A DNA stretch of 64,000 nt from Clostridiaceae bacterium BL-3 (GTDB lineage: Bacteria; Bacillota; Clostridia; Clostridiales; Clostridiaceae). The notes beneath the pieces are model-generated. The model was not told where the DNA came from, searched no databases, and was given only the letters and a program-made list of their open reading frames with translations. The position numbers and the translations under genes were made by a program. The stretch is from NCBI GenBank assembly GCA_902809985.1, contig CADDXC010000001.1, positions 2,232,001 to 2,296,000 of the forward strand, written 5' to 3'. Positions 1 through 64,000 of the stretch are shown piece by piece. Position 1 is the first letter of the stretch; every line of letters begins with the position of its first letter.

Positions 1-182
1 TCAACAACACCGTTTATGGAAGAATTCACTTTTACAGTATCATAGGAATTCTTGTTAGCTTGACTTAATTTCTTTTCCATATTTATATTTTGAAATCCCA
101 CTATACATATATAACAACTCAATCCAAAAATTAAAATAGTAAAAGCAACTAAAATTGCTGTGCGAATTTTTCTTCTATCCAC
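1..182 (-). CDS. N-terminal part of an unknown membrane-anchored protein (runs off left edge)
   Basis: Reading leftwards from a GTG at 182 gives 60 codons open to the window edge. A strong GGAGGG lies six bases upstream of the GTG, which supports this start. The peptide opens with a short basic stretch (DRRKIR), then one hydrophobic segment of about 20 residues rich in Ile, Leu, Phe and Cys, then a Lys/Asn/Ser-rich stretch. This is the layout of a single-pass membrane protein or uncleaved signal anchor with its bulk outside the cell. Too little is present to name a family. It is transcribed away from the metallo-hydrolase gene, which is also on the minus strand upstream of it, with about 50 bases between them, so the two may form an operon. 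Confidence 0.7.
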   Translation of the reverse strand, partial: MDRRKIRTAILVAFTILIFGLSCYICIVGFQNINMEKKLSQANKNSYDTVKVNSSINGVV

Positions 183-234
183 AATATCCCTCCTTTTCTG
201 GATATTATAGACACTTTTATAAAAATTATACATG

Positions 235-1056
235 TTATTTCAATCTTATGCTGGTATAATTTTTACTGCAATACAATATGTCATTTTTAATGACTATATT
301 GCCTTGATTATCTATTCTCCAAACTATTGCCCCCTTGTTTATAAGTCTGTTTTCAACTCTTTTATCCGGAGTTCCCACTCCATCACTCGTTATAATCGCC
401 ACTCTAGGTTCTACCCTATCCAAAAATCTATTCGTAGTACTTGTATTTAATCCATGATGGGGAACTTTAAGCACATCACATTTTTTAAGTTCGCCTGTTT
501 TTAAAATATCTTCTTCTTCTGATCTCTCACAGTCTCCTGCAAATACATATTGTAATCCATTTACTTTTCCCTGCAGGACTATAGAATTATTATTTTCTAC
601 AGTTTTACTTTCACGAACCGGCCCGATTGCCTTAAGAACGCATCCATAATTTTTAATTTCCCAACCTCTTTTTATATATTCAACATCCACCCCCATTTTA
701 TTCAGCTTATCACTCATAATATTCTGGATATAGTTTCTATGATCTGGAAGATACACCTTACAAACTTTTCTGGACTGAGCTATTTTAATTATGCCTTCAT
801 AGTGATCATCGTGATAATGAGTGAGTATTATACCATCTATGCTTTTTACCTGATTTAAATCCAAATATCTTATAATTCTCTTGGTATAATAAGCAGCTCC
901 TGTATCTATAAGATAATTTTTATCATCAGTTTTTATTAAAATACAGTCACTCTGACCAACTCCTAAAAAATGAACCTCATAATTTCCAAATTTAGCCAGA
1001 GCAACATTATCCATATACATTATAATTACAAAAATAATAGCTAATATTCGTTTCAT
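235..1056 (-). CDS. Secreted ComEC/Rec2-like metallo-beta-lactamase-fold hydrolase
   Basis: 273 residues. An N-terminal hydrophobic segment ending in ALA-K (about residues 1-22) looks like a signal peptide. The mature part is a metallo-beta-lactamase fold: the metal motif HxHxDH is at residues 80-85 (THYHDDH), a further ligand lies in FAGDCE near 171, and PHHG near 198 is typical of the ComEC C-terminal hydrolase domain and its free-standing relatives. Family knowledge suggests a nuclease or phosphodiesterase acting outside the membrane; the substrate is not shown by the sequence. It lacks the ComEC membrane channel, so it is not a full competence protein. The ATG at 1056 has a modest GGAG upstream. 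Confidence 0.85.
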   Translation of the reverse strand: MKRILAIIFVIIMYMDNVALAKFGNYEVHFLGVGQSDCILIKTDDKNYLIDTGAAYYTKRIIRYLDLNQVKSIDGIILTHYHDDHYEGIIKIAQSRKVCKVYLPDHRNYIQNIMSDKLNKMGVDVEYIKRGWEIKNYGCVLKAIGPVRESKTVENNNSIVLQGKVNGLQYVFAGDCERSEEEDILKTGELKKCDVLKVPHHGLNTSTTNRFLDRVEPRVAIITSDGVGTPDKRVENRLINKGAIVWRIDNQGNIVIKNDILYCSKNYTSIRLK

Positions 1057-1203
1057 ACAAATTACTCCTCATAAATCGTCGCTATTATTATTTTTTACAA
1101 TTAAAATTGTTATATTCTAAATTATAGGTGAGAAAATCTCATGACACATAGTACATATTTAAAATAGAAAAGTAAAAGTTCCTAACTCCATCAACAAAAA
1201 TAT

Positions 1204-1230
1204 TTGACAAAATTCCTATTTAGGTATACT
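1204..1230 (+). promoter_or_regulatory. Sigma-A-like promoter for the S-box leader
   Basis: TTGACA at 1204-1209 and TATACT at 1225-1230 lie about 20 bases before the riboswitch. The 15-base spacer is shorter than the ideal 17; an alternative -10 (TACTAT, two bases downstream) would give 17. Position directly ahead of the SAM aptamer makes this the likely start of that transcript. Confidence 0.6.
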
Positions 1231-1252
1231 ATTAAAAAAATTAATAAATAAA

Positions 1253-1355
1253 TCTTATCAAGAGCGGTGGAGGGACTTGGCCCTATGATGCCCGACAACC
1301 AACATTCTATTTAATGTATGGTGTTAATTCCAACAGATTATTCTGAAAGATAAGA
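1253..1355 (+). promoter_or_regulatory. SAM-I (S-box) riboswitch aptamer
   Basis: The conserved S-box core is readable by eye: the outer helix CTTATC (1254-1259) pairs with GATAAG (1349-1354), followed by AAGAGCGGTGGAGGGA, GGCCC, ATGATGCCCG-CAACC and the GGTG-TAATTCC segment near 1320-1330. This class binds S-adenosylmethionine and, when bound, favours a downstream terminator. It sits between a good promoter and a hairpin terminator ahead of a Cys/Met-metabolism PLP enzyme, as expected for methionine control. Confidence 0.95.
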
Positions 1356-1377
1356 AAAATTTTCAAGTTGTAACTTT

Positions 1378-1413
1378 AAAGCTGTTTTTCTTATGAAAAA
1401 CAGCTTTTTTATT
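1378..1413 (+). terminator. Rho-independent terminator of the S-box expression platform
   Basis: A stem of 13 bases (AAAGCTGTTTTTC, 1378-1390) pairs across a four-base loop with its complement (1395-1408) and is followed by Ts. It lies 22 bases after the aptamer and 35 bases before the gene start, so it is the regulated terminator that SAM binding would expose. Confidence 0.92.
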
Positions 1414-1447
1414 TTATACTATACACAATTAATAAGGAGGAAAATTT

Positions 1448-2620
1448 ATGAGCAAAGAAACCAGCTTTATAACAAAATGCATTCACGTGGGAAATGGTAT
1501 TGATAAAGAAACCAGGGCCATAAGGCGCCCAATAACCATGGCAAACTGTTACAGGCTTCCCGAAGATGCATCTTCAATCAACTGGAGTGATCCAAATCAG
1601 ATATTATATACCAGAAACACCTCTGCAAATCAACTTTATCTTCAGCAAAGACTTGCCGCACTGGAAGGTGCAGAAGACTGCGTGGTCCTTGCAAGTGGTG
1701 TCGCTGCACTGGCAGGTGTGTTTTTTACTTTTCTTGACAAAAATTCACATGTGATCTGTTCAAATGTATCATACATAGCAGTTTACAGACTGTTAAACGA
1801 ATATCTCCCTGAAAAATACAATATAGAGACATCCCTTGTAGATACCTCCAACCTAGAAGAAATAAAAAAGGCCATACACCCCAATACCAGGCTCATTCAT
1901 GTTGAAACTCCAGGAAACCCCACCACGAGAATAAGCGACATTGAAGAAATTGCAAAAATTGCGAAATCCGCAGGAGCTCTACTTAGTGTTGACAGTACAT
2001 TTGCCTCTCCATACCTGCAGCGCCCTCTTGAACTGGGAGCAGATCTTGTTATACACAGCTTGACCAAATATATAAATGGACATGGTGATGCCATGGGTGG
2101 AGCAGTGCTGGGCAAAAAAGATCTCACAGACAAAATTAAAGCCCAGGCTATGGTGAATCTGGGCGGAACTATAAGTCCTTTTAATGCATGGCTTATAATG
2201 AGAGGTGTTGTGACACTTCCCCTGCGTATGGAGCAACACAGCCATACCGCTCTCAAAGTCGCCCAATATCTGGAATCAAATCCTTCAGTGAAGTTCGTGG
2301 CATATCCGGGTCTTGAAAGCCATCCGCAGCATGAAATTGCCAAAAAACAGATGAAGCTCTACTCAGGAATTATAGCTTTTGCACTTAAAGCAGATGCGGA
2401 AACCCATAATAAATTTATAAATTCACTTGAGCTCATCGTTCCGGCAGTTTCCCTGGGACATGACGAGAGCCTGATTGTATACACTGGAGCAAGTGATGAA
2501 AGGATCAATTTCTATCCAGAAAATTTCAGAGATGGATACATAAGATTCAGTGTAGGACTTGAAAGTGCGGAAGACATCATTGAAGACTTAAAACAAGCAC
2601 TGCAAAAATGCGGATTATAA
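1448..2620 (+). CDS. Trans-sulfuration family PLP enzyme (cystathionine gamma-synthase / gamma-lyase type)
   Basis: 390 residues, the usual length for the Cys/Met-metabolism PLP family. The Schiff-base lysine is K207 in SLTKYINGHGD, the cofactor aspartate D182 is in SVDSTF, and the YxR element is YTR at 54-56. TAAGGAGG sits eight bases before the ATG. The S-box upstream places it in methionine or cysteine synthesis rather than general catabolism, so cystathionine gamma-synthase, O-acetylhomoserine sulfhydrylase or cystathionine gamma-lyase are the candidates. The segment where relatives usually read YGGT reads YIAV (about 109-112), so the substrate pocket may differ and an exact activity or symbol is not assigned. 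It stands alone, with a regulated leader before it. Confidence 0.85.
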   Translation: MSKETSFITKCIHVGNGIDKETRAIRRPITMANCYRLPEDASSINWSDPNQILYTRNTSANQLYLQQRLAALEGAEDCVVLASGVAALAGVFFTFLDKNSHVICSNVSYIAVYRLLNEYLPEKYNIETSLVDTSNLEEIKKAIHPNTRLIHVETPGNPTTRISDIEEIAKIAKSAGALLSVDSTFASPYLQRPLELGADLVIHSLTKYINGHGDAMGGAVLGKKDLTDKIKAQAMVNLGGTISPFNAWLIMRGVVTLPLRMEQHSHTALKVAQYLESNPSVKFVAYPGLESHPQHEIAKKQMKLYSGIIAFALKADAETHNKFINSLELIVPAVSLGHDESLIVYTGASDERINFYPENFRDGYIRFSVGLESAEDIIEDLKQALQKCGL

Positions 2621-2634
2621 TAATACAATGCTTT

Positions 2635-2745
2635 CAAACTGTGGGATAATCCCCCTAGTTTTTATCCGAACGCTACCATTGCTGGCTACTCCCAACTTCT
2701 CAAAATGGGACATAAGCACTGCTGTGCGCCTGAATAAGGCAAAAC
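2635..2745. other. Unexplained GC-richer stretch with stacked small hairpins
   Basis: Between the PLP gene and the yebC terminator is about 110 bases visibly richer in G and C than its surroundings. It folds into a row of short helices: AAACT/AGTTT enclosing GGGA/TCCC (2636-2662), TCCCA/TGGGA (around 2689-2710), GCAC/GTGC and GCC/GGC (2717-2740). No convincing coding frame crosses it; the minus strand has a 40-codon open frame without a ribosome site. It could be a small RNA, an intergenic repeat or a decayed gene. Confidence 0.35.
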
Positions 2746-2763
2746 GTATTATTTAACAATAAA

Positions 2764-2812
2764 AACCACTTTTGATATGAATATTATATATATATCCATA
2801 TCAAAGATGGTT
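2764..2812. terminator. Bidirectional hairpin between PLP gene and yebC
   Basis: AACCA-TTTGATATG arms at 2764-2779 and 2797-2812 with one mismatch; A-rich sequence on the left gives a T tract on the minus strand, so it mainly ends the yebC transcript, and it could also serve the plus-strand gene. Confidence 0.7.
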
Positions 2813-2823
2813 CATATGGTCCT

Positions 2824-3564
2824 TTACCCTTCAAATTCTTCAGGAAAATCAGCATTGTGATAAACATCCTGAACATCATCATCGTCTTCAAGTTTATCTA
2901 TTAATCTCTGAACTTTTTCAGCAGTTTCCATATCAACAGAGATAGTATTATCCGGTATCATAGTAATTTCTGCTGACAAAAAATCAAGTCCATTTCCCTC
3001 AAGATTTTCTCTGACTTTCCCAAACTCCTCTACAGAAGTAATTATTTCAAAAACTTCCTCCTGGGCATCAAAATCCTCTGCACCGGCATCCAGGGCTTTC
3101 ATCATGACATCATCTTCATCAATGTCATCTTTTTTCTCTATAATAATCTGACCTTTAGTTTGAAACATCCAGGACACACATCCATTAGCTCCTAGATTTC
3201 CACCGTGTCTTGAAAATGCAGCCCTTACACTGCTTGCCGTTCTATTTTTATTGTCAGTTAATGCTTTTACTATCACAGCAACCCCTCCAGGTCCATATCC
3301 TTCATAAACTATTTCCTCATAGCTTACCCCTTCCATTTCTCCGGCGCCTTTTTTGATTGCCCTGTTTACTGTATCCTGGGGCATATTATTTGCCTTAGCT
3401 TTTGCTATGACATCTCTTAATTTTGCATTGCTATCTGGACTTGAACCACCGGTTTTAGCCGCAATAGCCAATTCCTTTCCTATCTTAGTAAATATCTTAC
3501 CTTTTTTCGCATCTGCCTTACCCTTTTTTGCCTGTATATTATGCCATTTTGAATGTCCTGACAT
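2824..3564 (-). CDS. yebC: YebC/PmpR family protein (DUF28)
   Basis: 246 residues, full length for the family. The N-terminus [19 protein letters not shown] is the family hallmark, followed by the Lys-rich nucleic-acid-binding domain, and the acidic C-terminus ([15 protein letters not shown]) is also typical. Members were annotated as transcriptional regulators; recent work on YebC proteins assigns some to translation, easing ribosome stalling at proline-rich stretches. Which applies here is not decided by sequence. AGGAGGAAATTTAT directly precedes the ATG. It is followed on the same strand by its own terminator and preceded by the yigZ-type gene about 100 bases away. Confidence 0.93.
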
Positions 3565-3662
3565 ATAAATTTCCTCCTAACTTACAGTTTATAACTATTT
3601 AATATTGATCATGCAAATTGTATTATATCATATAAAAGCAGATCACTACAAATATAAACGCA

Positions 3663-4307
3663 TTATTCTTTAATCAGGTTATTATCAACTTTAAAATAAA
3701 ATTCTTCATCTCCAACTATAAGTTCACATTTTCCATTGGTTACATCTATTATCTCATTTATCAGCAAATCAACATTTTCTAGAATACAATTTATTGACAA
3801 TTGAACTTTGTCAGCATATTCAATATTCTCTATAGGAATAGACTTTTGTTCAAAAAAATGCTGCAATTTCCCCAAATCCTCGTAATTTATAGATATATCT
3901 ATAGGTGAACCTTTTACTCTTTCCACTATCTTTGCACTGTCAATAGATAATACAGCAGATTTAGAATAAGCTTTTGCCAGCCCGCCTTTACCTAGAAGTA
4001 TTCCCCCAAAATATCTTGTTACCACTGTGACAATATCTGTCAGCTTCTTTTTTTTAATCACTTCCAGGATAGGTATTCCTGCAGTTCCTTGAGGTTCTCT
4101 ATCATCACTGTATCTTTGAATATTCATTTTTTCTCCAATTACATATGCATACACATTATGTGATGCTTTAGGATTTTGTTCTTTCACCCTATTTATGAAT
4201 CTTCTAGCATCACCTTCAGTATATACTCTCTTTACATTCCCTATAAATATGGACTTTTTTTCCTCAAATCTCGAACCAGCTTGATTTTTTACTGTAAAAT
4301 ATCCCAT
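3663..4307 (-). CDS. YigZ/IMPACT family protein (UPF0029)
   Basis: 214 residues, normal for bacterial YigZ/YvyE. The signature DREPQGTAG is at residues 69-77, and RYFGGILLGKGGLAKAY follows near 97-113. The C-terminal part (about 140-205) matches the position of the small DUF1949-like domain. The biochemical role of bacterial members is unsettled; the eukaryotic relative IMPACT acts in the GCN2 translation-stress pathway. The ribosome site is a weak GGCGGGG about ten bases before the ATG. It is co-oriented with yebC. Confidence 0.88.
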   Translation of the reverse strand: MGYFTVKNQAGSRFEEKKSIFIGNVKRVYTEGDARRFINRVKEQNPKASHNVYAYVIGEKMNIQRYSDDREPQGTAGIPILEVIKKKKLTDIVTVVTRYFGGILLGKGGLAKAYSKSAVLSIDSAKIVERVKGSPIDISINYEDLGKLQHFFEQKSIPIENIEYADKVQLSINCILENVDLLINEIIDVTNGKCELIVGDEEFYFKVDNNLIKE

Positions 4308-4364
4308 ATTACCCCGCCTTTCAAAACATCCCTCATAAATTATTTCTTAAAAATATATAATAAA

Positions 4365-5783
4365 CTATATAGTCATAAGACTATTTAATATTTGAATTCC
4401 TCTTTTTATATTTTCTTTGCTAACATGTGAAAATCCAATTTTAAAATATTTCTTACCTTCCGAAGGATTCTTATAATATAATGAACCCGGAGTAATTAAC
4501 ACTCCCCTACGTTTTGCCTCTTTAAAAAGACTTATGGAATCTATTTCAATACTATCTTTAATTTTTAGATAAAAGTGCAGTCCCCCTCCTGGCTTTGTAA
4601 AGTCTACCTTATCATTTAGGTATTTAACTATACATTTTCCCATATATATATACATATCCTTGTATTTTATATTTAACATATTTATATAATCCTTCCACAT
4701 ACCTTTCCTAATGTATAAATCCAATGCCCTCTGCATAAGGCTGGAGGTAGCTATATCCGTGTTAATTTTAGAATTTTGAATGTTCTCTCTAAATTTTTCA
4801 GGAGGTATTAAATATCCAATTCTTATGCCAGGCAAAAATATCTTTGAAAAACTTTTTATATAAATGACTCTATCATTATGATCCAAACTTTTAAAACTAT
4901 TATATTTTATATTACTATCGTAAATTAATTCTGAAAGATAATCATCTTCTATTATATAAAAATTATATATCTCTGCCAACCTCAATATTTGTTTTTTTTT
5001 GTCATCATCATAGCTTATACCAGATGGATTTTGAAAATAGCTCATAGTATAAAAACATTTTATATTATTTTTTTGAAGTATTTTTTCAAGCTTATCCACA
5101 TTTACACCATTCTTCTCTACTGGTATTTCAATTATCTCTGATCTTCTGGACTTAAATACGGATAGTGCTCCGCTGTAAGTTGGCTTTTCAACTATTACAC
5201 TATCATCTGTATTTAGGATAGCTTTTGAAACTACATCTATTCCCTGTTGAGCTCCAGAAACTATAAGTATATCTTCTGGATTTACACTATCCTTCCAAAA
5301 CACATCACTTATACTTTTTCTCAATCCCTCATATCCCAACGGTTCCTGATAAATTAAAGCCCTGGACCCATCCCTGTCCAATACCTCATTTAAAACATTT
5401 TTAAAGAGATCTATTTGAAAAAATTCGCCGCTGGATGTCTCTCCTGTAAAATCTATATAGTCTCCTATTTCATTGCTGAATATTCTCTTCAATGCCCTAG
5501 AATACTCTCTATTAAGGTTCCTATTTATATCCCTCTTCTTGGCATAAGTTCCACTTCCCATTTTTAAGACGGCATATCCTTTACTTTGCAGCTCCTTATA
5601 GGCATTTACTATGGTAATATTATTTACTTTTAATATTCGCGCTAGTTCTCTTATAGCCGGCAGTTTCTCACCATCCTTTATTTTATTTTTGTCTATTAAA
5701 TTTTTTATATGTTCCTCTATCATTAAATACTTAACTTTCCCTTTTCTTAAATCCATCAAATATTTATTCAATAGAAACTTCAT
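4365..5783 (-). CDS. MocR-type transcriptional regulator (GntR HTH fused to aminotransferase domain)
   Basis: 472 residues in the standard MocR layout. Residues about 15-85 form the GntR winged helix (GEKLPAIRELARIL, then SKGYAVLKMGSGTY). Residues about 105-470 form a fold-type I aminotransferase: the PLP lysine is K314 in SFSKIFLPGIRIGY, the cofactor Asp is in EDDY (279-282), and N252 is in QNPSG. Family members usually sense PLP or an amino compound and control a neighbouring or divergent gene. No obvious metabolic target lies beside it: upstream on the same strand is a nucleotidyltransferase. The first ATG has GAAGGG only two bases away, so a later start (residue 10 or 21) is possible. Confidence 0.88.
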   Translation of the reverse strand: MKFLLNKYLMDLRKGKVKYLMIEEHIKNLIDKNKIKDGEKLPAIRELARILKVNNITIVNAYKELQSKGYAVLKMGSGTYAKKRDINRNLNREYSRALKRIFSNEIGDYIDFTGETSSGEFFQIDLFKNVLNEVLDRDGSRALIYQEPLGYEGLRKSISDVFWKDSVNPEDILIVSGAQQGIDVVSKAILNTDDSVIVEKPTYSGALSVFKSRRSEIIEIPVEKNGVNVDKLEKILQKNNIKCFYTMSYFQNPSGISYDDDKKKQILRLAEIYNFYIIEDDYLSELIYDSNIKYNSFKSLDHNDRVIYIKSFSKIFLPGIRIGYLIPPEKFRENIQNSKINTDIATSSLMQRALDLYIRKGMWKDYINMLNIKYKDMYIYMGKCIVKYLNDKVDFTKPGGGLHFYLKIKDSIEIDSISLFKEAKRRGVLITPGSLYYKNPSEGKKYFKIGFSHVSKENIKRGIQILNSLMTI

Positions 5784-5861
5784 TTCCCTTCTTTAAATTA
5801 AAATATATTAAAACATCCTATAGATATTATCCTACATCATCACAATAACATAAAAATAAAA

Positions 5862-5903
5862 GATTTAGTACTAAAAATTAAAATAAATTTTTGGTACTAA
5901 ATC
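5862..5903 (-). terminator. Terminator of the nucleotidyltransferase gene
   Basis: A very long stem: GATTTAGTAC plus an A/T-rich extension on each side (5862-5879 and 5885-5903). On the minus strand it is followed by TTTTATTTTTATG, giving a good T tract just after the stop of the gene at 5928. Confidence 0.85.
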
Positions 5904-5927
5904 CCATTTCATTATATGGAAAAACCA

Positions 5928-6827
5928 CTAAATAAAATATACATTTTCTTTAAATAAACACGTTCCATCTTTAGTTCTATAATCTCTGGATTCTTTTTTA
6001 ATTAGATTTCTCTTCCACAACTCATTTAGGATCTCTTCCATATTTATATTATAATTACAAAATAACTCGTCGTTTTTTATATCTTCCGAACTCAAAAAAC
6101 AGTCTTTTTCTCTCATATAATTCAAAAGTATCTTCGCAACATTTCGAATATTTTTATCTACATTTTTCTTTAAATAATTCATAGTATCTTCTATAGACTT
6201 CTCCACTTCTCTAATGTCATTAAAAAACAAATTATCCACACAGACTTTAAAGTCATTATTTAAATTCATAGTCATAGTCATAGCATCCTTACTTATCATA
6301 TGGCCTGATGAGTTTATATATAATTTGGAAAATTCTTCTATTGACCGTACTGCAGCAATATAAGAAGTATGTATTCCATTATTCTGAAGGTATTTTTTAC
6401 ATATACTCATACTTTTAAATAATTCTCCAAGATAAAACATATTCCACCTTTCTCTATCCAAATCGGGGTAATATCTTCCCACATCATATTTGGACGTTAT
6501 ATCCATGTCTTTAGAAAATATCAATCTAGAAGAAGATATTATCCTGTGAATGAATCCACCTTTTAAATCCTGTTCAGGCAATTGTAAAAAATTGTTCTTG
6601 CTCATAAACTTGACATGAATAGGCACACCTACCTCCTCTGTATACAAGTTTTTTACATCATCCATGTCATTTTCGCATACTATAAGTAAATCAATGTCAG
6701 ACTCATCCCATAAATCCCCTGTAATCATACTTCCAAAAACCATAACTGCAAGAATAGAATCGTTAGTCCTAAGTCTTTCAATAGTAATATTAAAAGCTTT
6801 CTGATACTGTAAAATAGTTTTTTCCAT
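5928..6827 (-). CDS. Nucleotidyltransferase-domain protein (MNT-type)
   Basis: 299 residues. Residues about 25-60 carry the polymerase-beta-fold signature GS(MIT)G..(DES)DIDLL: the catalytic pair is the DxD in SDIDLLIV, with the G-S before it. The remainder is helical and lacks a named motif, perhaps a substrate-recognition or HEPN-like helical part. Such proteins transfer a nucleotide to small molecules (as in aminoglycoside adenylyltransferases) or to proteins (MntA-type antitoxins). No separate HEPN toxin gene lies beside it, so a toxin-antitoxin pair is not supported. It has its own terminator and appears monocistronic. Confidence 0.75.
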   Translation of the reverse strand: MEKTILQYQKAFNITIERLRTNDSILAVMVFGSMITGDLWDESDIDLLIVCENDMDDVKNLYTEEVGVPIHVKFMSKNNFLQLPEQDLKGGFIHRIISSSRLIFSKDMDITSKYDVGRYYPDLDRERWNMFYLGELFKSMSICKKYLQNNGIHTSYIAAVRSIEEFSKLYINSSGHMISKDAMTMTMNLNNDFKVCVDNLFFNDIREVEKSIEDTMNYLKKNVDKNIRNVAKILLNYMREKDCFLSSEDIKNDELFCNYNINMEEILNELWKRNLIKKESRDYRTKDGTCLFKENVYFI

Positions 6828-6983
6828 TTTCCTGTCGGCCCCCTTTTAAATTTTGAGTATAAAATTATATTATATATTATACAATTATATACTATTTTTT
6901 TTACAAAAATTCAAGAACATATTTAATTTATATAATACTCTATTAAATTTTAGCTGCATAAATAAATATTTATAATAACAAAA

Positions 6984-7030
6984 AGTATCTGAAGATATAA
7001 CACTTTAAGAGTACTATATCTTCAGATACC
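6984..7030 (-). terminator. Terminator of the rubredoxin gene
   Basis: AAGTATCTGAAGATATA (6983-6999) pairs with TATATCTTCAGATAC (7014-7028). Runs of A on the left and T on the right make it usable in both directions; the nearest gene end is rubredoxin, about 40 bases away on the minus strand. Confidence 0.88.
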
Positions 7031-7068
7031 TTTTTACATTATTTAGCATTATTATCTCAACATACCAA

Positions 7069-7230
7069 TTATTTTTCTTTTTCAAAATCGCTTTTTGGCA
7101 CACCACAAAGTGGACATACCCAATCTTCAGGTAAATCTTTAAAAGCAGTTCCTGGCTTAATTCCAGAATCAGGATCCCCTACTTTAGGATCATAAACATA
7201 ACCACAAGCAGTACAAACATATTTATCCAT
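7069..7230 (-). CDS. Rubredoxin
   Basis: 53 residues, the classic size. Two knuckles hold the single iron: CTAC (C6, C9) and CPLC (C39, C42), with conserved GYVYDP, GDPDSGI and [10 protein letters not shown]. It is a cytoplasmic one-electron carrier; in anaerobes it commonly serves oxygen- or peroxide-reducing enzymes such as rubrerythrin or flavodiiron proteins, none of which is next to it. TAGGAGG lies seven bases before the ATG. The gene has its own promoter and terminator. Confidence 0.98.
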
Positions 7231-7254
7231 CGTAATTCCTCCTACGTAATATAA

Positions 7255-7294
7255 ATTATACTATAATTATGGCACAGTCAATTTTTTAAGTCAA
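7255..7294 (-). promoter_or_regulatory. Sigma-A promoter(s) for rubredoxin
   Basis: On the minus strand TTGACT (7294-7289) is followed after exactly 17 bases by CATAAT (7271-7266). A second overlapping pair, TTGACT (7281-7276) and TATAAT (7260-7255), has a 15-base spacer. Either would start the transcript 25-35 bases before the rubredoxin ATG. Confidence 0.75.
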
Positions 7295-7530
7295 TATGTA
7301 CTATTCTATAATACATGCTATCATTTAATTATAAATTTTTTAGCTTTATCATATACTTTTTTTCTATACTGATGCAGTTGTATAAACTTCTCCCCAATCA
7401 AGCAATTCTTGAGCACAGTTAAAAATTAATTATTAAAGAGTACCTAGTATTGAAAATTCGTAAAAATGTTGTTAATATTAATAATGTAAATTTGAGACCA
7501 TGTTTTATAATATATCATTGGAGGTTTGTA

Positions 7531-8052
7531 ATGGAAAATAAATCAAAAAATATACTGATAACTAAAGAAGAAATTGCAAAAAAAATAAAAGAATTGGGGA
7601 AATTGTTAAATCAAGAATACAAAAATAAAAATTTATATGTATTATCTCTTTTAAGAGGAAGTTTTATATTTACATCAGATTTAGTGAGGGAAATAGATCT
7701 TCCACTAAAAATAGGTTTTATGACAACTTCAAGTTATAAAAATTCCGAAACGTCATCGGGAAAAGTAAATATATTAAATGATATATTGGATGATATTCAC
7801 GGATATGATGTATTGATTGTAGATGACATAATAGATACAGGTATAACTATGGATTTTGTTATAAATTATATAAAATCGCGAGGTGCTTCCAGCATAAAAT
7901 CCTGTGTGTTATTGGATAAACCTGAAAGACGAAAAATTTCCCTGGAACCGGATTTTTACTGTTTTAAAATTCCTGATGTATTTGTAGCAGGCTATGGTCT
8001 TAATTATGGAGATTATTATAGAAATATACCTTACATATTTAACTGGGACTAA
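7531..8052 (+). CDS. hpt: Hypoxanthine phosphoribosyltransferase
   Basis: 173 residues from the ATG at 7531, which has TTGGAGG eight bases upstream; the frame is open for 27 more codons to a TTG but that has no ribosome site and would give an atypical extension. The PRPP-binding signature VLIVDDIIDTGIT is at 94-106, LLRGSF (40-45) is the pyrophosphate loop, and DKPERR near 130 and the C-terminal GYGLNYGDYYRNIPYI fit the HPRT family. It salvages hypoxanthine and guanine to IMP and GMP in the cytosol. It is monocistronic, ending in a shared terminator with yunB. Confidence 0.95.
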   Translation: MENKSKNILITKEEIAKKIKELGKLLNQEYKNKNLYVLSLLRGSFIFTSDLVREIDLPLKIGFMTTSSYKNSETSSGKVNILNDILDDIHGYDVLIVDDIIDTGITMDFVINYIKSRGASSIKSCVLLDKPERRKISLEPDFYCFKIPDVFVAGYGLNYGDYYRNIPYIFNWD

Positions 8053-8071
8053 TTATATTCATAGATGATTT

Positions 8072-8099
8072 TAGGGGAAATCTTCTGTTATTTCCCCTA
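8072..8099. terminator. Bidirectional terminator between hpt and yunB
   Basis: TAGGGGAAAT (8072-8081) pairs perfectly with ATTTCCCCTA (8090-8099) across an eight-base loop, in the 60-base gap between convergent genes. Confidence 0.85.
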
Positions 8100-8113
8100 T
8101 TAATCTTTTACAA

Positions 8114-8782
8114 TTAATTTGAAATTTTAAACCCTGATTTATCAATTCCTAAATTTATAGCAGTTTCCGGGACCTTACCTAATACAATAGTATCCGATAT
8201 GGGTACTTCATTTTTTACTTTTATATCTTCAGTTCCAAGGGGAATTATAATTTTCATATTCGTGTTTACTTCAACATATATTTTATGTCTTGATTGGTTT
8301 ATGCCCACACTTTCAAAACTAGATATATATTTGGTTTCTATATACCCTACAGGCTGCATTTTGACAGTTATATTAGGCCCTAAAAATACCAGTAAATTAT
8401 TTTTCATTATATATCCCAAAGGAACTTTTAATCCAACTTTTCCTATCTTCTTTAGTCTTTGCTGACACTTAATAGCCACATCACAAGCTATTTTATTCAT
8501 CTTTAACGTATCTGTCCTTATCATATTTATATTCCCCTGATTATCTTTTTCTACATCTATAATATTTTTGTAATCAAATTGTTTTGAATACTCTTCTATA
8601 ATTACCGAATTTATGGTTTCAGTAATTATAGTTCTAGCTTGCACATCAGTAGCTTTCACAATTGCTGGACTTATTTCTGCATTCACAAAATAAATAAACA
8701 GTCCTAAGATCATCAATGTACACCCTATTATAAATAGGATTTTCACTCTATTATCAGTAACATGAAATCTTCTTATATCCAT
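8114..8782 (-). CDS. yunB: Sporulation protein YunB
   Basis: 222 residues from the ATG at 8782 (MDIRRFHV), which has AAGGGTG just upstream; an upstream TTG would add 12 residues but lacks a site. One membrane segment spans about residues 12-34 (ILFIIGCTLMILGLFIYFV). The rest is extracytoplasmic and matches the YunB family in its repeated VPLG, GPNITVKMQPVGYIET and IPLGTEDI elements. In Bacillus the gene is controlled by sigma-E and is needed for proper sporulation; its exact role is unknown. It supports a spore-forming host. Confidence 0.88.
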   Translation of the reverse strand: MDIRRFHVTDNRVKILFIIGCTLMILGLFIYFVNAEISPAIVKATDVQARTIITETINSVIIEEYSKQFDYKNIIDVEKDNQGNINMIRTDTLKMNKIACDVAIKCQQRLKKIGKVGLKVPLGYIMKNNLLVFLGPNITVKMQPVGYIETKYISSFESVGINQSRHKIYVEVNTNMKIIIPLGTEDIKVKNEVPISDTIVLGKVPETAINLGIDKSGFKISN

Positions 8783-8918
8783 CACACCCTTATAATCATA
8801 TACCATAATATATGACAATAAATGATTCTTTATTTACCTAAAAATTTATATGTTTCATTAACACTTTAATTTATGTTATAATAATTTAAATGTAAAGGTT
8901 AAAACAAGGAGGACAATT

Positions 8919-11255
8919 ATGGTTAAAAGACATAAAAAAACCCAAACCAAGACTTTTAAAAAAGTAGCTATCATTTTATCTGGTCTGTTAATAATAGCAT
9001 TTATAGTCTTAATGGGTATATCCCTTGCAATTATAAAAAACTCCCCTAAATTAGATGTAAATCAAATATTAAATTTAAGCGAACCTTCTGTTCTATATGA
9101 TGATAAGGATGAGCTAATGGATGCAGTGGTCACTCCTCAACAGAGAACAGTAATTCCATTTAGCAGTATGCCCCAAAATTTGAAAAATGCTTTCGTCAGC
9201 ATAGAAGATGAACGGTTTTATACCCATAAGGGCATAGATTTAAAAAGACTTATCGGGGTAATATTCATAGATATTAAAAGCAAATTTATAAAAGAATCAA
9301 ATATTCAAGGTGCATCTACAATAACACAGCAGCTGGTGAGAAGCATATTTTTGTCACCAGAAGTATCTTACAAACGAAAATTACAGGAGATATATCTTTC
9401 TCTGCAGCTTGAACAAAAATTAAGTAAAGATCAAATACTAGAAGCATATATGAATACAATTTTTTTAGGCGGAAGAGCCTTAGGTGTTGAAGCTGCTTCC
9501 AAACAGTATTTTGGAAAGCCTGCAAAAGATTTGAATTTAATTCAATGCGCTTTTATTGCAGGTATGCCTCAAAGTCCATCCGTATATTATCCTTATTCTC
9601 CAGCCTCACGAAAAAATCCATCTATATATTTAAATAGAACTGCCACCGTAATAAAAAAAATGTATGAAAATGGATATATATCTCAACCTCAATATACTTC
9701 AGCAATAAATGACATTTCTACAGGTAAATTGAATATTAATCCACAGCCTACTGTAAGCAATGGTTACAATAATGAATGGTTTACAGTATCGGTAATCAAT
9801 TCGGTAAAAAAAGACTTAAAAGCACAATACCATTATAGTGATGACGAAATAGAAAATTTACTTATGTACGATGGTTTAAAAATACATACTACAATGAATA
9901 AAAATTTACAGCAAGAAACTCAAAATACTTTGGATAACAGCAGTGTTTTACAAGCTTCATCATTGGATAAAAACGGAATTGTACAGCCTCAGGCTTCTGC
10001 TGTAGTCATGGACTATCATTCTGGAGAAGTCAAAGCATTGGTAGGTGGAAGGGGCACACAGCCTGCAAGATCCTTTAACCGAGCTGCATCGGAAAATTAT
10101 TTGAGACCTTCTGGTTCCAGTATAAAACCATTAACTGTATACGGTCCTGCCATAGACTCTAAAAAATTTACAGCAGCCAGTATTTTTGAAGATTCTCCAT
10201 TATCAGATGAAGTTTCTTACAAATATACCACCAACGGAGAACCCTATCAGCCTAAAGATGATACCTACATAGGTGGAAATATGACCTTGAGGACAGCTAT
10301 AACTCATTCTATAAATCTAGTTGCAGTAAAACTTGAAGACAAATTGGGATTAAATACCGCTGCCGATTATGCAGAAAAATTTGGAATTACTCTAGACAAT
10401 GATGATAGAAGTAGTATAGCTGCACTGTCCCTCGGAGAACTCCATCATGGTGTAAATACATTGATAATGTCTGCCGCTTACGGGGTGTTTGGAAATTCAG
10501 GCACATATACTTCACCAAAACTCTACACTAAAGTTGAGGATAGAAATGGAAAAATTCTACTGGAGAATAAAACCAAGACAAAAAAAGTTCTTTCTCCCCA
10601 GGCAGCATATATAATGTATGATATGCTCAAAGGTCCGGTCAGTGCTGAAGGTACTGCTCCTAGTGCAAATATAGGAAATATGCCTGTAAGAGGTAAAACT
10701 GGAACTTCCAGCGACAGCAAAAACCTGTGGTTCTGTGGGCTAACGCCTTACTATTCCGCTGCAGTTTGGATTGGAAATGATGACAACACAGTTTTGGACA
10801 GTTCCCTCAACAGCAACTCTGCGGCAAAACTCTGGGCAAATATAATGTCTCCTCTTCATAAGAATTTACCTGTAAAAGATATTAAAATGCCTTCCGGAGT
10901 AGTGGCCCAGTCAATTTGTTCCGAATCAGGGAAGTTACCTGTTTCAGCCTGTTATACAGATCCTGAAGGAAGTAAAGTCTATACTGAATTTTTTATATCA
11001 GGTACAGTTCCAACTGAAAAATGCGACATGCATCGCTCCTGGAATATTTTTGACTATTTTACAAAACACAAAGATAAGACAAATAACAATAAGTCCACAG
11101 ATGACACCAATACTGGAAATACAAAAAAAGATGACACCAATTTAAACAGAGGTCAGAATAATTCTGACGGCAGTTCAGAAGATGATACAAACGATGGTGA
11201 AAATGTTAAAAATCCTGGAGATATACCTCCTAAAACACCAGATACAAATAATTAG
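8919..11255 (+). CDS. Class A penicillin-binding protein (PBP1a type, bifunctional)
   Basis: 778 residues. A basic tail and one membrane anchor (about 13-40) are followed by the GT51 glycosyltransferase domain (about 65-245; catalytic Glu in [10 protein letters not shown] at 96, then [11 protein letters not shown] and the QxxE-like [16 protein letters not shown]) and the transpeptidase domain (about 360-660; SSIK at 400-403, SIN near 467, KTGT at 593-596). A Ser/Thr/Asn/Asp-rich, probably disordered tail covers the last 75 residues. It polymerises lipid II and cross-links peptidoglycan on the outer face of the membrane. AAGGAGG precedes the ATG; a TATAAT at 8877-8882 is a plausible -10, but no good -35 is seen. 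Monocistronic. Confidence 0.95.
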
Positions 11256-11259
11256 AATA

Positions 11260-11335
11260 AAATATCAAAGTACAAGTTTAGACAATTCGCAATGTACAAT
11301 TAATGAAGATTTAAACTTTGTACTTTGATATTTAT
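11260..11335. terminator. Bidirectional terminator between the PBP gene and sigF
   Basis: An arm near AAATATCAAAGTACAAGTTT (11260-11279) pairs with its complement at 11312-11333 with one bulged base, closing the gap between the two convergent genes. The 30-base loop is unusually long. Confidence 0.75.
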
Positions 11336-11341
11336 TTTCAG

Positions 11342-12097
11342 CTATCCACCTAATATTTTTCTCATGTTCTTTAACACTTTCTTTTCTATTCTAGAAACCT
11401 GTACCTGATTTATACCCAACATTTTAGCTACCTGAACCTGAGTTTTATCTTTAAAATATCTAAGCATTATAATCTGTCGTGATTTTACATCTAAATCTTT
11501 AAGTGCCTCTTTAAGTGCAATTCTATCTATCATTTCTACGTCTTCATTTGGATTATTACTTATTTTATCTATTAAGAGAACCGGGGAGCCATCATCCTGG
11601 TGTATAGTATCATAGAGATACTGCAAACTGGTAACAGACTCCGTAGCAAATATCAGATCTTCAACTTCAATACCAGAGTATTCAGCCAGCTCTTCCACAG
11701 TAGGTTCTCTATTCAACTTTTTTGTCAATGCCTCTCTATCATAATGAAGTTTTTTAGCTGTATTTTTTACACTTCTACTCACTTTTATCATTCCATCGTC
11801 TCTTAAAAATCTCTTTATTTCTCCTAATATCATTGGTACAGCATATGTAGAAAACTTTACATTGTAACCTGGATCAAAGTTATTTATTGCCTTCATGAGT
11901 CCCATACATCCTATTTGAAATATATCCTCATACTCGTATCCTCTATTTAAAAATTTTTTGCTTATAGTTGATACCAATGGCAAATTCAATTTTACCAATT
12001 TATTTAAGGCATCTTTATCCCCTTGCTTTGCATATTTAATTAAGTCCAAGTTATCTTCATAACTACACTTTAATTTTTTTACTGCTTCTTCATCCAT
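11342..12097 (-). CDS. sigF: Forespore sigma factor SigF (SpoIIAC)
   Basis: 251 residues from the ATG at 12097, which has TTAGGTGA seven bases upstream; a GTG three codons earlier is the other possibility. Region 2 is seen in YEYEDIFQIGCMGLMKAINNFDP and KFSTYAVPMILGEIKRFLRDDG, region 3 in REPTVEELAEYSG, and the region 4 helix-turn-helix in KTQVQVAKMLGINQVQVSRIEKKVL. It directs the first forespore transcription after septation and is held inactive by SpoIIAB. It is the last gene of the spoIIAA-spoIIAB-sigF operon, and its start lies 10 bases after the spoIIAB stop. Confidence 0.97.
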   Translation of the reverse strand: MDEEAVKKLKCSYEDNLDLIKYAKQGDKDALNKLVKLNLPLVSTISKKFLNRGYEYEDIFQIGCMGLMKAINNFDPGYNVKFSTYAVPMILGEIKRFLRDDGMIKVSRSVKNTAKKLHYDREALTKKLNREPTVEELAEYSGIEVEDLIFATESVTSLQYLYDTIHQDDGSPVLLIDKISNNPNEDVEMIDRIALKEALKDLDVKSRQIIMLRYFKDKTQVQVAKMLGINQVQVSRIEKKVLKNMRKILGG

Positions 12098-12106
12098 ATC
12101 ATTCAC

Positions 12107-12535
12107 CTAACTTAATGAATTAAAAACTTTTTTCATTATCAATCTTGTCCCTTTATTTTTTTTAGATTCCACTTTAAGCGAATCCATAAAAGTCTCCATT
12201 ACAGTAAATCCCATTCCTGATCTTTCAAGATCAGGTCTAGATGTATAAAGCGGCTGTCTCGCTAAATCTATGTCCTCTATTCCCACTCCCGTATCTTCCA
12301 CAGTTAAAGTAAGTTCTCTGTTTTTAATAAAAGCCTCAATTTTAACTATTCCTTCCTTATTTTCATAACCATGAATAATAGAGTTCGTAACAGCCTCCGA
12401 AACTGCAGTTTTAACATCCGTTAATTCTTCTATAGTAGGATCTAACTGAGACACAAACGCTGCTACTGCTACTCTGGCAAAACTTTCATTTTGTGATTTA
12501 CTAATAAACTCTATTTTCATACTGTTATCGTACAT
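12107..12535 (-). CDS. spoIIAB: Anti-sigma-F factor / serine kinase SpoIIAB
   Basis: 142 residues from the ATG at 12535 ([10 protein letters not shown]), which has GGGGGGATAAAT upstream; a longer frame from 12586 would overlap spoIIAA. It is a GHKL ATPase: the N box is [11 protein letters not shown], the G1 box [11 protein letters not shown], and the G2 region [14 protein letters not shown]. It binds and inhibits SigF and phosphorylates SpoIIAA. It sits between its two partners, 16 bases after spoIIAA. Confidence 0.97.
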
Positions 12536-12551
12536 AATATTTATCCCCCCA

Positions 12552-12887
12552 TTAAATATTCTCAATTGCTTCCTCAACATTATCATAAAGCTTTATAATT
12601 TTAAACAATCCTGAAAGTTCAAATACTCTCTTTACCAAATCAGTTGCTCCTGCAATACACATGGAACCGTTCTTTAAATTTAGTTTTTTATACCTTCCAA
12701 TAACCACCCCTATTCCAGAACTGTCCATAAAACTTACTCCTGAAAAATCCATTATAAGTTTGTTCAATCCATCCCTGTCCAATCTATCATCAATTTTAAT
12801 TCTAACTTCCTCTGCACTATGATGATCTAATTCTCCTTTTATACTCACTATGAGTTTATCGATTTTAATTTGAAATTCTAGATTCAT
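12552..12887 (-). CDS. spoIIAA: Anti-anti-sigma factor SpoIIAA
   Basis: 111 residues, a single STAS domain. The phosphorylation motif is FMDSSGIG at 53-60; S56 aligns with Ser58 of the Bacillus protein. When dephosphorylated it frees SigF from SpoIIAB. The ATG at 12887 has only a weak TTTGGA upstream. First gene of the operon; the region ahead of it (12888-13279) holds several inverted repeats, and no clear sigma-H promoter was picked out by eye. Confidence 0.97.
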
Positions 12888-12972
12888 GAATTATCCAAAG
12901 CTCTACTAAAATTACACTATAAAACTTCTAACATAATTTTAGCGTTAAAACATAATTTTAACTTTAATTTAC

Positions 12973-13046
12973 CATATAACATATAATAGCCTTAATGTTA
13001 TATGACTAAAGTCTAGTACACTAAACTTTAGCATATGCAAATATGC
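12973..13046. repeat. Three tandem inverted repeats upstream of spoIIA
   Basis: In the 470-base gap before spoIIAA three hairpins stand in a row: CATATAAC/GTTATATG (12973-12980 and 12997-13004), CTAAAGTCTAG/CTAAACTTTAG around a four-base loop (13006-13031), and GCATAT/ATATGC (13031-13046). No gene is seen in 12888-13279. The function of the hairpins is unknown; they could be leader structures of the spoIIA transcript or protein-binding sites. Confidence 0.5.
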
Positions 13047-13279
13047 ATAGTCCGAGCCAGACATTTTTACCCCCCTTCTGTTATTTTTTATGTAATACCT
13101 TTGTAATCTATAGAATAAAATATTTACCTTAATTATTATTCTATAAGTGTAATAATCTTCCTTTTTTTTTCGTTAGTCATTTTATTATTCATTTTTACCA
13201 TATATTATATTTTTAAACATATATATAAATTATTATCAAATATATGTCATTTTTCAGCGCCCCTATAGAAAAATATAGG

Positions 13280-13325
13280 TAAAAAAAACATATACAGTAA
13301 GTATATTACTCTACTGTATATGCTT
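13280..13325 (-). terminator. Terminator of speE
   Basis: CATATACAGTA (13289-13299) pairs with TACTGTATATG (13312-13322). On the minus strand it runs into eight Ts, 35 bases after the speE stop. Confidence 0.9.
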
Positions 13326-13358
13326 TTTACCAGTTTAAAAATTAAAACAAATGTATTT

Positions 13359-14186
13359 TTATTTTGTTAAATTCTCTATAAATTTTGGAAGCACAAAACA
13401 GGCTTTATGCAATTCTTTTGTATAGTACTTCGTATTTATATTCACCGATGAAGATAAATCTACTTTTTGTGGATCATATTTTTTAGAACCCAATGTAAAA
13501 CTCCAAAATCCACTTGGATAAGTCGGTATACCTGCCATAAACAATTTTGTTATTGGGAAAACAGCTTTTGCATCATTGTAAATGCCTTTTACCACCTCAG
13601 GCAAATAAAAAGGTGTTTCCGTCTGAGCCACAAATATACCATTTTCTGTCAAGCACTCATCTATTTCCTTATAAAAACTTCTACCAAAAAGGCCTTCTGC
13701 AGCACCAAAAGGATCTGTGGAATCCACTATAATAACATCAAAACTGTTCTTATGTTCATGTACATACTTTATCCCGTCCCCAATAAAAATTTCACATCTT
13801 GGATCATCTAATGCAAAGCTTATTTCAGGAAGGTATTTTCTACACTGTTCAATGACCTCCTGATCAATTTCACAGAGAACAACTCTTTCCACCGTAGGGT
13901 GCTTTAAAATCTCCTTTACGGCGCCACCATCTCCTCCCCCAACTACAAGCACTTTTTGGGGATTCGGATGGGTAAATAGAGGTACATGGGTTATCATTTC
14001 ATGATACACGTATTCATCTTTAACAGTGGTTTGCACTATTCCATCTAAAACAAGCATTTTTCCAAAACAATATGTATCCACTATAGCTAAATCCTGATAT
14101 TTAGTTTTCTTTCTAATCAAAGTTTGTTTTATCTTATACGTCATAACAGCATCTGAGATTTGACTTTCTCTTAACCATAAATCCAT
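13359..14186 (-). CDS. speE: Spermidine (polyamine aminopropyl) synthase
   Basis: 275 residues from the ATG at 14186 (MDLWLRES), which has GGGGGG upstream; the open frame extends further but without a site. Key family features: [21 protein letters not shown] (the substrate loop), [16 protein letters not shown] (decarboxylated SAM binding), and [12 protein letters not shown] with the catalytic aspartate. It transfers an aminopropyl group to putrescine in the cytosol. A decarboxylase that could start polyamine synthesis is at 42.9 kb, not adjacent. It lies 120 bases downstream of the methyltransferase gene on the same strand and may share its transcript. Confidence 0.95.
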
Positions 14187-14305
14187 AAATATACCCCCCA
14201 GCCATCTTAAAATATAATTTTTTCCTACAGAAAACATCATTATAATAATAATTTTATATCGTGACAATAAAATTTTCAATAACCTCATAAAAATCTCTAT
14301 TACAG

Positions 14306-16072
14306 CTATTCATCAATACAATAATTCCTTTTTACAATTTTAATTTCACCTTCTGTCAATCCAAAAAATTTGTATAAATAGCTTTCTGCATCATATTTTT
14401 CACAAAAATCAATAACGGGAATACTCAGTTTCATCAAATTATTTGGATAGTATTCATACAAATTCTCTCCTAATTTTTTGCCAAAGGTTTTAAAGTAAAA
14501 TTCATATAAAGGGCTGTTTAAAATTTTAAGCAGATTATCATACGTAAAGTTTACATTTTTCTTTAACACCAGTGAATATACGTCTGCACTAAAATAACTT
14601 CCTTCATCTAAAGCAAACCTATTGTTTTTAGATTTGTATGGAAATACAATTTTCTTGCCTTCAAATATCTCAGGTTTTCTTCCCCATTGAAGCTCATACC
14701 ATTTTCTAATACCCTTTTTACACTCTCTTCTATGTAAAAGCTTCTCCTTACAGGTCTTTATATAATTTATGGAATTTGGATAATCTTTCTCATTTTTTAT
14801 AAAATTAGAATATATAATAAACTTTCCTTTATACATTATTTTATTTCTATGTATATAGCTGCTTTTTATCCAGGGTCTGATTAATTTACCTTCAATATTT
14901 TTTTCCTTCAAAATACATTCGTCTATTATAAACGCCTTATCACAACCCGTTATTACTCCCTGGTGGCTTTCACAAATATCCTTTAAAGTATATTTACTTC
15001 TTTTTTTTATTTTATCAACTATTCTTCTCTCAATTTTATCAATAAATATCCAACCTTTATTTTCCAGAGAATCCTGATCTATAAAGAAGCTCCTATATTC
15101 TCCATATTTTTTCAAAAATATGGAGCCGTAAGATCTCTTTTTTCTCAGCTCAATACCTTTTTTAGGTTTTATAACTTCTATATTATTATGTGAATTCTTC
15201 TCTTTTATCAAAAACATTATTATAGGGTCAATCCCCACATTCTTAAAGGGACGTATTCCATAAAAATCTACAATTTTATATATAGAGGCATTTTCAATTA
15301 AAAATTTTCTAAGTTCCTCACCGCTGCAGGATTCACAAAAATATCTAGAAGTAATAAATCCAAGCTTTCCTACTTTTTTCAAACAATCCAGAGACTTTTT
15401 TAAAAAGCAATAGGATATATCACTTTTATCTCTGTATATATTTCCATATATTTTTTTTAAATCCTTATAGTAATCTCTATCTACACGTTTATGTCCTATA
15501 TAGGGCGGATTACCTATAAATATATCAAATTTTTCGTCTATATTCCCTATTAAAAAATCCTTTACTTCAAAATTTTCTGAATTGAATCCTCCGCTAATAC
15601 TGAATAGATCTATTTTTAAAATTTTTATTGCGGTTTCATCTATATCAAAACCGAATAAATTATTGTACACTATATGCTTGTTTATATCCTTAATTTGTAA
15701 ATCAATATTATTGTGATTATCTATGGCTTTTATATTATTTTCAAATATGCTTTTTAAATAGTAAAAACATGGACATATCAAGTTCCCGCATCCACAAGAA
15801 GGATCTATTATTTTTATAAATGGATTTTCAATTACATCCATGGGATTTATTAAATTTTCAAGCATATATCTTGATATTTCATAAGGTGTATATATTACAT
15901 CTTTTGCTTTACTTACTATTTCCTGATTATAGTAATACTCAGCAAAATATTTATCTCTTTCGATATTAAATTTTTTTTTACAATTTTCTATAGATCTAAA
16001 TTTAATTTTACTATCTAATTTTGTATTTATAAGTTTATAAATTTCTTCAATATTTTTAATAAAATCATCCAC
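14306..16072 (-). CDS. Orphan N6-adenine DNA methyltransferase, CamA-like
   Basis: 588 residues from the GTG at 16072, which has TGGAGAT six bases before it; a GTG nine codons upstream has no site. Counting from that upstream GTG, motif I is DPSCGCGN (99-106), motif II FDIDE (151-155), and the catalytic motif IV NPPY (197-200), the order of a gamma-class amino-methyltransferase. The C-terminal part (about 370-590) is a TaqI-type target-recognition domain. From memory of the C. difficile sporulation methylase CamA, several blocks look nearly the same: [27 protein letters not shown] and [17 protein letters not shown] (457-474). No restriction gene is nearby, so it is an orphan. Its neighbours are sporulation and cell-wall genes. 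Confidence 0.88.
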
Positions 16073-16222
16073 GCCGTTATCTCCAATTTTACTATACACT
16101 TACTTAAAGAGGTTTATATTTTTATTGAACAATTTACTAATACTGCCTCTAAAGCCCAAGTATAAATTATCAGATTAAGTATACCATAAATTATATATTA
16201 TAAGGTAGGTGATGATACAACT

Positions 16223-17113
16223 ATGTTCAAAAAATTAATATCCATCTTTTTAATGTGCATAATTTTTTTGTATTCCTATACTGTTATGGCTTTTTATAAA
16301 AAAGAGGCGCCTTTAATATATAACAAATCTTGGGCCTTTCAAACAAAAGCCAATCCTAAAGAAAATAGTACTCAAAAGTCCGCCAGCAGGCTTCAGAATT
16401 TAGATGTATCTAAATTGGACAGAAGTGAAAAAAACTGGTTTTTTAAACCCAACAACAAAGGCACTCCTTCAGAGATACCTGAAGACATTCTAAAACTTAC
16501 AAATAAATACTCTGCATACTATTTAGGCAATACCTCTAAAAAAGTACTCTATTTAACCTTTGATGAAGGATATGAAAACGGCTATACTTCAAAAATACTG
16601 GATATACTAAAATCAAATAATGTTCCTGCTGCTTTTTTTGTTACAACACCCTATATAAAAGCCAATGCAGATTTGATAAACAGAATGGTAAAAGAAGGAC
16701 ACCTAGTATGCAACCATTCCACAAAGCACCCTTCAATGGCGGAGACTGCAAAAGATCCTATAAAATTTGAGAATGAATTTTTAGTAACAGAAGATGCCTA
16801 TAGAGAAGTCACAGGCAAGGAAATGCCGCATTTTTTTAGACCCCCTATGGGAAAATACAGTGAGCTTTCTCTATTTTATACTAAAAAATTAGGTTATAAA
16901 ACTATTTTCTGGAGTTTTGCCTATAACGATTGGAATGTTAAAAGGCAGCCTTCTCCTATAGAGTCTCAAAAAATGATAAGCCGCAGGACTCACAATGGAG
17001 CAATTGTATTGCTTCATGCAGTTTCGAAAACAAATTCTGAAATATTGGACTCTGTAATAAAAGATTGGAAAAATCAAGGTTATACCTTTGAAAGCTTAGA
17101 TAAATTGCCATAA
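16223..17113 (+). CDS. pdaA: PdaA-type polysaccharide deacetylase
   Basis: 296 residues. A signal peptide or anchor covers about 1-24, then a linker, then a NodB-type deacetylase (about 105-290). Motif 1 is TFDEGYENGYT, motif 2 HSTKHPSM, motif 3 RPPMGKYS, with LLHAVS near the end holding the C-terminal histidine. The TFD-x-GYENGYT form is that of PdaA, which makes muramic delta-lactam in spore cortex peptidoglycan, rather than of chitin deacetylases. AGGTAGGTGATG lies upstream of the ATG. It is divergent from the CamA-like gene, sharing the 150-base gap with it, so both may be expressed in sporulation (inference). Confidence 0.9.
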   Translation: MFKKLISIFLMCIIFLYSYTVMAFYKKEAPLIYNKSWAFQTKANPKENSTQKSASRLQNLDVSKLDRSEKNWFFKPNNKGTPSEIPEDILKLTNKYSAYYLGNTSKKVLYLTFDEGYENGYTSKILDILKSNNVPAAFFVTTPYIKANADLINRMVKEGHLVCNHSTKHPSMAETAKDPIKFENEFLVTEDAYREVTGKEMPHFFRPPMGKYSELSLFYTKKLGYKTIFWSFAYNDWNVKRQPSPIESQKMISRRTHNGAIVLLHAVSKTNSEILDSVIKDWKNQGYTFESLDKLP

Positions 17114-17153
17114 ATATTCGTATTTTATATATATTTTCTTTATATTATAATAT

Positions 17154-17205
17154 AAATTAGGTATAATTAAATTGTATATTATATTTTTAATTGTACCTAA
17201 TTTAT
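17154..17205. repeat. Long inverted repeat between pdaA and the Rrf2 gene
   Basis: AAATTAGGTA-TAATTAAA pairs with TTTTTAATTG-TACCTAATTT around a roughly 16-base A/T loop. It may be the pdaA terminator, though it lacks a following T run, or an operator for the regulator gene that starts 40 bases downstream. Confidence 0.55.
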
Positions 17206-17245
17206 TAATTATTTAAAAATAAATATTTTTGGGGAGATATTGCAT

Positions 17246-17662
17246 ATGAGGATTACACAGGAATCAGATTATGGCCTTAGAGTTGTACTTTATTTGTCAA
17301 AATTGGGTTATGGCAAGAGAATTGAAGCTAAATCCATAGCTAAAAATGAAAATGTACCACTTAGATTTCTTCTTAAACTTTTAAGGAAGTTAACTCACTC
17401 AGGTATAATTAAATCCTATAGAGGGGTTAATGGAGGCTATGCATTAAATCTTATGCCCGAGGAGATAACTCTTATGAGTATAATCAAAGCTATTGACGGA
17501 CCTATTTATTTAAACAGATGTTTATATGATCCCGGACATTGTACTGCAAATAGAAATGGACACTGCTATATACATAACTCACTTTTAAGAGTACAAAACA
17601 GATTGATCAAAGAACTAGAAAGTATCAATTTCAAGGATATACTGGAAAACAAAATTAAATAA
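17246..17662 (+). CDS. Rrf2 family Fe-S-type transcriptional regulator
   Basis: 138 residues from the ATG at 17246, with GGGGAGAT upstream. The N-terminal winged helix (MRITQESDYGLRVVLYL, then RGVNGGYAL) is the Rrf2 hallmark. Three cysteines at C92, C99 and C107 in RCLYDPGHC...GHC match the cluster-binding loop of IscR/NsrR/RsrR-type members, so it probably senses an iron-sulfur cluster, redox state or nitric oxide. No isc or suf genes are beside it, so its targets cannot be read from the context. Ends in a strong terminator. Confidence 0.92.
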   Translation: MRITQESDYGLRVVLYLSKLGYGKRIEAKSIAKNENVPLRFLLKLLRKLTHSGIIKSYRGVNGGYALNLMPEEITLMSIIKAIDGPIYLNRCLYDPGHCTANRNGHCYIHNSLLRVQNRLIKELESINFKDILENKIK

Positions 17663-17671
17663 TTATTACAG

Positions 17672-17715
17672 TCTAAGCCTGATTAAAAATATTAATCAAA
17701 CTTAGATTTTTTTTT
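17672..17715 (+). terminator. Terminator of the Rrf2 gene, overlapping the end of tagA
   Basis: TCTAAG (17672) pairs with CTTAGA (17701-17706), and GATTAA with TTAATC inside it, followed by nine Ts. The right half lies inside the last codons of the convergent TagA-type gene. Confidence 0.85.
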
Positions 17716-18420
17716 ATTAAAAGCTATCACTTTTAATAAAAATTTTGGTATAGATATCAGCCTCTTTATTCTAGAAGGTTCCTTGATGACTCTATAAAGC
17801 CATTCAAGTCCTAGAGCTATCATCCACTTTGGAGCCCTTTTTACTTTTCCTGCAAATACATCAAAACTTCCTCCTACACCCATATATATACTGCAGGGCA
17901 GCTCATTCATATTTTGTGATATAAAGATATCCTGTTTTGGAGTACCCATTGCTACAAATAGAGCATAGGGAGCACTGGATTTTATATCAGTAAGTATACT
18001 TTCACAATCATCTAGATCAAAATAACCATTATGACTGCCGGATATATTTAAAAGAGGATATCTTTTCTTTAAATTTGTCACACACACATCCAGGACATTC
18101 TGCTTTGCCCCAAGTAAATATATAGCTTTCCCCTCCTCCTCACATTTTTTTATTATATTCTCCATGACTTCAATACCGGTTATCCTTTGCCTTATAGGCA
18201 CGCCAACAATTTTAGAAGCTAAAAGAGTGCCAATTCCATCTGGGATTATTACAGTATTGGCATTCGTAAAATTTTTTAACAGTGCATCGTCCTTAAGTCC
18301 ATTGTACAATACCTCTGGATTACCTGATACTATATTAACCTTTGAAAATTTATCTATATAATTCATAAGATCTGATTTACTTCCATTGAATACATTGTAT
18401 TTTAACAACCTAGTAAACAT
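17692..18420 (-). CDS. WecG/TagA/CpsF family glycosyltransferase
   Basis: 242 residues, full length. Family marks: PDGIGTLLASKIVG, RITGIEVMENII, YLLGAKQNVLD, VAMGTPKQDIFI and GVGGSFDVFAGKVKRAP-KWM. These GT26 enzymes add N-acetylmannosamine (TagA) or ManNAcA (WecG) to undecaprenyl-PP-GlcNAc at the inner face of the membrane. It is the last gene of the long polysaccharide locus and abuts the sugar transferase with no gap, which suggests the second sugar is added here. The UDP-ManNAc-type donor could come from the epimerase at 22.9 kb. Confidence 0.9.
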   Translation of the reverse strand: MFTRLLKYNVFNGSKSDLMNYIDKFSKVNIVSGNPEVLYNGLKDDALLKNFTNANTVIIPDGIGTLLASKIVGVPIRQRITGIEVMENIIKKCEEEGKAIYLLGAKQNVLDVCVTNLKKRYPLLNISGSHNGYFDLDDCESILTDIKSSAPYALFVAMGTPKQDIFISQNMNELPCSIYMGVGGSFDVFAGKVKRAPKWMIALGLEWLYRVIKEPSRIKRLISIPKFLLKVIAFNKKKSKFD

Positions 18421-19074
18421 TTAAAATGCCCCTTCACTTTTAAATACGGAAAAGATTGTTTTAAATAAGATCTTTACATCCATTAAGAGGGAAAATTTTT
18501 TTATATATGTCAAATCATAATAAACAGTTTTGCCAAGCTCTATTTCCCCTCTTCCACTTACCTGGGCAAGACCTGTTATTCCTGGAGTAACCAAAAGTCT
18601 TTGTCTATAAGCCTTAGGATACAGTTTAACCACATCAGGTATTTCAGGTCTTGGTCCTACCAGACTCATATTCCCCAATAACACGTTGAAAAGTTGAGGT
18701 ATTTCATCCAGACTTGTTTTCCTCAAGAAAGCGCCGGACTTAGTCACTCTGCTGTCGCTTCTACTTTGAAACACAAAATTCTCTAAATTATTTGGATCAA
18801 TGTTCAGCTCATGTTTTTTTTCCGCATCTACCACCATTGTTCTAAATTTATATATTGTAAAATTTTCTCCATTCTTACCCACTCTAATCTGTTTAAAAAT
18901 AGCAGGCCCCTTAGAATCCATCTTAATCCAAATTGCAATTAAAATAAAAACTATACTCAATAATATCAATCCTACAGCAGAAAATACAAGATCAAATGCT
19001 CTCTTTAAAAAAAACTGCACCCTTTTGCTTTTTATATCCTCTTCAACATTTATTTCTATTTCATCCGCCTGCAT
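18421..19074 (-). CDS. Initiating sugar-phosphate transferase (undecaprenyl-phosphate phosphoglycosyltransferase)
   Basis: 217 residues. One hydrophobic hairpin (about 27-50: FDLVFSAVGLILLSIVFILIAIWI) is followed by the monotopic PGT catalytic core: KFRTM, ...SFLRKTSLDE-IPQLFNVL here as FLRKTSLDEIPQL, and LVGPRPE. It moves a sugar-1-phosphate onto undecaprenyl phosphate and so starts assembly of the repeat unit. The short form without the large N-terminal membrane domain is the EpsL/PglC type. GTG/ATG choice: the ATG at 19074 is used. Its stop touches the start of the TagA-type gene. Confidence 0.9.
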   Translation of the reverse strand: MQADEIEINVEEDIKSKRVQFFLKRAFDLVFSAVGLILLSIVFILIAIWIKMDSKGPAIFKQIRVGKNGENFTIYKFRTMVVDAEKKHELNIDPNNLENFVFQSRSDSRVTKSGAFLRKTSLDEIPQLFNVLLGNMSLVGPRPEIPDVVKLYPKAYRQRLLVTPGITGLAQVSGRGEIELGKTVYYDLTYIKKFSLLMDVKILFKTIFSVFKSEGAF

Positions 19075-19133
19075 AACTTAGCAAGTTCACCTACTCTCCT
19101 ATATTTTTACTTATTATATCATAGATGTTTTCA

Positions 19134-20141
19134 CTATAAAACTTTTTTTACTTTACTTATAACAATAGATCCAAAAATAGTTATTAAAAAGGCGTTTATT
19201 TCAAAACTCAAATTATCTGCATGAATATACCTACTCATATAATATTGAGTATAAAGATACAGTATACCAGACTGAACCAGATATATATCATAAGAAATAT
19301 CCGATATATATCTTATGATATTCATAATAAATCCCCTGCTAAAGTTAAAACTAAATATAAAAAATATGAAGAATGTAGAATAAACAAGTACTGCCGGTCT
19401 CTGAAAAGTGGTTACATAGTCTACATTTTTAACAAATTGATTGCCAGATATAAAGCCGTATATAACTATAAAAGCCGAAATTAAAAACAACACAGATACA
19501 AAAAGTCTGTGGCTATTCAATTTTTCGGAAATCCTATCAATATTTTTACCTATATAACCTCCCATTGAAAAATAAAAAAGCCAGTATAATAGATTTTTTT
19601 TATTCCAGAACCATTCCTCCGGAGAAACACTTTTAAAATAATATGTATATGCAAGTAAAAGGACTGTAATGATAAAGCTAAAAAATACCCACCATCTTTT
19701 ACCCATAAATCTATATATAAATGGAAATATGATATAAAATTCAATTATCAGCGGTACATAATAAAAATGATAGAATACATTTCCATAAATTATGTCGTTT
19801 ATGTCCTCCTGTATGTTAAAATTTTTGGTTATCAGCAGTATATAAATTATGCACCATACTATGTATTGAGGTACCACTCTGAAAAATCTCTTCATTATGA
19901 ATTCAGAATAACTTCCACCTTCTTTATAATTCACAGTAAGTCCCATGCCTGAAATAACTATGAAGGCCGGAACACAAAACCTGGAAAGCTGATTTATTAT
20001 GAATGATATATTATACGTAGTAGAATAAGGCATACATCTGTAGAGCACAGTTGCTGAAGCATGCAGTGTTATAACCGCAATTATTGAAACAGCCCTTATA
20101 ACATCCATACCCAAAATACGCTTTTTTATTATGCCCACCAC
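19134..20141 (-). CDS. Acyltransferase family 3 membrane protein
   Basis: About 335 residues with roughly ten membrane segments. The N-terminal MDVIRAVSIIAVITLHAS has the conserved Arg and His of the acyltransferase-3 family, and RFFRVVPQYIVW is the second family block. Such proteins O-acetylate (or succinylate) cell-surface sugars. Two adjacent GTG codons directly follow GAGG, too close for a normal site, so the real start may be the internal ATG of MDVIR, 11 codons in. It lies between the MurJ-family and sugar-transferase genes and probably decorates the polysaccharide built by this locus. Confidence 0.82.
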   Translation of the reverse strand: MVGIIKKRILGMDVIRAVSIIAVITLHASATVLYRCMPYSTTYNISFIINQLSRFCVPAFIVISGMGLTVNYKEGGSYSEFIMKRFFRVVPQYIVWCIIYILLITKNFNIQEDINDIIYGNVFYHFYYVPLIIEFYIIFPFIYRFMGKRWWVFFSFIITVLLLAYTYYFKSVSPEEWFWNKKNLLYWLFYFSMGGYIGKNIDRISEKLNSHRLFVSVLFLISAFIVIYGFISGNQFVKNVDYVTTFQRPAVLVYSTFFIFFIFSFNFSRGFIMNIIRYISDISYDIYLVQSGILYLYTQYYMSRYIHADNLSFEINAFLITIFGSIVISKVKKVL

Positions 20142-20164
20142 CCTCTTTATCTAAAAATAGGTTA

Positions 20165-21715
20165 CTATATTGGAATTTTATCTTTAACTGCATTAAGAAT
20201 GTACTCATACTCTTCAATTCTGGTAAAATGCAGGCATATAAAGTAAACTGCACTGCCAAGCACAAAAGATACAAAGATAGATATAATATTGCTCCACATA
20301 AAAGAGGAAATTTCATTCATGCAAATATAATTTACAGTATATATACATACACCCATAACTGCAGAAGAAAAACTTATCTTCAATAGACCATAAAAAATTT
20401 TTTTCATATTCATGCCGTTTAATTTTTTGTTTAAACTTGTCGTCATAAGCATTGTAGTTATAATTGCTGAAATTGTAGTAGCTAAAGCAAGCCCTGAAAC
20501 TTTCATATGTTTTATCAGAATAAAATTTATGATTATATTTATGATTATTCCCACAAAGCTGTTTATCATAGGCGTCCTAGCATCCTTAATGGAATAAAAG
20601 GCCTTATTTAATATATCCCTTATCCCATAGGCAATCATTGCAGGACAATAAAATAAAAGTGCATTGGAAGTCAAATCTGAAGCCGTCAAATCAAAGGCTC
20701 CGTGTCTAAAAATCAAATTCACGAGGGGATGTCTTAAAATCCCTATGGCAACTGCTGCTGGTATCATAATTATCATTATTATATTTATAGCGTTGACCAG
20801 AGCTTTTTTATACCTTAAAATATCCTTCTTTACTGCCAATTCCGAAAGGGTAGGATATACAATCATGGCAATTCCTATGGCAAAAACTTCATAAGCCAGG
20901 GTATTTATCTTATTTGAATAATCGAGCACCGTAACCGCACCAAAATATATGTTATTGGCAAAAGATCTGTTTATAAACAAATTAAGCTGCACCACTGAAG
21001 TACTTATAATTATAGGTACCATCAACTTGAACATGGAATGGGCATCTCTATTTTTTATATCCATTACAAATTTATATTTATATCCAAGCTTTCTATACCT
21101 TGGAAGGTTTATAGCGAACTGAACAAAAAATCCTATTACAGTAGCTACGGCAAATCCCTTTATTCCATATCTGGATGTTAAAAATACCAGGTAAACTATA
21201 TATACAAGATTGGAAACCAACGCCATAGCCGCAGGTTCGTAAAATTTTTTATGTGACTGCAATACTCCCGTAACTACGCTTTGAAGTGTTACAAATACAA
21301 GGGACAGCAGCATTATCCTGGTTATTTCAACGGATTGACTGTATATGTCCACATTTGCAGTAAATGCATGACCAAATACATACACTATCTGCTTTGAAAA
21401 TACAATGAGCATCATCGTAATTATAACTGTGAAAAAAGTAGACAAAGTTATTATATTGTTTACAAACTCATTTCTTTTTTTGCTGCTGCTGTGTTCAATA
21501 TGTTCTGAATTGAGAGGTATAAAAGTCGTAGTAAGGCCATAGCTTATAGTAGTTAAAAGATATACAAGCCCCAGTGAAAAATTATATATATCACTTATAT
21601 AAGTTGCCCCAAACTTTGCGGCTATGAGAGAATCTCTCACCATTGCCAAAATTTTGCCCCCTATTATGAGAAGCATAACTACAACAGAACTTTTTATTAT
21701 CTTTTTTCCTGCCAT
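20165..21715 (-). CDS. MurJ/MviN-family lipid flippase
   Basis: 516 residues and about 14 membrane segments. Blocks KILAMVRDSLIAAKFGAT near the N-terminus, GVLQSHKKFYEPAA and YGIRDILNKAFYSIKDARTP mark the MurJ branch of the MOP superfamily. MurJ moves lipid II across the membrane; copies inside polysaccharide loci are thought to move other lipid-linked sugars. A separate Wzx-like flippase lies at 26.7 kb. The ATG at 21715 follows a weak GTTGGAGTG. It overlaps nothing and is tightly packed with its neighbours. Confidence 0.88.
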   Translation of the reverse strand: MAGKKIIKSSVVVMLLIIGGKILAMVRDSLIAAKFGATYISDIYNFSLGLVYLLTTISYGLTTTFIPLNSEHIEHSSSKKRNEFVNNIITLSTFFTVIITMMLIVFSKQIVYVFGHAFTANVDIYSQSVEITRIMLLSLVFVTLQSVVTGVLQSHKKFYEPAAMALVSNLVYIVYLVFLTSRYGIKGFAVATVIGFFVQFAINLPRYRKLGYKYKFVMDIKNRDAHSMFKLMVPIIISTSVVQLNLFINRSFANNIYFGAVTVLDYSNKINTLAYEVFAIGIAMIVYPTLSELAVKKDILRYKKALVNAINIIMIIMIPAAVAIGILRHPLVNLIFRHGAFDLTASDLTSNALLFYCPAMIAYGIRDILNKAFYSIKDARTPMINSFVGIIINIIINFILIKHMKVSGLALATTISAIITTMLMTTSLNKKLNGMNMKKIFYGLLKISFSSAVMGVCIYTVNYICMNEISSFMWSNIISIFVSFVLGSAVYFICLHFTRIEEYEYILNAVKDKIPI

Positions 21716-21729
21716 CTAATTCACTCCAA

Positions 21730-22842
21730 CTATTTTTGTGAAATTATTTCATTGTATATATCATTATATTGTCTACAAAAATTATCTATTGAAAATTTTT
21801 TCACACAGATATTATACAGATTTTCTCCCATTTTCGGTAGGTATTCTCTTCTATCATAAGCCAACTTCATTTTACTGCTTATACTCTCTATGGAATTGGG
21901 GTCGACTAAGAATATGGAATTTTCATCTAAAATTTTATCCATATCACCTACGTCTGGAGCTATAAAAGGTTTTTTTACAGCAGCACTTTCAAGCAGCACT
22001 AGTGGAGGCGCCCCTCCCTCACTAAATGATGTCAATATTCCCACATCCCCTGCATTTATAAAATCTAAGGCATTTTCACTATACCCTGTAAGTATTACAT
22101 CCTCCTGCAGCTTTAAGTCCACAATCAAATTCCTCAGCTTCAATTCCTCTGATCCATCTCCAACTATTATGAGCTTTACATTTTTAACTTTATCTCTAAT
22201 AATTCCAAAGGCTTGTATAAGGGACATCTGATTTTTTACAGGATGCATTCTGGCCACATTTACATACAAAAAATCCTCTTTAGGTATGTTATACTTTTTT
22301 CTTATGTCTTCCCTATTTTCTCTTACAGTGAATCCATTTATATCAATACCGTTGTTAACCCTGAATTTTCTCCCTCTAAAATTTTCTTCGTCTAAAATGT
22401 CTTTTATATAATCCGATACACATATGTATCTATGAAAACTTTTCAATCCTTTTTTGCTGAGAGGAGTAAACAATTTATATTTCACACTATTATTTAAAAA
22501 ATCATCTCTAAAGTCGCTGTGTACTGTAGCCACTGTAGGAATTTTTATTTTATCCTTTAAAAAATAATGGGCAAAAAATGCCTTTGCACCATGGAAATTG
22601 ACAATGTCGATTTTGTTTCTGTCTATGTACTTTAACATATACCTGTCATAAGTAAGACTCTTCTTGAATTTTATCGTATCTACATTAAGTCTTTTACTTT
22701 TTTCATAAAGTCCCCCTCCACCTAAGGTGCCTATAATACTGTGAAACATGGGATTTGAATAAAGACTTAAATTAAGTACATGGCTTCCACCACCGCCCGT
22801 ATCATTCCCGGATATAATCTGTAATACTTTTATAACTGCCAC
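21730..22842 (-). CDS. GT4-type glycosyltransferase
   Basis: 370 residues, GT-B fold. The N-terminal glycine loop GNDTGGGGSHVLNL and the C-terminal donor site (YVNVARMHPVKNQ, IIVGDGSEE, FSEGGAPPLVLLESAA with the E-x7-E pair) are those of GT4 retaining enzymes. It would add one sugar to the lipid-linked unit at the cytoplasmic face; donor and acceptor are not readable. The start is odd: GGGAGG overlaps the GTG at 22842, so translation may really begin a few codons later at a non-ATG codon. Confidence 0.88.
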   Translation of the reverse strand: MAVIKVLQIISGNDTGGGGSHVLNLSLYSNPMFHSIIGTLGGGGLYEKSKRLNVDTIKFKKSLTYDRYMLKYIDRNKIDIVNFHGAKAFFAHYFLKDKIKIPTVATVHSDFRDDFLNNSVKYKLFTPLSKKGLKSFHRYICVSDYIKDILDEENFRGRKFRVNNGIDINGFTVRENREDIRKKYNIPKEDFLYVNVARMHPVKNQMSLIQAFGIIRDKVKNVKLIIVGDGSEELKLRNLIVDLKLQEDVILTGYSENALDFINAGDVGILTSFSEGGAPPLVLLESAAVKKPFIAPDVGDMDKILDENSIFLVDPNSIESISSKMKLAYDRREYLPKMGENLYNICVKKFSIDNFCRQYNDIYNEIISQK

Positions 22843-22878
22843 CTCCCATTTAAAAGGCTTTAAAATTAATTTTCCAAA

Positions 22879-23934
22879 TCATCTTTTATCAAGTATTTCA
22901 AGTATCTTAGAGGAGGCACTGCCGTCTCCAAATATATTCTTCTGCTCCCTTGAAGGTATAAAGTTCAATACAGCATCCAATATTTTTTCTCTGTCAGTTC
23001 CCACTATCTTGTTCCAGCCGTTTTCTACAGTTTCAACCCATTCTGTCTCCTCTCTCATAGTTATGCAGGGCTTTCTCATAAAGAAAGCTTCTTTTTGGAC
23101 TCCACCGCTGTCCGTAACTATTTTTTGTGAATTCATCTCCAGGTTTATCATTTCCAAATATCCCACAGGATCTGTTACCTTTACATTTTCACTGAACTCA
23201 AGTCCATAATTCAGCATATATTTCCTAGTTCTAGGGTGAAGTGGAAGTACAACCGTTTTACCGCATTCATTAAGAGCTCCTACTATATTGCTCAATTTAT
23301 CTATATGATCTGTATTTTCAGCCCTGTGTATAGTAGTTAGTATGTATTCTTTACCCTCAAGGTCAAGTTCCTCTATAATTTCACTCCTGCTTCTCGCGAG
23401 CTTCTTAAAATTCAAAATGGCATCAAACATAACATCACCCACATTATAGACGCCTTTTTTTATTCCCTCTTCTTTCAAATTCTTTTCTGCAGATTTTGTA
23501 GGTACAAACAAAATATTGGAAATATGATCTGTAAGAACCCTGTTCTGTTCCTCCGGCATCTCCATATTAAAGCTCCTGAGCCCTGCTTCCACATGGGCCA
23601 CTGGAATCAATAATTTGCTGGCACACAGCGCTCCCGCAAGAGTCGAATTGGTATCACCGTACACCAGCACAAAATCAGGTTTCTCCTTTTCATACACTTC
23701 TTCAAGTTTTATAAGCATGGTTCCCGTCTGCTTTCCATGCCTTCCCGATCCCACGCCTAAATTGTAATCCGGCTTAGGTATGTTAAGTTCTTCAAAAAAT
23801 ACTTTGGACATATTTTCATCATAATGCTGTCCGGTATGTACCAATATCTCACTGTGATGTTTTCTTATTATGTTGGAAACAGCAGCAGCCTTGATAAATT
23901 GAGGCCTTGCTCCTACAACTGTCAATATTTTCAT
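22879..23934 (-). CDS. UDP-N-acetylglucosamine 2-epimerase family (WbpI-like)
   Basis: 351 residues from the ATG at 23934, which has CAGGAGGATATCC directly upstream. The frame runs further but that extension is not needed. Family motifs: VVGARPQFIKA, TGQHYD, VYGDTNSTLAGAL, HVEAGLRS, ATLHRAEN-like TTIHRAEN, LPLHPRTR, DPVGYLEMI and TDSGGVQKEAF. The last blocks look closer to WbpI (epimerising UDP-GlcNAc3NAcA to the manno form) than to WecB, as far as memory allows. It sits beside a WbpD-like acetyltransferase and shares the locus with WbpA- and WbpB-like genes, supporting that pathway. Confidence 0.9.
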   Translation of the reverse strand: MKILTVVGARPQFIKAAAVSNIIRKHHSEILVHTGQHYDENMSKVFFEELNIPKPDYNLGVGSGRHGKQTGTMLIKLEEVYEKEKPDFVLVYGDTNSTLAGALCASKLLIPVAHVEAGLRSFNMEMPEEQNRVLTDHISNILFVPTKSAEKNLKEEGIKKGVYNVGDVMFDAILNFKKLARSRSEIIEELDLEGKEYILTTIHRAENTDHIDKLSNIVGALNECGKTVVLPLHPRTRKYMLNYGLEFSENVKVTDPVGYLEMINLEMNSQKIVTDSGGVQKEAFFMRKPCITMREETEWVETVENGWNKIVGTDREKILDAVLNFIPSREQKNIFGDGSASSKILEILDKR

Positions 23935-23956
23935 GGATATCCTCCTGTTAAATTTA

Positions 23957-24703
23957 TTATTGGTTTTTAAGAAGCTGATCTTTAGGAACGTTTCTAAATT
24001 TCCTGGCCGGGTTTCCTGCAACTATAGTTTCTTTTTTCACATCTTTTGTAACTACACTTCCCGCTGCGGCAAAACCATCTTCATTTATGATCTTACCTGG
24101 CAGTATAGTTGCTTGGGCACCTATCCTTCCACCTTTTTTAACAGTCACACCTTTAAAATGCTTATATCTTTCTTTGGATCTAGCTGCAAAATTATCGTTT
24201 GAAGTTACAACTCCAGGCGCAATAAACACATTGTCTTCAATATCAGAATAAGCCGTAATATACACATTTGTCTCAATCTTGCAGTTTGAACCAATCTTCG
24301 AGAAATTCTCCACAGCTGTTCCTCTCCCTATTATAGTCTTGTTTCCTATGCTTACATTTTCTCTTATGGTTGCAAGATCCGCAACGAGTACATTTTCACC
24401 TATAGTACATCCACAGTAAATTATAACTCCTGCACCTATAAGACACCCGCTTTTTATTAAAGCTGGTTCGAATTTTTTATCATCTTTGAATATACTGTTT
24501 ACCGATCTCATTGGCTCCTTGCCTATTACAGTATTATCATCTATTCTCACATTGTCGCCTATTTTAGATCCCCTGTGAATCACCACATTATGGCCTATTA
24601 CACAGTTGTTACCCAATATGACCTCATCTTCTATGACAGCAAATCTTCCAATAGTTATATTATTGCCAATTTTGGCATTATTAGATATATATCTTTCACA
24701 CAT
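23957..24703 (-). CDS. Left-handed beta-helix N-acetyltransferase (WbpD-like)
   Basis: 248 residues made almost wholly of hexapeptide repeats ([LIV]-G-x4), from IGNNITIGRF to AAAGSVVTKDV, with the usual exit AGNPARKFRN. Such enzymes acetylate amino-sugar nucleotides with acetyl-CoA as trimers. Context (WbpI-, WbpB- and WbpA-like genes) suggests acetylation of a 3-amino group on a UDP-amino-uronic acid. At 248 residues it is longer than typical WbpD (about 190), with extra coils at the N-terminus, so a different amino-sugar is possible. A 22-base gap separates it from the epimerase. Confidence 0.85.
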   Translation of the reverse strand: MCERYISNNAKIGNNITIGRFAVIEDEVILGNNCVIGHNVVIHRGSKIGDNVRIDDNTVIGKEPMRSVNSIFKDDKKFEPALIKSGCLIGAGVIIYCGCTIGENVLVADLATIRENVSIGNKTIIGRGTAVENFSKIGSNCKIETNVYITAYSDIEDNVFIAPGVVTSNDNFAARSKERYKHFKGVTVKKGGRIGAQATILPGKIINEDGFAAAGSVVTKDVKKETIVAGNPARKFRNVPKDQLLKNQ

Positions 24704-24772
24704 ATTAACTCTCCTATTCTCATATATTTGAAGATTGAAAATTAAATTATTTCATTTCCAATACTAAAACTG

Positions 24773-25253
24773 CTAGTCATTAATTTTTGCAATGCCTTTC
24801 ATATCCATAGTTGAAAAATCTTTGAATGGAAATTTAACCGGCATACCTGTAAGCCTCGATTTATATGCTGCCAAAATTATAGACATTCCCTTTTTACCCT
24901 CTTTCCCATCTATGAGAGGTCTCGTATTATTGTTTACTGCATCTATCATATCCTTGAAAAGAGGTATGTGTCCAAAGCCATATACGGTATCGGGATTCCC
25001 TTCCTGTTTCAGTAGCTATGGTAACCACATCTATGTCCTGGTTCGCAAGCATCTTCTTATAGTCTGTATAAATTTCCGGAATATAAGCTCTGTCTATTTT
25101 ATCCGCATATTCATTTTTTCTTTTCTCAGCCTTTTCACTTACTACATCACATACTGCCACTAAAACTGCTTCATCTTTATTGGCTGCCAGGGCTTCAACA
25201 TGTTTATATGAAATCCTTCCGCAGCCTATAATGGCAAATCTCAATTTCTTCAT
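24773..25253 (-). pseudogene. Internally deleted copy of the Gfo/Idh/MocA oxidoreductase
   Basis: Begins with MKKLRFAIIGCGRISYKH, identical to the intact gene at 34164-35276, including an upstream AAGAGGTG site. After IDVVTIATE the reading breaks: 626 bases present in the intact copy (34405-35030, or one base shifted) are missing here, with only a one-base overlap at the joint near 25007. The loss is not a multiple of three, so the remaining 3' part is out of frame and a 119-codon hybrid frame ends early. The 3' part in its own frame ends with a different tail (MKGIAKIND, stop at 24773) from the intact gene's, so this was a separate paralogue before it broke. Confidence 0.92.
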
Positions 25254-25254
25254 A
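24800..25254. repeat. Direct repeat, left copy (deleted oxidoreductase)
   Basis: Matches 34197-34404 and 35030-35277 in the same orientation with about three mismatches in 455 bases. Homology stops abruptly at both ends. Together with the right copy it brackets about 8.9 kb of polymerase, glycosyltransferase and flippase genes. Confidence 0.92.
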
Positions 25255-25423
25255 AAAACACCTCTTAAATATAAATAATTAATCAACTTACAATTGCGAC
25301 ATGTTTTTATTTTTTAACTTAACCTGCTCGCATGCTTTTCATTATAATACATACTCTCTCTTTTGTCACTTTCACCCTTTTACCGCTTTTTTTCTACATT
25401 ATCTCTACATCTAACCGCTGATC

Positions 25424-26683
25424 CTAGTGCAAATTATTGATTTCAGTAAAACTATACTCATCCTTTAGTTCATAGGATTGGAGTATGGCCATTGTGATCC
25501 AAAAAAAGGATATGACTTTTGGTGCAGAAAAAAAATCATCAATTAAATTCATCAATATAAAAACCACAAAAGACACAAAGAACCCTCTATAAAACTTTAA
25601 AAAAAATTTATCTTTAACATTCTTAAGAAAATATATGAGTTTTACCATAGATGAAATTATAATTGATACAAATGCAGCTGTTCCAAATATTCCCATTTCC
25701 GCTTGCATTTCCAGAAAAATATTATGGGGATGTTTTGGAACAAAATTACTTGTTTTCAGACCCGGTTTTTGATACATGTATCTAGCACATGCTTTTTCAA
25801 AATTTCCATTTCCTACACCTATAATGGAATGATCCTTAATTATCATTATAGCTGTATCCCAAATTTTTATTCTAGATGTATTTTGGGTAACATCTGTCAA
25901 TTCCCTCAACCTACTAGAAATCTGCGGTATAAAAAAGCTGACTATTCCAATGGGGATTAGTGTAAATAAAAATTTCAGGCTGTACATAAATGCAATTATT
26001 ATACATCCTATCCCAAATCCAAGCCATGCATTCCTGGAAAAGCTAAATAGTATATTCAATAAAAATATGGATGCAATCAATATATAAAGTACCTTCCTCT
26101 TTATGTCCTTTTCCTTAATAGCAAGCATTATCATGGGAAATATAATTAAAATAAAATAGGCTCCTAAATTATTAGAATTTTCCAGCGTTGAACTAATTCT
26201 GAGTCTGCTTACAGATTCCCCTGCTTGAATCACACCTATTCCTGAAGCATAATCCCATATTCCTATAATTCCTACTACAACAGAAATAAATATATAACAA
26301 TATAAAATTCCTTTTAAAAATTTCTTTTCAAACCCCTGGCTAAATATTATGAAATATAAAATTATGTAACTCATATATCTCAGAGTTTTATAAACAGATT
26401 CCATTTTATAATCTGCATAGATAGATGAAACAGCCATTATAATTATCAGGGCCATTATAGATATACTCAAATAATCAGATAAAAATCCCTTTATACCTCT
26501 AATAAAACTCTTTCTCATGTCTTTAAAAAATACAAGTCCTATAAAATATATAAAAAATACTACTAGCATCCATATATCTCCACTAAATGGTATTCCCATA
26601 AATTTGAATTTACTATATACTAGCGGCATAATAATTACATACATATAGATGGATAAATACAATATCAACTGATAAATTGCCAT
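25424..26683 (-). CDS. O-antigen ligase/polymerase family membrane protein (first)
   Basis: 419 residues with about ten to twelve membrane segments. The family signature is in the large extracellular loop: SRIKIWDTAIMIIKDHSIIGVGNGNFEKA and HPHNIFLEMQAEMGIFG. WaaL/Wzy/RfaL-type proteins join lipid-linked glycan to an acceptor or polymerise it at the outer face. A second such protein lies at 32.7 kb; one may polymerise and the other may transfer the glycan to wall or protein. The region 25255-25423 between it and the broken oxidoreductase holds no gene. Confidence 0.87.
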   Translation of the reverse strand: MAIYQLILYLSIYMYVIIMPLVYSKFKFMGIPFSGDIWMLVVFFIYFIGLVFFKDMRKSFIRGIKGFLSDYLSISIMALIIIMAVSSIYADYKMESVYKTLRYMSYIILYFIIFSQGFEKKFLKGILYCYIFISVVVGIIGIWDYASGIGVIQAGESVSRLRISSTLENSNNLGAYFILIIFPMIMLAIKEKDIKRKVLYILIASIFLLNILFSFSRNAWLGFGIGCIIIAFMYSLKFLFTLIPIGIVSFFIPQISSRLRELTDVTQNTSRIKIWDTAIMIIKDHSIIGVGNGNFEKACARYMYQKPGLKTSNFVPKHPHNIFLEMQAEMGIFGTAAFVSIIISSMVKLIYFLKNVKDKFFLKFYRGFFVSFVVFILMNLIDDFFSAPKVISFFWITMAILQSYELKDEYSFTEINNLH

Positions 26684-26706
26684 AATTTAGTACTCCTTTT
26701 TTAAAA

Positions 26707-27966
26707 TTATTCATTGACATATTTTCTAAGATATACATTGGATATGATTGAAGACAATATATAAGTTGAAACTGTAGATAATGATGCCCCAATAGATCCA
26801 AACTTAGTTATAAGAACTATATTAAGAACTATATTGACTATACCTGTTATCATTGAATTATAAAAGTTGACTTTCACAAGTTTCATACTGGCAAGCACAT
26901 TGCCCGATGGTATTCTAAAGGTACCTGCTATAAGATATCCCACAGTCAATATTCTAAAATTGGTAATTGAATCAGAATATTGCTTAGTAAATACAGTTTC
27001 CACAATAAAAGGAGCAAATACTATAAGGACAATCGTTATAAATATATTTAAAATAAACAGATACTTAACAAGTATATAATATTTATCTTTAATCCATTTT
27101 CTATCATCCCAATGCCTTGCAAAATAAGGATAGGCAAAAGTCAATATTGACATAGGAATAAACATCAAATTAAACGGAATTAACATAGCAACATTATAAG
27201 ACGCTATTATCTCACTACTCTTGGTTATAGCTCCTACAAAAAAAGTATCCATTAGATACAGCAGCTGTGACATTGCATTTGTAAGACAGCTAACCACAGA
27301 ATATTTTAAAAAATCCCTTTTTTCTTCCTTGGCGGGATAAGCTATCTTAGCAATCTTTTTCACCTGATTACGTATAAGATATATGCCAATAATAATAGAA
27401 ATTATATATGCCATATATCTCCCAGCAATTATACCATTTACACTAAAATAATATCCAAAACAAACATTGCCAAAAAAGTACAATAAAGTGTTTGTGATTG
27501 TAAGCAGTGAAAATTCGTTATTCCTAAGTTCCGCTCTAAGCAGTGTTTGAATTTCATTAAAAAATATTGTCATAAGGGGAATTGCCGACAGATAAAAAAG
27601 CATCTGGGTACTTCCCTCTACTGGCAGTTTGAAAAATACAGTATATACTATGATTGATATAGCTATAAGTAAATTAAAGGCACTTCCTATTTTAACAGCA
27701 TATTTAAAATAAGATAGTCTTCTATCTTCTCTTTTCTCCATACTGCAGTATTGCAGCGAACTAGACACCATTCCCAGGCCTTCCAGTGTCAAAAATATAT
27801 TCAATATATTTTGAGCATATGTAAAATCTCCATATAGTTTTTTCCCCAATATTCTAGTCATAAAAAACATTATGCCAAACTGTATCACTTTATTTACAAA
27901 ATTCGCACTGAATATTTGCACAAGTCCTTTTTTCAATACCAGCTTAATTGTACTTGCATCTTTCAT
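26707..27966 (-). CDS. Wzx-type oligosaccharide flippase
   Basis: 419 residues from the ATG at 27966, which has TCTGGAGGTTAAT upstream; an in-frame codon eight residues earlier lacks a site. Twelve or so membrane segments with RILGKKLYGDFTYAQNILNI and later GNVLASMKLVKVNFY, typical of the polysaccharide-synthesis branch of the MOP superfamily. It would move the lipid-linked repeat unit outward for a polymerase of the type encoded on either side. Its C-terminus ends in a charged VYLRKYVNE. Confidence 0.88.
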   Translation of the reverse strand: MKDASTIKLVLKKGLVQIFSANFVNKVIQFGIMFFMTRILGKKLYGDFTYAQNILNIFLTLEGLGMVSSSLQYCSMEKREDRRLSYFKYAVKIGSAFNLLIAISIIVYTVFFKLPVEGSTQMLFYLSAIPLMTIFFNEIQTLLRAELRNNEFSLLTITNTLLYFFGNVCFGYYFSVNGIIAGRYMAYIISIIIGIYLIRNQVKKIAKIAYPAKEEKRDFLKYSVVSCLTNAMSQLLYLMDTFFVGAITKSSEIIASYNVAMLIPFNLMFIPMSILTFAYPYFARHWDDRKWIKDKYYILVKYLFILNIFITIVLIVFAPFIVETVFTKQYSDSITNFRILTVGYLIAGTFRIPSGNVLASMKLVKVNFYNSMITGIVNIVLNIVLITKFGSIGASLSTVSTYILSSIISNVYLRKYVNE

Positions 27967-27999
27967 ATTAACCTCCAGATTCCGAAACAAATATACTGA

Positions 28000-29223
28000 T
28001 CATTTCACAATACTGGAAAGTATATTCTCCAGTTTTCTAGTTATATTATCTCTGGAATAATTTGTTATAGCATATTTCCTTCCATTACTTCCGAGTTTTC
28101 TTCTCAATTCATCATCTTTGGATAATTTTAAAACCGCATTCGCCAGATCAGATGAATTTTCCGGTTCAACCACTATTCCTGCCTCAGCTTCTTCTATCAA
28201 TCTTGCAGCTTCACCATCAACGGCAAGTACAATAGGAAGTTCTGTTGCAAGTGCTTCAAACATTTTTGAGGGAAGGGCACCTTTAAATATATCCAGTTTT
28301 TTCAATGGTATAATAGAAGCATCCATGGAGGCTATTATCTTAGGCATATTAGCTTTTGGCTGAACTGGTAAAAAAGTAACATTTTCAAGTTTTTTTTCAG
28401 CCGCCATATTTATAAGTTTTTGCTTTTCGGGACCATCCCCTACAAAAACAAATTGTATGTTCCTATGTTCTTTTAAAATTTCTGCCGCATTTATTATAAT
28501 TTCAAGTCCTTGAGCTAAACCGTGTATTCCACCGTAACAGGCTGCGAATTTACCGTTTATGCCTATAGATTCTCTAAATTTTTCATCTCTGTTCTCTTTT
28601 CTAAAAAATTCAGTATCCACTCCATTGGTTATAAGATGAATTTTTTCACTATCAAATCCCCTGTCAATTATATTGTCAACTATTCCTCTTGTTTGGCCTG
28701 TAATTGCATCAGCCTTTCTATAACAAAACTCCTCCAGCCATGTAGATGCTTTTATCAACAGCTTATTATGAAGTACACCGAGTTTAACAGCAGATTCAGG
28801 CCATAGATCCGATACATTGAACACAAATTTAGCCTTTATTTTTCTAGCTATCACATAACCTGACCATCCTAAAAAGAGAGGGGGTGATTCAGTTATAACT
28901 ACATCTTGTTTCTCAATATATTTAGAGCCGGTAAATACAGAAGAAAAGGTAAAAGAAAGATAATTTCGGAGTCTTTTTAGAAATCCCTTTTCTTTAGTAG
29001 CATATATTCTCGTTCTAATTATCCTTATTCCATCTATTTTTTCTATTACAACCTTCTTGCCTTTATATCCTTCAAATATTTCTCCTTTAGGGTAATTTGG
29101 CATAGCCGTAAGTATCGTAACTTCATGTCCAAACTTTTTTAGACGTTTTGCAAACTCAAAAATTCTATTTTGAGGTGCACCTACTTCTGGAGGACAGTAC
29201 TGTGTCAAAAACAATATTTTCAT
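28000..29223 (-). CDS. GT4 glycosyltransferase, WbuB-like
   Basis: 407 residues. The N-terminal MKILFLTQYCPPEVGAPQNR, ESPPLFLGWSGYVIA and FNVSDLWPESAVKLG are typical of the WbuB/FnlC-type branch that often adds N-acetyl-fucosamine or related amino sugars; the C-terminal donor site has FVGDGPEKQKL and EALATELPIVLA. The exact sugar is inferred only from family. It overlaps no neighbour; its stop is 33 bases from the flippase start. No good AGGAGG is seen (GGTGGTGAAATT precedes the ATG). Confidence 0.88.
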   Translation of the reverse strand: MKILFLTQYCPPEVGAPQNRIFEFAKRLKKFGHEVTILTAMPNYPKGEIFEGYKGKKVVIEKIDGIRIIRTRIYATKEKGFLKRLRNYLSFTFSSVFTGSKYIEKQDVVITESPPLFLGWSGYVIARKIKAKFVFNVSDLWPESAVKLGVLHNKLLIKASTWLEEFCYRKADAITGQTRGIVDNIIDRGFDSEKIHLITNGVDTEFFRKENRDEKFRESIGINGKFAACYGGIHGLAQGLEIIINAAEILKEHRNIQFVFVGDGPEKQKLINMAAEKKLENVTFLPVQPKANMPKIIASMDASIIPLKKLDIFKGALPSKMFEALATELPIVLAVDGEAARLIEEAEAGIVVEPENSSDLANAVLKLSKDDELRRKLGSNGRKYAITNYSRDNITRKLENILSSIVK

Positions 29224-29243
29224 AATTTCACCACCAAATATAA

Positions 29244-30335
29244 CTATGAATTCACTACATTCTTGTATATAATATCAATTTTATTAAAATTATCTTCTAC
29301 ATTAAAATTATCTTCCACAAATTTTCTTGCATTTTTTCCCATCAGTATTCTCAAATTCCTGTCTAAAATCAGCTTCTCCAGAGCTAGTTCTATATCATCA
29401 CTGTTCTTCTTTTTAACAAGAATACTTGATACATTAGGATCTGTAGCTTCTGGAAGTCCTCCAACATCCGATACTATAACTGGAGTGCCGCAGGACTGGG
29501 CCTCAACTACTGCAACTCCAAAGCTTTCACTATCTAAAGTAGAAGGAAATACAGCTATATCAAATCTATTAAATGCCTCTGCAACCTGTTTTCTATCTAA
29601 AAATCCAAGAAACCTAATTTCATCTTTTATTCCCAAATCAACAGCAAGATTTTCTAGATAATCTCTCTGAGATCCCCTTCCGCCTATTTCCAACTTCAAT
29701 TTTTTATCTGGATACTTTTTATGTAATTTTCCAAAGGCCCTTATTAAATACTCTATTCCATATTTTTCTTCCAGAGTTTTTATTGTCCCTATAGTTATAC
29801 AATCCTTATTTCTATATTTATCCTCAGATGGCTTAAATAAATTCAAATTGACACCAAAAGGTGTTACCTCTATTTTTTTATCTGTATATTTATTGGTTTC
29901 AATTGCCATGACTTTACTTGTAGAAAGTATCCTATCGGCTTTTTTAAAATTGTATTTAAGCATGATTTTTTTTAATATACCGTTTTGTGGAAAATCAAAT
30001 ACGTCACTTCCCCATACCGACAATATAAATGGATGAAATTTAGATAATGCTCCCAATAGTCCATAACTAGTTGCATAGTGAGCATGAACTATATCAGGCT
30101 TTATTTTATAAATAATATTTTTCACTTTTGTAATAGAAGATAGATACTTTAATTTTTTTATAGAACTATTTTTTCTAGTTTCCGTTAAATCATAATCCAA
30201 AGTGTATACACAGACCCCGTCTATTTTGCCAGGATTCAGAGATATAACATATATATCATATCCTCTATTTTTAAAAAAATCACACAGTTTTTTAGTATGT
30301 ATACTATTTGCATCGGACAGATAACATATTTTCAT
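29244..30335 (-). CDS. GT4 glycosyltransferase
   Basis: 363 residues. GT-B fold with HAHYATSYGLLGALS and SVWGSDVFDFP in the acceptor half and TPFGVNLNLFKP, IGTIKTLEEKYGIEYL, EIGGRGSQRDYLE and DSESFGVAVVEAQSCGTPV in the donor half. The E-x7-E pair is in FGVAVVEAQ. Donor and acceptor are unknown. The C-terminus has a short internal echo (VEDNFN twice), which may be a small tandem duplication. GGAGG lies a few bases before the ATG at 30335. Confidence 0.88.
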   Translation of the reverse strand: MKICYLSDANSIHTKKLCDFFKNRGYDIYVISLNPGKIDGVCVYTLDYDLTETRKNSSIKKLKYLSSITKVKNIIYKIKPDIVHAHYATSYGLLGALSKFHPFILSVWGSDVFDFPQNGILKKIMLKYNFKKADRILSTSKVMAIETNKYTDKKIEVTPFGVNLNLFKPSEDKYRNKDCITIGTIKTLEEKYGIEYLIRAFGKLHKKYPDKKLKLEIGGRGSQRDYLENLAVDLGIKDEIRFLGFLDRKQVAEAFNRFDIAVFPSTLDSESFGVAVVEAQSCGTPVIVSDVGGLPEATDPNVSSILVKKKNSDDIELALEKLILDRNLRILMGKNARKFVEDNFNVEDNFNKIDIIYKNVVNS

Positions 30336-30351
30336 ATATACTCCTCCAAAA

Positions 30352-31452
30352 CTATTCTTTTAAATCATCTACAACTTTTCTCGCTCTTGCCTCCCAAGTA
30401 TTGTACCATATAATTTTTTTTATATTATTTATTTTTTCTCCGTATGACTTAGGATTATTAATTATATATTCCAATTGTTTTTTTAATTCTTCTCTTGAAT
30501 AGTCTATAGCCCATCCTATATCATTATCATTTATAAACTCCCCAACAGATGTCATATTTGTAGCAATTACAGGTTTGCCATAAGTAAGGTAGTCAAACAA
30601 CTTTACAGGCATAGCAAATTCCCTATACTTCTGAGGTTTTACAAAAATACTAAATAAATCTGCCTTTTTAAAATATGGAATCAATTTGTCTCCTGATTCG
30701 TGAATTATATGTATTCTGTCATTAATATATTTTTGGTATTTATATTTTTCTGAATTCCATTCCTTTTCCCTGCAACAAACTGTCAAGCTCAAATTTTTAT
30801 TCTGATTGACTACTTCAAAAAGATATTCCAGATTATAGAGATAATTTAGTCCCCCTACATAAAATATATTCAAATTCTTTTTCATATCATTTATGTCGCT
30901 TTGAAAAGATATTTTATGTTTTTCAGCTGCAGGAGGCAATTCCTCAACTTTTCCTTTAAAATCTATCGGTATATAATCATACATCTTCAATGATGGAAGA
31001 TAAAAAACATCCAAAAGATACTTATACCTCAATAAATCATATTTGTAGAACATACATGCTATAATTCTCTTTACAAATGATACTGATAACTTGTATTCGT
31101 CAAACTTCCAATATACATCTCTATAAAATAATCCAATTTTTATTCCGTGTCTCTTACAAAAACTAAAAAAACCAAAATCTAAAAATGGAAACATTGGAAT
31201 ATGATTTTTTTCAGTTAATATTGTTGGCTCCGTAGAACTTTCCGAGTACATAAAATCATATTTTACTCCATCTTTAATTTTTCTTTTTATTTGCCCTATA
31301 CTATATTTTCTTTCTTTTCCATATCCCATAACAATATCTACATTATATCCAATACTTTTAAAAGCATTCAGCATCCTCAAAGGTCTTATTTGAGATGCTG
31401 ACGGCCAATTTTCATTTATTTTAAATGGTATATGAAATATACAATTTGACAA
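30352..31452 (-). CDS. Divergent GT4-like glycosyltransferase
   Basis: About 366 residues from a TTG at 31452, which has AAGGATGG nine bases upstream; a TTG six codons earlier is possible. The C-terminal half shows a weak GT-B donor site: NIFYVGGLNYLYNLEYL, FSIFVKPQKYREFAMPVKLFDYLTYGKPVIATN. The N-terminal half has few family marks (WPSASQIRPLRML, GLFYRDVYWKF). The composition is very Asn/Lys/Tyr/Ile-rich, like the neighbouring polymerase. Role in adding a sugar to the repeat unit is inferred from fold and place. Confidence 0.75.
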   Translation of the reverse strand: MSNCIFHIPFKINENWPSASQIRPLRMLNAFKSIGYNVDIVMGYGKERKYSIGQIKRKIKDGVKYDFMYSESSTEPTILTEKNHIPMFPFLDFGFFSFCKRHGIKIGLFYRDVYWKFDEYKLSVSFVKRIIACMFYKYDLLRYKYLLDVFYLPSLKMYDYIPIDFKGKVEELPPAAEKHKISFQSDINDMKKNLNIFYVGGLNYLYNLEYLFEVVNQNKNLSLTVCCREKEWNSEKYKYQKYINDRIHIIHESGDKLIPYFKKADLFSIFVKPQKYREFAMPVKLFDYLTYGKPVIATNMTSVGEFINDNDIGWAIDYSREELKKQLEYIINNPKSYGEKINNIKKIIWYNTWEARARKVVDDLKE

Positions 31453-31485
31453 TATAATCCATCCTTTCAAAAATCACTTCAATAA

Positions 31486-32634
31486 TTAACTTGAAAGAAT
31501 ACTAATATATAATTCTTTAAGTTCTTCACCAATTGAATCATAATTGAACTTAGATTCAGCATAATTTCTTATGTAATTGGGATCAAAATAATCATAATTT
31601 TCTATCATGGATTTTATCCCAATTTCCAATTGCTTTTTACTGCCAGGTTTAACTAATATTCCAACTTTTTCATTTACAAAATCCTCTGGTCCGCCGCACT
31701 CAGTTGCAAGTACAGGTTTCCCTCCAGCCATGGATTCTATCAATACGCTGCCAAATGTTTCCTTAATACTAGGCAATATTAAAAAATCATTCCTATCTAT
31801 TAATTTTGGTATTTCAGATTTATCCACCTTTCCATAAAAATTGCATTTATCTGATATGTGAAGATCTTTACACATTTTCTCATATTTATGCCTTTTAGAA
31901 CCATCACCTACTATATTAAAATCTATATTATAGTAAGGATTTTCAGTTATAAAATCAGCAAGTGCAGGTATAAAATATTGTAGTCCCTTTACTTCACTGT
32001 CAGGCATCAATCCTATAAACAACAAACGCCAATTTTTTTTATCATTATTACCTGTTTGCTTATTATTGCAAAAATATAAAGATGTATCTACAACATTCCC
32101 TATTATCTTACTTTTAAATTTGAATTTTAAGCTGGCAAGCTCTTTTGCCAGATATGTACTTACCGTAATTACATATCTGGCTCTTTTATATGATAAATAA
32201 AATAAAATCCTATTATAAATTTTATTTGAGAATTCATGAACTTTTGAGGAATGTTCTGTTATTATATATGGTATATTATTAAAGAACTTACTATATATGT
32301 ATCCTATAAAACCTGCTGTATAACATACATGGCAGTGTATTAAACTTATATTGTTTTCAACTACTATTTTGTTCAACATTTTGGCTGCCTTGATCATGCT
32401 GAAAAGCCTCGATATTTTAGCTTTTTTAAAATAATCAGTATTGGCCCTATATACAATTATTTCATCTTCAACAAATCTCATACATTTTCCCCTGTTTATA
32501 TTCTTGTCATAGGGGTAAAATACAACTGGTATTAATCCAACCTGTTTCAAAGCTTTAACTTGTTCTTTAATGAATATACCATTTACAGGATTCACACTGT
32601 CAGGATACCAGCTTGCTAGTATTAAAATCTTCAA
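31486..32634 (-). CDS. GT4 glycosyltransferase
   Basis: 382 residues. N-terminal ILASWYPDSVNPVNGIFIKEQ and HCHVCYTAGFIGYIYSK, and C-terminal LLFIGLMPDSEVKGLQYFIPAL, NIVGDGSKRHKYE and SIKETFGSVLIESMAGGKPVLATECGG are standard for GT4 enzymes. Its substrate is not readable. It lies between the divergent transferase and the second polymerase/ligase, all packed within 35 bases of each other. Confidence 0.88.
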   Translation of the reverse strand: MKILILASWYPDSVNPVNGIFIKEQVKALKQVGLIPVVFYPYDKNINRGKCMRFVEDEIIVYRANTDYFKKAKISRLFSMIKAAKMLNKIVVENNISLIHCHVCYTAGFIGYIYSKFFNNIPYIITEHSSKVHEFSNKIYNRILFYLSYKRARYVITVSTYLAKELASLKFKFKSKIIGNVVDTSLYFCNNKQTGNNDKKNWRLLFIGLMPDSEVKGLQYFIPALADFITENPYYNIDFNIVGDGSKRHKYEKMCKDLHISDKCNFYGKVDKSEIPKLIDRNDFLILPSIKETFGSVLIESMAGGKPVLATECGGPEDFVNEKVGILVKPGSKKQLEIGIKSMIENYDYFDPNYIRNYAESKFNYDSIGEELKELYISILSS

Positions 32635-32662
32635 TTAACAGCACCTCAGATTCTAATTATTT

Positions 32663-34147
32663 TTAAATTTTTCTGTTACTCGTTATAAGAGCCATTGACA
32701 TACCCATAGATATCCAAAAAGGTGTATACCACATAATAGTACTGGGTCCAAAAGATAAAAACACTATTCCAAACAAATTTGATGAAAACATAATTGAGTA
32801 TTTCTTCATCTCCCTATCTGAATAATCATAAGAACGCAGCGGAGATCTTATCATGTTGGCATATATATATATTGTGTATAAAAAAATTGCCACACCAAAA
32901 TTTCCCAATATTTCAAACCAGAAACTGTGAACATTCAGGACTCCAAAAGTATTATTCATCTTTTTTACATAGTTTTCAATATTTCCAGGACCAAAGCCCA
33001 GATAATGTTTTTGAATAATAACTCCATGTACTACATCATAGATAAGTGTATATCTCTCGTTCTCCGATCCTTTTTTGCCCAGCTGCAGTAATTTTTCATC
33101 CTGCGGGTTCAAACGATAATCTGAATTAAAAATATTCAATTTGCTCAATAATCTTGAACCTGTTATTTTCCCATAAAAAGGCTGCATATTCGGTATAAAA
33201 GAAATTCCTAAAAATACCGCCATGGTAACAGTTGCCAAAGTTGCAAGTCTTTTTATATTATACACACTTCTATTATTTGAGAAAGAATAGAAAATTATCA
33301 TAAATAATAATACAATAAATATAGTAATCCAGGCTGTTCTGGATCTAGTAAATATTAAATTTAACTGACTTATGAAATATAACAACAAATAGATCCTTTT
33401 ATTAAATCTGCTATTGGTGAATAGCCATGCTCCAATTAATATCGTCATGCCTATAACTAAAAATGCTGCATAATTATTGGGATTGTAAAAAAACACAACT
33501 GGTATCTTTTTAACATAACTTATCTGGGTTACTATAGGATCCCACTCTTCAAAATGATTTCTAACTCCATACCTTACTCCAAATATTTCCAATGTTCCAA
33601 GAAACAATACGCCCATATATATATATTCTAAAAGCTTTAGGCTCTTATTCATGACTGTTCTAGATCTATTTTCCCAAATCATCATAATCATAAGGGATAT
33701 CATAATAAAAAAATTAAATATATACTTAATGGACAACTTTTTATCTTCAGAAATAAAAAAACCAAACAGCATATATACAATGAATATACTGATAAAAATA
33801 AAATACTTATTATTCTTAATTAAATCAAAACCAATATTATTATAGTGTTTCACAAAACCATATATGAAAAATAGCATATATATAAACAAAGTCACATAAA
33901 AATAATATACTTCATATCTACTTCCTATGGGTATCTTCAGTGAAAAATTTATAATAGCAAACAATAATGTAGAAAAATATATAAGATCCAATTTGCAGGT
34001 AATAAATTTCTTATAAATTATAGTAACATAAAAAGCTGCAAATAACTGGACTACAATCAAACTTGGAAACATAAGGTAATTTGCTATTAAACTCAAGATA
34101 ATTAATATGTATACAATTCTGCTTTGGCCATTAGAAGCTGTTTTCAT
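32663..34147 (-). CDS. O-antigen ligase/polymerase family membrane protein (second)
   Basis: 494 residues from the ATG at 34147 (MKTASNGQ), with AAAGGTGG eight bases upstream. About eleven membrane segments. Family marks: NPNNYAAFLVIGMTILIGAW, LNLIFTRSRTAWI, and a long outer loop with HYLGFGPGNIENYV and VHSFWFEILGNFG. This fits Wzy-type polymerase or WaaL-type ligase. Together with the protein at 25.4 kb it makes two enzymes of this class within the repeat-flanked cassette. The gene starts only a few bases after the stop of the intact oxidoreductase. Confidence 0.85.
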   Translation of the reverse strand: MKTASNGQSRIVYILIILSLIANYLMFPSLIVVQLFAAFYVTIIYKKFITCKLDLIYFSTLLFAIINFSLKIPIGSRYEVYYFYVTLFIYMLFFIYGFVKHYNNIGFDLIKNNKYFIFISIFIVYMLFGFFISEDKKLSIKYIFNFFIMISLMIMMIWENRSRTVMNKSLKLLEYIYMGVLFLGTLEIFGVRYGVRNHFEEWDPIVTQISYVKKIPVVFFYNPNNYAAFLVIGMTILIGAWLFTNSRFNKRIYLLLYFISQLNLIFTRSRTAWITIFIVLLFMIIFYSFSNNRSVYNIKRLATLATVTMAVFLGISFIPNMQPFYGKITGSRLLSKLNIFNSDYRLNPQDEKLLQLGKKGSENERYTLIYDVVHGVIIQKHYLGFGPGNIENYVKKMNNTFGVLNVHSFWFEILGNFGVAIFLYTIYIYANMIRSPLRSYDYSDREMKKYSIMFSSNLFGIVFLSFGPSTIMWYTPFWISMGMSMALITSNRKI

Positions 34148-34163
34148 CAACATTTCCACCTTT

Positions 34164-35276
34164 TCATTTATTACTGAGTATTTTGTCTACATCTACCATA
34201 TCCATAGTTGAAAAATCTTTGAATGGAAATTTAACCGGCATACCTGTAAGCCTCGATTTATATGCTGCCAAAATTATAGACATTCCCTTTTTACCCTCTT
34301 TCCCATCTATGAGAGGTCTCGTATTATTGTTTACTGCATCTATCATATCCTTGAAAAGAGGTATGTGTCCAAAACCATATACGGTATCGGGATTCCCTTC
34401 CTGTGTCCTTGACATCTCATCATCTACGTCCCTGTGATCTGCAAATTCCCAGGTCTCTATCTTATTTACTGCAAGTCCGCCTATGCACACGGTGCCTTTT
34501 TCTCCAAATATGCTGAGGGTTTCTTCCAGATTCTTTGGATAAACACAGGCACTTCCCTCCACTATTCCTATGGAGCCATTTTTGAATCTTATTATAATCG
34601 CCCCAAAATCCTCCGCCTCTATATTTCTTATAAAGGTATCACACTGGGCATATACACTATAGATTTCTCCACCCATCATCCACTGGAGTAAATCTATATT
34701 GTGTATACACTGATTCATCAGTGTGCCTCCATCGAGTTTCCAGGTCCCTCTCCAGGGAGCCTGATTGTAATAGTCCATATCTCTGCTCCAGAGTATTCTG
34801 GCCGTGCCGTTTACAAGCCTGCCGAACCTGTTTCCCTCCACAGCTTCTCTAAGCTGCTGCACCGGCTTGTTGAACCTGTTCTGATGACATATGCACAGCT
34901 TTACATGGTTTCTTTCAGATGCTTCTATCATCGCATCTGCATCCTGTATAGAAAGTGCCATGGGCTTCTCGCATATGACATTTTTATTCTTGTCCATACA
35001 GTAGATGGCTATTTCAGGATGATATCCACTTTCAGTAGCTATGGTAACCACATCTATGTCCTGGTTCGCAAGCATCTTCTTATAGTCTGTATAAATTTCC
35101 GGAATATAAGCTCTGTCTATTTTATCCGCATATTCATTTTTTCTTTTCTCAGCCTTTTCACTTACTACATCACATACTGCCACTAAAACTGCTTCATCTT
35201 TATTGGCTGCCAGAGCTTCAACATGTTTATATGAAATCCTTCCACAGCCTATAATGGCAAATCTCAATTTCTTCAT
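34164..35276 (-). CDS. Gfo/Idh/MocA family NAD-dependent oxidoreductase (WbpB/WlbA-like), intact copy
   Basis: 370 residues from the ATG at 35276, with GAGAGGTTACTTCT upstream. Rossmann start AIIGCGRISYKHVEAL, then the family block EKPMALSIQDADAMI (the catalytic Glu-Lys-Pro) and CHQNRFN; the second half has GGTLMNQCIHNIDLLQWMMGG. In the WbpB role it would oxidise the 3-OH of a UDP-N-acetyl-amino-uronic acid. The gene directly upstream is a WbpA-type dehydrogenase, which would make that substrate. Its first and last parts are duplicated almost exactly in the pseudogene at 24773-25253. Confidence 0.88.
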   Translation of the reverse strand: MKKLRFAIIGCGRISYKHVEALAANKDEAVLVAVCDVVSEKAEKRKNEYADKIDRAYIPEIYTDYKKMLANQDIDVVTIATESGYHPEIAIYCMDKNKNVICEKPMALSIQDADAMIEASERNHVKLCICHQNRFNKPVQQLREAVEGNRFGRLVNGTARILWSRDMDYYNQAPWRGTWKLDGGTLMNQCIHNIDLLQWMMGGEIYSVYAQCDTFIRNIEAEDFGAIIIRFKNGSIGIVEGSACVYPKNLEETLSIFGEKGTVCIGGLAVNKIETWEFADHRDVDDEMSRTQEGNPDTVYGFGHIPLFKDMIDAVNNNTRPLIDGKEGKKGMSIILAAYKSRLTGMPVKFPFKDFSTMDMVDVDKILSNK

Positions 35277-35277
35277 A
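34197..35277. repeat. Direct repeat, right copy (intact oxidoreductase)
   Basis: Same orientation as 24800-25254. The middle 626 bases (34405-35030) are present only here. Near identity over the shared parts points to recent duplication or gene conversion. Confidence 0.92.
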
Positions 35278-35348
35278 GAAGTAACCTCTCTCTCTTTCTT
35301 TATCAATAGTATAAGTCCTACAAATTAGGACTTATACAAATTTCACTT

Positions 35349-36668
35349 TTATAATTTATGAATTTTATTTCTGTTGTTCTTAACATCTTTTGTAGCATTT
35401 CTGGTATCATATACAAGTTTTGCCCTTTCCACAATCTGCTCATAATCATAACAGCTGTGGTTTGTAGTTATAATTACTATATCACTTTCATCTATAACTT
35501 TTTCCCAGTCAACACTGTGATATTCTTTTCCCTTGTGCTTAAAATTCGGTATATAGGGATCATTTATTATGATATCCGCACCATTTGCTTCAAGATGTTC
35601 TATTACCTTGAGAGCAGGTGACTCCCTCATATCATCTATATCATTTTTATATGCTACTCCCATAAGGAGTACTTTTGCCCCATTCATGGCCTTTTTCTCA
35701 TACTTGTTCAAAAGTTTCATGGCATTGTCCACTACAAATAGAGGCATTGAATCATTTATGTCTCCAGAAGTCTCTATAAGCTTAGTGTGAAAATCATACT
35801 CTTTTGCCTTCCATGAAAGATAAAATGGATCAAGTGGTATACAATGTCCTCCTAATCCCGGTCCCGGATAAAATGGCATAAATCCATAGGGCTTAGTCTT
35901 TGCCGCCTCAATTACCTCCCATATGTCTATTTTCATTCTATTACATAATATTGCCATTTCATTTATAAGTCCTATATTTATATTTCTAAATGTATTTTCA
36001 AGTATCTTCTCCATTTCAGCTACTGCCGGCGAAGATACCGTAAACACATCACTATTAAGTACACTTTTGTAAAGAGCTGCTGCAACTTCCGTACATTCGG
36101 GTGTACAGCCTCCAACTACCTTGGGTGTATTTTTGGTCTTGTATTTTTTATTCCCGGGATCAACTCTTTCAGGTGAAAATGCCAAAAAGAAATCCTCTCC
36201 ACATTTCAATCCACCTTTTTCAAGTATAGGTTTCAGCACTTCTTCTGTTGTTCCAGGGTATGTAGTACTTTCAAGTACTACAAGCATTCCTCTGTGAAGA
36301 TATTTCGCCACACTTTTAGTAGAATCAACTACATAGGACAAATCCGGCTGTTTGTATAGATCAAGTGGTGTGGGAACAGATATCGTAACTGCATCCACGT
36401 CCTTAACAAATCCAAAATCAGTAGTTGCCTTAAGTTTTCCTGCTTCAACAAGTTTGGATAAATCTGAATCAACTATATCGCCTATATAATTATTCCCTTT
36501 ATTTACCATTTCTACCTTCTTATCCTGAACATCAAATCCTATAACATTAAATCCTACTTTTGCTTTCTCCACAGCAAGGGGAAGTCCTACATATCCTAAG
36601 CCTACCACTCCCAGCTTAGCAGTTCTATCCTTCAATTTTAATATCAGTTCATCTTTTAATTGTGACAT
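35349..36668 (-). CDS. Nucleotide-sugar 6-dehydrogenase (WbpA-type, UDP-GlcNAc/UDP-ManNAc)
   Basis: 439 residues. Rossmann GVVGLGYVGLPLA (20-32), then SVPTPLD (98-104), ESTTYPGTTEE and FSPERVDPG; the catalytic cysteine is C276 in GLGGHCIPLDP. The PERVDPG and GHCIPLDP forms are those of UDP-N-acetyl-hexosamine dehydrogenases rather than UDP-glucose dehydrogenase. It makes a UDP-N-acetyl-amino-uronic acid with two NAD. It is followed on the same strand by the WbpB-like gene after 70 bases. The ATG is preceded by GGGAGGAAAGAA. Confidence 0.92.
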   Translation of the reverse strand: MSQLKDELILKLKDRTAKLGVVGLGYVGLPLAVEKAKVGFNVIGFDVQDKKVEMVNKGNNYIGDIVDSDLSKLVEAGKLKATTDFGFVKDVDAVTISVPTPLDLYKQPDLSYVVDSTKSVAKYLHRGMLVVLESTTYPGTTEEVLKPILEKGGLKCGEDFFLAFSPERVDPGNKKYKTKNTPKVVGGCTPECTEVAAALYKSVLNSDVFTVSSPAVAEMEKILENTFRNINIGLINEMAILCNRMKIDIWEVIEAAKTKPYGFMPFYPGPGLGGHCIPLDPFYLSWKAKEYDFHTKLIETSGDINDSMPLFVVDNAMKLLNKYEKKAMNGAKVLLMGVAYKNDIDDMRESPALKVIEHLEANGADIIINDPYIPNFKHKGKEYHSVDWEKVIDESDIVIITTNHSCYDYEQIVERAKLVYDTRNATKDVKNNRNKIHKL

Positions 36669-36793
36669 TTCTTTCCTCCCGAGTTCTATAATTTATATAA
36701 GTTCACCATATAGTTTTGTAACTTTTTTGGCATTTGTATTCTACGTAAAATACTTTTGGATTGTATTCTTTCCTCTATTGCCTCCCTGTCTGT

Positions 36794-38650
36794 TTATGCA
36801 GATTCCTCCTCATTTTTCTTTCTCCTATAAGTCGGAACCTTTTCCTCCATAAGCTTAAATATATCTTCCCTGCTTCCAACAACAGCTCTTTCAAATTGTG
36901 CTATGGATTGTTCCACAAACTTAATATCTACATTATCCGATTTTTCTACAAATATTTTATTGTGTTCCGTTGCAGTAAGTGCTATTTCATTCATAAGTGG
37001 TTCCTCATATAACTTTTCTCCGGGCCTCAATCCAGTATACTCTATTTTAATGTCAACATCAGGCTTATACCCGGAAAGTGTTATCAAGTCTCTTGCCAAA
37101 TCAACTATTTTAACTGGCTTACCCATATCCAGAACGAATATCTCGCCTCCATGGGCTATAGCTCCGGCCTGTATAACCAGCTGGGCAGCCTCAGGTATTG
37201 TCATAAAAAATCTGTTTATCTCTGGATGTGTAACAGTAACCGGTCCCCCATGGGATATCTGTTTCTTGAAAAGTGGTATAACCGATCCATTGCTGCCAAG
37301 GACATTTCCAAATCTGACAGCAACGTATTCAGTACTACTTATTTGATCAAAAGCCTGAACCATGATTTCACAAAATCTCTTGGTAGCTCCCATAATATTG
37401 GTAGGATTAACAGCCTTGTCTGTGCTTATCTGGACAAATTTTTTGACATTGAATTCATTGCAGCATTTAAGTACATTATAAGTTCCTATTATATTGTTCT
37501 TTATTGCTTCTTCTGGATTCAATTCCATAAGCGGAACATGCTTATGGGCAGCAGCATGAAAAACCACATCTGGCTTATATTGTGAAAATATGCTTCTCAT
37601 TCTATTTATATCCCTTATAGATGCTATTATAACTTCTTTATTCAACTCCGGATGATTGTAGTTCAATTCCATTTGAACACTGTATACATTATTTTCATAT
37701 ATATCCAGTATCAATAATTTTCTTGGATTGAACTTCGATATCTGCCTGCATAATTCTGAACCTATAGAACCGCCGCCTCCAGTTACCAATATTACTTTAT
37801 CCCTTATGTACTTGTTTATATTACTGTTATTTAATTTTACCTCTTCTCTTCCAAGCAGATCCTCTATATTGACATCTCTCAGTTTGCTTATATTCACTCT
37901 TCCATCTACAATTTCATATATACCAGGAAGTGTTTTTAGCTTGCAATCGGTTTTTTTGCATATATTTATAATATTCCTCTTCGCATCTATATCCACGGAA
38001 GGAATTGCAATTATTATCTCTTCAACTTCCTTCCTTTTGCAAATATCTACAATATCATCTCTTCCCCCTAGTACCTCAATTCCACTTATAAACTTTCCCT
38101 TCTTGGAAACATCATCGTCAATAAGTCCCACTATATCGTAATTTAGATTATTATGTCTTTTTATCTCCTTTATCAGTATTGACGACGCATCACCTGCCCC
38201 TATTATTAAAAGCTTCTTACATCTTTTCCTTACTTCCTTTTCTCCCTTGCTCTGATCCACTATCCTTATTAAAAATCTGGTTCCACCCAATGTAATTACA
38301 GATAATATCCAAAAAATTATATGTACGGAAAATGGAAATCTATAATACCTATTCTCCAAAAATCTAAAATTTACAAAATGACTGTAAATCACAAATACAA
38401 CATTTGAAAGTGAAATAGAATATATTATAGACATCAATTCCTCTATAGAGGCATACTTCCATATGCTGTTGTACAATTTAAAAAACTTATTAAATATAAG
38501 TGTTATGGCTATTACTGGAATTAAAGAAAGCTTCAAAAAGCCCATATATTCATCAGGTATCTTAAAGTCGAATCTTAAAAGCAGTGCAAAATACAACGAA
38601 CCAACCAGTAAAACTATATCATATATAATAAGTTTTCTATCTTTCTGCAT
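36794..38650 (-). CDS. FlaA1/CapD-family membrane nucleotide-sugar dehydratase
   Basis: 618 residues from the ATG at 38650 with AGGAAGTG upstream. Four or so membrane segments at the N-terminus (about 8-120), a CoA-binding-like domain (LIIGAGDASSILIKEI), and the C-terminal SDR domain with GGGGSIGSELC (about 300) and a catalytic STDKAVNPTNIMGATKR. The usual Tyr of YxxxK is Met, as in PglF and other inverting or retaining 4,6-dehydratases of this family. It probably acts on UDP-GlcNAc to make a 4-keto-6-deoxy sugar such as a bacillosamine or FucNAc precursor. Upstream on the same strand is galU. Confidence 0.9.
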   Translation of the reverse strand: MQKDRKLIIYDIVLLVGSLYFALLLRFDFKIPDEYMGFLKLSLIPVIAITLIFNKFFKLYNSIWKYASIEELMSIIYSISLSNVVFVIYSHFVNFRFLENRYYRFPFSVHIIFWILSVITLGGTRFLIRIVDQSKGEKEVRKRCKKLLIIGAGDASSILIKEIKRHNNLNYDIVGLIDDDVSKKGKFISGIEVLGGRDDIVDICKRKEVEEIIIAIPSVDIDAKRNIINICKKTDCKLKTLPGIYEIVDGRVNISKLRDVNIEDLLGREEVKLNNSNINKYIRDKVILVTGGGGSIGSELCRQISKFNPRKLLILDIYENNVYSVQMELNYNHPELNKEVIIASIRDINRMRSIFSQYKPDVVFHAAAHKHVPLMELNPEEAIKNNIIGTYNVLKCCNEFNVKKFVQISTDKAVNPTNIMGATKRFCEIMVQAFDQISSTEYVAVRFGNVLGSNGSVIPLFKKQISHGGPVTVTHPEINRFFMTIPEAAQLVIQAGAIAHGGEIFVLDMGKPVKIVDLARDLITLSGYKPDVDIKIEYTGLRPGEKLYEEPLMNEIALTATEHNKIFVEKSDNVDIKFVEQSIAQFERAVVGSREDIFKLMEEKVPTYRRKKNEEESA

Positions 38651-38751
38651 ACCAACACTTCCTAAAGTTTTTTGCAAAAGTTTTAGACAAAACTCCCTTT
38701 TTCTATTTTACCTCATAATAAAAATTATTCAACATAATTTTATTTACGAAT

Positions 38752-39675
38752 TTATGAACTTATTTTGTCAGATTTATCTATTATCTCCTCGTTTACTTTC
38801 TTAAATAATTCGGTTTTTTTCAAATCCAGAAGGTATTTCATAAAAGGCTTTTTAAGTTCATCCCTCTTCAAAGCATATTCTACAGTAGCCTGCAGGAACC
38901 CCAATTTGTCACCTACATCATATCTTCTCCCTTCAAAAGCATATGCATACATGGCTTCATTTTGAGCAAGTGTCCTGAGGGCATCTGTAAGTTGAATTTC
39001 TCCTCCTTTTCCAGGAGTGGTATTGTCAAGTATTTCAAATATAGATGGAGTTATTATATATCTGCCGAGTATAGCTATATTGGAAGGAGCTTCTTCCACT
39101 TTAGGTTTTTCTATTAAATCTTTAACCTTATATACTTTATTTTCTATATACATACCCTTAACTATACCGTATTTATAAACCTCATTTTTATCTACTTCCT
39201 GAACTCCTATGATTGAAGTCTTATATTCATCGTAACAAGCTATAAGTTGTTTCAAGCAGGGAACTTTACTGTCTACAACATCATCTCCAAGCATTACTGC
39301 AAAAGGTTGATTACCCACAAAGGTCTTAGCACAACTTATGGCATGACCTAGTCCCCTAGGCTCTTTTTGCCTTATATAGTAAATATCCGCCATATTGGAT
39401 ATATCCTGCACCATCTTGAGAAGATCACCCTTACCTTTACTGTCCAGTTCTTTTTCAAGCTCCACAGATTTATCAAAATGATCCTCTATTGCCCTTTTAT
39501 TTCTTCCGGTTATTATAAGTATCTCTTCTATTCCAGAGGCCACTGCCTCTTCTATAATATACTGTATAGTAGGCTTATCTACTATAGGAAGCATTTCTTT
39601 AGGTTGAGCTTTGGTAGCAGGTAAAAATCTTGTTCCAAGCCCCGCTGCCGGTATTATAGCCTTTTTTACATTCAT
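38752..39675 (-). CDS. galU: UTP-glucose-1-phosphate uridylyltransferase
   Basis: 307 residues. The N-terminal nucleotide loop AAGLGTRFLPATKAQPKEMLP region (11-31) is the family signature, followed by MLGDDVV, GIVKG, EKPKVEEAPSN and GRYDVGDKLGFLQA. It makes UDP-glucose in the cytosol. It follows phosphoglucomutase and the TPR gene and so provides glucose-1-phosphate activation for the locus. An upstream AAAGGATGC lies before the ATG. Confidence 0.95.
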   Translation of the reverse strand: MNVKKAIIPAAGLGTRFLPATKAQPKEMLPIVDKPTIQYIIEEAVASGIEEILIITGRNKRAIEDHFDKSVELEKELDSKGKGDLLKMVQDISNMADIYYIRQKEPRGLGHAISCAKTFVGNQPFAVMLGDDVVDSKVPCLKQLIACYDEYKTSIIGVQEVDKNEVYKYGIVKGMYIENKVYKVKDLIEKPKVEEAPSNIAILGRYIITPSIFEILDNTTPGKGGEIQLTDALRTLAQNEAMYAYAFEGRRYDVGDKLGFLQATVEYALKRDELKKPFMKYLLDLKKTELFKKVNEEIIDKSDKISS

Positions 39676-39712
39676 TTTAAAGCATCCTTTCCATAATTTA
39701 TTTAATACGTCT

Positions 39713-40819
39713 TTATTCTAAATGTTTTTTCGAATTGGGTATATTTTTGATTATATTCTCCAATTGAATTACTACCTCATCTTTTGGATTCAACTTTTTT
39801 GCCATCTCCAAATGAATTTTTGCATCTTTTAAATTTCCCAAATTTAAATAGCACATTATGAGATTCGTACATATTTCCACAGACTTAGTAGCTTCAAAAG
39901 CCTTCCTTAAATAAGCTACAGCAGTTTCGTAATCCCCTAAAGAAGCATAATTTATTCCCATTTCATTCACAATTTCCACTATACTGCTGTCTATATTTAA
40001 AGCTTCATTTAGATAATAAATTGCTTTTTCATAGTTTTCAAGCATCCTATAGGCAACAGCTATATAGTAGTATAAAAGAGCGCTGTCACCTAAGGTATCC
40101 ATGAGTGGTATCAACAGCTTTAAGGCCTTTGTAGGATTAGCCGGTGTACCTTCTAAAAGCTCTTTCCCTCTGTCATAATTCACAATGGATATCAGCCACT
40201 GCTTTAAATCCGTTACCTCTATGGTTTCTTTGCCGCCATTTTTTATATAGGAATTTATACAAAATAATGCCCTCTCATAATCCCCATCTTCTTTTTTTAA
40301 AATGGCTTCATAAAAATATGGAAGTGCATAGTTTTCTTTGCCTTCAGCCTTTTCCAGAACATTTAATTCCTCTTCTCTATATACATTATTTTTCTTTCTC
40401 ATTTCATCTACCATAATTATAAGTTTGTCATATATTTTTTTAGTATCTTCTAAAACAGACAGTCCTTTTAAATTTATATAAGCGTCCTCATAGTCTTTAT
40501 CTTTAATATTTTTAGAAATTACACCCTTTATAAATTTATTATTGTCCTCATGGCTTATCAATATATCTTTATAATATTTGTCAAATTTGAAATTTTCGTC
40601 TGCGCCCAATACATAGTACATTCCTTCAATAAAATATCCTACAGGTATTTCATCCATATTCCTCTTGAATTTAATATTATTTACTATATATTTAGAATTA
40701 ACAGGCAAATATATGTTTTCTGAAATTCTAACTCCAAATATCTTTTCCACATTTCTCTTGCTGATTTCAAGAAATAAAAATCCAGATAACTTCTCTGCAA
40801 AATATGATCTTATATCCAT
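39713..40819 (-). CDS. TPR-repeat protein of unknown role
   Basis: 368 residues. The C-terminal half (about 165-365) shows several tetratricopeptide repeats: PYFYEAILKKEDGDYERALFCI, YYYIAVAYRMLENYEKAIYYLNEAL, NEMGINYASLGDYETAVAYLRKAF and TNLIMCYLNLGNLKDAKIHLEMAKKL. The N-terminal half is not recognised; it has no signal peptide, so the protein is cytoplasmic. It sits between phosphoglucomutase and galU with short gaps, so it belongs to the same transcript, perhaps as a scaffold. Confidence 0.82.
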   Translation of the reverse strand: MDIRSYFAEKLSGFLFLEISKRNVEKIFGVRISENIYLPVNSKYIVNNIKFKRNMDEIPVGYFIEGMYYVLGADENFKFDKYYKDILISHEDNNKFIKGVISKNIKDKDYEDAYINLKGLSVLEDTKKIYDKLIIMVDEMRKKNNVYREEELNVLEKAEGKENYALPYFYEAILKKEDGDYERALFCINSYIKNGGKETIEVTDLKQWLISIVNYDRGKELLEGTPANPTKALKLLIPLMDTLGDSALLYYYIAVAYRMLENYEKAIYYLNEALNIDSSIVEIVNEMGINYASLGDYETAVAYLRKAFEATKSVEICTNLIMCYLNLGNLKDAKIHLEMAKKLNPKDEVVIQLENIIKNIPNSKKHLE

Positions 40820-40847
40820 AAATTTTTATCACCTACACCGTTTATCA

Positions 40848-42572
40848 TCAATCTGCATTTCTAATTATATCCATGACGTTTTTTTCCAGTACTGTCATCT
40901 TATTTTGGGAATCCTCAAGGCTTCTGCCTATTACAGAAAGATATATTTTTATTTTGGGTTCTGTTCCTGAAGGCCTTACCACAAACCAGGATTTATCCTC
41001 CATAATAAATTTAAGTACATTTGATTTAGGAAGCTCTATATTCTTTTCACTTATATTCACCAAATCTTTTTCCACACTCAATTTATAATCCAGTTTTTTA
41101 ACTATTTTCACATCTCCAAGTACTCTTTTCATTGAATGCCTGAGGCAATGCATTATTGTCTCGATTTTTTCATGCCCTTTCTTTCCCTTAAGTTCTATTG
41201 GTATAAGCTTTTCCCTGTAAAAGCCATATTTTTTATAAAGATCTATCAAAGCTTCATAAAGACTTTTACCTTTCATTTTATAGTACAAAGTCATCTCACA
41301 TACTAAAGTAGATGCAATCACTGCATCTTTATCCCTTACAAAATCTCCAGCTAAGTATCCATAGCTTTCTTCAAAACCAAATATATATTTTTTATCTCCC
41401 TCTTCTTCAAATTCTTTTATTTTCTCTCCTATATATTTGAATCCAGTGAGTACATTTATCAAATTGACTTTATATTCTCTTGCTATATCAGCTGCCATTT
41501 CTGTAGTAACTATAGTTTTAACTATTTCACCATTTTCAGGAAGCTTATTAAATTCCTTCAAAGAAGATAGAATATAATCGGTCAGAAGCACTCCAACCTG
41601 ATTTCCTGTAAGTACTCTGTATTCACCCAGAGAATCTTTTACAACTACACCAAGTCTATCACAATCCGGATCTGTCCCAAATATTATATCCGGCCTTATA
41701 TCTTTTGCCATATCTAGGGCAAGATGAAATACTTTTGGATCCTCTGGATTTGGATAAGCTGCCGTTGGGAAATTCCCATCTGGTTTCTCCTGTTCCTCAA
41801 CCACAAATACATTTTTATATCCAAGTTCCTTTAGAGTTCTTCTCACCGGAATGTTTCCAGTTCCGTGAAGAGGTGTATATATAACTTTCAGATTTTCTGC
41901 ATGAGAACGTACGAATTCTTTTCTTATCACCAGATTCTTCACTTTTTCTATATAAGACGTATCTATTTCTTCCCCTATAATATGTAGAAGATCTCTATTC
42001 TCAGCTTCATCCATACTGATGTGTTTTATCTCTGAAAAATCTTCAATACTCTCTATATTTGAAAGTATTTCATTTGCCCAGTCATCCGTTATCTGGCCGC
42101 CGTCTTCACCATATACTTTATATCCATTATATTGTTTTGGATTGTGGGATGCTGTTATGACAATGCCAGCTTTACATTTTAATTCTCTTACTGCATAAGA
42201 AAGCATTGGCGTAGGATGAAGTGTTTTAAAAAGATTTACCTTTATTCCATTTGCGCATAAATTACATGCTGCAGTCTGTGCAAATTCCCTGGACATTATT
42301 CTGCAGTCATAGGCTATTGCCACGGAAATATCTTTTTTATATTTTTTTATAAGATATTTAGACAACCCTTCCGTAGCTTTCCCAACAGTATATATATTCA
42401 TTCTATTTGTACCCAGACCTATTATTCCTCTAAGTCCACCTGTACCAAATTCTAAATCTTTATAAAATCTATCTTCTATCTCTCTTTCATCATTTATGTT
42501 TTTTAATTCGAATTTTCCTTTCTCATCTATATAAGGTGAGTTCAGCCAATATTCATATTTCTCTCTATACAT
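40848..42572 (-). CDS. pgcA: Alpha-phosphoglucomutase / phosphomannomutase
   Basis: 574 residues from the ATG at 42572, preceded by AGGGGGAAATGGT. The phosphoserine is S142 in TASHNPKQYNGYK; the metal loop is GTDPDCDRLG; sugar recognition is GFEESYGYL; and the phosphate loop is RPSGTEPKIKIY. The length and motifs are of the PgcA/YbbT type that converts glucose-6-phosphate to glucose-1-phosphate. First gene of the polysaccharide locus as read, so it supplies GalU and the later genes. The 260-base gap upstream contains the divergent decarboxylase promoter. Confidence 0.94.
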   Translation of the reverse strand: MYREKYEYWLNSPYIDEKGKFELKNINDEREIEDRFYKDLEFGTGGLRGIIGLGTNRMNIYTVGKATEGLSKYLIKKYKKDISVAIAYDCRIMSREFAQTAACNLCANGIKVNLFKTLHPTPMLSYAVRELKCKAGIVITASHNPKQYNGYKVYGEDGGQITDDWANEILSNIESIEDFSEIKHISMDEAENRDLLHIIGEEIDTSYIEKVKNLVIRKEFVRSHAENLKVIYTPLHGTGNIPVRRTLKELGYKNVFVVEEQEKPDGNFPTAAYPNPEDPKVFHLALDMAKDIRPDIIFGTDPDCDRLGVVVKDSLGEYRVLTGNQVGVLLTDYILSSLKEFNKLPENGEIVKTIVTTEMAADIAREYKVNLINVLTGFKYIGEKIKEFEEEGDKKYIFGFEESYGYLAGDFVRDKDAVIASTLVCEMTLYYKMKGKSLYEALIDLYKKYGFYREKLIPIELKGKKGHEKIETIMHCLRHSMKRVLGDVKIVKKLDYKLSVEKDLVNISEKNIELPKSNVLKFIMEDKSWFVVRPSGTEPKIKIYLSVIGRSLEDSQNKMTVLEKNVMDIIRNAD

Positions 42573-42738
42573 ACCATTTCCCCCTATATGCACTATTTAA
42601 TAAGTACTATTATACTATAAAACAAGATTAAAAACACTTAAGCCATATATTTTTACTATAGTTTTACTTTATACATTTATATGAAATATTATTTAAAATC
42701 TGTCAATAATTTATTCCATAAAATTTATGCCTATATTG

Positions 42739-42767
42739 TTGAATTTATAGATCATTTAACATATAAT
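42739..42767 (+). promoter_or_regulatory. Sigma-A promoter for the decarboxylase
   Basis: TTGAAT (42739-42744), a 17-base spacer, and a perfect TATAAT (42762-42767). It gives a leader of about 80 bases with an imperfect stem (CCCTTTAA with TTAGAGGG, 42799-42823) before the gene. Confidence 0.8.
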
Positions 42768-42854
42768 TATATTAGTTTTTATTAATAATACAGTCCAGCC
42801 CTTTAATTTCAAGAGTTAGAGGGATATTTTTATGAAGGAAGGTGCTTTATCAAG

Positions 42855-44315
42855 TTGTATAGATTAGATCAAAGTGAAACACCGTTATTTGATGCATTGA
42901 TGGAATATGTAAATAGAGAAACTATACCTTTTCATGTTCCAGGTCACAAAAAAGGTGTTGGAGCAGATATGGAATTTAAAAAATTTATGGGTGAAAATCC
43001 TTTTAAAATCGATGTTACCGTATTTAAATTAGTAGATAGCCTTCATCACCCTAATGGGCCTATAAAAAAGGCTCAACAATTAGCTGCTGACGCTTATGGT
43101 TCAGATGCTGCTTTTTTCTCAATTCACGGCACTTCTGGAGCCATCCAGGCAATGATCATGTCCGTGGTAACTTCAGGTGATAAGCTCATAATCCCCAGAA
43201 ATGTTCACAAATCTGTTACTGCTGGAATTATACTGAGCGGAGCTATCCCCGTATATATGCAGCCTGCCCTGGACAAAACTATTGGTATCGCACATGGTGT
43301 TACTCCCGAAACCGTAGAAAAAACCTTAAGGGAAAATCCTGATGCAAAAGCAGTTTTAATCATAAATCCCACTTATTATGGAGTGGCTGCGGATATAAAA
43401 AAAATTACAGACATCGTACATAATCATAACATTCCATTAATTGTAGACGAGGCTCATGGACCTCATCTTGGTTTCAATGACAATCTGCCGATATCATCTA
43501 TACAAGCTGGTGCAGATATGTGTTCTCAAAGCACGCATAAAATAATTGGCGCCTTGACCCAGTGTTCACTACTTCATGTTAATTCAGAATATATCGACAT
43601 AAATAGGGTACAGCAAGTATTATCATTACTTCAAACAACTTCCCCTTCATATATTTTAATGGCCTCTCTGGACTGTGCTAGAAGGCAAATAGCTCTCCAC
43701 GGAAAAGAGCTATTGGATAAAGCTATTGAACTGGCAAATTATGCCCGATATGAAATAAATAATATTCCAGGCTTCTACTGCTTCGGCAAAGAAATAATAG
43801 GAAATGAAGGCGTATTTTCCCTAGATCCTACTAAAATAACCATAACCTGCAGGGACTTAGGAATTACTGGATATGACTTGGATATGATCTTATCAAATAA
43901 ATACCACATTCAAATGGAGTTGTCGGATATATACAATATTCTAGCTGTAGGCTCCTTCGGTGATACAAGAGAAAATATGGATTCTCTGATTCATGCTTTG
44001 AAAGAAATAAGCAATGAATACTATGGTAAGGGAAATAAAAAATCAGATTTTCTGGATATACCTGCTATACCAAAACAATTAATAATTCCTCGAACAGCTT
44101 TCAATTCCACAAAAGTTTCAGTAGCTTTAAAAGACAGTGTAGGAATGATAAGTGGTGAATTTTTAATGGCATATCCACCGGGAATACCCATACTTTGCCC
44201 TGGAGAAGAAATAACAGGGGAAATTGTAGACTATGTACAGGAACTGAAAAATACTGGCCTATACATTCAGGGTACAGAAGATCCTGAAGTTGAATATATA
44301 AAAGTTGTAAAATAA
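42855..44315 (+). CDS. Orn/Lys/Arg decarboxylase (fold type I, SpeA-like)
   Basis: 486 residues, the short single-domain-plus-C-terminal form found in Firmicutes. N-terminal TPLFDALMEYVNRETIPFHVPGHKKG, PLP lysine K229 in STHKIIGALTQ, cofactor Asp in VDEAHGPH (197-204), and C-terminal PPGIPILCPGEEIT. Members decarboxylate arginine, lysine or ornithine; the substrate is not settled by sequence, but spermidine synthase at 13.4 kb makes arginine or ornithine attractive. The start is a TTG at 42855 with AAGGAAGG a rather long 12 bases away. A small frame from an ATG at 42832, with a better GAGGG site, overlaps this start (42832-42867) and may couple translation. Confidence 0.9.
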   Translation: MYRLDQSETPLFDALMEYVNRETIPFHVPGHKKGVGADMEFKKFMGENPFKIDVTVFKLVDSLHHPNGPIKKAQQLAADAYGSDAAFFSIHGTSGAIQAMIMSVVTSGDKLIIPRNVHKSVTAGIILSGAIPVYMQPALDKTIGIAHGVTPETVEKTLRENPDAKAVLIINPTYYGVAADIKKITDIVHNHNIPLIVDEAHGPHLGFNDNLPISSIQAGADMCSQSTHKIIGALTQCSLLHVNSEYIDINRVQQVLSLLQTTSPSYILMASLDCARRQIALHGKELLDKAIELANYARYEINNIPGFYCFGKEIIGNEGVFSLDPTKITITCRDLGITGYDLDMILSNKYHIQMELSDIYNILAVGSFGDTRENMDSLIHALKEISNEYYGKGNKKSDFLDIPAIPKQLIIPRTAFNSTKVSVALKDSVGMISGEFLMAYPPGIPILCPGEEITGEIVDYVQELKNTGLYIQGTEDPEVEYIKVVK

Positions 44316-44322
44316 AAAATCC

Positions 44323-44358
44323 GGTATATAAAGCATCCCATAAATACTTTATATACCC
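44323..44358. terminator. Bidirectional terminator between decarboxylase and ptb
   Basis: GGTATATAAAG (44323-44333) pairs exactly with CTTTATATACC (44348-44358) in the 60-base gap between convergent genes. Confidence 0.85.
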
Positions 44359-44376
44359 TTTATTATTCTCTTCAAG

Positions 44377-45273
44377 CTATGAAACAACTGATCCAAGAGC
44401 TATTGAATAAAGTTTTGACATTGCACTATTTGTTCTAGATACCAATACTACAGGACATTTAGCTCCAACTATAATTCCTGCATTTTCTGCACCTGCAAAA
44501 TATGTCATGGATTTTCCAAGTAAATTACCTGCTTCTATATTGGGAACCAGCAATATATCTACATCACCTGCTACTTCACTTGTTATTTTTTTATGTTCTG
44601 CAGAGGTTTTAGACACAGCCACATCCAATGCTAGAGGTCCATCAACTATGCAGCCGCCTATCTGTCCTCTTTTATTCATTTGAGCCAGAACTGCCGCATC
44701 CAGCGTTGACTGCATATGTGCATTTACAACCTCCACTGCGCTTATGGCAGCTACCTTAGGCAAGGTTATTCCCAACCTGTTAGCTACAAAAACTGCATTT
44801 TTTATTATTCCGATTTTCTCTTCTAAATTAGGATAAGTCAGCATTCCTCCATCTGTCAAAAATAATAATTTATGGTATGCTGGAACTTCATAGATCATTA
44901 CATGAGATAAAAGTTTACTTTTTCTAAGCCCCGTTTCTTTATTTAAAACAGCCTTCAGCATTTCTGCCGTTTTAAGCATACCCTTCATTATAAATTGAGC
45001 TTTTCCCTCAGATACAAGTTTCACCGCTGCCGCTGCTGCTTTAGATGGATCTTTCTCATTTACTATCTCTATATTATTTTTATGTAAATTTTCTCTTTCT
45101 AAAATATCAACTATACTTTTCTTATCCCCTACTAAAATTGCATCTATGATTCCAAGTTTTACTGCTTCTGTAACAGCTTTTAAAACTTCTTCATCTTGAG
45201 CTACAGCCACAGACAGTACTTTTTTACTTTTTTCTTTAGCTATATCCACAAGTTCCACTAGTTTTTTTACCAT
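44377..45273 (-). CDS. ptb: Phosphate butyryltransferase
   Basis: 298 residues from the ATG at 45273, with AAGGGGAA upstream; the frame is open further but without a site. The length and blocks FIMKGMLKTAEMLKAVLNKETGLR, HVMIYEVPAYHKLLFLTDGGM and PNIEAGNLLGKSMTYFAGAENAGIIVGAKCPVVL mark the Ptb branch rather than Pta. It interconverts butyryl-CoA (or a related acyl-CoA) and butyryl phosphate. Butyrate kinase, usually next to it, is not in the window; the next gene on the strand is an FMN enzyme. Confidence 0.92.
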   Translation of the reverse strand: MVKKLVELVDIAKEKSKKVLSVAVAQDEEVLKAVTEAVKLGIIDAILVGDKKSIVDILERENLHKNNIEIVNEKDPSKAAAAAVKLVSEGKAQFIMKGMLKTAEMLKAVLNKETGLRKSKLLSHVMIYEVPAYHKLLFLTDGGMLTYPNLEEKIGIIKNAVFVANRLGITLPKVAAISAVEVVNAHMQSTLDAAVLAQMNKRGQIGGCIVDGPLALDVAVSKTSAEHKKITSEVAGDVDILLVPNIEAGNLLGKSMTYFAGAENAGIIVGAKCPVVLVSRTNSAMSKLYSIALGSVVS

Positions 45274-45378
45274 TTTACATGTTCCCCTTCCACACCTCAA
45301 AAATAGCAAAAGTAAATTTTTTTAATCCTATGATAAAATTTACTTATTGCTATTTTCATTCTATGTTATTAAATTTGA

Positions 45379-46398
45379 TTATCTGCTGTATAATATTCTA
45401 CTATCTACATGCTCAATAGATTTACATCCAGTTAAAACCATGGCTGACTTCAGTTCACTCTTTAAATTTTCCACGTATAATTTTACTCCTTCTCGCTGTC
45501 CTCCAAAAGATGCAGTTACGAATGGTCTACCTATAAGCACGGCATCTGCGCCAAGTGCTAACATTTTGAGTATATCTACACCGCTTCTGATTCCGCCATC
45601 TGCTAATATTGTAACCTTTCCCTTAACTGCTTTAGCTATGTCCGGAAGAACTTCTGCCACTCCTGGAGTTTGATCTAAAACCCTACCACCGTGATTTGAA
45701 ACTACTATTGCATTGACTCCGGCTTCTACAGCAAGCTCTGCCTCATCTGGCGTCATTATACCCTTTAGTATAAATGGAAGTTTAGTGCTTTCCACTATCT
45801 CTTTTATCTCCTCTATAGTTTTAGGGCCCACGGGTTTTCCATGAAGTGCTAAAGTTATAAGACCTGCTGCATCTATATCCATTCCCACGGCAAAAACGCC
45901 TGCCTCTTCTGCAATTTTTATTTTACTTATAACATTTTTATTTTCCCAGGGTTTTATTATAGCTATACCATTGCCACTATATTCCTTCAGCTTTTTTAAA
46001 TTGGTTATCAGAAAAGAATCTACAGCAGTATCTCCCACTATAGGATATATCCCTCCATCCAGACATCCTCCTATAACCCAGGATATATATTCTTCTTCAG
46101 TAAATTTCCCTCCCATGTTAAGGGTAGTCCCAGAGACTGGAGCTGCCAGTACAGGTATGTCCATTTTTCTTCCAAATATCTGTATGGAGGTATCTGGATT
46201 TTTAGCATCATGTATAACCCTCATATTCAGCTTGTATTTATTAAGTGAATTGAAGTTTTCTTTAAAAGAATCTCCTGTTCCCTTTCCTCCCATACCTGGA
46301 ACTTCTCCAGCACAGGCATTTCCATTACAAGCAGGACATACCCTACAACTTCCATTTAAATTTTCACGTGCATTTTTCAATACATCCTTATAATTCAT
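45379..46398 (-). CDS. FMN-dependent alpha-hydroxy-acid oxidising protein with N-terminal Cys cluster
   Basis: 339 residues from the ATG at 46398 (MNYKDVL); the site there is weak, and an in-frame ATG 17 codons upstream is possible. TIM-barrel marks: PVLAAPVSGTT, GMDIDAAG, LKGIMTPDEAELAVEAGVNAIVVSNHGGR (substrate and FMN loop) and ADGGIRSGVDILKMLALGADAVLIGRP. Four cysteines near the N-terminus (C18, C21, C24, C29) are absent from classic lactate oxidases and could bind an iron-sulfur cluster. The substrate may be a 2-hydroxy acid; nothing in the context shows it. It ends about 105 bases before ptb starts. Confidence 0.82.
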   Translation of the reverse strand: MNYKDVLKNARENLNGSCRVCPACNGNACAGEVPGMGGKGTGDSFKENFNSLNKYKLNMRVIHDAKNPDTSIQIFGRKMDIPVLAAPVSGTTLNMGGKFTEEEYISWVIGGCLDGGIYPIVGDTAVDSFLITNLKKLKEYSGNGIAIIKPWENKNVISKIKIAEEAGVFAVGMDIDAAGLITLALHGKPVGPKTIEEIKEIVESTKLPFILKGIMTPDEAELAVEAGVNAIVVSNHGGRVLDQTPGVAEVLPDIAKAVKGKVTILADGGIRSGVDILKMLALGADAVLIGRPFVTASFGGQREGVKLYVENLKSELKSAMVLTGCKSIEHVDSRILYSR

Positions 46399-46479
46399 GA
46401 CAATAATACCGTTAAATAATGAAATTACATTAGCATATAGAATTTTCATTATTCAGCGGATTTTTCACCCCTCTCTCTT

Positions 46480-46554
46480 TTAATAAAATTTTCTTTCAAC
46501 GCTGCCCCTGTCAACATCCCCCAGCCTCAACTCTATGAAGTCATGGACAGACAT
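46480..46554 (-). CDS. Possible 24-residue leader peptide or gene remnant
   Basis: In the 325-base gap between mutS2 and the FMN gene a short GC-richer frame starts at ATG 46554 with ATATAGGT eight bases upstream and ends TAA at 46480. The peptide is MSVHDFIELRLGDVDRGSVE followed by RKFY. The frame is open 11 codons further upstream (ILEELYRYL...). It stands 80 bases before the FMN gene on the same strand. It could be a leader peptide, the last piece of a decayed gene, or chance. Confidence 0.25.
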   Translation of the reverse strand: MSVHDFIELRLGDVDRGSVERKFY

Positions 46555-46724
46555 TGGCAAATACCTATATAATTCTTCTAATATTCAGATGCAGAAAGTA
46601 TATTTCCATGAGTAAACTTACCTAAGTCTAAATAACATTTAATATAATAATTATATCATATAAGATAGCGCTATTACTGTTAAAAAGTTTTAGAAAAATT
46701 TTTCATCTTACTTCATAGATTTAA

Positions 46725-49085
46725 TCATTTTAACTCTACTATTGTGACGCCTGTACCGCCTTCACCATATTCCCCTAACCTATAATTTTTTACATGAGAA
46801 TGATGTTTCAGCATATCTGCTATAGAATTTCTAAGTACACCGGTACCTTTTCCATGTATTATAGTGACTTCCTTCAGCCCACCTAGATAAGCGTCATCTA
46901 AATATTTATCTGTAATATAAGTTGCCTCTAAAGAATCCATTCCCCTCAAATCTACGGAAGTAGAAACACTTCTTAAATTCAGTTTAGCTTCTCTTTTAAC
47001 CTTCTTCTTATCATTACTTGGGCTATTTTTACATGCTCTTAAATCTCTTAGATTCACTGTTATCTTCATAATTCCAGCTTGAACCTGAAGTTCCCCTTTA
47101 GCATCCGGTTTAGACAAGACCAGTACTTTTTGATTCAAAGAAGGTATAAACACTTCCTGCCCTTCTTTTACCGACTCAAGCCTATCCCCTTCCTCATCTC
47201 TGGTTTTATACAGATCCTCCTCAGTTTTTTCCAGTTTATTTTTCAATTTTTTTCTGTTTTCCTCTAGCTTATGTCTCGCTGAAGAAGTATATCCCATCCT
47301 CTCCAATTCTCTCATGTCCTTTAAAATTTTGTCCGCCTCTTCCTTGGCCTGTTTTAATATTTCTTTTGCCTCTCTCTTGGATTCAATAATAGATTTATCT
47401 CTTATATTCTGAAGTCTATCTGCTTTTTCCTGATATTTAGATTTAATCTTATCTGCCTCATTTTTTAAAATTTCTGCTTCTCTGGCAAAATTTTCAGCTT
47501 TTGCCCTCTTTTCTTGAAGACTCTGAATCAAATCTTCAAATCTCAAAGCATCGCTGGTTATATTTCTCCTTGCATCCTCTATAATAAATTCGGGAAGTCC
47601 AAGTCTTTTTGATATTTCAAAAGCATTTGACTTTCCGGGCAATCCTATCATAAGTCTGTAAGTAGGCCTCAATGTTTCCACATCAAATTCCACCGATGCA
47701 TTTTCCACCCCTTTACTTTTCAGTGCATATACTTTCAATTCACTGTAATGAGTTGTAGCAACTATGGTGCATCCCCTATTCTTTAAATTTTCAAGTATGG
47801 ACACCGCTAGTGCTGCACCCTCCGTAGGATCTGTACCTGCACCCAGCTCATCAAATAGCACCAAGGATTTCTCATCTGATTTCTTGATTATATTCACTAT
47901 ATTAGTCATATGAGAAGAAAAAGTGGATAAATTCTGCTCAATGCTCTGTTCATCTCCAATATCTGCAAATATCTCATTAAAGAACCCCACAGTTGAATTT
48001 TCTCTTGCAGGTATCATAAGCCCACTCAATGCCATAATATGTAAAAGGCCTATGGTTTTAAGAGCTACAGTTTTACCTCCTGTATTCGGCCCGGTTATGA
48101 CCAGACATGTAAAGTCCCTGCCTATGTGCATATCCATTGGCACTACAATTTTCCTATCTATAAGAGGATGTTTACCTTCTATTATATCCACCAATCCCTC
48201 ATCATTTACATTCGGCACAACTGCATTTAATTCACTTCCAAACTTAGCCTTTGCAAACACAAAATCCAATTCCCATATTATATCTGCATTGATTTTAACT
48301 TCATTTATATTCCCATATATTTCACTGGACAATTGAGCCAATATCCTGTCTATTTCTGCTTTTTCCTTCAATTTTAGTTCTTTTATCTCATTGTTTAAAT
48401 TTACAAGCCCCATTGGTTCTATATAAAGAGTAGCTCCGCTGGAACTCTGATCATGGACAAGACCTGGTACTGAAGCTTTATTTTCTGCTTTCACAGGCAG
48501 TACATATCTATCTCCTCTCATAGTATATAAATTATCCTGTAAATATGAAGAATAAGACCTCATAAGTGAATTCACCTTATCCCTGACGGAAGTATTTTTA
48601 TCTTGTAAATTTCTTCTTATACTATATAATACAGGGCTTGCTTTATCCGACACCCTTTCTTCACTTTCTATGGACATAAAAATTTTATTCTCCAGCTCCA
48701 TCAAAACCGTAATATTTGAACATATATCCTCTATTATTTTAAAATGCTCTTCTTCCTCTTTGGCACTTATATACTTTTTAAATCTTCTAGCAGCTCTTAA
48801 AATAGCACCTATCTTCAAAATTTGTTCCGGCATCAGCACAAAACCTTTTTGGGCCATCTCTATGCCCTGTCTTACATCATACACTCCTTCAAAAGGCGGT
48901 GCTCCCTTAAGCACAAGAAGTCTTAAAGCCTCACTGGTTTCCTTCAAATGCTCCTTTACTTCATATATATTATTGTATGGAGCTAGAGATTCTATTAGAT
49001 CTTTCCCTGCACCGGTATTTGCATATTTTTTTAATTTTTCTTTTATTTTATAAAACTCCAGTATTTTTAAAGACTTTTCATTCAT
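46725..49085 (-). CDS. mutS2: MutS2 (MutSB/RqcU) ATPase with Smr domain
   Basis: 786 residues, the usual length. The MutS core ATPase has Walker A GPNTGGKTVALKT near 330, Walker B LVLFDELGAGTDPTEGAAL and the switch TTHYSELKVYALKS. A long coiled coil (about 515-640) leads to the C-terminal Smr domain, with VDLRGMDSLEAT and IIHGKGTGVLRNSI. MutS2 lacks the mismatch-recognition domain. It has been linked to suppressing recombination and, more recently, to splitting collided ribosomes. The gene has its own ATG at 49085, 35 bases after the U32-family gene on the same strand. Confidence 0.95.
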   Translation of the reverse strand: MNEKSLKILEFYKIKEKLKKYANTGAGKDLIESLAPYNNIYEVKEHLKETSEALRLLVLKGAPPFEGVYDVRQGIEMAQKGFVLMPEQILKIGAILRAARRFKKYISAKEEEEHFKIIEDICSNITVLMELENKIFMSIESEERVSDKASPVLYSIRRNLQDKNTSVRDKVNSLMRSYSSYLQDNLYTMRGDRYVLPVKAENKASVPGLVHDQSSSGATLYIEPMGLVNLNNEIKELKLKEKAEIDRILAQLSSEIYGNINEVKINADIIWELDFVFAKAKFGSELNAVVPNVNDEGLVDIIEGKHPLIDRKIVVPMDMHIGRDFTCLVITGPNTGGKTVALKTIGLLHIMALSGLMIPARENSTVGFFNEIFADIGDEQSIEQNLSTFSSHMTNIVNIIKKSDEKSLVLFDELGAGTDPTEGAALAVSILENLKNRGCTIVATTHYSELKVYALKSKGVENASVEFDVETLRPTYRLMIGLPGKSNAFEISKRLGLPEFIIEDARRNITSDALRFEDLIQSLQEKRAKAENFAREAEILKNEADKIKSKYQEKADRLQNIRDKSIIESKREAKEILKQAKEEADKILKDMRELERMGYTSSARHKLEENRKKLKNKLEKTEEDLYKTRDEEGDRLESVKEGQEVFIPSLNQKVLVLSKPDAKGELQVQAGIMKITVNLRDLRACKNSPSNDKKKVKREAKLNLRSVSTSVDLRGMDSLEATYITDKYLDDAYLGGLKEVTIIHGKGTGVLRNSIADMLKHHSHVKNYRLGEYGEGGTGVTIVELK

Positions 49086-49119
49086 TTAAATCTATCTATC
49101 CTTTCAGTCAAAAATAAAT

Positions 49120-51489
49120 TTATTCTACACCATTTTTATAATGACCCCGTGTAAACTTGCTAAAATCACCCTTAAACATTTCTTTTTGAAAACATGACAA
49201 TATACTTTTAACCTCATTATAATCTTCATCAATAAAATCTGCTCTGAAGCTATTAATACCTATACTTCTCAACTCCTTCATATTCGATATCAAATTAATA
49301 GGTACAGAATTGTATATATAACTTCTACAAAATTTATCTGTTTTCAACACAAACTTTTTTTTCTTTCTGTCCAGAAGTAAAAAACCTTCCCTTCTGCAGG
49401 GTTCACTGCAATTTTTAAAACGGCCTTTATTCCCTATAGTACTTCCTACAACACAGTATTCACTTACCATAAGTTCTATTTTGCCGTATACGAGCACTTG
49501 TGCTTTAACATCACTTTTCCCAATAATATCTTCTATTTCATTTCTATTTAATTCCACACTTAGACAATCTCCACTTGTGATTTTACCATAAAAATCTAAT
49601 GCAGAACTATTGGTTATATTTAATTTGTAATCCCCTAAAATTCTTATTTTATCTTTAAATTTACTCATTATGCCTAAGTTAGCTGTAACTATACCTTCAA
49701 TCTTATTTAAGTTTTTATTTATAAAATTCTCTATATAACTAAACTCTCCTCTTATTATATTAGGTACTCTGACATATATTTTTTTGAATTTCAAGCTTTC
49801 TAAATTATTAATTTTTTCCCGCTGAAATGGATTTATGCATATATACTGAAAGTCCGATTCCAGTACTGCTTTTAATTGTTCACAGTTGTTTACAAATATC
49901 ATTTTACGAGGCAGCTCATTTCCAACAAATTTACTTTTTATAATAAACGGATGATGAATTTCATTGTTGAAATTATTATCGTTTCTACCTTTACGCAATA
50001 TATATTCCCTGACTTTTTTCAAAAGCTTTCTTCTAACTTCATTTAAAGCAGATATAGGTAAAAATCCACTTTCAAAATATTTAAATTCTATACTTTTGAA
50101 TTCAAACATCTCTTTTCCCGTTTTATTTAAACTTTCACATATTCTCTCTTTGCTCAAAGGCTGCTTTAATGCCTCTACAATTTTTTCCCCCTCTACCCTA
50201 AAATCCAGTTGATCATAAACTGTATGTAGTGCAATAGGCTCTCCCCTCTTAAATTTCACGGTTAAAAGTAATTCAATTTTTTTCAGAGATCCATCCTTAT
50301 AATTTTCTCTCAGTTTTTTAATCTGAAGAAAATCAGAAGTTCTATACACAATATTTCCAACTTTATAATTAGAAGGGAGAATTTTTACATTTTCTCCTGT
50401 ACAAGCTTTTATTACCTCCCTCTTTCCCTTTAATATTTTAGAAATCACAAATCCTGAATTTCCCATCCGGACTCCATCACCTACAGATATGTCCTCCATT
50501 AAAGAAATACTTTTATCCTCTTTAATAGTACCTATTTTTACGCCAGTGTTTTTAGGAAAAGCATAGGACATCATATCTTTCCCAGTATTTCCAAACAAGT
50601 AGGCTTTCGAAAATCCCTCTCTATTGAACAATTGCAAAAGATTTCTTTTACTGTAATTCAAATAAGACATATCTTCTAATTTTTCAGGATTTTCATAAAA
50701 GCTATCAATCATTTTTCTATATTCTTTTACCACTCCTGCCACATATTCGGGTCTTTTCATCCTGCCCTCAATTTTTAAAGAAGATGTACCGGTTTTTATT
50801 ATTTCTCCTATATTTTCAATGGTACACATATCTTTAGGACTTAAAAGATATCCATGTTTTCTATTTTTACCCTTTTCATCTATTATTTCATAGGGCAGCC
50901 TGCAGGGCTGTGCACATCTTCCTCTATTACCACTCCTACCTCCGATAATACTGCTCATAAGACACTGTCCCGAATAGCAAACACACAATGCACCATGTAC
51001 AAACACTTCTGTTTCTAAACCTAGATCTCTTGATATACGTTCTACTTCATTCAGTGAAAGTTCTCTTGAAAGCACTATTCTTTTAAACCCCATTTTTTTT
51101 AAAAATAAGGCAGCTTCTCCATTATGTATGGTCATTTGAGTGGATGCATGTAATTCAAAATTTGGAAGTATCCTTTTCAAAATAGAAGAAAAACCTATAT
51201 CCTGTACTATAAGGGCATCTACTCCAATATCATATAAGAATGTTGCATATCTACAAGCTTTTTTCAATTCTTCTTCCTTTATTATAGTATTTACAGTTAC
51301 ATATATTTTAACATTGCGGAGATGGCAATATTCCACTGCATTTTCCATATTCTTATCATCAAAATTAGGTGCATAAGCCCTGGCAGAAAATTTACTTCCC
51401 CCAAGATAAACAGCATCTGCTCCTAATTCAACTGCCGCATACATGCTTTCTAAATTTCCTGCTGGAGCCAATAGTTCTATCTTTTTCAT
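49120..51489 (-). CDS. U32 peptidase-family protein with DUF3656-like region (RlhA/TrhP-type)
   Basis: 789 residues. The N-terminus KKIELLAPAGNLESMYAAVELGADAVYLGG and the block VHGALCVCYSGQCLMSSIIGGRSGNRGRCAQPCRLPY (conserved Cys-rich, probably cluster-binding) define the U32 family. The long middle and C-terminal parts, including a second Cys set (GRFKNCSEPCRREGF), resemble the larger RlhA/YhbU-type proteins. Relatives hydroxylate rRNA or tRNA with prephenate; older 'collagenase' labels are doubtful. It is followed by mutS2. Confidence 0.88.
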   Translation of the reverse strand: MKKIELLAPAGNLESMYAAVELGADAVYLGGSKFSARAYAPNFDDKNMENAVEYCHLRNVKIYVTVNTIIKEEELKKACRYATFLYDIGVDALIVQDIGFSSILKRILPNFELHASTQMTIHNGEAALFLKKMGFKRIVLSRELSLNEVERISRDLGLETEVFVHGALCVCYSGQCLMSSIIGGRSGNRGRCAQPCRLPYEIIDEKGKNRKHGYLLSPKDMCTIENIGEIIKTGTSSLKIEGRMKRPEYVAGVVKEYRKMIDSFYENPEKLEDMSYLNYSKRNLLQLFNREGFSKAYLFGNTGKDMMSYAFPKNTGVKIGTIKEDKSISLMEDISVGDGVRMGNSGFVISKILKGKREVIKACTGENVKILPSNYKVGNIVYRTSDFLQIKKLRENYKDGSLKKIELLLTVKFKRGEPIALHTVYDQLDFRVEGEKIVEALKQPLSKERICESLNKTGKEMFEFKSIEFKYFESGFLPISALNEVRRKLLKKVREYILRKGRNDNNFNNEIHHPFIIKSKFVGNELPRKMIFVNNCEQLKAVLESDFQYICINPFQREKINNLESLKFKKIYVRVPNIIRGEFSYIENFINKNLNKIEGIVTANLGIMSKFKDKIRILGDYKLNITNSSALDFYGKITSGDCLSVELNRNEIEDIIGKSDVKAQVLVYGKIELMVSEYCVVGSTIGNKGRFKNCSEPCRREGFLLLDRKKKKFVLKTDKFCRSYIYNSVPINLISNMKELRSIGINSFRADFIDEDYNEVKSILSCFQKEMFKGDFSKFTRGHYKNGVE

Positions 51490-51681
51490 CGATTTCTCTC
51501 CTCCATATCAATATTATATAATAAACCAATATAATTGAAAATCACAGGGTTATTTTATCTTTTTAAATATATATTATTTTAAAACATGTAACAAAACGCC
51601 AAAAAATTTATATATTATAATTGAAACAGTTTTAAATTATTGTACAAGAGAATAATACTCGAAAAGTGAGGAGGAAAATTT

Positions 51682-54600
51682 ATGGCTTTTTACAAGGCTT
51701 ATCCAACTGATGATGTATATATATCTCAATTCTTTCCAAATCAAAACTTCGTTTCATCATCCGTTTTGTATACAGGAGAATATGTCCAATACAATGGATG
51801 CCCAGATGATTATAGAAGCCTATTAAAATTCGATATTGCCAGCTCAATACCTTCTGGAGCCACAATAGCGAATGCAACCCTATATCTTTATGTAAATCGA
51901 AAAGAACAATCTGATTGTCAACAGCCATATCAACAGATAACTGTTTATAATAATTTAAGTGATTTTAATGAAAGTTCAGTTACCTGGAATAATGCACCTA
52001 ATATTTCCATGACCCCATACACTAAAAGAATATTAGATGAGGATGTTTGCAATTATATACAAATAGATATCACAAATTTAGTCCTTAATTGGTATGAAAA
52101 CACAGTTGCAAATAATGGAATAACCTTAGCTAGTTCAGAAGACATCATTAATACTATAATAGGTTACGACAGTAGCAGAGGAAATTACCCACCTTATTTA
52201 CTAATAAGAGATGACTACTGCCATGATCCTTGCGATGATCCCTGTTATGATCCTTGTCATCCCATATGCCCACCAGTATGCCCAACTGGCGCCACAGGCC
52301 CGACAGGACCGACTGGTGCTACTGGACCAACTGGTCCTCAAGGCATACAAGGTGTTCAAGGACCTACCGGCGCTACTGGTCCTCAGGGAATTCAAGGCGT
52401 AACTGGACCAACCGGGCCTACTGGACCTCAGGGTATTCAAGGCGTTCAGGGACCTACCGGCACTACTGGTCCTCAGGGAATTCAAGGCGTAACTGGACCA
52501 ACCGGGCCTACTGGACCTCAAGGTATCCAAGGTGTAACTGGACCTACAGGATCAACCGGTCCTCAGGGTATTCAAGGAACTCAAGGGCCTACCGGCGCTA
52601 CTGGTCCTCAAGGGATCCAAGGCGTAACTGGACCTACAGGATCAACCGGTCCTCAAGGCATACAAGGACCAACCGGTCCCACTGGATCTCAGGGTATCCA
52701 AGGTGTGACTGGACCTACCGGTCCTCAGGGTATCCAAGGCGTTCAGGGACCAACAGGTGCTACCGGGCCTCAAGGCGTTCAAGGTGTGACTGGACCAACC
52801 GGGCCTCAAGGCATACAAGGAATTCAAGGACCAACTGGTCCGACCGGACCTCAAGGAATTCAAGGTGTGACGGGACCTACTGGACCGACCGGGCCAACGG
52901 GACCTACTGGACCTCAAGGTATTCAGGGCGTTCAGGGGCCGACAGGTGCTACTGGTCCTCAGGGAATTCAAGGCGTAACTGGACCTACAGGATCAACCGG
53001 TCCTACTGGTTCTCAAGGTATCCAAGGTGTAACTGGACCTACTGGGCCAACTGGTCCTCAGGGTATTCAAGGCGTTCAGGGACCTACCGGCACTACTGGT
53101 CCTCAGGGAATTCAAGGCGTAACTGGACCAACTGGATCAACTGGTGCTACTGGACCAACTGGTCCTCAAGGCATACAAGGTGTTCAAGGACCTACCGGCG
53201 CTACTGGTCCTCAAGGAATCCAAGGACCGACCGGTGCCACCGGGCCGCAAGGTGTTCAAGGTGTGACGGGACCTACTGGGTCAACTGGTGCTACTGGTCC
53301 TCAAGGTATTCAAGGTGTAACTGGACCTACTGGATCAACCGGTCCTCAGGGAATTCAAGGCGTAACTGGACCAACCGGACCTCAAGGTGTTCAAGGACCT
53401 ATAGGGCCAACCGGGCCTCAAGGTGTTCAGGGTATTCAGGGCGTTCAAGGACCCACCGGCGCTACCGGACCTCAAGGAATTCAAGGTGTGACGGGACCTA
53501 CTGGACCGACCGGGCCAACGGGACCTACTGGACCTCAAGGTATTCAGGGCGTTCAGGGGCCGACAGGTGCTACTGGTCCTCAGGGAATTCAAGGCGTAAC
53601 TGGACCTACAGGATCAACCGGTCCTCAAGGCATACAAGGACCAACCGGTCCCACTGGATCTCAGGGTATCCAAGGTGTGACTGGACCTACTGGACCTACC
53701 GGTCCTCAAGGTATCCAAGGCGTTCAGGGACCGACAGGTGCCACCGGGCCGCAAGGTGTTCAAGGTGTGACTGGACCAACCGGGCCTACTGGTCCTACTG
53801 GACCTCAAGGTATCCAAGGTGTAACTGGACCTACTGGGCCAACTGGTCCTCAGGGTATTCAAGGCGTTCAGGGACCTACCGGCACTACTGGTCCTCAGGG
53901 AATTCAAGGCGTAACTGGACCAACTGGATCAACTGGTGCTACTGGACCAACTGGTCCTCAAGGCATACAAGGTGTTCAAGGACCTACCGGCGCTACTGGT
54001 CCTCAAGGAATCCAAGGACCGACCGGTGCCACCGGGCCGCAAGGTGTTCAAGGTGTGACGGGACCTACTGGGTCAACTGGTGCTACTGGTCCTCAAGGTA
54101 TTCAAGGTGTAACTGGACCTACTGGATCAACCGGTCCTCAGGGAATTCAAGGCGTAACTGGACCAACCGGACCTCAAGGTGTTCAAGGACCTATAGGGCC
54201 AACCGGGCCTCAAGGTGTTCAGGGTATTCAGGGCGTTCAAGGACCCACCGGCGCTACCGGACCTCAAGGTATTCAAGGTGTGACGGGACCTACTGGACCG
54301 ACCGGGCCAACGGGACCTACTGGACCTCAAGGTATTCAGGGCGTTCAGGGGCCGACCGGTGCTACTGGCGGAGGCGGTGCTATAATCCCATTTGCATCAG
54401 GTGTTCCCACTTCATTAACTACTGTTTTAGGTGGGTTATTAGGTACCGTAAGCCTAGTTGGGTTTGGCAATTCAGCTGCTGGTGTTAATATTGCAAGCAA
54501 TGGTACTATTGATTTAACAGGTGCTTCGGGAACTTTGCTTAACCTGGCACTTTCTGTTCCTCGTACCGGTACTATAACTTCAATAACTGCATATTTCAGT

Positions 54601-54897
54601 ACTACTGCATCATTGACTCTTATGGGATCAACCGTAAGCATTACCGCACAATTATACCAGTCAACTGTACCCGATAACACTTTCACCCCAGTTTCTGGTG
54701 CTGCTGTAACATTATCTCCAGCATTAACAAATATAATTTCAATTGGCTCTGTCAGCAGCGTTTCTATTTCAGGTCTGTCGATACAAGTAACTACGGGGAC
54801 TCGTTTATTAATGGTATTTTCAGCAGACGTCACATCCGGTATTGATTTAGCTACAACTATTGCAGGTTATGCAAGTGCTGGCGTCAATATTGACTAG
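51682..54897 (+). CDS. Collagen-like exosporium-type protein: DNRLRE-like head, Cys ladder, Gly-X-Y stalk, BclB-like tail
   Basis: 1071 residues. About 1-175 is a beta-rich DNRLRE/CBM96-like domain ([25 protein letters not shown], then SSVTWNNAP and [10 protein letters not shown]). About 178-200 is a ladder of cysteines spaced every fourth residue ([21 protein letters not shown]). About 200-895 is roughly 230 Gly-X-Y triplets dominated by GPT, GPQ, GIQ and GVQ. About 897-1071 resembles the BclB-type exosporium C-terminal domain ([28 protein letters not shown]). No signal peptide is seen, as for spore-surface proteins made in the mother cell. GTGAGGAGG precedes the ATG. No clear promoter was identified in 51490-51681. 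Threonine in the Y position suits O-glycosylation. Confidence 0.93.
52285..54369 (+). repeat. Gly-X-Y coding repeat with nested block duplications
   Basis: A 9-base period encoding G-X-Y. Larger blocks are copied: 53012-53577 reappears at 53804-54369, displaced by exactly 792 bases (88 triplets), with only a few mismatches; pieces near 52632-52700 and 52858-52990 recur near 53601-53690 and 53480-53610. Codon use within the repeat is much richer in G and C than the flanks. Confidence 0.95.
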
Positions 54898-54917
54898 CTT
54901 AGTCCTTTAATAAATAT

Positions 54918-54963
54918 GAGTGTTACAAAATCATTTTTAAATAATTTTGTAACACTCCTTTTT
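54918..54963 (+). terminator. Terminator of the collagen-like gene
   Basis: GAGTGTTACAAAAT (54918-54931) pairs perfectly with ATTTTGTAACACTC (54944-54957), followed by TTTTTT apart from one C. It stands 20 bases after the stop. Confidence 0.95.
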
Positions 54964-55006
54964 AAAATTTGTCTAAACCCAGTAATTACTTAGTTTTATA
55001 TCATCA

Positions 55007-55076
55007 AATAATTCTTAGATCTTTGAAAAAAATTTTTTTATAAGCAGATTTGACTTCTATGAACTTAAGAATTATT
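55007..55076. repeat. Spaced inverted repeat between collagen-like and GT2 genes
   Basis: AATAATTCTTA (55007-55017) and TAAGAATTATT (55066-55076) are exact complements separated by 48 bases. It could form a leader structure or be a binding site ahead of the GT2 gene. The rest of 54964-55190 shows no gene. Confidence 0.5.
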
Positions 55077-55190
55077 TTATCCAAGTGCATATTCAAATAT
55101 CAGAGTTCAAATATCAAATAATAGTAATTTTAGGATAGACTTTAAAATCAACTAAATTCAATGTTTAAATATAAGAATGGAGATGATATA

Positions 55191-56270
55191 TTGAAACATT
55201 CCATAAGCATAAGCCTGTGTATGATAGTAAAAAATGAAAGTGTTACAATAGAACGCTGTTTGTCATCAATTAAAAATATAGTCGATGAAATTATAATAGT
55301 TGATACTGGTTCTTCTGATAATACAAAGAATATATGTAGAAAATTTACTGATAAAATATATGATTTCAAATGGATAGATGACTTTTCAGCAGCAAGAAAT
55401 TTCTCTTTCAGTAAAGCAACCAAAGATTATATATTGTGGCTTGATGCAGATGATATCCTACTTCCTGATGATATAAAAAAATTTGAAGTTATGAAGAAAT
55501 CCTTCGATATTTCCTTAGATTCTGTAACTATGAATTATAATGTTGGATTCGACGAATATGATAATATTACTTTGAGCTACAGACGTAATAGATTAGTCAA
55601 AGCTTCCCGAAATTTTAAATGGATAGGTTTTGTCCATGAATATCTAGAAGTATATGGTAATATATTTAATTCTGATATTAGTATAACACATAAAAAAGTA
55701 AATTATAAGCCAAATCGTAACATTGAAATATATGAAACTAAACTAAAAGAAGGAGTTCATTTTTCTTTAAGAGATATTCTCTATTACGGAAATGAGCTTT
55801 ATGAGCATAAAAGATATATCGAGGCTATTCAGTATTATTCTAAATTTCTAGAATCAAATGAAGGATGGTCAGAAGATAAAATTAGAGTGTGCAATAATAT
55901 ATGTGATTACTATTTATCAATAAATAAACCTGAAGAATCTAGAAAGTATATATTCAAAAGCTTTGAATACGGTAATCCTAGAGCCGAAGGATGCTGTAGA
56001 ATTGGATTTTCATTTCTAAATGAAAACAAACTATATCAGGCTATATTCTGGTATGAAACAGCTTTGAAATTAGAAAAGCCTAAGAACAGTCTAGGGTTTT
56101 TTAATGAAGCTTGCTGGACCTGGCTCCCTCATCTTCAACTGTGTGTCTGCTACGATAAACTCGGTAATCACAAATTAGCTTACTATCATAATGAAATGGC
56201 CAGTAAATTCAGACCTAATGACAAGCATATACTTTTTAACAAAAAATATTTTCAGAATATGAATATATAA
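55191..56270 (+). CDS. GT2 glycosyltransferase with C-terminal TPR region
   Basis: 359 residues from a TTG at 55191 with GGAGATG eight bases upstream; an ATG ten codons earlier has no site. GT-A fold with SLCMIVKNESVTIERCLSSIKN, EIIIVDTGSSDNT and LDADD (the DxD metal site near 85). The C-terminal half has TPR-like helices (IEAIQYYSKFLES, KLYQAIFWYETALKL). This GT2-TPR build is common next to collagen-like or S-layer-like glycoproteins. Its place just after the collagen-like gene, with its own leader, suggests it glycosylates that stalk, by analogy with sgtA beside bclA3 in C. difficile. That is inference. Confidence 0.88.
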   Translation: MKHSISISLCMIVKNESVTIERCLSSIKNIVDEIIIVDTGSSDNTKNICRKFTDKIYDFKWIDDFSAARNFSFSKATKDYILWLDADDILLPDDIKKFEVMKKSFDISLDSVTMNYNVGFDEYDNITLSYRRNRLVKASRNFKWIGFVHEYLEVYGNIFNSDISITHKKVNYKPNRNIEIYETKLKEGVHFSLRDILYYGNELYEHKRYIEAIQYYSKFLESNEGWSEDKIRVCNNICDYYLSINKPEESRKYIFKSFEYGNPRAEGCCRIGFSFLNENKLYQAIFWYETALKLEKPKNSLGFFNEACWTWLPHLQLCVCYDKLGNHKLAYYHNEMASKFRPNDKHILFNKKYFQNMNI

Positions 56271-56302
56271 TTTATCTCTTTTTCAAAGTTAAATAAAAAA
56301 TA

Positions 56303-56344
56303 ACATGTCAAAAATATCCTCTTTCAGCGATATTCTTGACATGT
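56303..56344. terminator. Hairpin after the GT2 gene
   Basis: ACATGTCAAAAATATC (56303-56318) pairs with GATATTCTTGACATGT (56329-56344) with one mismatch. No T run follows on the plus strand, so its strength as a terminator for the GT2 gene is uncertain. Confidence 0.6.
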
Positions 56345-56475
56345 ACATAATTAATTACTATATTGTAATAAAGGCATAAAAACAGATTCGTTGGCCTTTA
56401 TATTTGTGCTAAACAATTTCATTTTACAAAGTTGATCTTAATATAAAAATATAAATTAGAAAAGAGGATACTGTT

Positions 56476-56751
56476 ATGAAACAGTGCATGGATTCTGACA
56501 ATTTACATAGACGTATTAAAAAAATCATAGGACAGATAAATGCTATTGATAAAATGATTGATGAAGATATTCCCTGTGAAGATATTTTAATACAGATCAA
56601 TGCAGCTAAAAGTGCAATGCACAAAGTGGGGCAAATAGTTTTGGAAGGTCATTTAAACCACTGCGTCAGGGATGGAATTCAACATGGAGATGCTGAGAAA
56701 ACCATATCACAATTTGCAAAAGCATTAGAACATTTTTGCAGGATGTCCTAA
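56476..56751 (+). CDS. CsoR-type metal-sensing repressor
   Basis: 91 residues, all-helical CsoR/RcnR/FrmR family. The Cu(I) set C-H-C is present: C34, H59 and C63, with the 25- and 4-residue spacing of CsoR, which separates it from Ni (RcnR) and persulfide (CstR) types. It would release DNA on binding copper. AGAGGATACTGTT precedes the ATG. No copper exporter or chaperone gene is adjacent, so it must act elsewhere or on itself. A weak hairpin with seven Ts (56773-56791) ends the transcript. Confidence 0.88.
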   Translation: MKQCMDSDNLHRRIKKIIGQINAIDKMIDEDIPCEDILIQINAAKSAMHKVGQIVLEGHLNHCVRDGIQHGDAEKTISQFAKALEHFCRMS

Positions 56752-56850
56752 AATATCTTAAACTGTCTATATAAACTCGTGCAGTTTTTTTATTGACAAG
56801 AATATAAGCATGACATTAAATTTTACTGCTGTAACTTTGGTTATATAATG

Positions 56851-56880
56851 ATGGGTTTTCAGCAATAGCTGAAAACCCAT
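56851..56880 (-). terminator. Terminator of the minus-strand glycosyltransferase operon
   Basis: ATGGGTTTTCAG (56851-56862), a six-base loop, and CTGAAAACCCAT (56869-56880), a perfect 12-base stem just past the last gene of the operon. Confidence 0.85.
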
Positions 56881-56902
56881 TTGAATTTTAATATTTTTGA
56901 CT

Positions 56903-57913
56903 TCAGTTTCTACTTTTGACTCCCCACACCAAATAAATTTTATTATTTTCTCCCATATTAAAAACATAAATATCGTGAATATTTACAATAGAATTATATC
57001 TTTTTAAAATATCAATTTTGGAATTGAACCATCTAACATGACCTTCAGAATAAAAATTAGGTACAGAAAATATAATATTCGAGCCACCTTTAATTCTACC
57101 TATTAACTTCAGATCTCCATTCAAATGCTCCAAGACTTCAAACAAAACAACCGTGTTATACTCATCGTCCATTATGTCGGATGTATAGGCATTGTCCACT
57201 TTAAACAAATTCCTGTATTTATCATTTCTTATTTTAGCTATTCTAATTGCCCTTTCACTGAAATCTATCCCCCTGTAACTGGTTATACCATTATCAAATA
57301 CAAAATTGGCAAATTGACCGACTCCACAGCCTATATCTAGGATACTAATACTATCTATACCTTTAATAATTTCTATGCTCTTACTCCAAACAGGAAAATA
57401 ATGAGTTTCACTATAATGCTTTAAATAGGTTTCATTCCATCCGCCGCTTTTGTATACAGTATTATAAAACTGGCTCTGCTTTTCCTTAAAATCAAAATCA
57501 TCCCCGTGAAAATTAGAAATTACCCCATCAAATACATTGGCCAGGCTTTCCGTGAGGTGTTTTCTTTCATACTTTTCAATTTCACTATTTATTTCAAAAT
57601 GGTCTTTATAATTATTTTCCCAATTTTTATAGACTTTCAATGTATGATCTTTTATGCCATCTACATCATCTATTTCAAAATTTTTGCCCCTATGTGTTTT
57701 AAGGATCAATTTTTCCACTAAGCTGCCCTTAGGTGACAGAGATATAACTTGTCTACATAATCTCAAATACTCAAAAATCTTGCCTGTATACACGGATTTT
57801 ACCCTCACATCACTTCCAATTATCAGCAAGAGCAAATCCGCCCTGCTGGCATTTCTCAAGCTATCTACATGAGTCATGTAACTTTTTACTTCTATAACTT
57901 TATATATATCCAA
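56903..57913 (-). CDS. C-terminal part of a split glycosyltransferase plus SAM methyltransferase
   Basis: 336 codons from a TTG at 57913 that has no ribosome site. The first 100 residues are the donor half of a GT4 enzyme (ADLLLLIIGSDVRVKSVYTGKIFEYLRLCRQVISLSPKG), lacking its other half. Residues about 150-336 are a class I methyltransferase (SILDIGCGVGQFANFVFDNG, GIDFSERAI, TVVLFEVLEHLNGD). The same frame is open upstream to the TAG at about 57979 and encodes KISIEFVGKIEEDILDKIIKLD, the missing link to the gene before it. So this is very probably the 3' half of one 745-residue protein, reached by frameshift at the A7 run (57970-57976). Confidence 0.85.
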   Translation of the reverse strand: MDIYKVIEVKSYMTHVDSLRNASRADLLLLIIGSDVRVKSVYTGKIFEYLRLCRQVISLSPKGSLVEKLILKTHRGKNFEIDDVDGIKDHTLKVYKNWENNYKDHFEINSEIEKYERKHLTESLANVFDGVISNFHGDDFDFKEKQSQFYNTVYKSGGWNETYLKHYSETHYFPVWSKSIEIIKGIDSISILDIGCGVGQFANFVFDNGITSYRGIDFSERAIRIAKIRNDKYRNLFKVDNAYTSDIMDDEYNTVVLFEVLEHLNGDLKLIGRIKGGSNIIFSVPNFYSEGHVRWFNSKIDILKRYNSIVNIHDIYVFNMGENNKIYLVWGVKSRN

Positions 57914-57966
57914 TTTAATAATTTTATCTAAAATATCTTCTTCAATTTTCCCGACAAATTCTATAC

Positions 57967-59139
57967 TTATTTTTTTCTATGAATTTTTTTCTCCTGTATT
58001 AATTGATTTACAGCAATTATAAAGTAATATGGATTTATTTCAAGATAAAGAGAGCCATTAAAAATTACTGTAAATTTGTCATTTCTATTTTTATTTTCTC
58101 TTATGCTCTTAAAATCATCTTCATCATACCCATTGGTAATGGTTTTTACCTTGCTTTCAGCTAAATTGAATTCATTTATATAATTTCCCCTTGATATTTC
58201 ACTTACAGTTAATATCTTATCTGAACATCTCAATATATTATTTTCCATCTTTCTCTGCATTTTATATAATATAGATTGCTTATCTAAATCAAAATAAGGA
58301 TTATTTGTCCATTCATCTCTAAAATCAGCTATCCAAGGTTTTTTATACTTTTCTTTTAAATAATATCCTATTATATGATCAGAATAAGGTCCAGAAGTCG
58401 AATAAACCAAATCTATATCATCAAAATCAATAATATCTCCTATTTTATCCATAACCTCAACAGCCCAGGTAACATTTATATCAGTAACAAAAATTAGATT
58501 TTTAAAATTATTTTGTAGTTTCAATAACTCTATTTCATACTGCCTTGTCAAATAATCGTCCTTTACGATTCCTCCATATAAATCAACAAAATCCTTATAA
58601 TATTTATTATCTATATCTGTTTCCTCTATTCTGATAACTTGGATATCTTTTGGAATTTCACAAAGCAGAGTATGATCTTCAGGTGTAAATTTCCAATTCA
58701 AAACCGTAACAATTACCGGCTCATAATTAAATTCTCTCAAATACTTCACAAATTTTAAAGTTCTTTGAACTCCTGATCCTCCTATTGGGGGAAATATATA
58801 TGCAATAATTAAAACTTTTTTCCTTCTATTATATTTCTTTATTTTTTCTATATCTTCACATCTGGAAATCTTATATTTAACCATTTCCATCATCTTATCC
58901 CTGGAAATACAACTTATTTTTTTGTACAAGACATATGCATTTATATATTCATTTTGAATTTCATATAAATTGGCCAAAACATATAGCAAATTCACATTTA
59001 GCGGATCAACCTTCAGTCCTTCATAGAGCATATTACAGACTTCATCTAAATTACTTCCTTCTATAAGAATTTTTAATTTGTCTTTTAGCTCTTTTCTATG
59101 GACTGTCAATTTAGTTTTATCATTAAAATTTTTATTCAT
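57967..59139 (-). CDS. TPR plus N-terminal half of a split GT4 glycosyltransferase
   Basis: 390 residues from the ATG at 59139, preceded by AAAGGTGAGAAT. Residues about 8-105 are TPR-like helices (LLYVLANLYEIQNEYINAYVLYKKI); about 108-380 is the acceptor half of a GT-B enzyme (KVLIIAYIFPPIGGSGVQRTLKFVKYL, STSGPYSDHIIGYYLKEKYKKPWIADFRDEW, LTVSEISRGNYI). It stops at TAA 57967-57969 just as the donor half begins (FNGSLYLEINPYYF). The stop follows A AAA AAA; one step back there joins it exactly to the next frame. Confidence 0.88.
   Translation of the reverse strand: MNKNFNDKTKLTVHRKELKDKLKILIEGSNLDEVCNMLYEGLKVDPLNVNLLYVLANLYEIQNEYINAYVLYKKISCISRDKMMEMVKYKISRCEDIEKIKKYNRRKKVLIIAYIFPPIGGSGVQRTLKFVKYLREFNYEPVIVTVLNWKFTPEDHTLLCEIPKDIQVIRIEETDIDNKYYKDFVDLYGGIVKDDYLTRQYEIELLKLQNNFKNLIFVTDINVTWAVEVMDKIGDIIDFDDIDLVYSTSGPYSDHIIGYYLKEKYKKPWIADFRDEWTNNPYFDLDKQSILYKMQRKMENNILRCSDKILTVSEISRGNYINEFNLAESKVKTITNGYDEDDFKSIRENKNRNDKFTVIFNGSLYLEINPYYFIIAVNQLIQEKKIHRKK
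57970..57976 (-). other. A7 slippery run joining the two halves
   Basis: Seven As on the coding (minus) strand. In the zero frame the codons are AGA AAA AAA TAA. A -1 slip, or one extra A in the mRNA, gives AGA AAA AAA ATA AGT and continues into the glycosyltransferase donor half. It fits programmed frameshifting, transcript slippage, phase variation, or a sequencing or natural one-base loss. Confidence 0.85.
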
Positions 59140-59179
59140 ATTCTCACCTTTTATAATCTGTAAATAATTTTAAACAGCA

Positions 59180-60166
59180 CTACAATATACCATTTAATTT
59201 TAATTTTTCAATTATAATGGACATTCTTTTATCCCAGCTGTTATCTAATGCAAATTTTCTTCTTAAAATAGATAAACTCTTTTTGTCTTCGTGAATTGAT
59301 TTTGTTATATTTTCCATAAAATCCTGCTTATCCTTTGATATATAACAGTTACTTTTCATTTTCACAACTTCTTCTATAGCGGTGCTGACTACCGGTTTCC
59401 CCAAAGACATATATTCGTATAATTTTATGGGATTACAGCAATTCGTCATTTCATTTACCTTAAATGGTATGATACAACAATTAAAATTATTAATATAGCA
59501 GGGAAGTTCTGTATATCTTTTTTCTCCCAAAAAATATACATTACTGTTTAGATTTATATCTACCTTACCGCATCTAGATCCTACAAACACAAAATCATAG
59601 CTACTGTTTGATATATACTTCACCAGATCCCAATCTATCCATGGAGCTATAGCTCCTACATATCCCACAACTTTTCTATTTTTAGGAATATCTTTCGGAA
59701 TTATATTTTTATTTAAAGAAAATTTACCTGCATCCACTCCATTCTTAACTATATAGACCCTATTGTGCCTTAAAAAAAACTTTTCATAAAGCCTGTCTGA
59801 TGTTACAAATACTATATCTGCTGCACTTAACATGTCTTCTACATATTGATTCCAAATTTTAAATTCATGAGAACTGTCGTCTACTACATCATATACTATA
59901 TAATCATGATCTATATTATTTATTCTGACTATTTGTGCTGGAGAAGAGCACCATAATATTATAGGTCTGCTCAATTTTTTAATTTCAATTTTATAATTTG
60001 CTCCAACTTCATATAAATTTCTGTTTATTTTTATAAAATATTCCCCATTTACATTATCTATATAATACACGGTATATCCCATCTCACTTAATTTTCTCAT
60101 TATCTGTTGAGGCCTCTGGTACATTCTATTATAAGCCACTGTAGGCATTTGAATAAAAGTAGCCAA
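59180..60166 (-). CDS. GT-B glycosyltransferase
   Basis: 328 residues from a TTG at 60166 with GGGGGA seven bases upstream. NRMYQRPQQIMRKLSEMGYTVYYIDN at the N-terminus, VYDVVDDSSHEF in the middle, and a donor site with VGYVGAIAPWIDWDLV, CNPIKLYEYMSLGKPVVST. This resembles the GT4-like enzymes related to TuaH or UDP-Gal-pyranose/furanose type transferases; the sugar is not readable. It begins right after the stop of the upstream GT4 gene, so the two are translationally coupled. It belongs to the operon convergent with the collagen-like gene. Confidence 0.85.
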   Translation of the reverse strand: MATFIQMPTVAYNRMYQRPQQIMRKLSEMGYTVYYIDNVNGEYFIKINRNLYEVGANYKIEIKKLSRPIILWCSSPAQIVRINNIDHDYIVYDVVDDSSHEFKIWNQYVEDMLSAADIVFVTSDRLYEKFFLRHNRVYIVKNGVDAGKFSLNKNIIPKDIPKNRKVVGYVGAIAPWIDWDLVKYISNSSYDFVFVGSRCGKVDINLNSNVYFLGEKRYTELPCYINNFNCCIIPFKVNEMTNCCNPIKLYEYMSLGKPVVSTAIEEVVKMKSNCYISKDKQDFMENITKSIHEDKKSLSILRRKFALDNSWDKRMSIIIEKLKLNGIL

Positions 60167-61171
60167 TTATGATCCCCCTATTCTATACTGATTTAGAATA
60201 TGTCTATAACTTTCAAATAATGGGTTTATACATTTTTTCCAGTTGTAATTTTTAATTATATGATCCTTTAGGTCTTTATGGTTTTTTATTTCAATGCACG
60301 TACTTATAGCAGTTTTTATACTGTATTCATTATAAGGACTGCAGTAAATACACATATCTTTAAAATATTCCCTTGTACTTCCCTCTGCAGTTGAAACTAT
60401 ATTGCAGCCACTGGCAGCTGCTTCTAAAGACGATAAACCTGGTGTTTCTACGAAACTTGGCATTACATGAATTTTTGCATTTCTATAAGCATTATATAAA
60501 TTATAATCATCCATAAATCCCAGATATCTTACATTATCATAGGACATACATTTGTTAAAATAATCTATATCATTTATACTTCCTATAAGCACTAATTGCA
60601 GCCCCAATTCACTGCATACTCTACTTAAGGCAAGTTGATTCTTTCTGCTGCATACCCTTGCCACACAAAGTACATAATCTTTCAGCCCATATGTTTCCTT
60701 AAAATTGTATAAAGCTCTATGTTCTACTTCCACACCATTATAAATTACCTTGTAGGGGACATTTATATGAAAATCATTTTGTATTTGAATATTCTCTAAT
60801 TCACTGTTAGGATATATTAATCTACACCCTCTCAATATTTCTTTCCTGCACATATTCAGTTTATCCCACAACAACAAATTTTTATTATCTCTCACATAAT
60901 TATAGTATCTCTTTAAGTTCCAATATATAGGCGATAATACTATAGCTTTTTTGTATTCTTTAGCTTTTTTGTAATATTTATAGGTCTCTTCAACTCTAGT
61001 CAAATTAAACAGATGTATTATATCATAGGGAGAATAATCCTGTACCAATCCTGTATTTATATCTACCTTCACTTTTTTCTCTCTTAAATATTGAGCTGTT
61101 TTCACAAGCTGCATTGAATCTCCTGCAAAATTTTTAAAGCAGTCTCCCCTTATACAAAATAAAACCCTCAT
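60167..61171 (-). CDS. GT4 glycosyltransferase
   Basis: 334 residues from the ATG at 61171 with TCTGGAGGATTTATT upstream. The donor site is YVLCVARVCSRKNQLAL, LVLIGSINDIDYFNK, NVRYLGFMDDYNLYNAYRNAKIHVMPSFVETPGLSSLEAAASGCNIVST, with the E-x7-E pair in ETPGLSSLE. It is the first gene of a three-gene minus-strand operon whose promoter was not identified in 61172-61281. The donor and acceptor are unknown; its place suggests the glycans of the nearby collagen-like protein. Confidence 0.88.
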   Translation of the reverse strand: MRVLFCIRGDCFKNFAGDSMQLVKTAQYLREKKVKVDINTGLVQDYSPYDIIHLFNLTRVEETYKYYKKAKEYKKAIVLSPIYWNLKRYYNYVRDNKNLLLWDKLNMCRKEILRGCRLIYPNSELENIQIQNDFHINVPYKVIYNGVEVEHRALYNFKETYGLKDYVLCVARVCSRKNQLALSRVCSELGLQLVLIGSINDIDYFNKCMSYDNVRYLGFMDDYNLYNAYRNAKIHVMPSFVETPGLSSLEAAASGCNIVSTAEGSTREYFKDMCIYCSPYNEYSIKTAISTCIEIKNHKDLKDHIIKNYNWKKCINPLFESYRHILNQYRIGGS

Positions 61172-61281
61172 AATAAATCCTCCAGACAATAGCAAAAAAG
61201 TTCTCTCCCAACTCATTATATGCACATATTTAAATTTAGTTATTAATTAAGTGATCCCTGGATATGTCGAAATTTTATTCA

Positions 61282-61320
61282 TAAAAAAATTCGAACTAAC
61301 ATCATCATCAGTTCGAATTT
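61282..61320 (-). terminator. Terminator of zapA
   Basis: AAATTCGAACT (61287-61297) pairs with AGTTCGAATTT (61310-61320). On the minus strand it is followed by seven Ts; the right arm overlaps the end of zapA. Confidence 0.93.
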
Positions 61321-61919
61321 CATCTTGATCCTCTATTTAAAAGAGGATTTTTCTGCTTTTTTTCTTTTGCCAAATTTATTTGGTTTTCTATCAATTTATG
61401 TTGAAGATCTATTATCTTATATTTTCCGGATTGAACTTGAAATTTTAATTCTTTATTTTCTTCTATAATCTTTGTGTTTTCCTTTATATATTTCTGAGTT
61501 GTTTCCTTTATAATTTCTATTTCCTCTTTAAGCTTTTCAATTTGCTTATCTTTCTCCTTTAATTGATCATCACTTTCAGCTTTTTTCAATTTTTCTTTAA
61601 ATTCTCCATTGAGTTCTTCTGTATATTTAAGCTGTTTTTTTAAAGAATTAATCTGATCCTCATAAACCTTTTCAACTTTTTTTAATTCTCTTACCTGCTT
61701 TGACAATTCATCATTATTATTCTGCACCTTTAGCATATCATCTGCCACATTAAGTGCAGACAAAATAGCCGCTGAGGAAGTGCTTAATTTACTATTATTT
61801 TCTAATATATTTTTTACCTTTTTATCTACATAACTGGCTACCTTATGTAGATACTCTTCCTGCTCGTCACCTTTTAAATTGTATTCAATTCCATTTATAA
61901 ACACTGTCACTACGTTCAT
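61320..61919 (-). CDS. zapA: ZapA-type cell-division protein with long coiled coil
   Basis: 199 residues. The N-terminal 90 (VTVFINGIEYNLKGDEQEEYLHKVASYVDKKVKNIL, then AILSALNVADDMLK) are the ZapA domain that binds and bundles FtsZ at the division site. Most ZapA proteins end near 100 residues; this one adds about 100 residues of Lys/Glu-rich coiled coil and a basic tail (KKQKNPLLNRGSR). The neighbour upstream is pheT, a common order in clostridia. A GAGGGTG lies before the ATG at 61919. Confidence 0.9.
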   Translation of the reverse strand: MNVVTVFINGIEYNLKGDEQEEYLHKVASYVDKKVKNILENNSKLSTSSAAILSALNVADDMLKVQNNNDELSKQVRELKKVEKVYEDQINSLKKQLKYTEELNGEFKEKLKKAESDDQLKEKDKQIEKLKEEIEIIKETTQKYIKENTKIIEENKELKFQVQSGKYKIIDLQHKLIENQINLAKEKKQKNPLLNRGSR

Positions 61920-62061
61920 TCAAACACCCTCTCAGATATCCATCCTGTTTTCACAATTCCCTATAAGAATATTTTATCACAAATACTGTATATATTAAAT
62001 ATTATATTTAAGTTTAAATAGTTATCAAGTGATTCTAAGATTCAAATAACAAATAATAAAA

Positions 62062-62102
62062 TTAAGTTAGATAGTAGGTATTAACTTACCATCTAACTTA
62101 AT
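62062..62102 (-). terminator. Terminator of pheT
   Basis: TTAAGTTAGAT (62062-62072) pairs with ATCTAACTTAA (62091-62101). It sits 17 bases beyond the pheT stop. The rest of the gap to zapA has no gene. Confidence 0.85.
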
Positions 62103-62118
62103 TAAATTTTGATTTTAC

Positions 62119-64000
62119 TTATCTAAGTTGTGCTCCAAACTTATGTTCCAACGCTTTTAATATTCTATCATGAACTTTATTTACTTCTTCATCTGTAAGT
62201 GTTCTATTCTCAAGCCTGTAGGATATAGAGTAAGCTACACTCTTTTTTCCCTCTGCCACCTGCTTGCCTCTGTAAACATCGAAAAATTTCGCCCTTTCCA
62301 CCATATTTCCTCCTTGTTCCTTTATAACATCTTCTATTTCTTTTACCAGGACATCTTCATCCACCAGTATTGCCAAATCCCTCGTAACTGCAGGAAATTT
62401 AGGAAGTGGCTTATACTCTTTATTCCAATTGGCATATTTATAAAGCACATCCAAATCCAATTCTGCTATATAACACTTTTCGTCAACTCCATAATTATCT
62501 AATACATTAGGGTGAATCTCTCCCAGTACACCTATAAAATCCTTTTTTATATATAGGGATGCTGTCTTTCCCGGGTGAAAACTTGGATTACCGCTTTCCC
62601 TTTCAAAAGAAAACCTTTCTATTTTCAACACTTCTAATATATTTTCCACTATACCTTTTAAATCAAAATAATTTACTTTGCCATAAATGCCAATAGTCAC
62701 AATATTTTTTTCCTGAGGCAGTTTATTCACATCCTTATTTGGTATATATACTTTACCTATTTCAAATAACCTGGCCAGTTCATTTTTCCTAGAATAATTT
62801 CTGCTTAAAGATTCCATCATGGAGGGTATTGTAGTAGTTCTCATTATACTATAATCTTCTCCTAGAGGGTTTTTTATAACCACAGCATTTCTAAGAACAC
62901 TATTCTTTGGTAAAAGTATTCTGTCAAATACTTTTCTGCTGATAAAAGAATAGCTTATAGACTGATTTAGACCGCTGGAAGTAAGTGCCCTCAGCACTTC
63001 ATCGTCCAATTTCTGTTTGGTATTTTTTCCGCCTCTGGTACTTACACTTTTTATTATGGTAGAAGGTATATTGTCATAACCATATATTCGGGCTACTTCT
63101 TCAGCAACATCTTCCTTTATTTTTATATCTCTGCTTCTAAAAGTAGGTACATCTATTTTTAGATCTTCGCCTTCTATTTTAGTATTTAGTTCCAGTCTAT
63201 TTAGACACTCAGCCATTTCATCTTGAGGTATTTTCGTACCCAAGAAATTATTTATCCAATTATAATTTACCCGCAAACTACCGGGTTCAATCTTTTCATT
63301 GTATATGTCTATGGTACCTTTCATGACCTCTCCTGCATTTAATTTTCCTATTAAATAACAGGCTCTGTCCACAGCCATCTCACATAAATTAGGATCTAGA
63401 TCTTTTTCAAATCTAGCTGAAGCTTCTGTTCTAAGGCCCAATTTTTGAGAAGAAATCCTTATATTAGTTCCATCAAAATTGGCGCTTTCAAATACTATTG
63501 ATGAGGTATCTTCCCTGATTTCCGAATTAAGACCTCCCATTATTCCTGCAATACCTACAGCTCTATCTCCATCCCTTATAGTAAGTACATTTTTATCCAA
63601 CAATCTTTCTTCATTATCCAGAGTAACAAACTTCTCTCTATTTTCTGCCCTTTCCACTATTATATTGTTTGACTGTATATATCTCGTGTCATAAGCATGC
63701 ATTGGCTGACCTGTTTCAAGCATTACAAAATTGGTTATATCCACTATATTATTTATAGGTCTTACTCCTGCATCCAAAAGCCTTTCCTGCATCCATCCAG
63801 GAGACTCTTCTATCTTTACATTTTCTACACCCCTAGCCATATACCTTCTGCAAAGCTTATCCCTTACTTCAACCTTTAAACTATCATTTATGTATTTACT
63901 TGAGGAAATCTCATATTCCAATGCAGGCATTTTATAACTTTCATTTAAAGTTGCCGCAGTTTCTCTCGCCATTCCTATAATACTCAAGCAATCAGGTCTA
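62119..64000 (-). CDS. pheT: Phenylalanyl-tRNA synthetase beta subunit, 5' part missing (runs off right edge)
   Basis: About 627 residues are present; the frame is still open at 64000 with NRPDC-like coding sequence, so about 165 N-terminal residues (the EMAP-like tRNA-binding domain) lie outside. Visible parts are B3/B4 ([32 protein letters not shown]), B5 ([28 protein letters not shown]), the core ([19 protein letters not shown]) and the C-terminal anticodon-binding FDX-ACB domain ([18 protein letters not shown] ... [21 protein letters not shown]). It partners with PheS to charge tRNA-Phe. Followed by its own terminator and zapA. Confidence 0.96.

Follow-up and report, generated by a model that had tools for sequence, protein, structure and literature searches.

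A solitary CamA-family adenine methyltransferase beside the spoIIA operon of Clostridiaceae bacterium BL-3 and many clostridial relatives

Gene 14306..16072 of the window (the whole 64,000-nucleotide stretch of the Clostridiaceae bacterium BL-3 genome analysed here) encodes a gamma-class adenine methyltransferase. We consider it highly probable that this gene is a conserved, solitary N6-adenine methyltransferase of the CamA family specific for CAAAAA(R), that its mark is most likely regulatory or housekeeping, and that it is unlikely to act by the spoIIE route. The gene and its neighbours are the following:

11342..12106, minus strand: sigF, sporulation sigma factor F
12107..12586, minus strand: spoIIAB, anti-sigma factor
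12552..12887, minus strand: spoIIAA, anti-anti-sigma factor, first gene of the spoIIA (sigma-F) operon
13359..14288, minus strand: speE, spermidine synthase; by inspection its true start is probably about 100 bases further in
14306..16072, minus strand: CamA-family orphan DNA adenine methyltransferase, 588 aa, GTG start at 16072 (ORF scan, Pfam, structure comparison)
16223..17113, plus strand: pdaA-like polysaccharide deacetylase, the divergent neighbour

The open frame of the methylase runs from 14306 to 16099 on the minus strand and is thus longer than the called gene. The preferred start is the GTG at 16072, which has a GGAG 8 bases before it and lies in register with the starts of several relatives. 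Because this is the better start, the coordinates 14306..16072 proposed in an earlier reading of the DNA letters (hereafter the sequence-only reading) are correct. Pfam matched Eco57I (E 3e-25), MmeI_Mtase (2e-11) and TaqI_C (3e-10), the last confirming the proposed TaqI-type recognition domain, and detected no domain beyond these methylase domains in the 588-aa protein. The protein letters that had been quoted as gamma-class motifs are present in the frame, and two long blocks that the sequence-only reading likened to CamA, of 18 and 17 protein letters, do occur in both proteins. At the first two motifs CamA reads DISCGCGN and ADIDE, unlike the window protein.

CamA of C. difficile (CD630_27580; PDB 7LNI/7LT5) was the best match both by sequence and by structure, as had been anticipated. 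By sequence it is the closest solved structure (E about 1e-103, 351 bits), followed by M.BseCI (E 2e-24). It is also the solved structure nearest to the predicted fold, in a comparison that consisted of an alignment to 1000 PDB chains and re-examined the Foldseek list rather than searching anew. M.BseCI (7QW5) and M.TaqI (2ADM) are likewise gamma-class N6-adenine methyltransferases with a TaqI-like recognition domain. CamA and the window protein share the fold, the gamma-class motifs and the SAM-binding aspartates, as well as the absence of a linked restriction gene, and are 41% identical overall, with 36% identity in the catalytic domain and 48% in the recognition domain. The low identity in the recognition domain that the sequence-only reading had named as grounds against kinship was therefore not found.

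We then compared the residues by which CamA contacts CAAAAA, taken from the structural report (PMC8187626), after aligning residues 14-530 of CamA to 87 family members, namely the window protein and 86 fetched loci, including the long form L054 and L053, a piece of a broken gene. The window protein is identical to CamA at 13 of the 15 base-contact residues, S514 and I517 being the two that differ. Q346, I349 and K172 are kept in 87/87 members, R425, W439, R441, K456, S472 and A473 in 86/87, Y521 in 85/87 and Q438 in 84/87; R425 of CamA is reported to read the G opposite C1 (PMC8187626). Other positions vary: position 455 holds Y in 60 and F in 26 of the 87, position 517 holds L in 54, A in 17 and I in 9, H171 is retained in 48/87, and position 514 is G in all 85 members with a residue there. 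K173, outside the 15 base contacts, is replaced by S in 54/87. The substitutions between CamA and the window protein are Y30 to I, S514 to G, K173 to R and I517 to L. Y30 of CamA, said to stack on the flipped adenine (PMC8187626), corresponds to V in 75 members, I in 11 and F in 1, and to tyrosine in 0/87. The residues of the catalytic NPPY, the SAM aspartates and the cage (N165, Y168, F253, D60, D114, D149 and F200) are present in 87/87. The wider family keeps nearly the same recognition residue set and, because the recognition residues are kept, we predict with good confidence that the window enzyme reads CAAAAA.

Phylogenetic trees were built from 100 rows (quick tree) and 50 rows (careful tree), both rooted on L001, a paralogue from the same genome. 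In the careful tree the window protein falls in a Clostridiaceae clade (15 rows, support 100/99), separate from a Peptostreptococcaceae clade that contains CamA (8 rows, support 100/100). A 99/99 branch places the A. woodii and E. limosum type on the side of the window protein, which consequently does not group with CamA to the exclusion of other CAAAAA methylases; the A. woodii type is nearer to it. The proposal that the gene is a CamA orthologue thus stands as regards CamA-like sequence, fold and recognition residues, but narrow orthology is not supported because the two clades are separate in both trees, and we refer to a CamA-family enzyme.

Forms longer than 750 aa (L054, L153, L158 and L164) fall outside both clades in the careful tree; in the quick tree, two Tepidibacter long forms adjoin the CamA clade (support 97). 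In one genome (G010) the orphan gene is missing while L054:5554-8292 encodes a 913-aa relative, 48% identical to CamA, that has extra N- and C-terminal parts outside the Pfam methylase domains and may be a restriction-modification fusion. The window genome (G000) has nine Eco57I-type methylase matches genome-wide, and two Eco57I-type frames, of 1239 and 1254 aa, lie about 6 kb apart at C1:1207443-1214280.

The placement of the gene between spoIIA plus speE and a divergent pdaA was confirmed by Pfam, the deacetylase being pdaA-like. No restriction enzyme was found among the Pfam-scanned window neighbours (spoIIAA, spoIIAB, sigF, speE, the pdaA-like gene, Rrf2, WecG and a penicillin-binding protein), in agreement with the sequence-only reading. 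Gene order was examined in 87 loci, the window and 86 of 97 other matching genomes, the rest being fragments, broken or weak. The linkage to spoIIA proves conserved: in 64/87 loci, from 24 genera, the methylase is followed in the same orientation by spoIIAA, spoIIAB or sigF at a distance of up to about 7 kb. Seven of the 23 loci without spoIIA have less than 4 kb of downstream sequence, and 12 of the other 16 belong to one genus. A divergent pdaA-like gene lies within 400 bp in 45/87 loci and speE near the methylase in 30/87. In C. difficile, in contrast, neither spoIIA nor a pdaA-like gene was present within the 6 kb fetched around the CamA gene. Nineteen further neighbour clusters occur in at least 5 loci, and 18 of them were identified: spoVAC, spoVAD, spoVAE, parts of formiminotransferase, an aromatic amino acid lyase, glycosyltransferases, flippases, transporters, LuxC-/LuxE-like and other metabolic enzymes and a sigma-54 activator. 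None of these 18 is a restriction gene, so the linked nuclease in related genomes that would have spoken for a restriction system did not appear; the remaining cluster, of 81 aa, is without a match. A formiminotransferase-cyclodeaminase gene lies near the methylase, on the same strand and mostly upstream, in 58/87 loci (for example L069:5324-5956). In literature on CamA, CAAAAA and clostridial adenine-specific methylases, we found neither the family-wide spoIIA linkage nor the kept recognition residues described.

The gap between speE and spoIIAA holds a structured RNA of about 210 nt (window 12885-13095, minus strand), ending at the spoIIAA start region. RNAalifold folded 12 sequences into a multi-branched structure of 50 pairs, 22 of them with compensatory changes. 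In this fold 95.1% of cells are paired, compared with 85.9% in shuffles and 30-47% in slid controls, the structure being derived from the same sequences. A covariance model found the element in 14/72 chosen sources (E under 1e-40), each time upstream of spoIIAA and in genera g1, g10 and g17; 12 of these 14 matches are the sequences that built the model. No Rfam family reached its gathering score at the element, and permissive scans of two loci gave far weaker, unrelated families. Because its closing helix ends just before the start codon, the RNA is a candidate leader or switch of the sigma-F operon.

Within the genus, 12/13 genomes match at E up to 1e-40 (its own included); in G010 the match is a longer, 42% relative elsewhere in the genome, and in G006 the gene is in two pieces. 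Chance resemblance is excluded by the E-value and by this conservation. In the family, 98/206 genomes and 32/46 genera have a relative (E up to 1e-30). The gene is in pieces or carries stops in four genomes (G006, G110, G152 and G175) and genus g3 is absent from the 98 matching genomes, thus the methylase is dispensable. Scanning 84,980 species genomes with a CamA-first alignment as query turned up relatives encoded in 187 stretches (tblastn, E up to 1e-3). The best 80 of the 187, each at least 38% identical, were kept; they come from C. difficile, many other Peptostreptococcaceae (Asaccharospora, Romboutsia, Metaclostridioides, Terrisporobacter, Intestinibacter and Peptacetobacter), Tissierella and its allies and Clostridiaceae, with one record labelled Calditrichales. 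In a sample of the class, 46/391 genomes match at 1e-60.

CamA has been called rare among other bacteria (PMC8187626) and even specific to C. difficile (PMC13395437). The 187 stretches lead us to reject specificity and, because close relatives adjoin spoIIA in many other clostridia, the enzyme family is not special to C. difficile. CAAAAAR methylation across clostridia is indeed already known from methylomes. CamA-type methylation is a broad clostridial trait, because relatives are widespread and linked to spoIIA and the published methylomes mostly give CAAAAA or CAAAAAR. This matters for drug design: targeting of CamA has been proposed partly on its supposed specificity and, since the widespread relatives read DNA with almost the same residues, inhibitors might act on other clostridia too. 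The relatives also offer a natural comparison, the same mark with or without the spoIIE site, and tractable, harmless hosts for the sporulation question.

An association of the methylase with sporulation in the class as a whole comes and goes with the cut-off chosen for spoIIE. With matches of E up to 1e-50 counted, spoIIE was found in 33/46 carriers and 248/345 non-carriers of the 391 class genomes (odds ratio 0.99). At the curated cut-off, which 112/391 genomes pass, the counts were 31/46 and 81/345 (odds ratio 6.7, Fisher p 6e-9). The loose count probably gauges sporulation better, because many of the weaker matches span the whole model, in frames of about 800 aa, and the strict count probably reflects mostly kinship. 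Both counts are for a set that mixes the orphan clade with longer forms. Thirteen of the 46 carriers have no spoIIE match at all, including Peptostreptococcus canis (L312); A. woodii, we presume, is among them. Such a test says little inside the family, because nearly all of its genomes (193/206) have spoIIE.

One CAAAAA site next to a Spo0A box in front of spoIIE, called Me3, is reported to suffice for the effect of CamA in C. difficile (PMC13395437). Me3 reads GACAAAAA, and we recovered three CAAAAA sites upstream of spoIIE in two C. difficile genomes. By eye, Me3 was seen in 10/13 Peptostreptococcaceae and Tepidibacter genomes, 8/11 when C. difficile is left aside, a count that excludes Tissierella (no site) and Caloramator (misplaced start). 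It is present (L211-L223) in E. tenue, Metaclostridioides mangenotii (two), strain VA2, Asaccharospora, CCUG 7971, Romboutsia maritimum and Tepidibacter; in its place, GACAAAAT stands in Romboutsia timonensis, Terrisporobacter and Intestinibacter. Because Me3 occurs beyond C. difficile, control of spoIIE by CamA may extend through the Peptostreptococcaceae.

The picture in the window clade was different. The 400 bp before spoIIE of the window genome contain no CAAAAA. We fetched 80 spoIIE regions from the 193 genomes with spoIIE; the gene starts used are automatic calls, which for three carriers and one comparison genome may fall within the gene. Of the 50 family carriers, 9 have CAAAAA within 160 bp before spoIIE; base shuffling predicts 14.2 sites, and 10 were seen. 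In the comparison set of 30 genomes (G010 with its long form, and 29 that lack the gene), 4 have the motif there, with 5 sites where shuffling predicts 9.1. The C. difficile route thus appears absent here, because the window-genome promoter lacks the motif and carriers are not enriched, and we rejected its conservation in the window clade. Nor are spo0A and spoIIGA conserved targets: the 13 genus genomes share no CAAAAA upstream of either, and spoIIGA reads GACAAAAT at a like place. The suggestion in the sequence-only reading that methylation-controlled sporulation reaches beyond C. difficile was not, for the known route, supported in this genome. Upstream of spoIIAA, 27/64 loci have CAAAAA (32 sites, 25.5 expected), and between the methylase and pdaA there is 1 site against 6.5 expected in 45 loci; we rejected an enrichment at either place. 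All together, the four early promoters (spoIIE, spo0A, spoIIGA and spoIIAA) yielded no substitute target, and genome-wide there was no CAAAAA avoidance or enrichment of note.

Several genomes and loci of our set presumably correspond to species with published methylomes: we take G005 to be C. ljungdahlii, G002 C. kluyveri, G159 C. acetobutylicum, G308 A. woodii, G588 E. limosum, and locus L305 Awo_c14460 of A. woodii. G002 carries the same contact residues as the window protein. L305, on the assumed correspondence, has the same recognition residues as the window protein, including G514 and L517, and lies on the same side of the tree; it differs in being 692 aa long, its N end reaching about 100 residues beyond that of CamA, in having F253 replaced by I, and in a host genome without a spoIIE match. 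L164 is the C. paradoxum JW-YL-7 locus.

CAAAAA methylation outside C. difficile is already in print, and the motif discussed here is taken by analogy from those reports on relatives. In A. woodii, CAAAAAR was reported methylated at 98.9% of sites, and Awo_c14460 on a plasmid gave the motif (PMC6700114). For C. pasteurianum, one study gives 97.1% of 3899 sites and another 24.0% of 3945 (PMC4690370, PMC5027557); the latter also predicts a lone M gene, CP6013_1459, for CAAAAAR, an assignment that rests on prediction and methylome. G147 (locus L061) and G148 match the C. pasteurianum strains of that study (PMC5027557), and L061, putatively CP6013_1459, is 55% identical to the window protein and lies upstream of spoIIA. 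Other reports describe m6A at 10.7% of motif sites in C. ljungdahlii and over 85% in C. autoethanogenum (PMC6507227), at CAAAAAR or CAAAAA in C. acetobutylicum (PMC10865971), at 37.3% in E. limosum and 83.7% in an evolved clone (PMC9503626), and at CAAAAA in C. paradoxum JW-YL-7 (PMC4859166). The motif reported for C. kluyveri is CAAAAAT, not CAAAAAR (PMC13101501), and that for C. carboxidivorans is CRAAAAR, ascribed to an RM fusion; the same report, in a passage that also touches on sporulation and the C. difficile mark, suggests a possible common function for the CAAAAAR and CRAAAAR motifs of Clostridium (PMC10745947). Position 514 is S in C. difficile (CAAAAA) and G in the C. pasteurianum, A. 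woodii and E. limosum types (CAAAAAR), a simple rule that is broken by C. paradoxum (G514, CAAAAA) and C. kluyveri (G514, CAAAAAT).

What does the methylase do in the window clade? That it regulates sporulation as CamA does, a methylated CAAAAA by the Spo0A box raising spoIIE expression and sigma-F activation, would fit the shared enzyme family, the sufficiency of Me3 in C. difficile (PMC13395437), its presence in 8/11 of the other Peptostreptococcaceae and Tepidibacter genomes and the linkage to spoIIA. We nevertheless hold it to be very improbable: the window-genome spoIIE lacks the site over 400 bp, the 50 carriers have fewer sites than expected (10 against 14.2), spoIIGA reads GACAAAAT throughout the genus genomes and spo0A has no shared site. 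It is also improbable, if a little less so, that the gene supplies the modification activity of a restriction-modification system, whether that system still exists or has been lost, and survives as a relic or because it protects against incoming elements. Longer forms of the family do exist, of 913 aa (G010) and 948 aa (Tepidibacter), type IIG and BREX profiles also give matches, and the C. carboxidivorans RM fusion has a similar motif (PMC10745947); however, the 588-aa protein has no extra Pfam domain, the identified neighbours are sporulation, folate, polyamine, cell-wall and metabolic genes with no nuclease among them, one locus is kept across 24 genera and CAAAAA sites are not avoided.

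The mark may also serve housekeeping with no sporulation link, the spoIIA neighbourhood being an old, vertically inherited gene order, a serious possibility to which we give somewhat less than an even chance. It would account for the near-equal spoIIE frequencies at E up to 1e-50 (33/46 and 248/345), for the 13/46 carriers without spoIIE (P. canis and probably A. woodii among them) and for the want of a clear CAAAAA excess before spoIIAA in 64 loci. Against it stand the excess at the curated cut-off (31/46 against 81/345), though this is confounded by kinship and many of the weaker matches are full-length, the spoIIA linkage retained in 24 genera, and the effect of the CamA family on sporulation in C. 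difficile. A tentative and rather doubtful alternative is that the methylase is kept beside the sigma-F operon, in most Clostridiaceae genera that have it, since it influences the sigma-F branch of sporulation through methylated sites other than that of spoIIE; if so, two bacterial families would have tied one mark to one stage of development through different promoters.

We thus favour a solitary CamA-family methyltransferase with a regulatory or housekeeping mark, which is most likely because no cognate nuclease was found near the gene. The catalytic domain would bind SAM, the TaqI-like recognition domain would read CAAAAA, most likely followed by a purine (CAAAAAR) as in most measured relatives, and the last A of the site would be flipped out and methylated at N6. 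The mark would most likely act as a label that alters protein binding at site-bearing promoters. The clade would have been inherited mainly within the Clostridiaceae, and in most of the genera observed its gene adjoins spoIIA. The family, fold, recognition residues, clade, gene order and lack of a restriction gene nearby come from our own analysis; for BL-3 itself, we infer the activity, the motif and any regulatory role. The substitutions at S514 and I517, the non-tyrosine at Y30 in 87/87 family members, and the low methylated fractions of C. ljungdahlii (10.7%) and E. limosum (37.3%) as reported (PMC6507227, PMC9503626) count against this explanation. So do the CAAAAAT motif of C. kluyveri (PMC13101501), whose presumed genome G002 has the contact residues of the window protein, the ascription of CRAAAAR to an RM fusion in C. 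carboxidivorans (PMC10745947), and the dispensability of the gene, which is damaged in four genomes and missing from the matches in genus g3.

The window also contains a SAM riboswitch (1252-1356, plus strand, 81.6 bits); SAM is the methylase donor, and the two are probably not connected.
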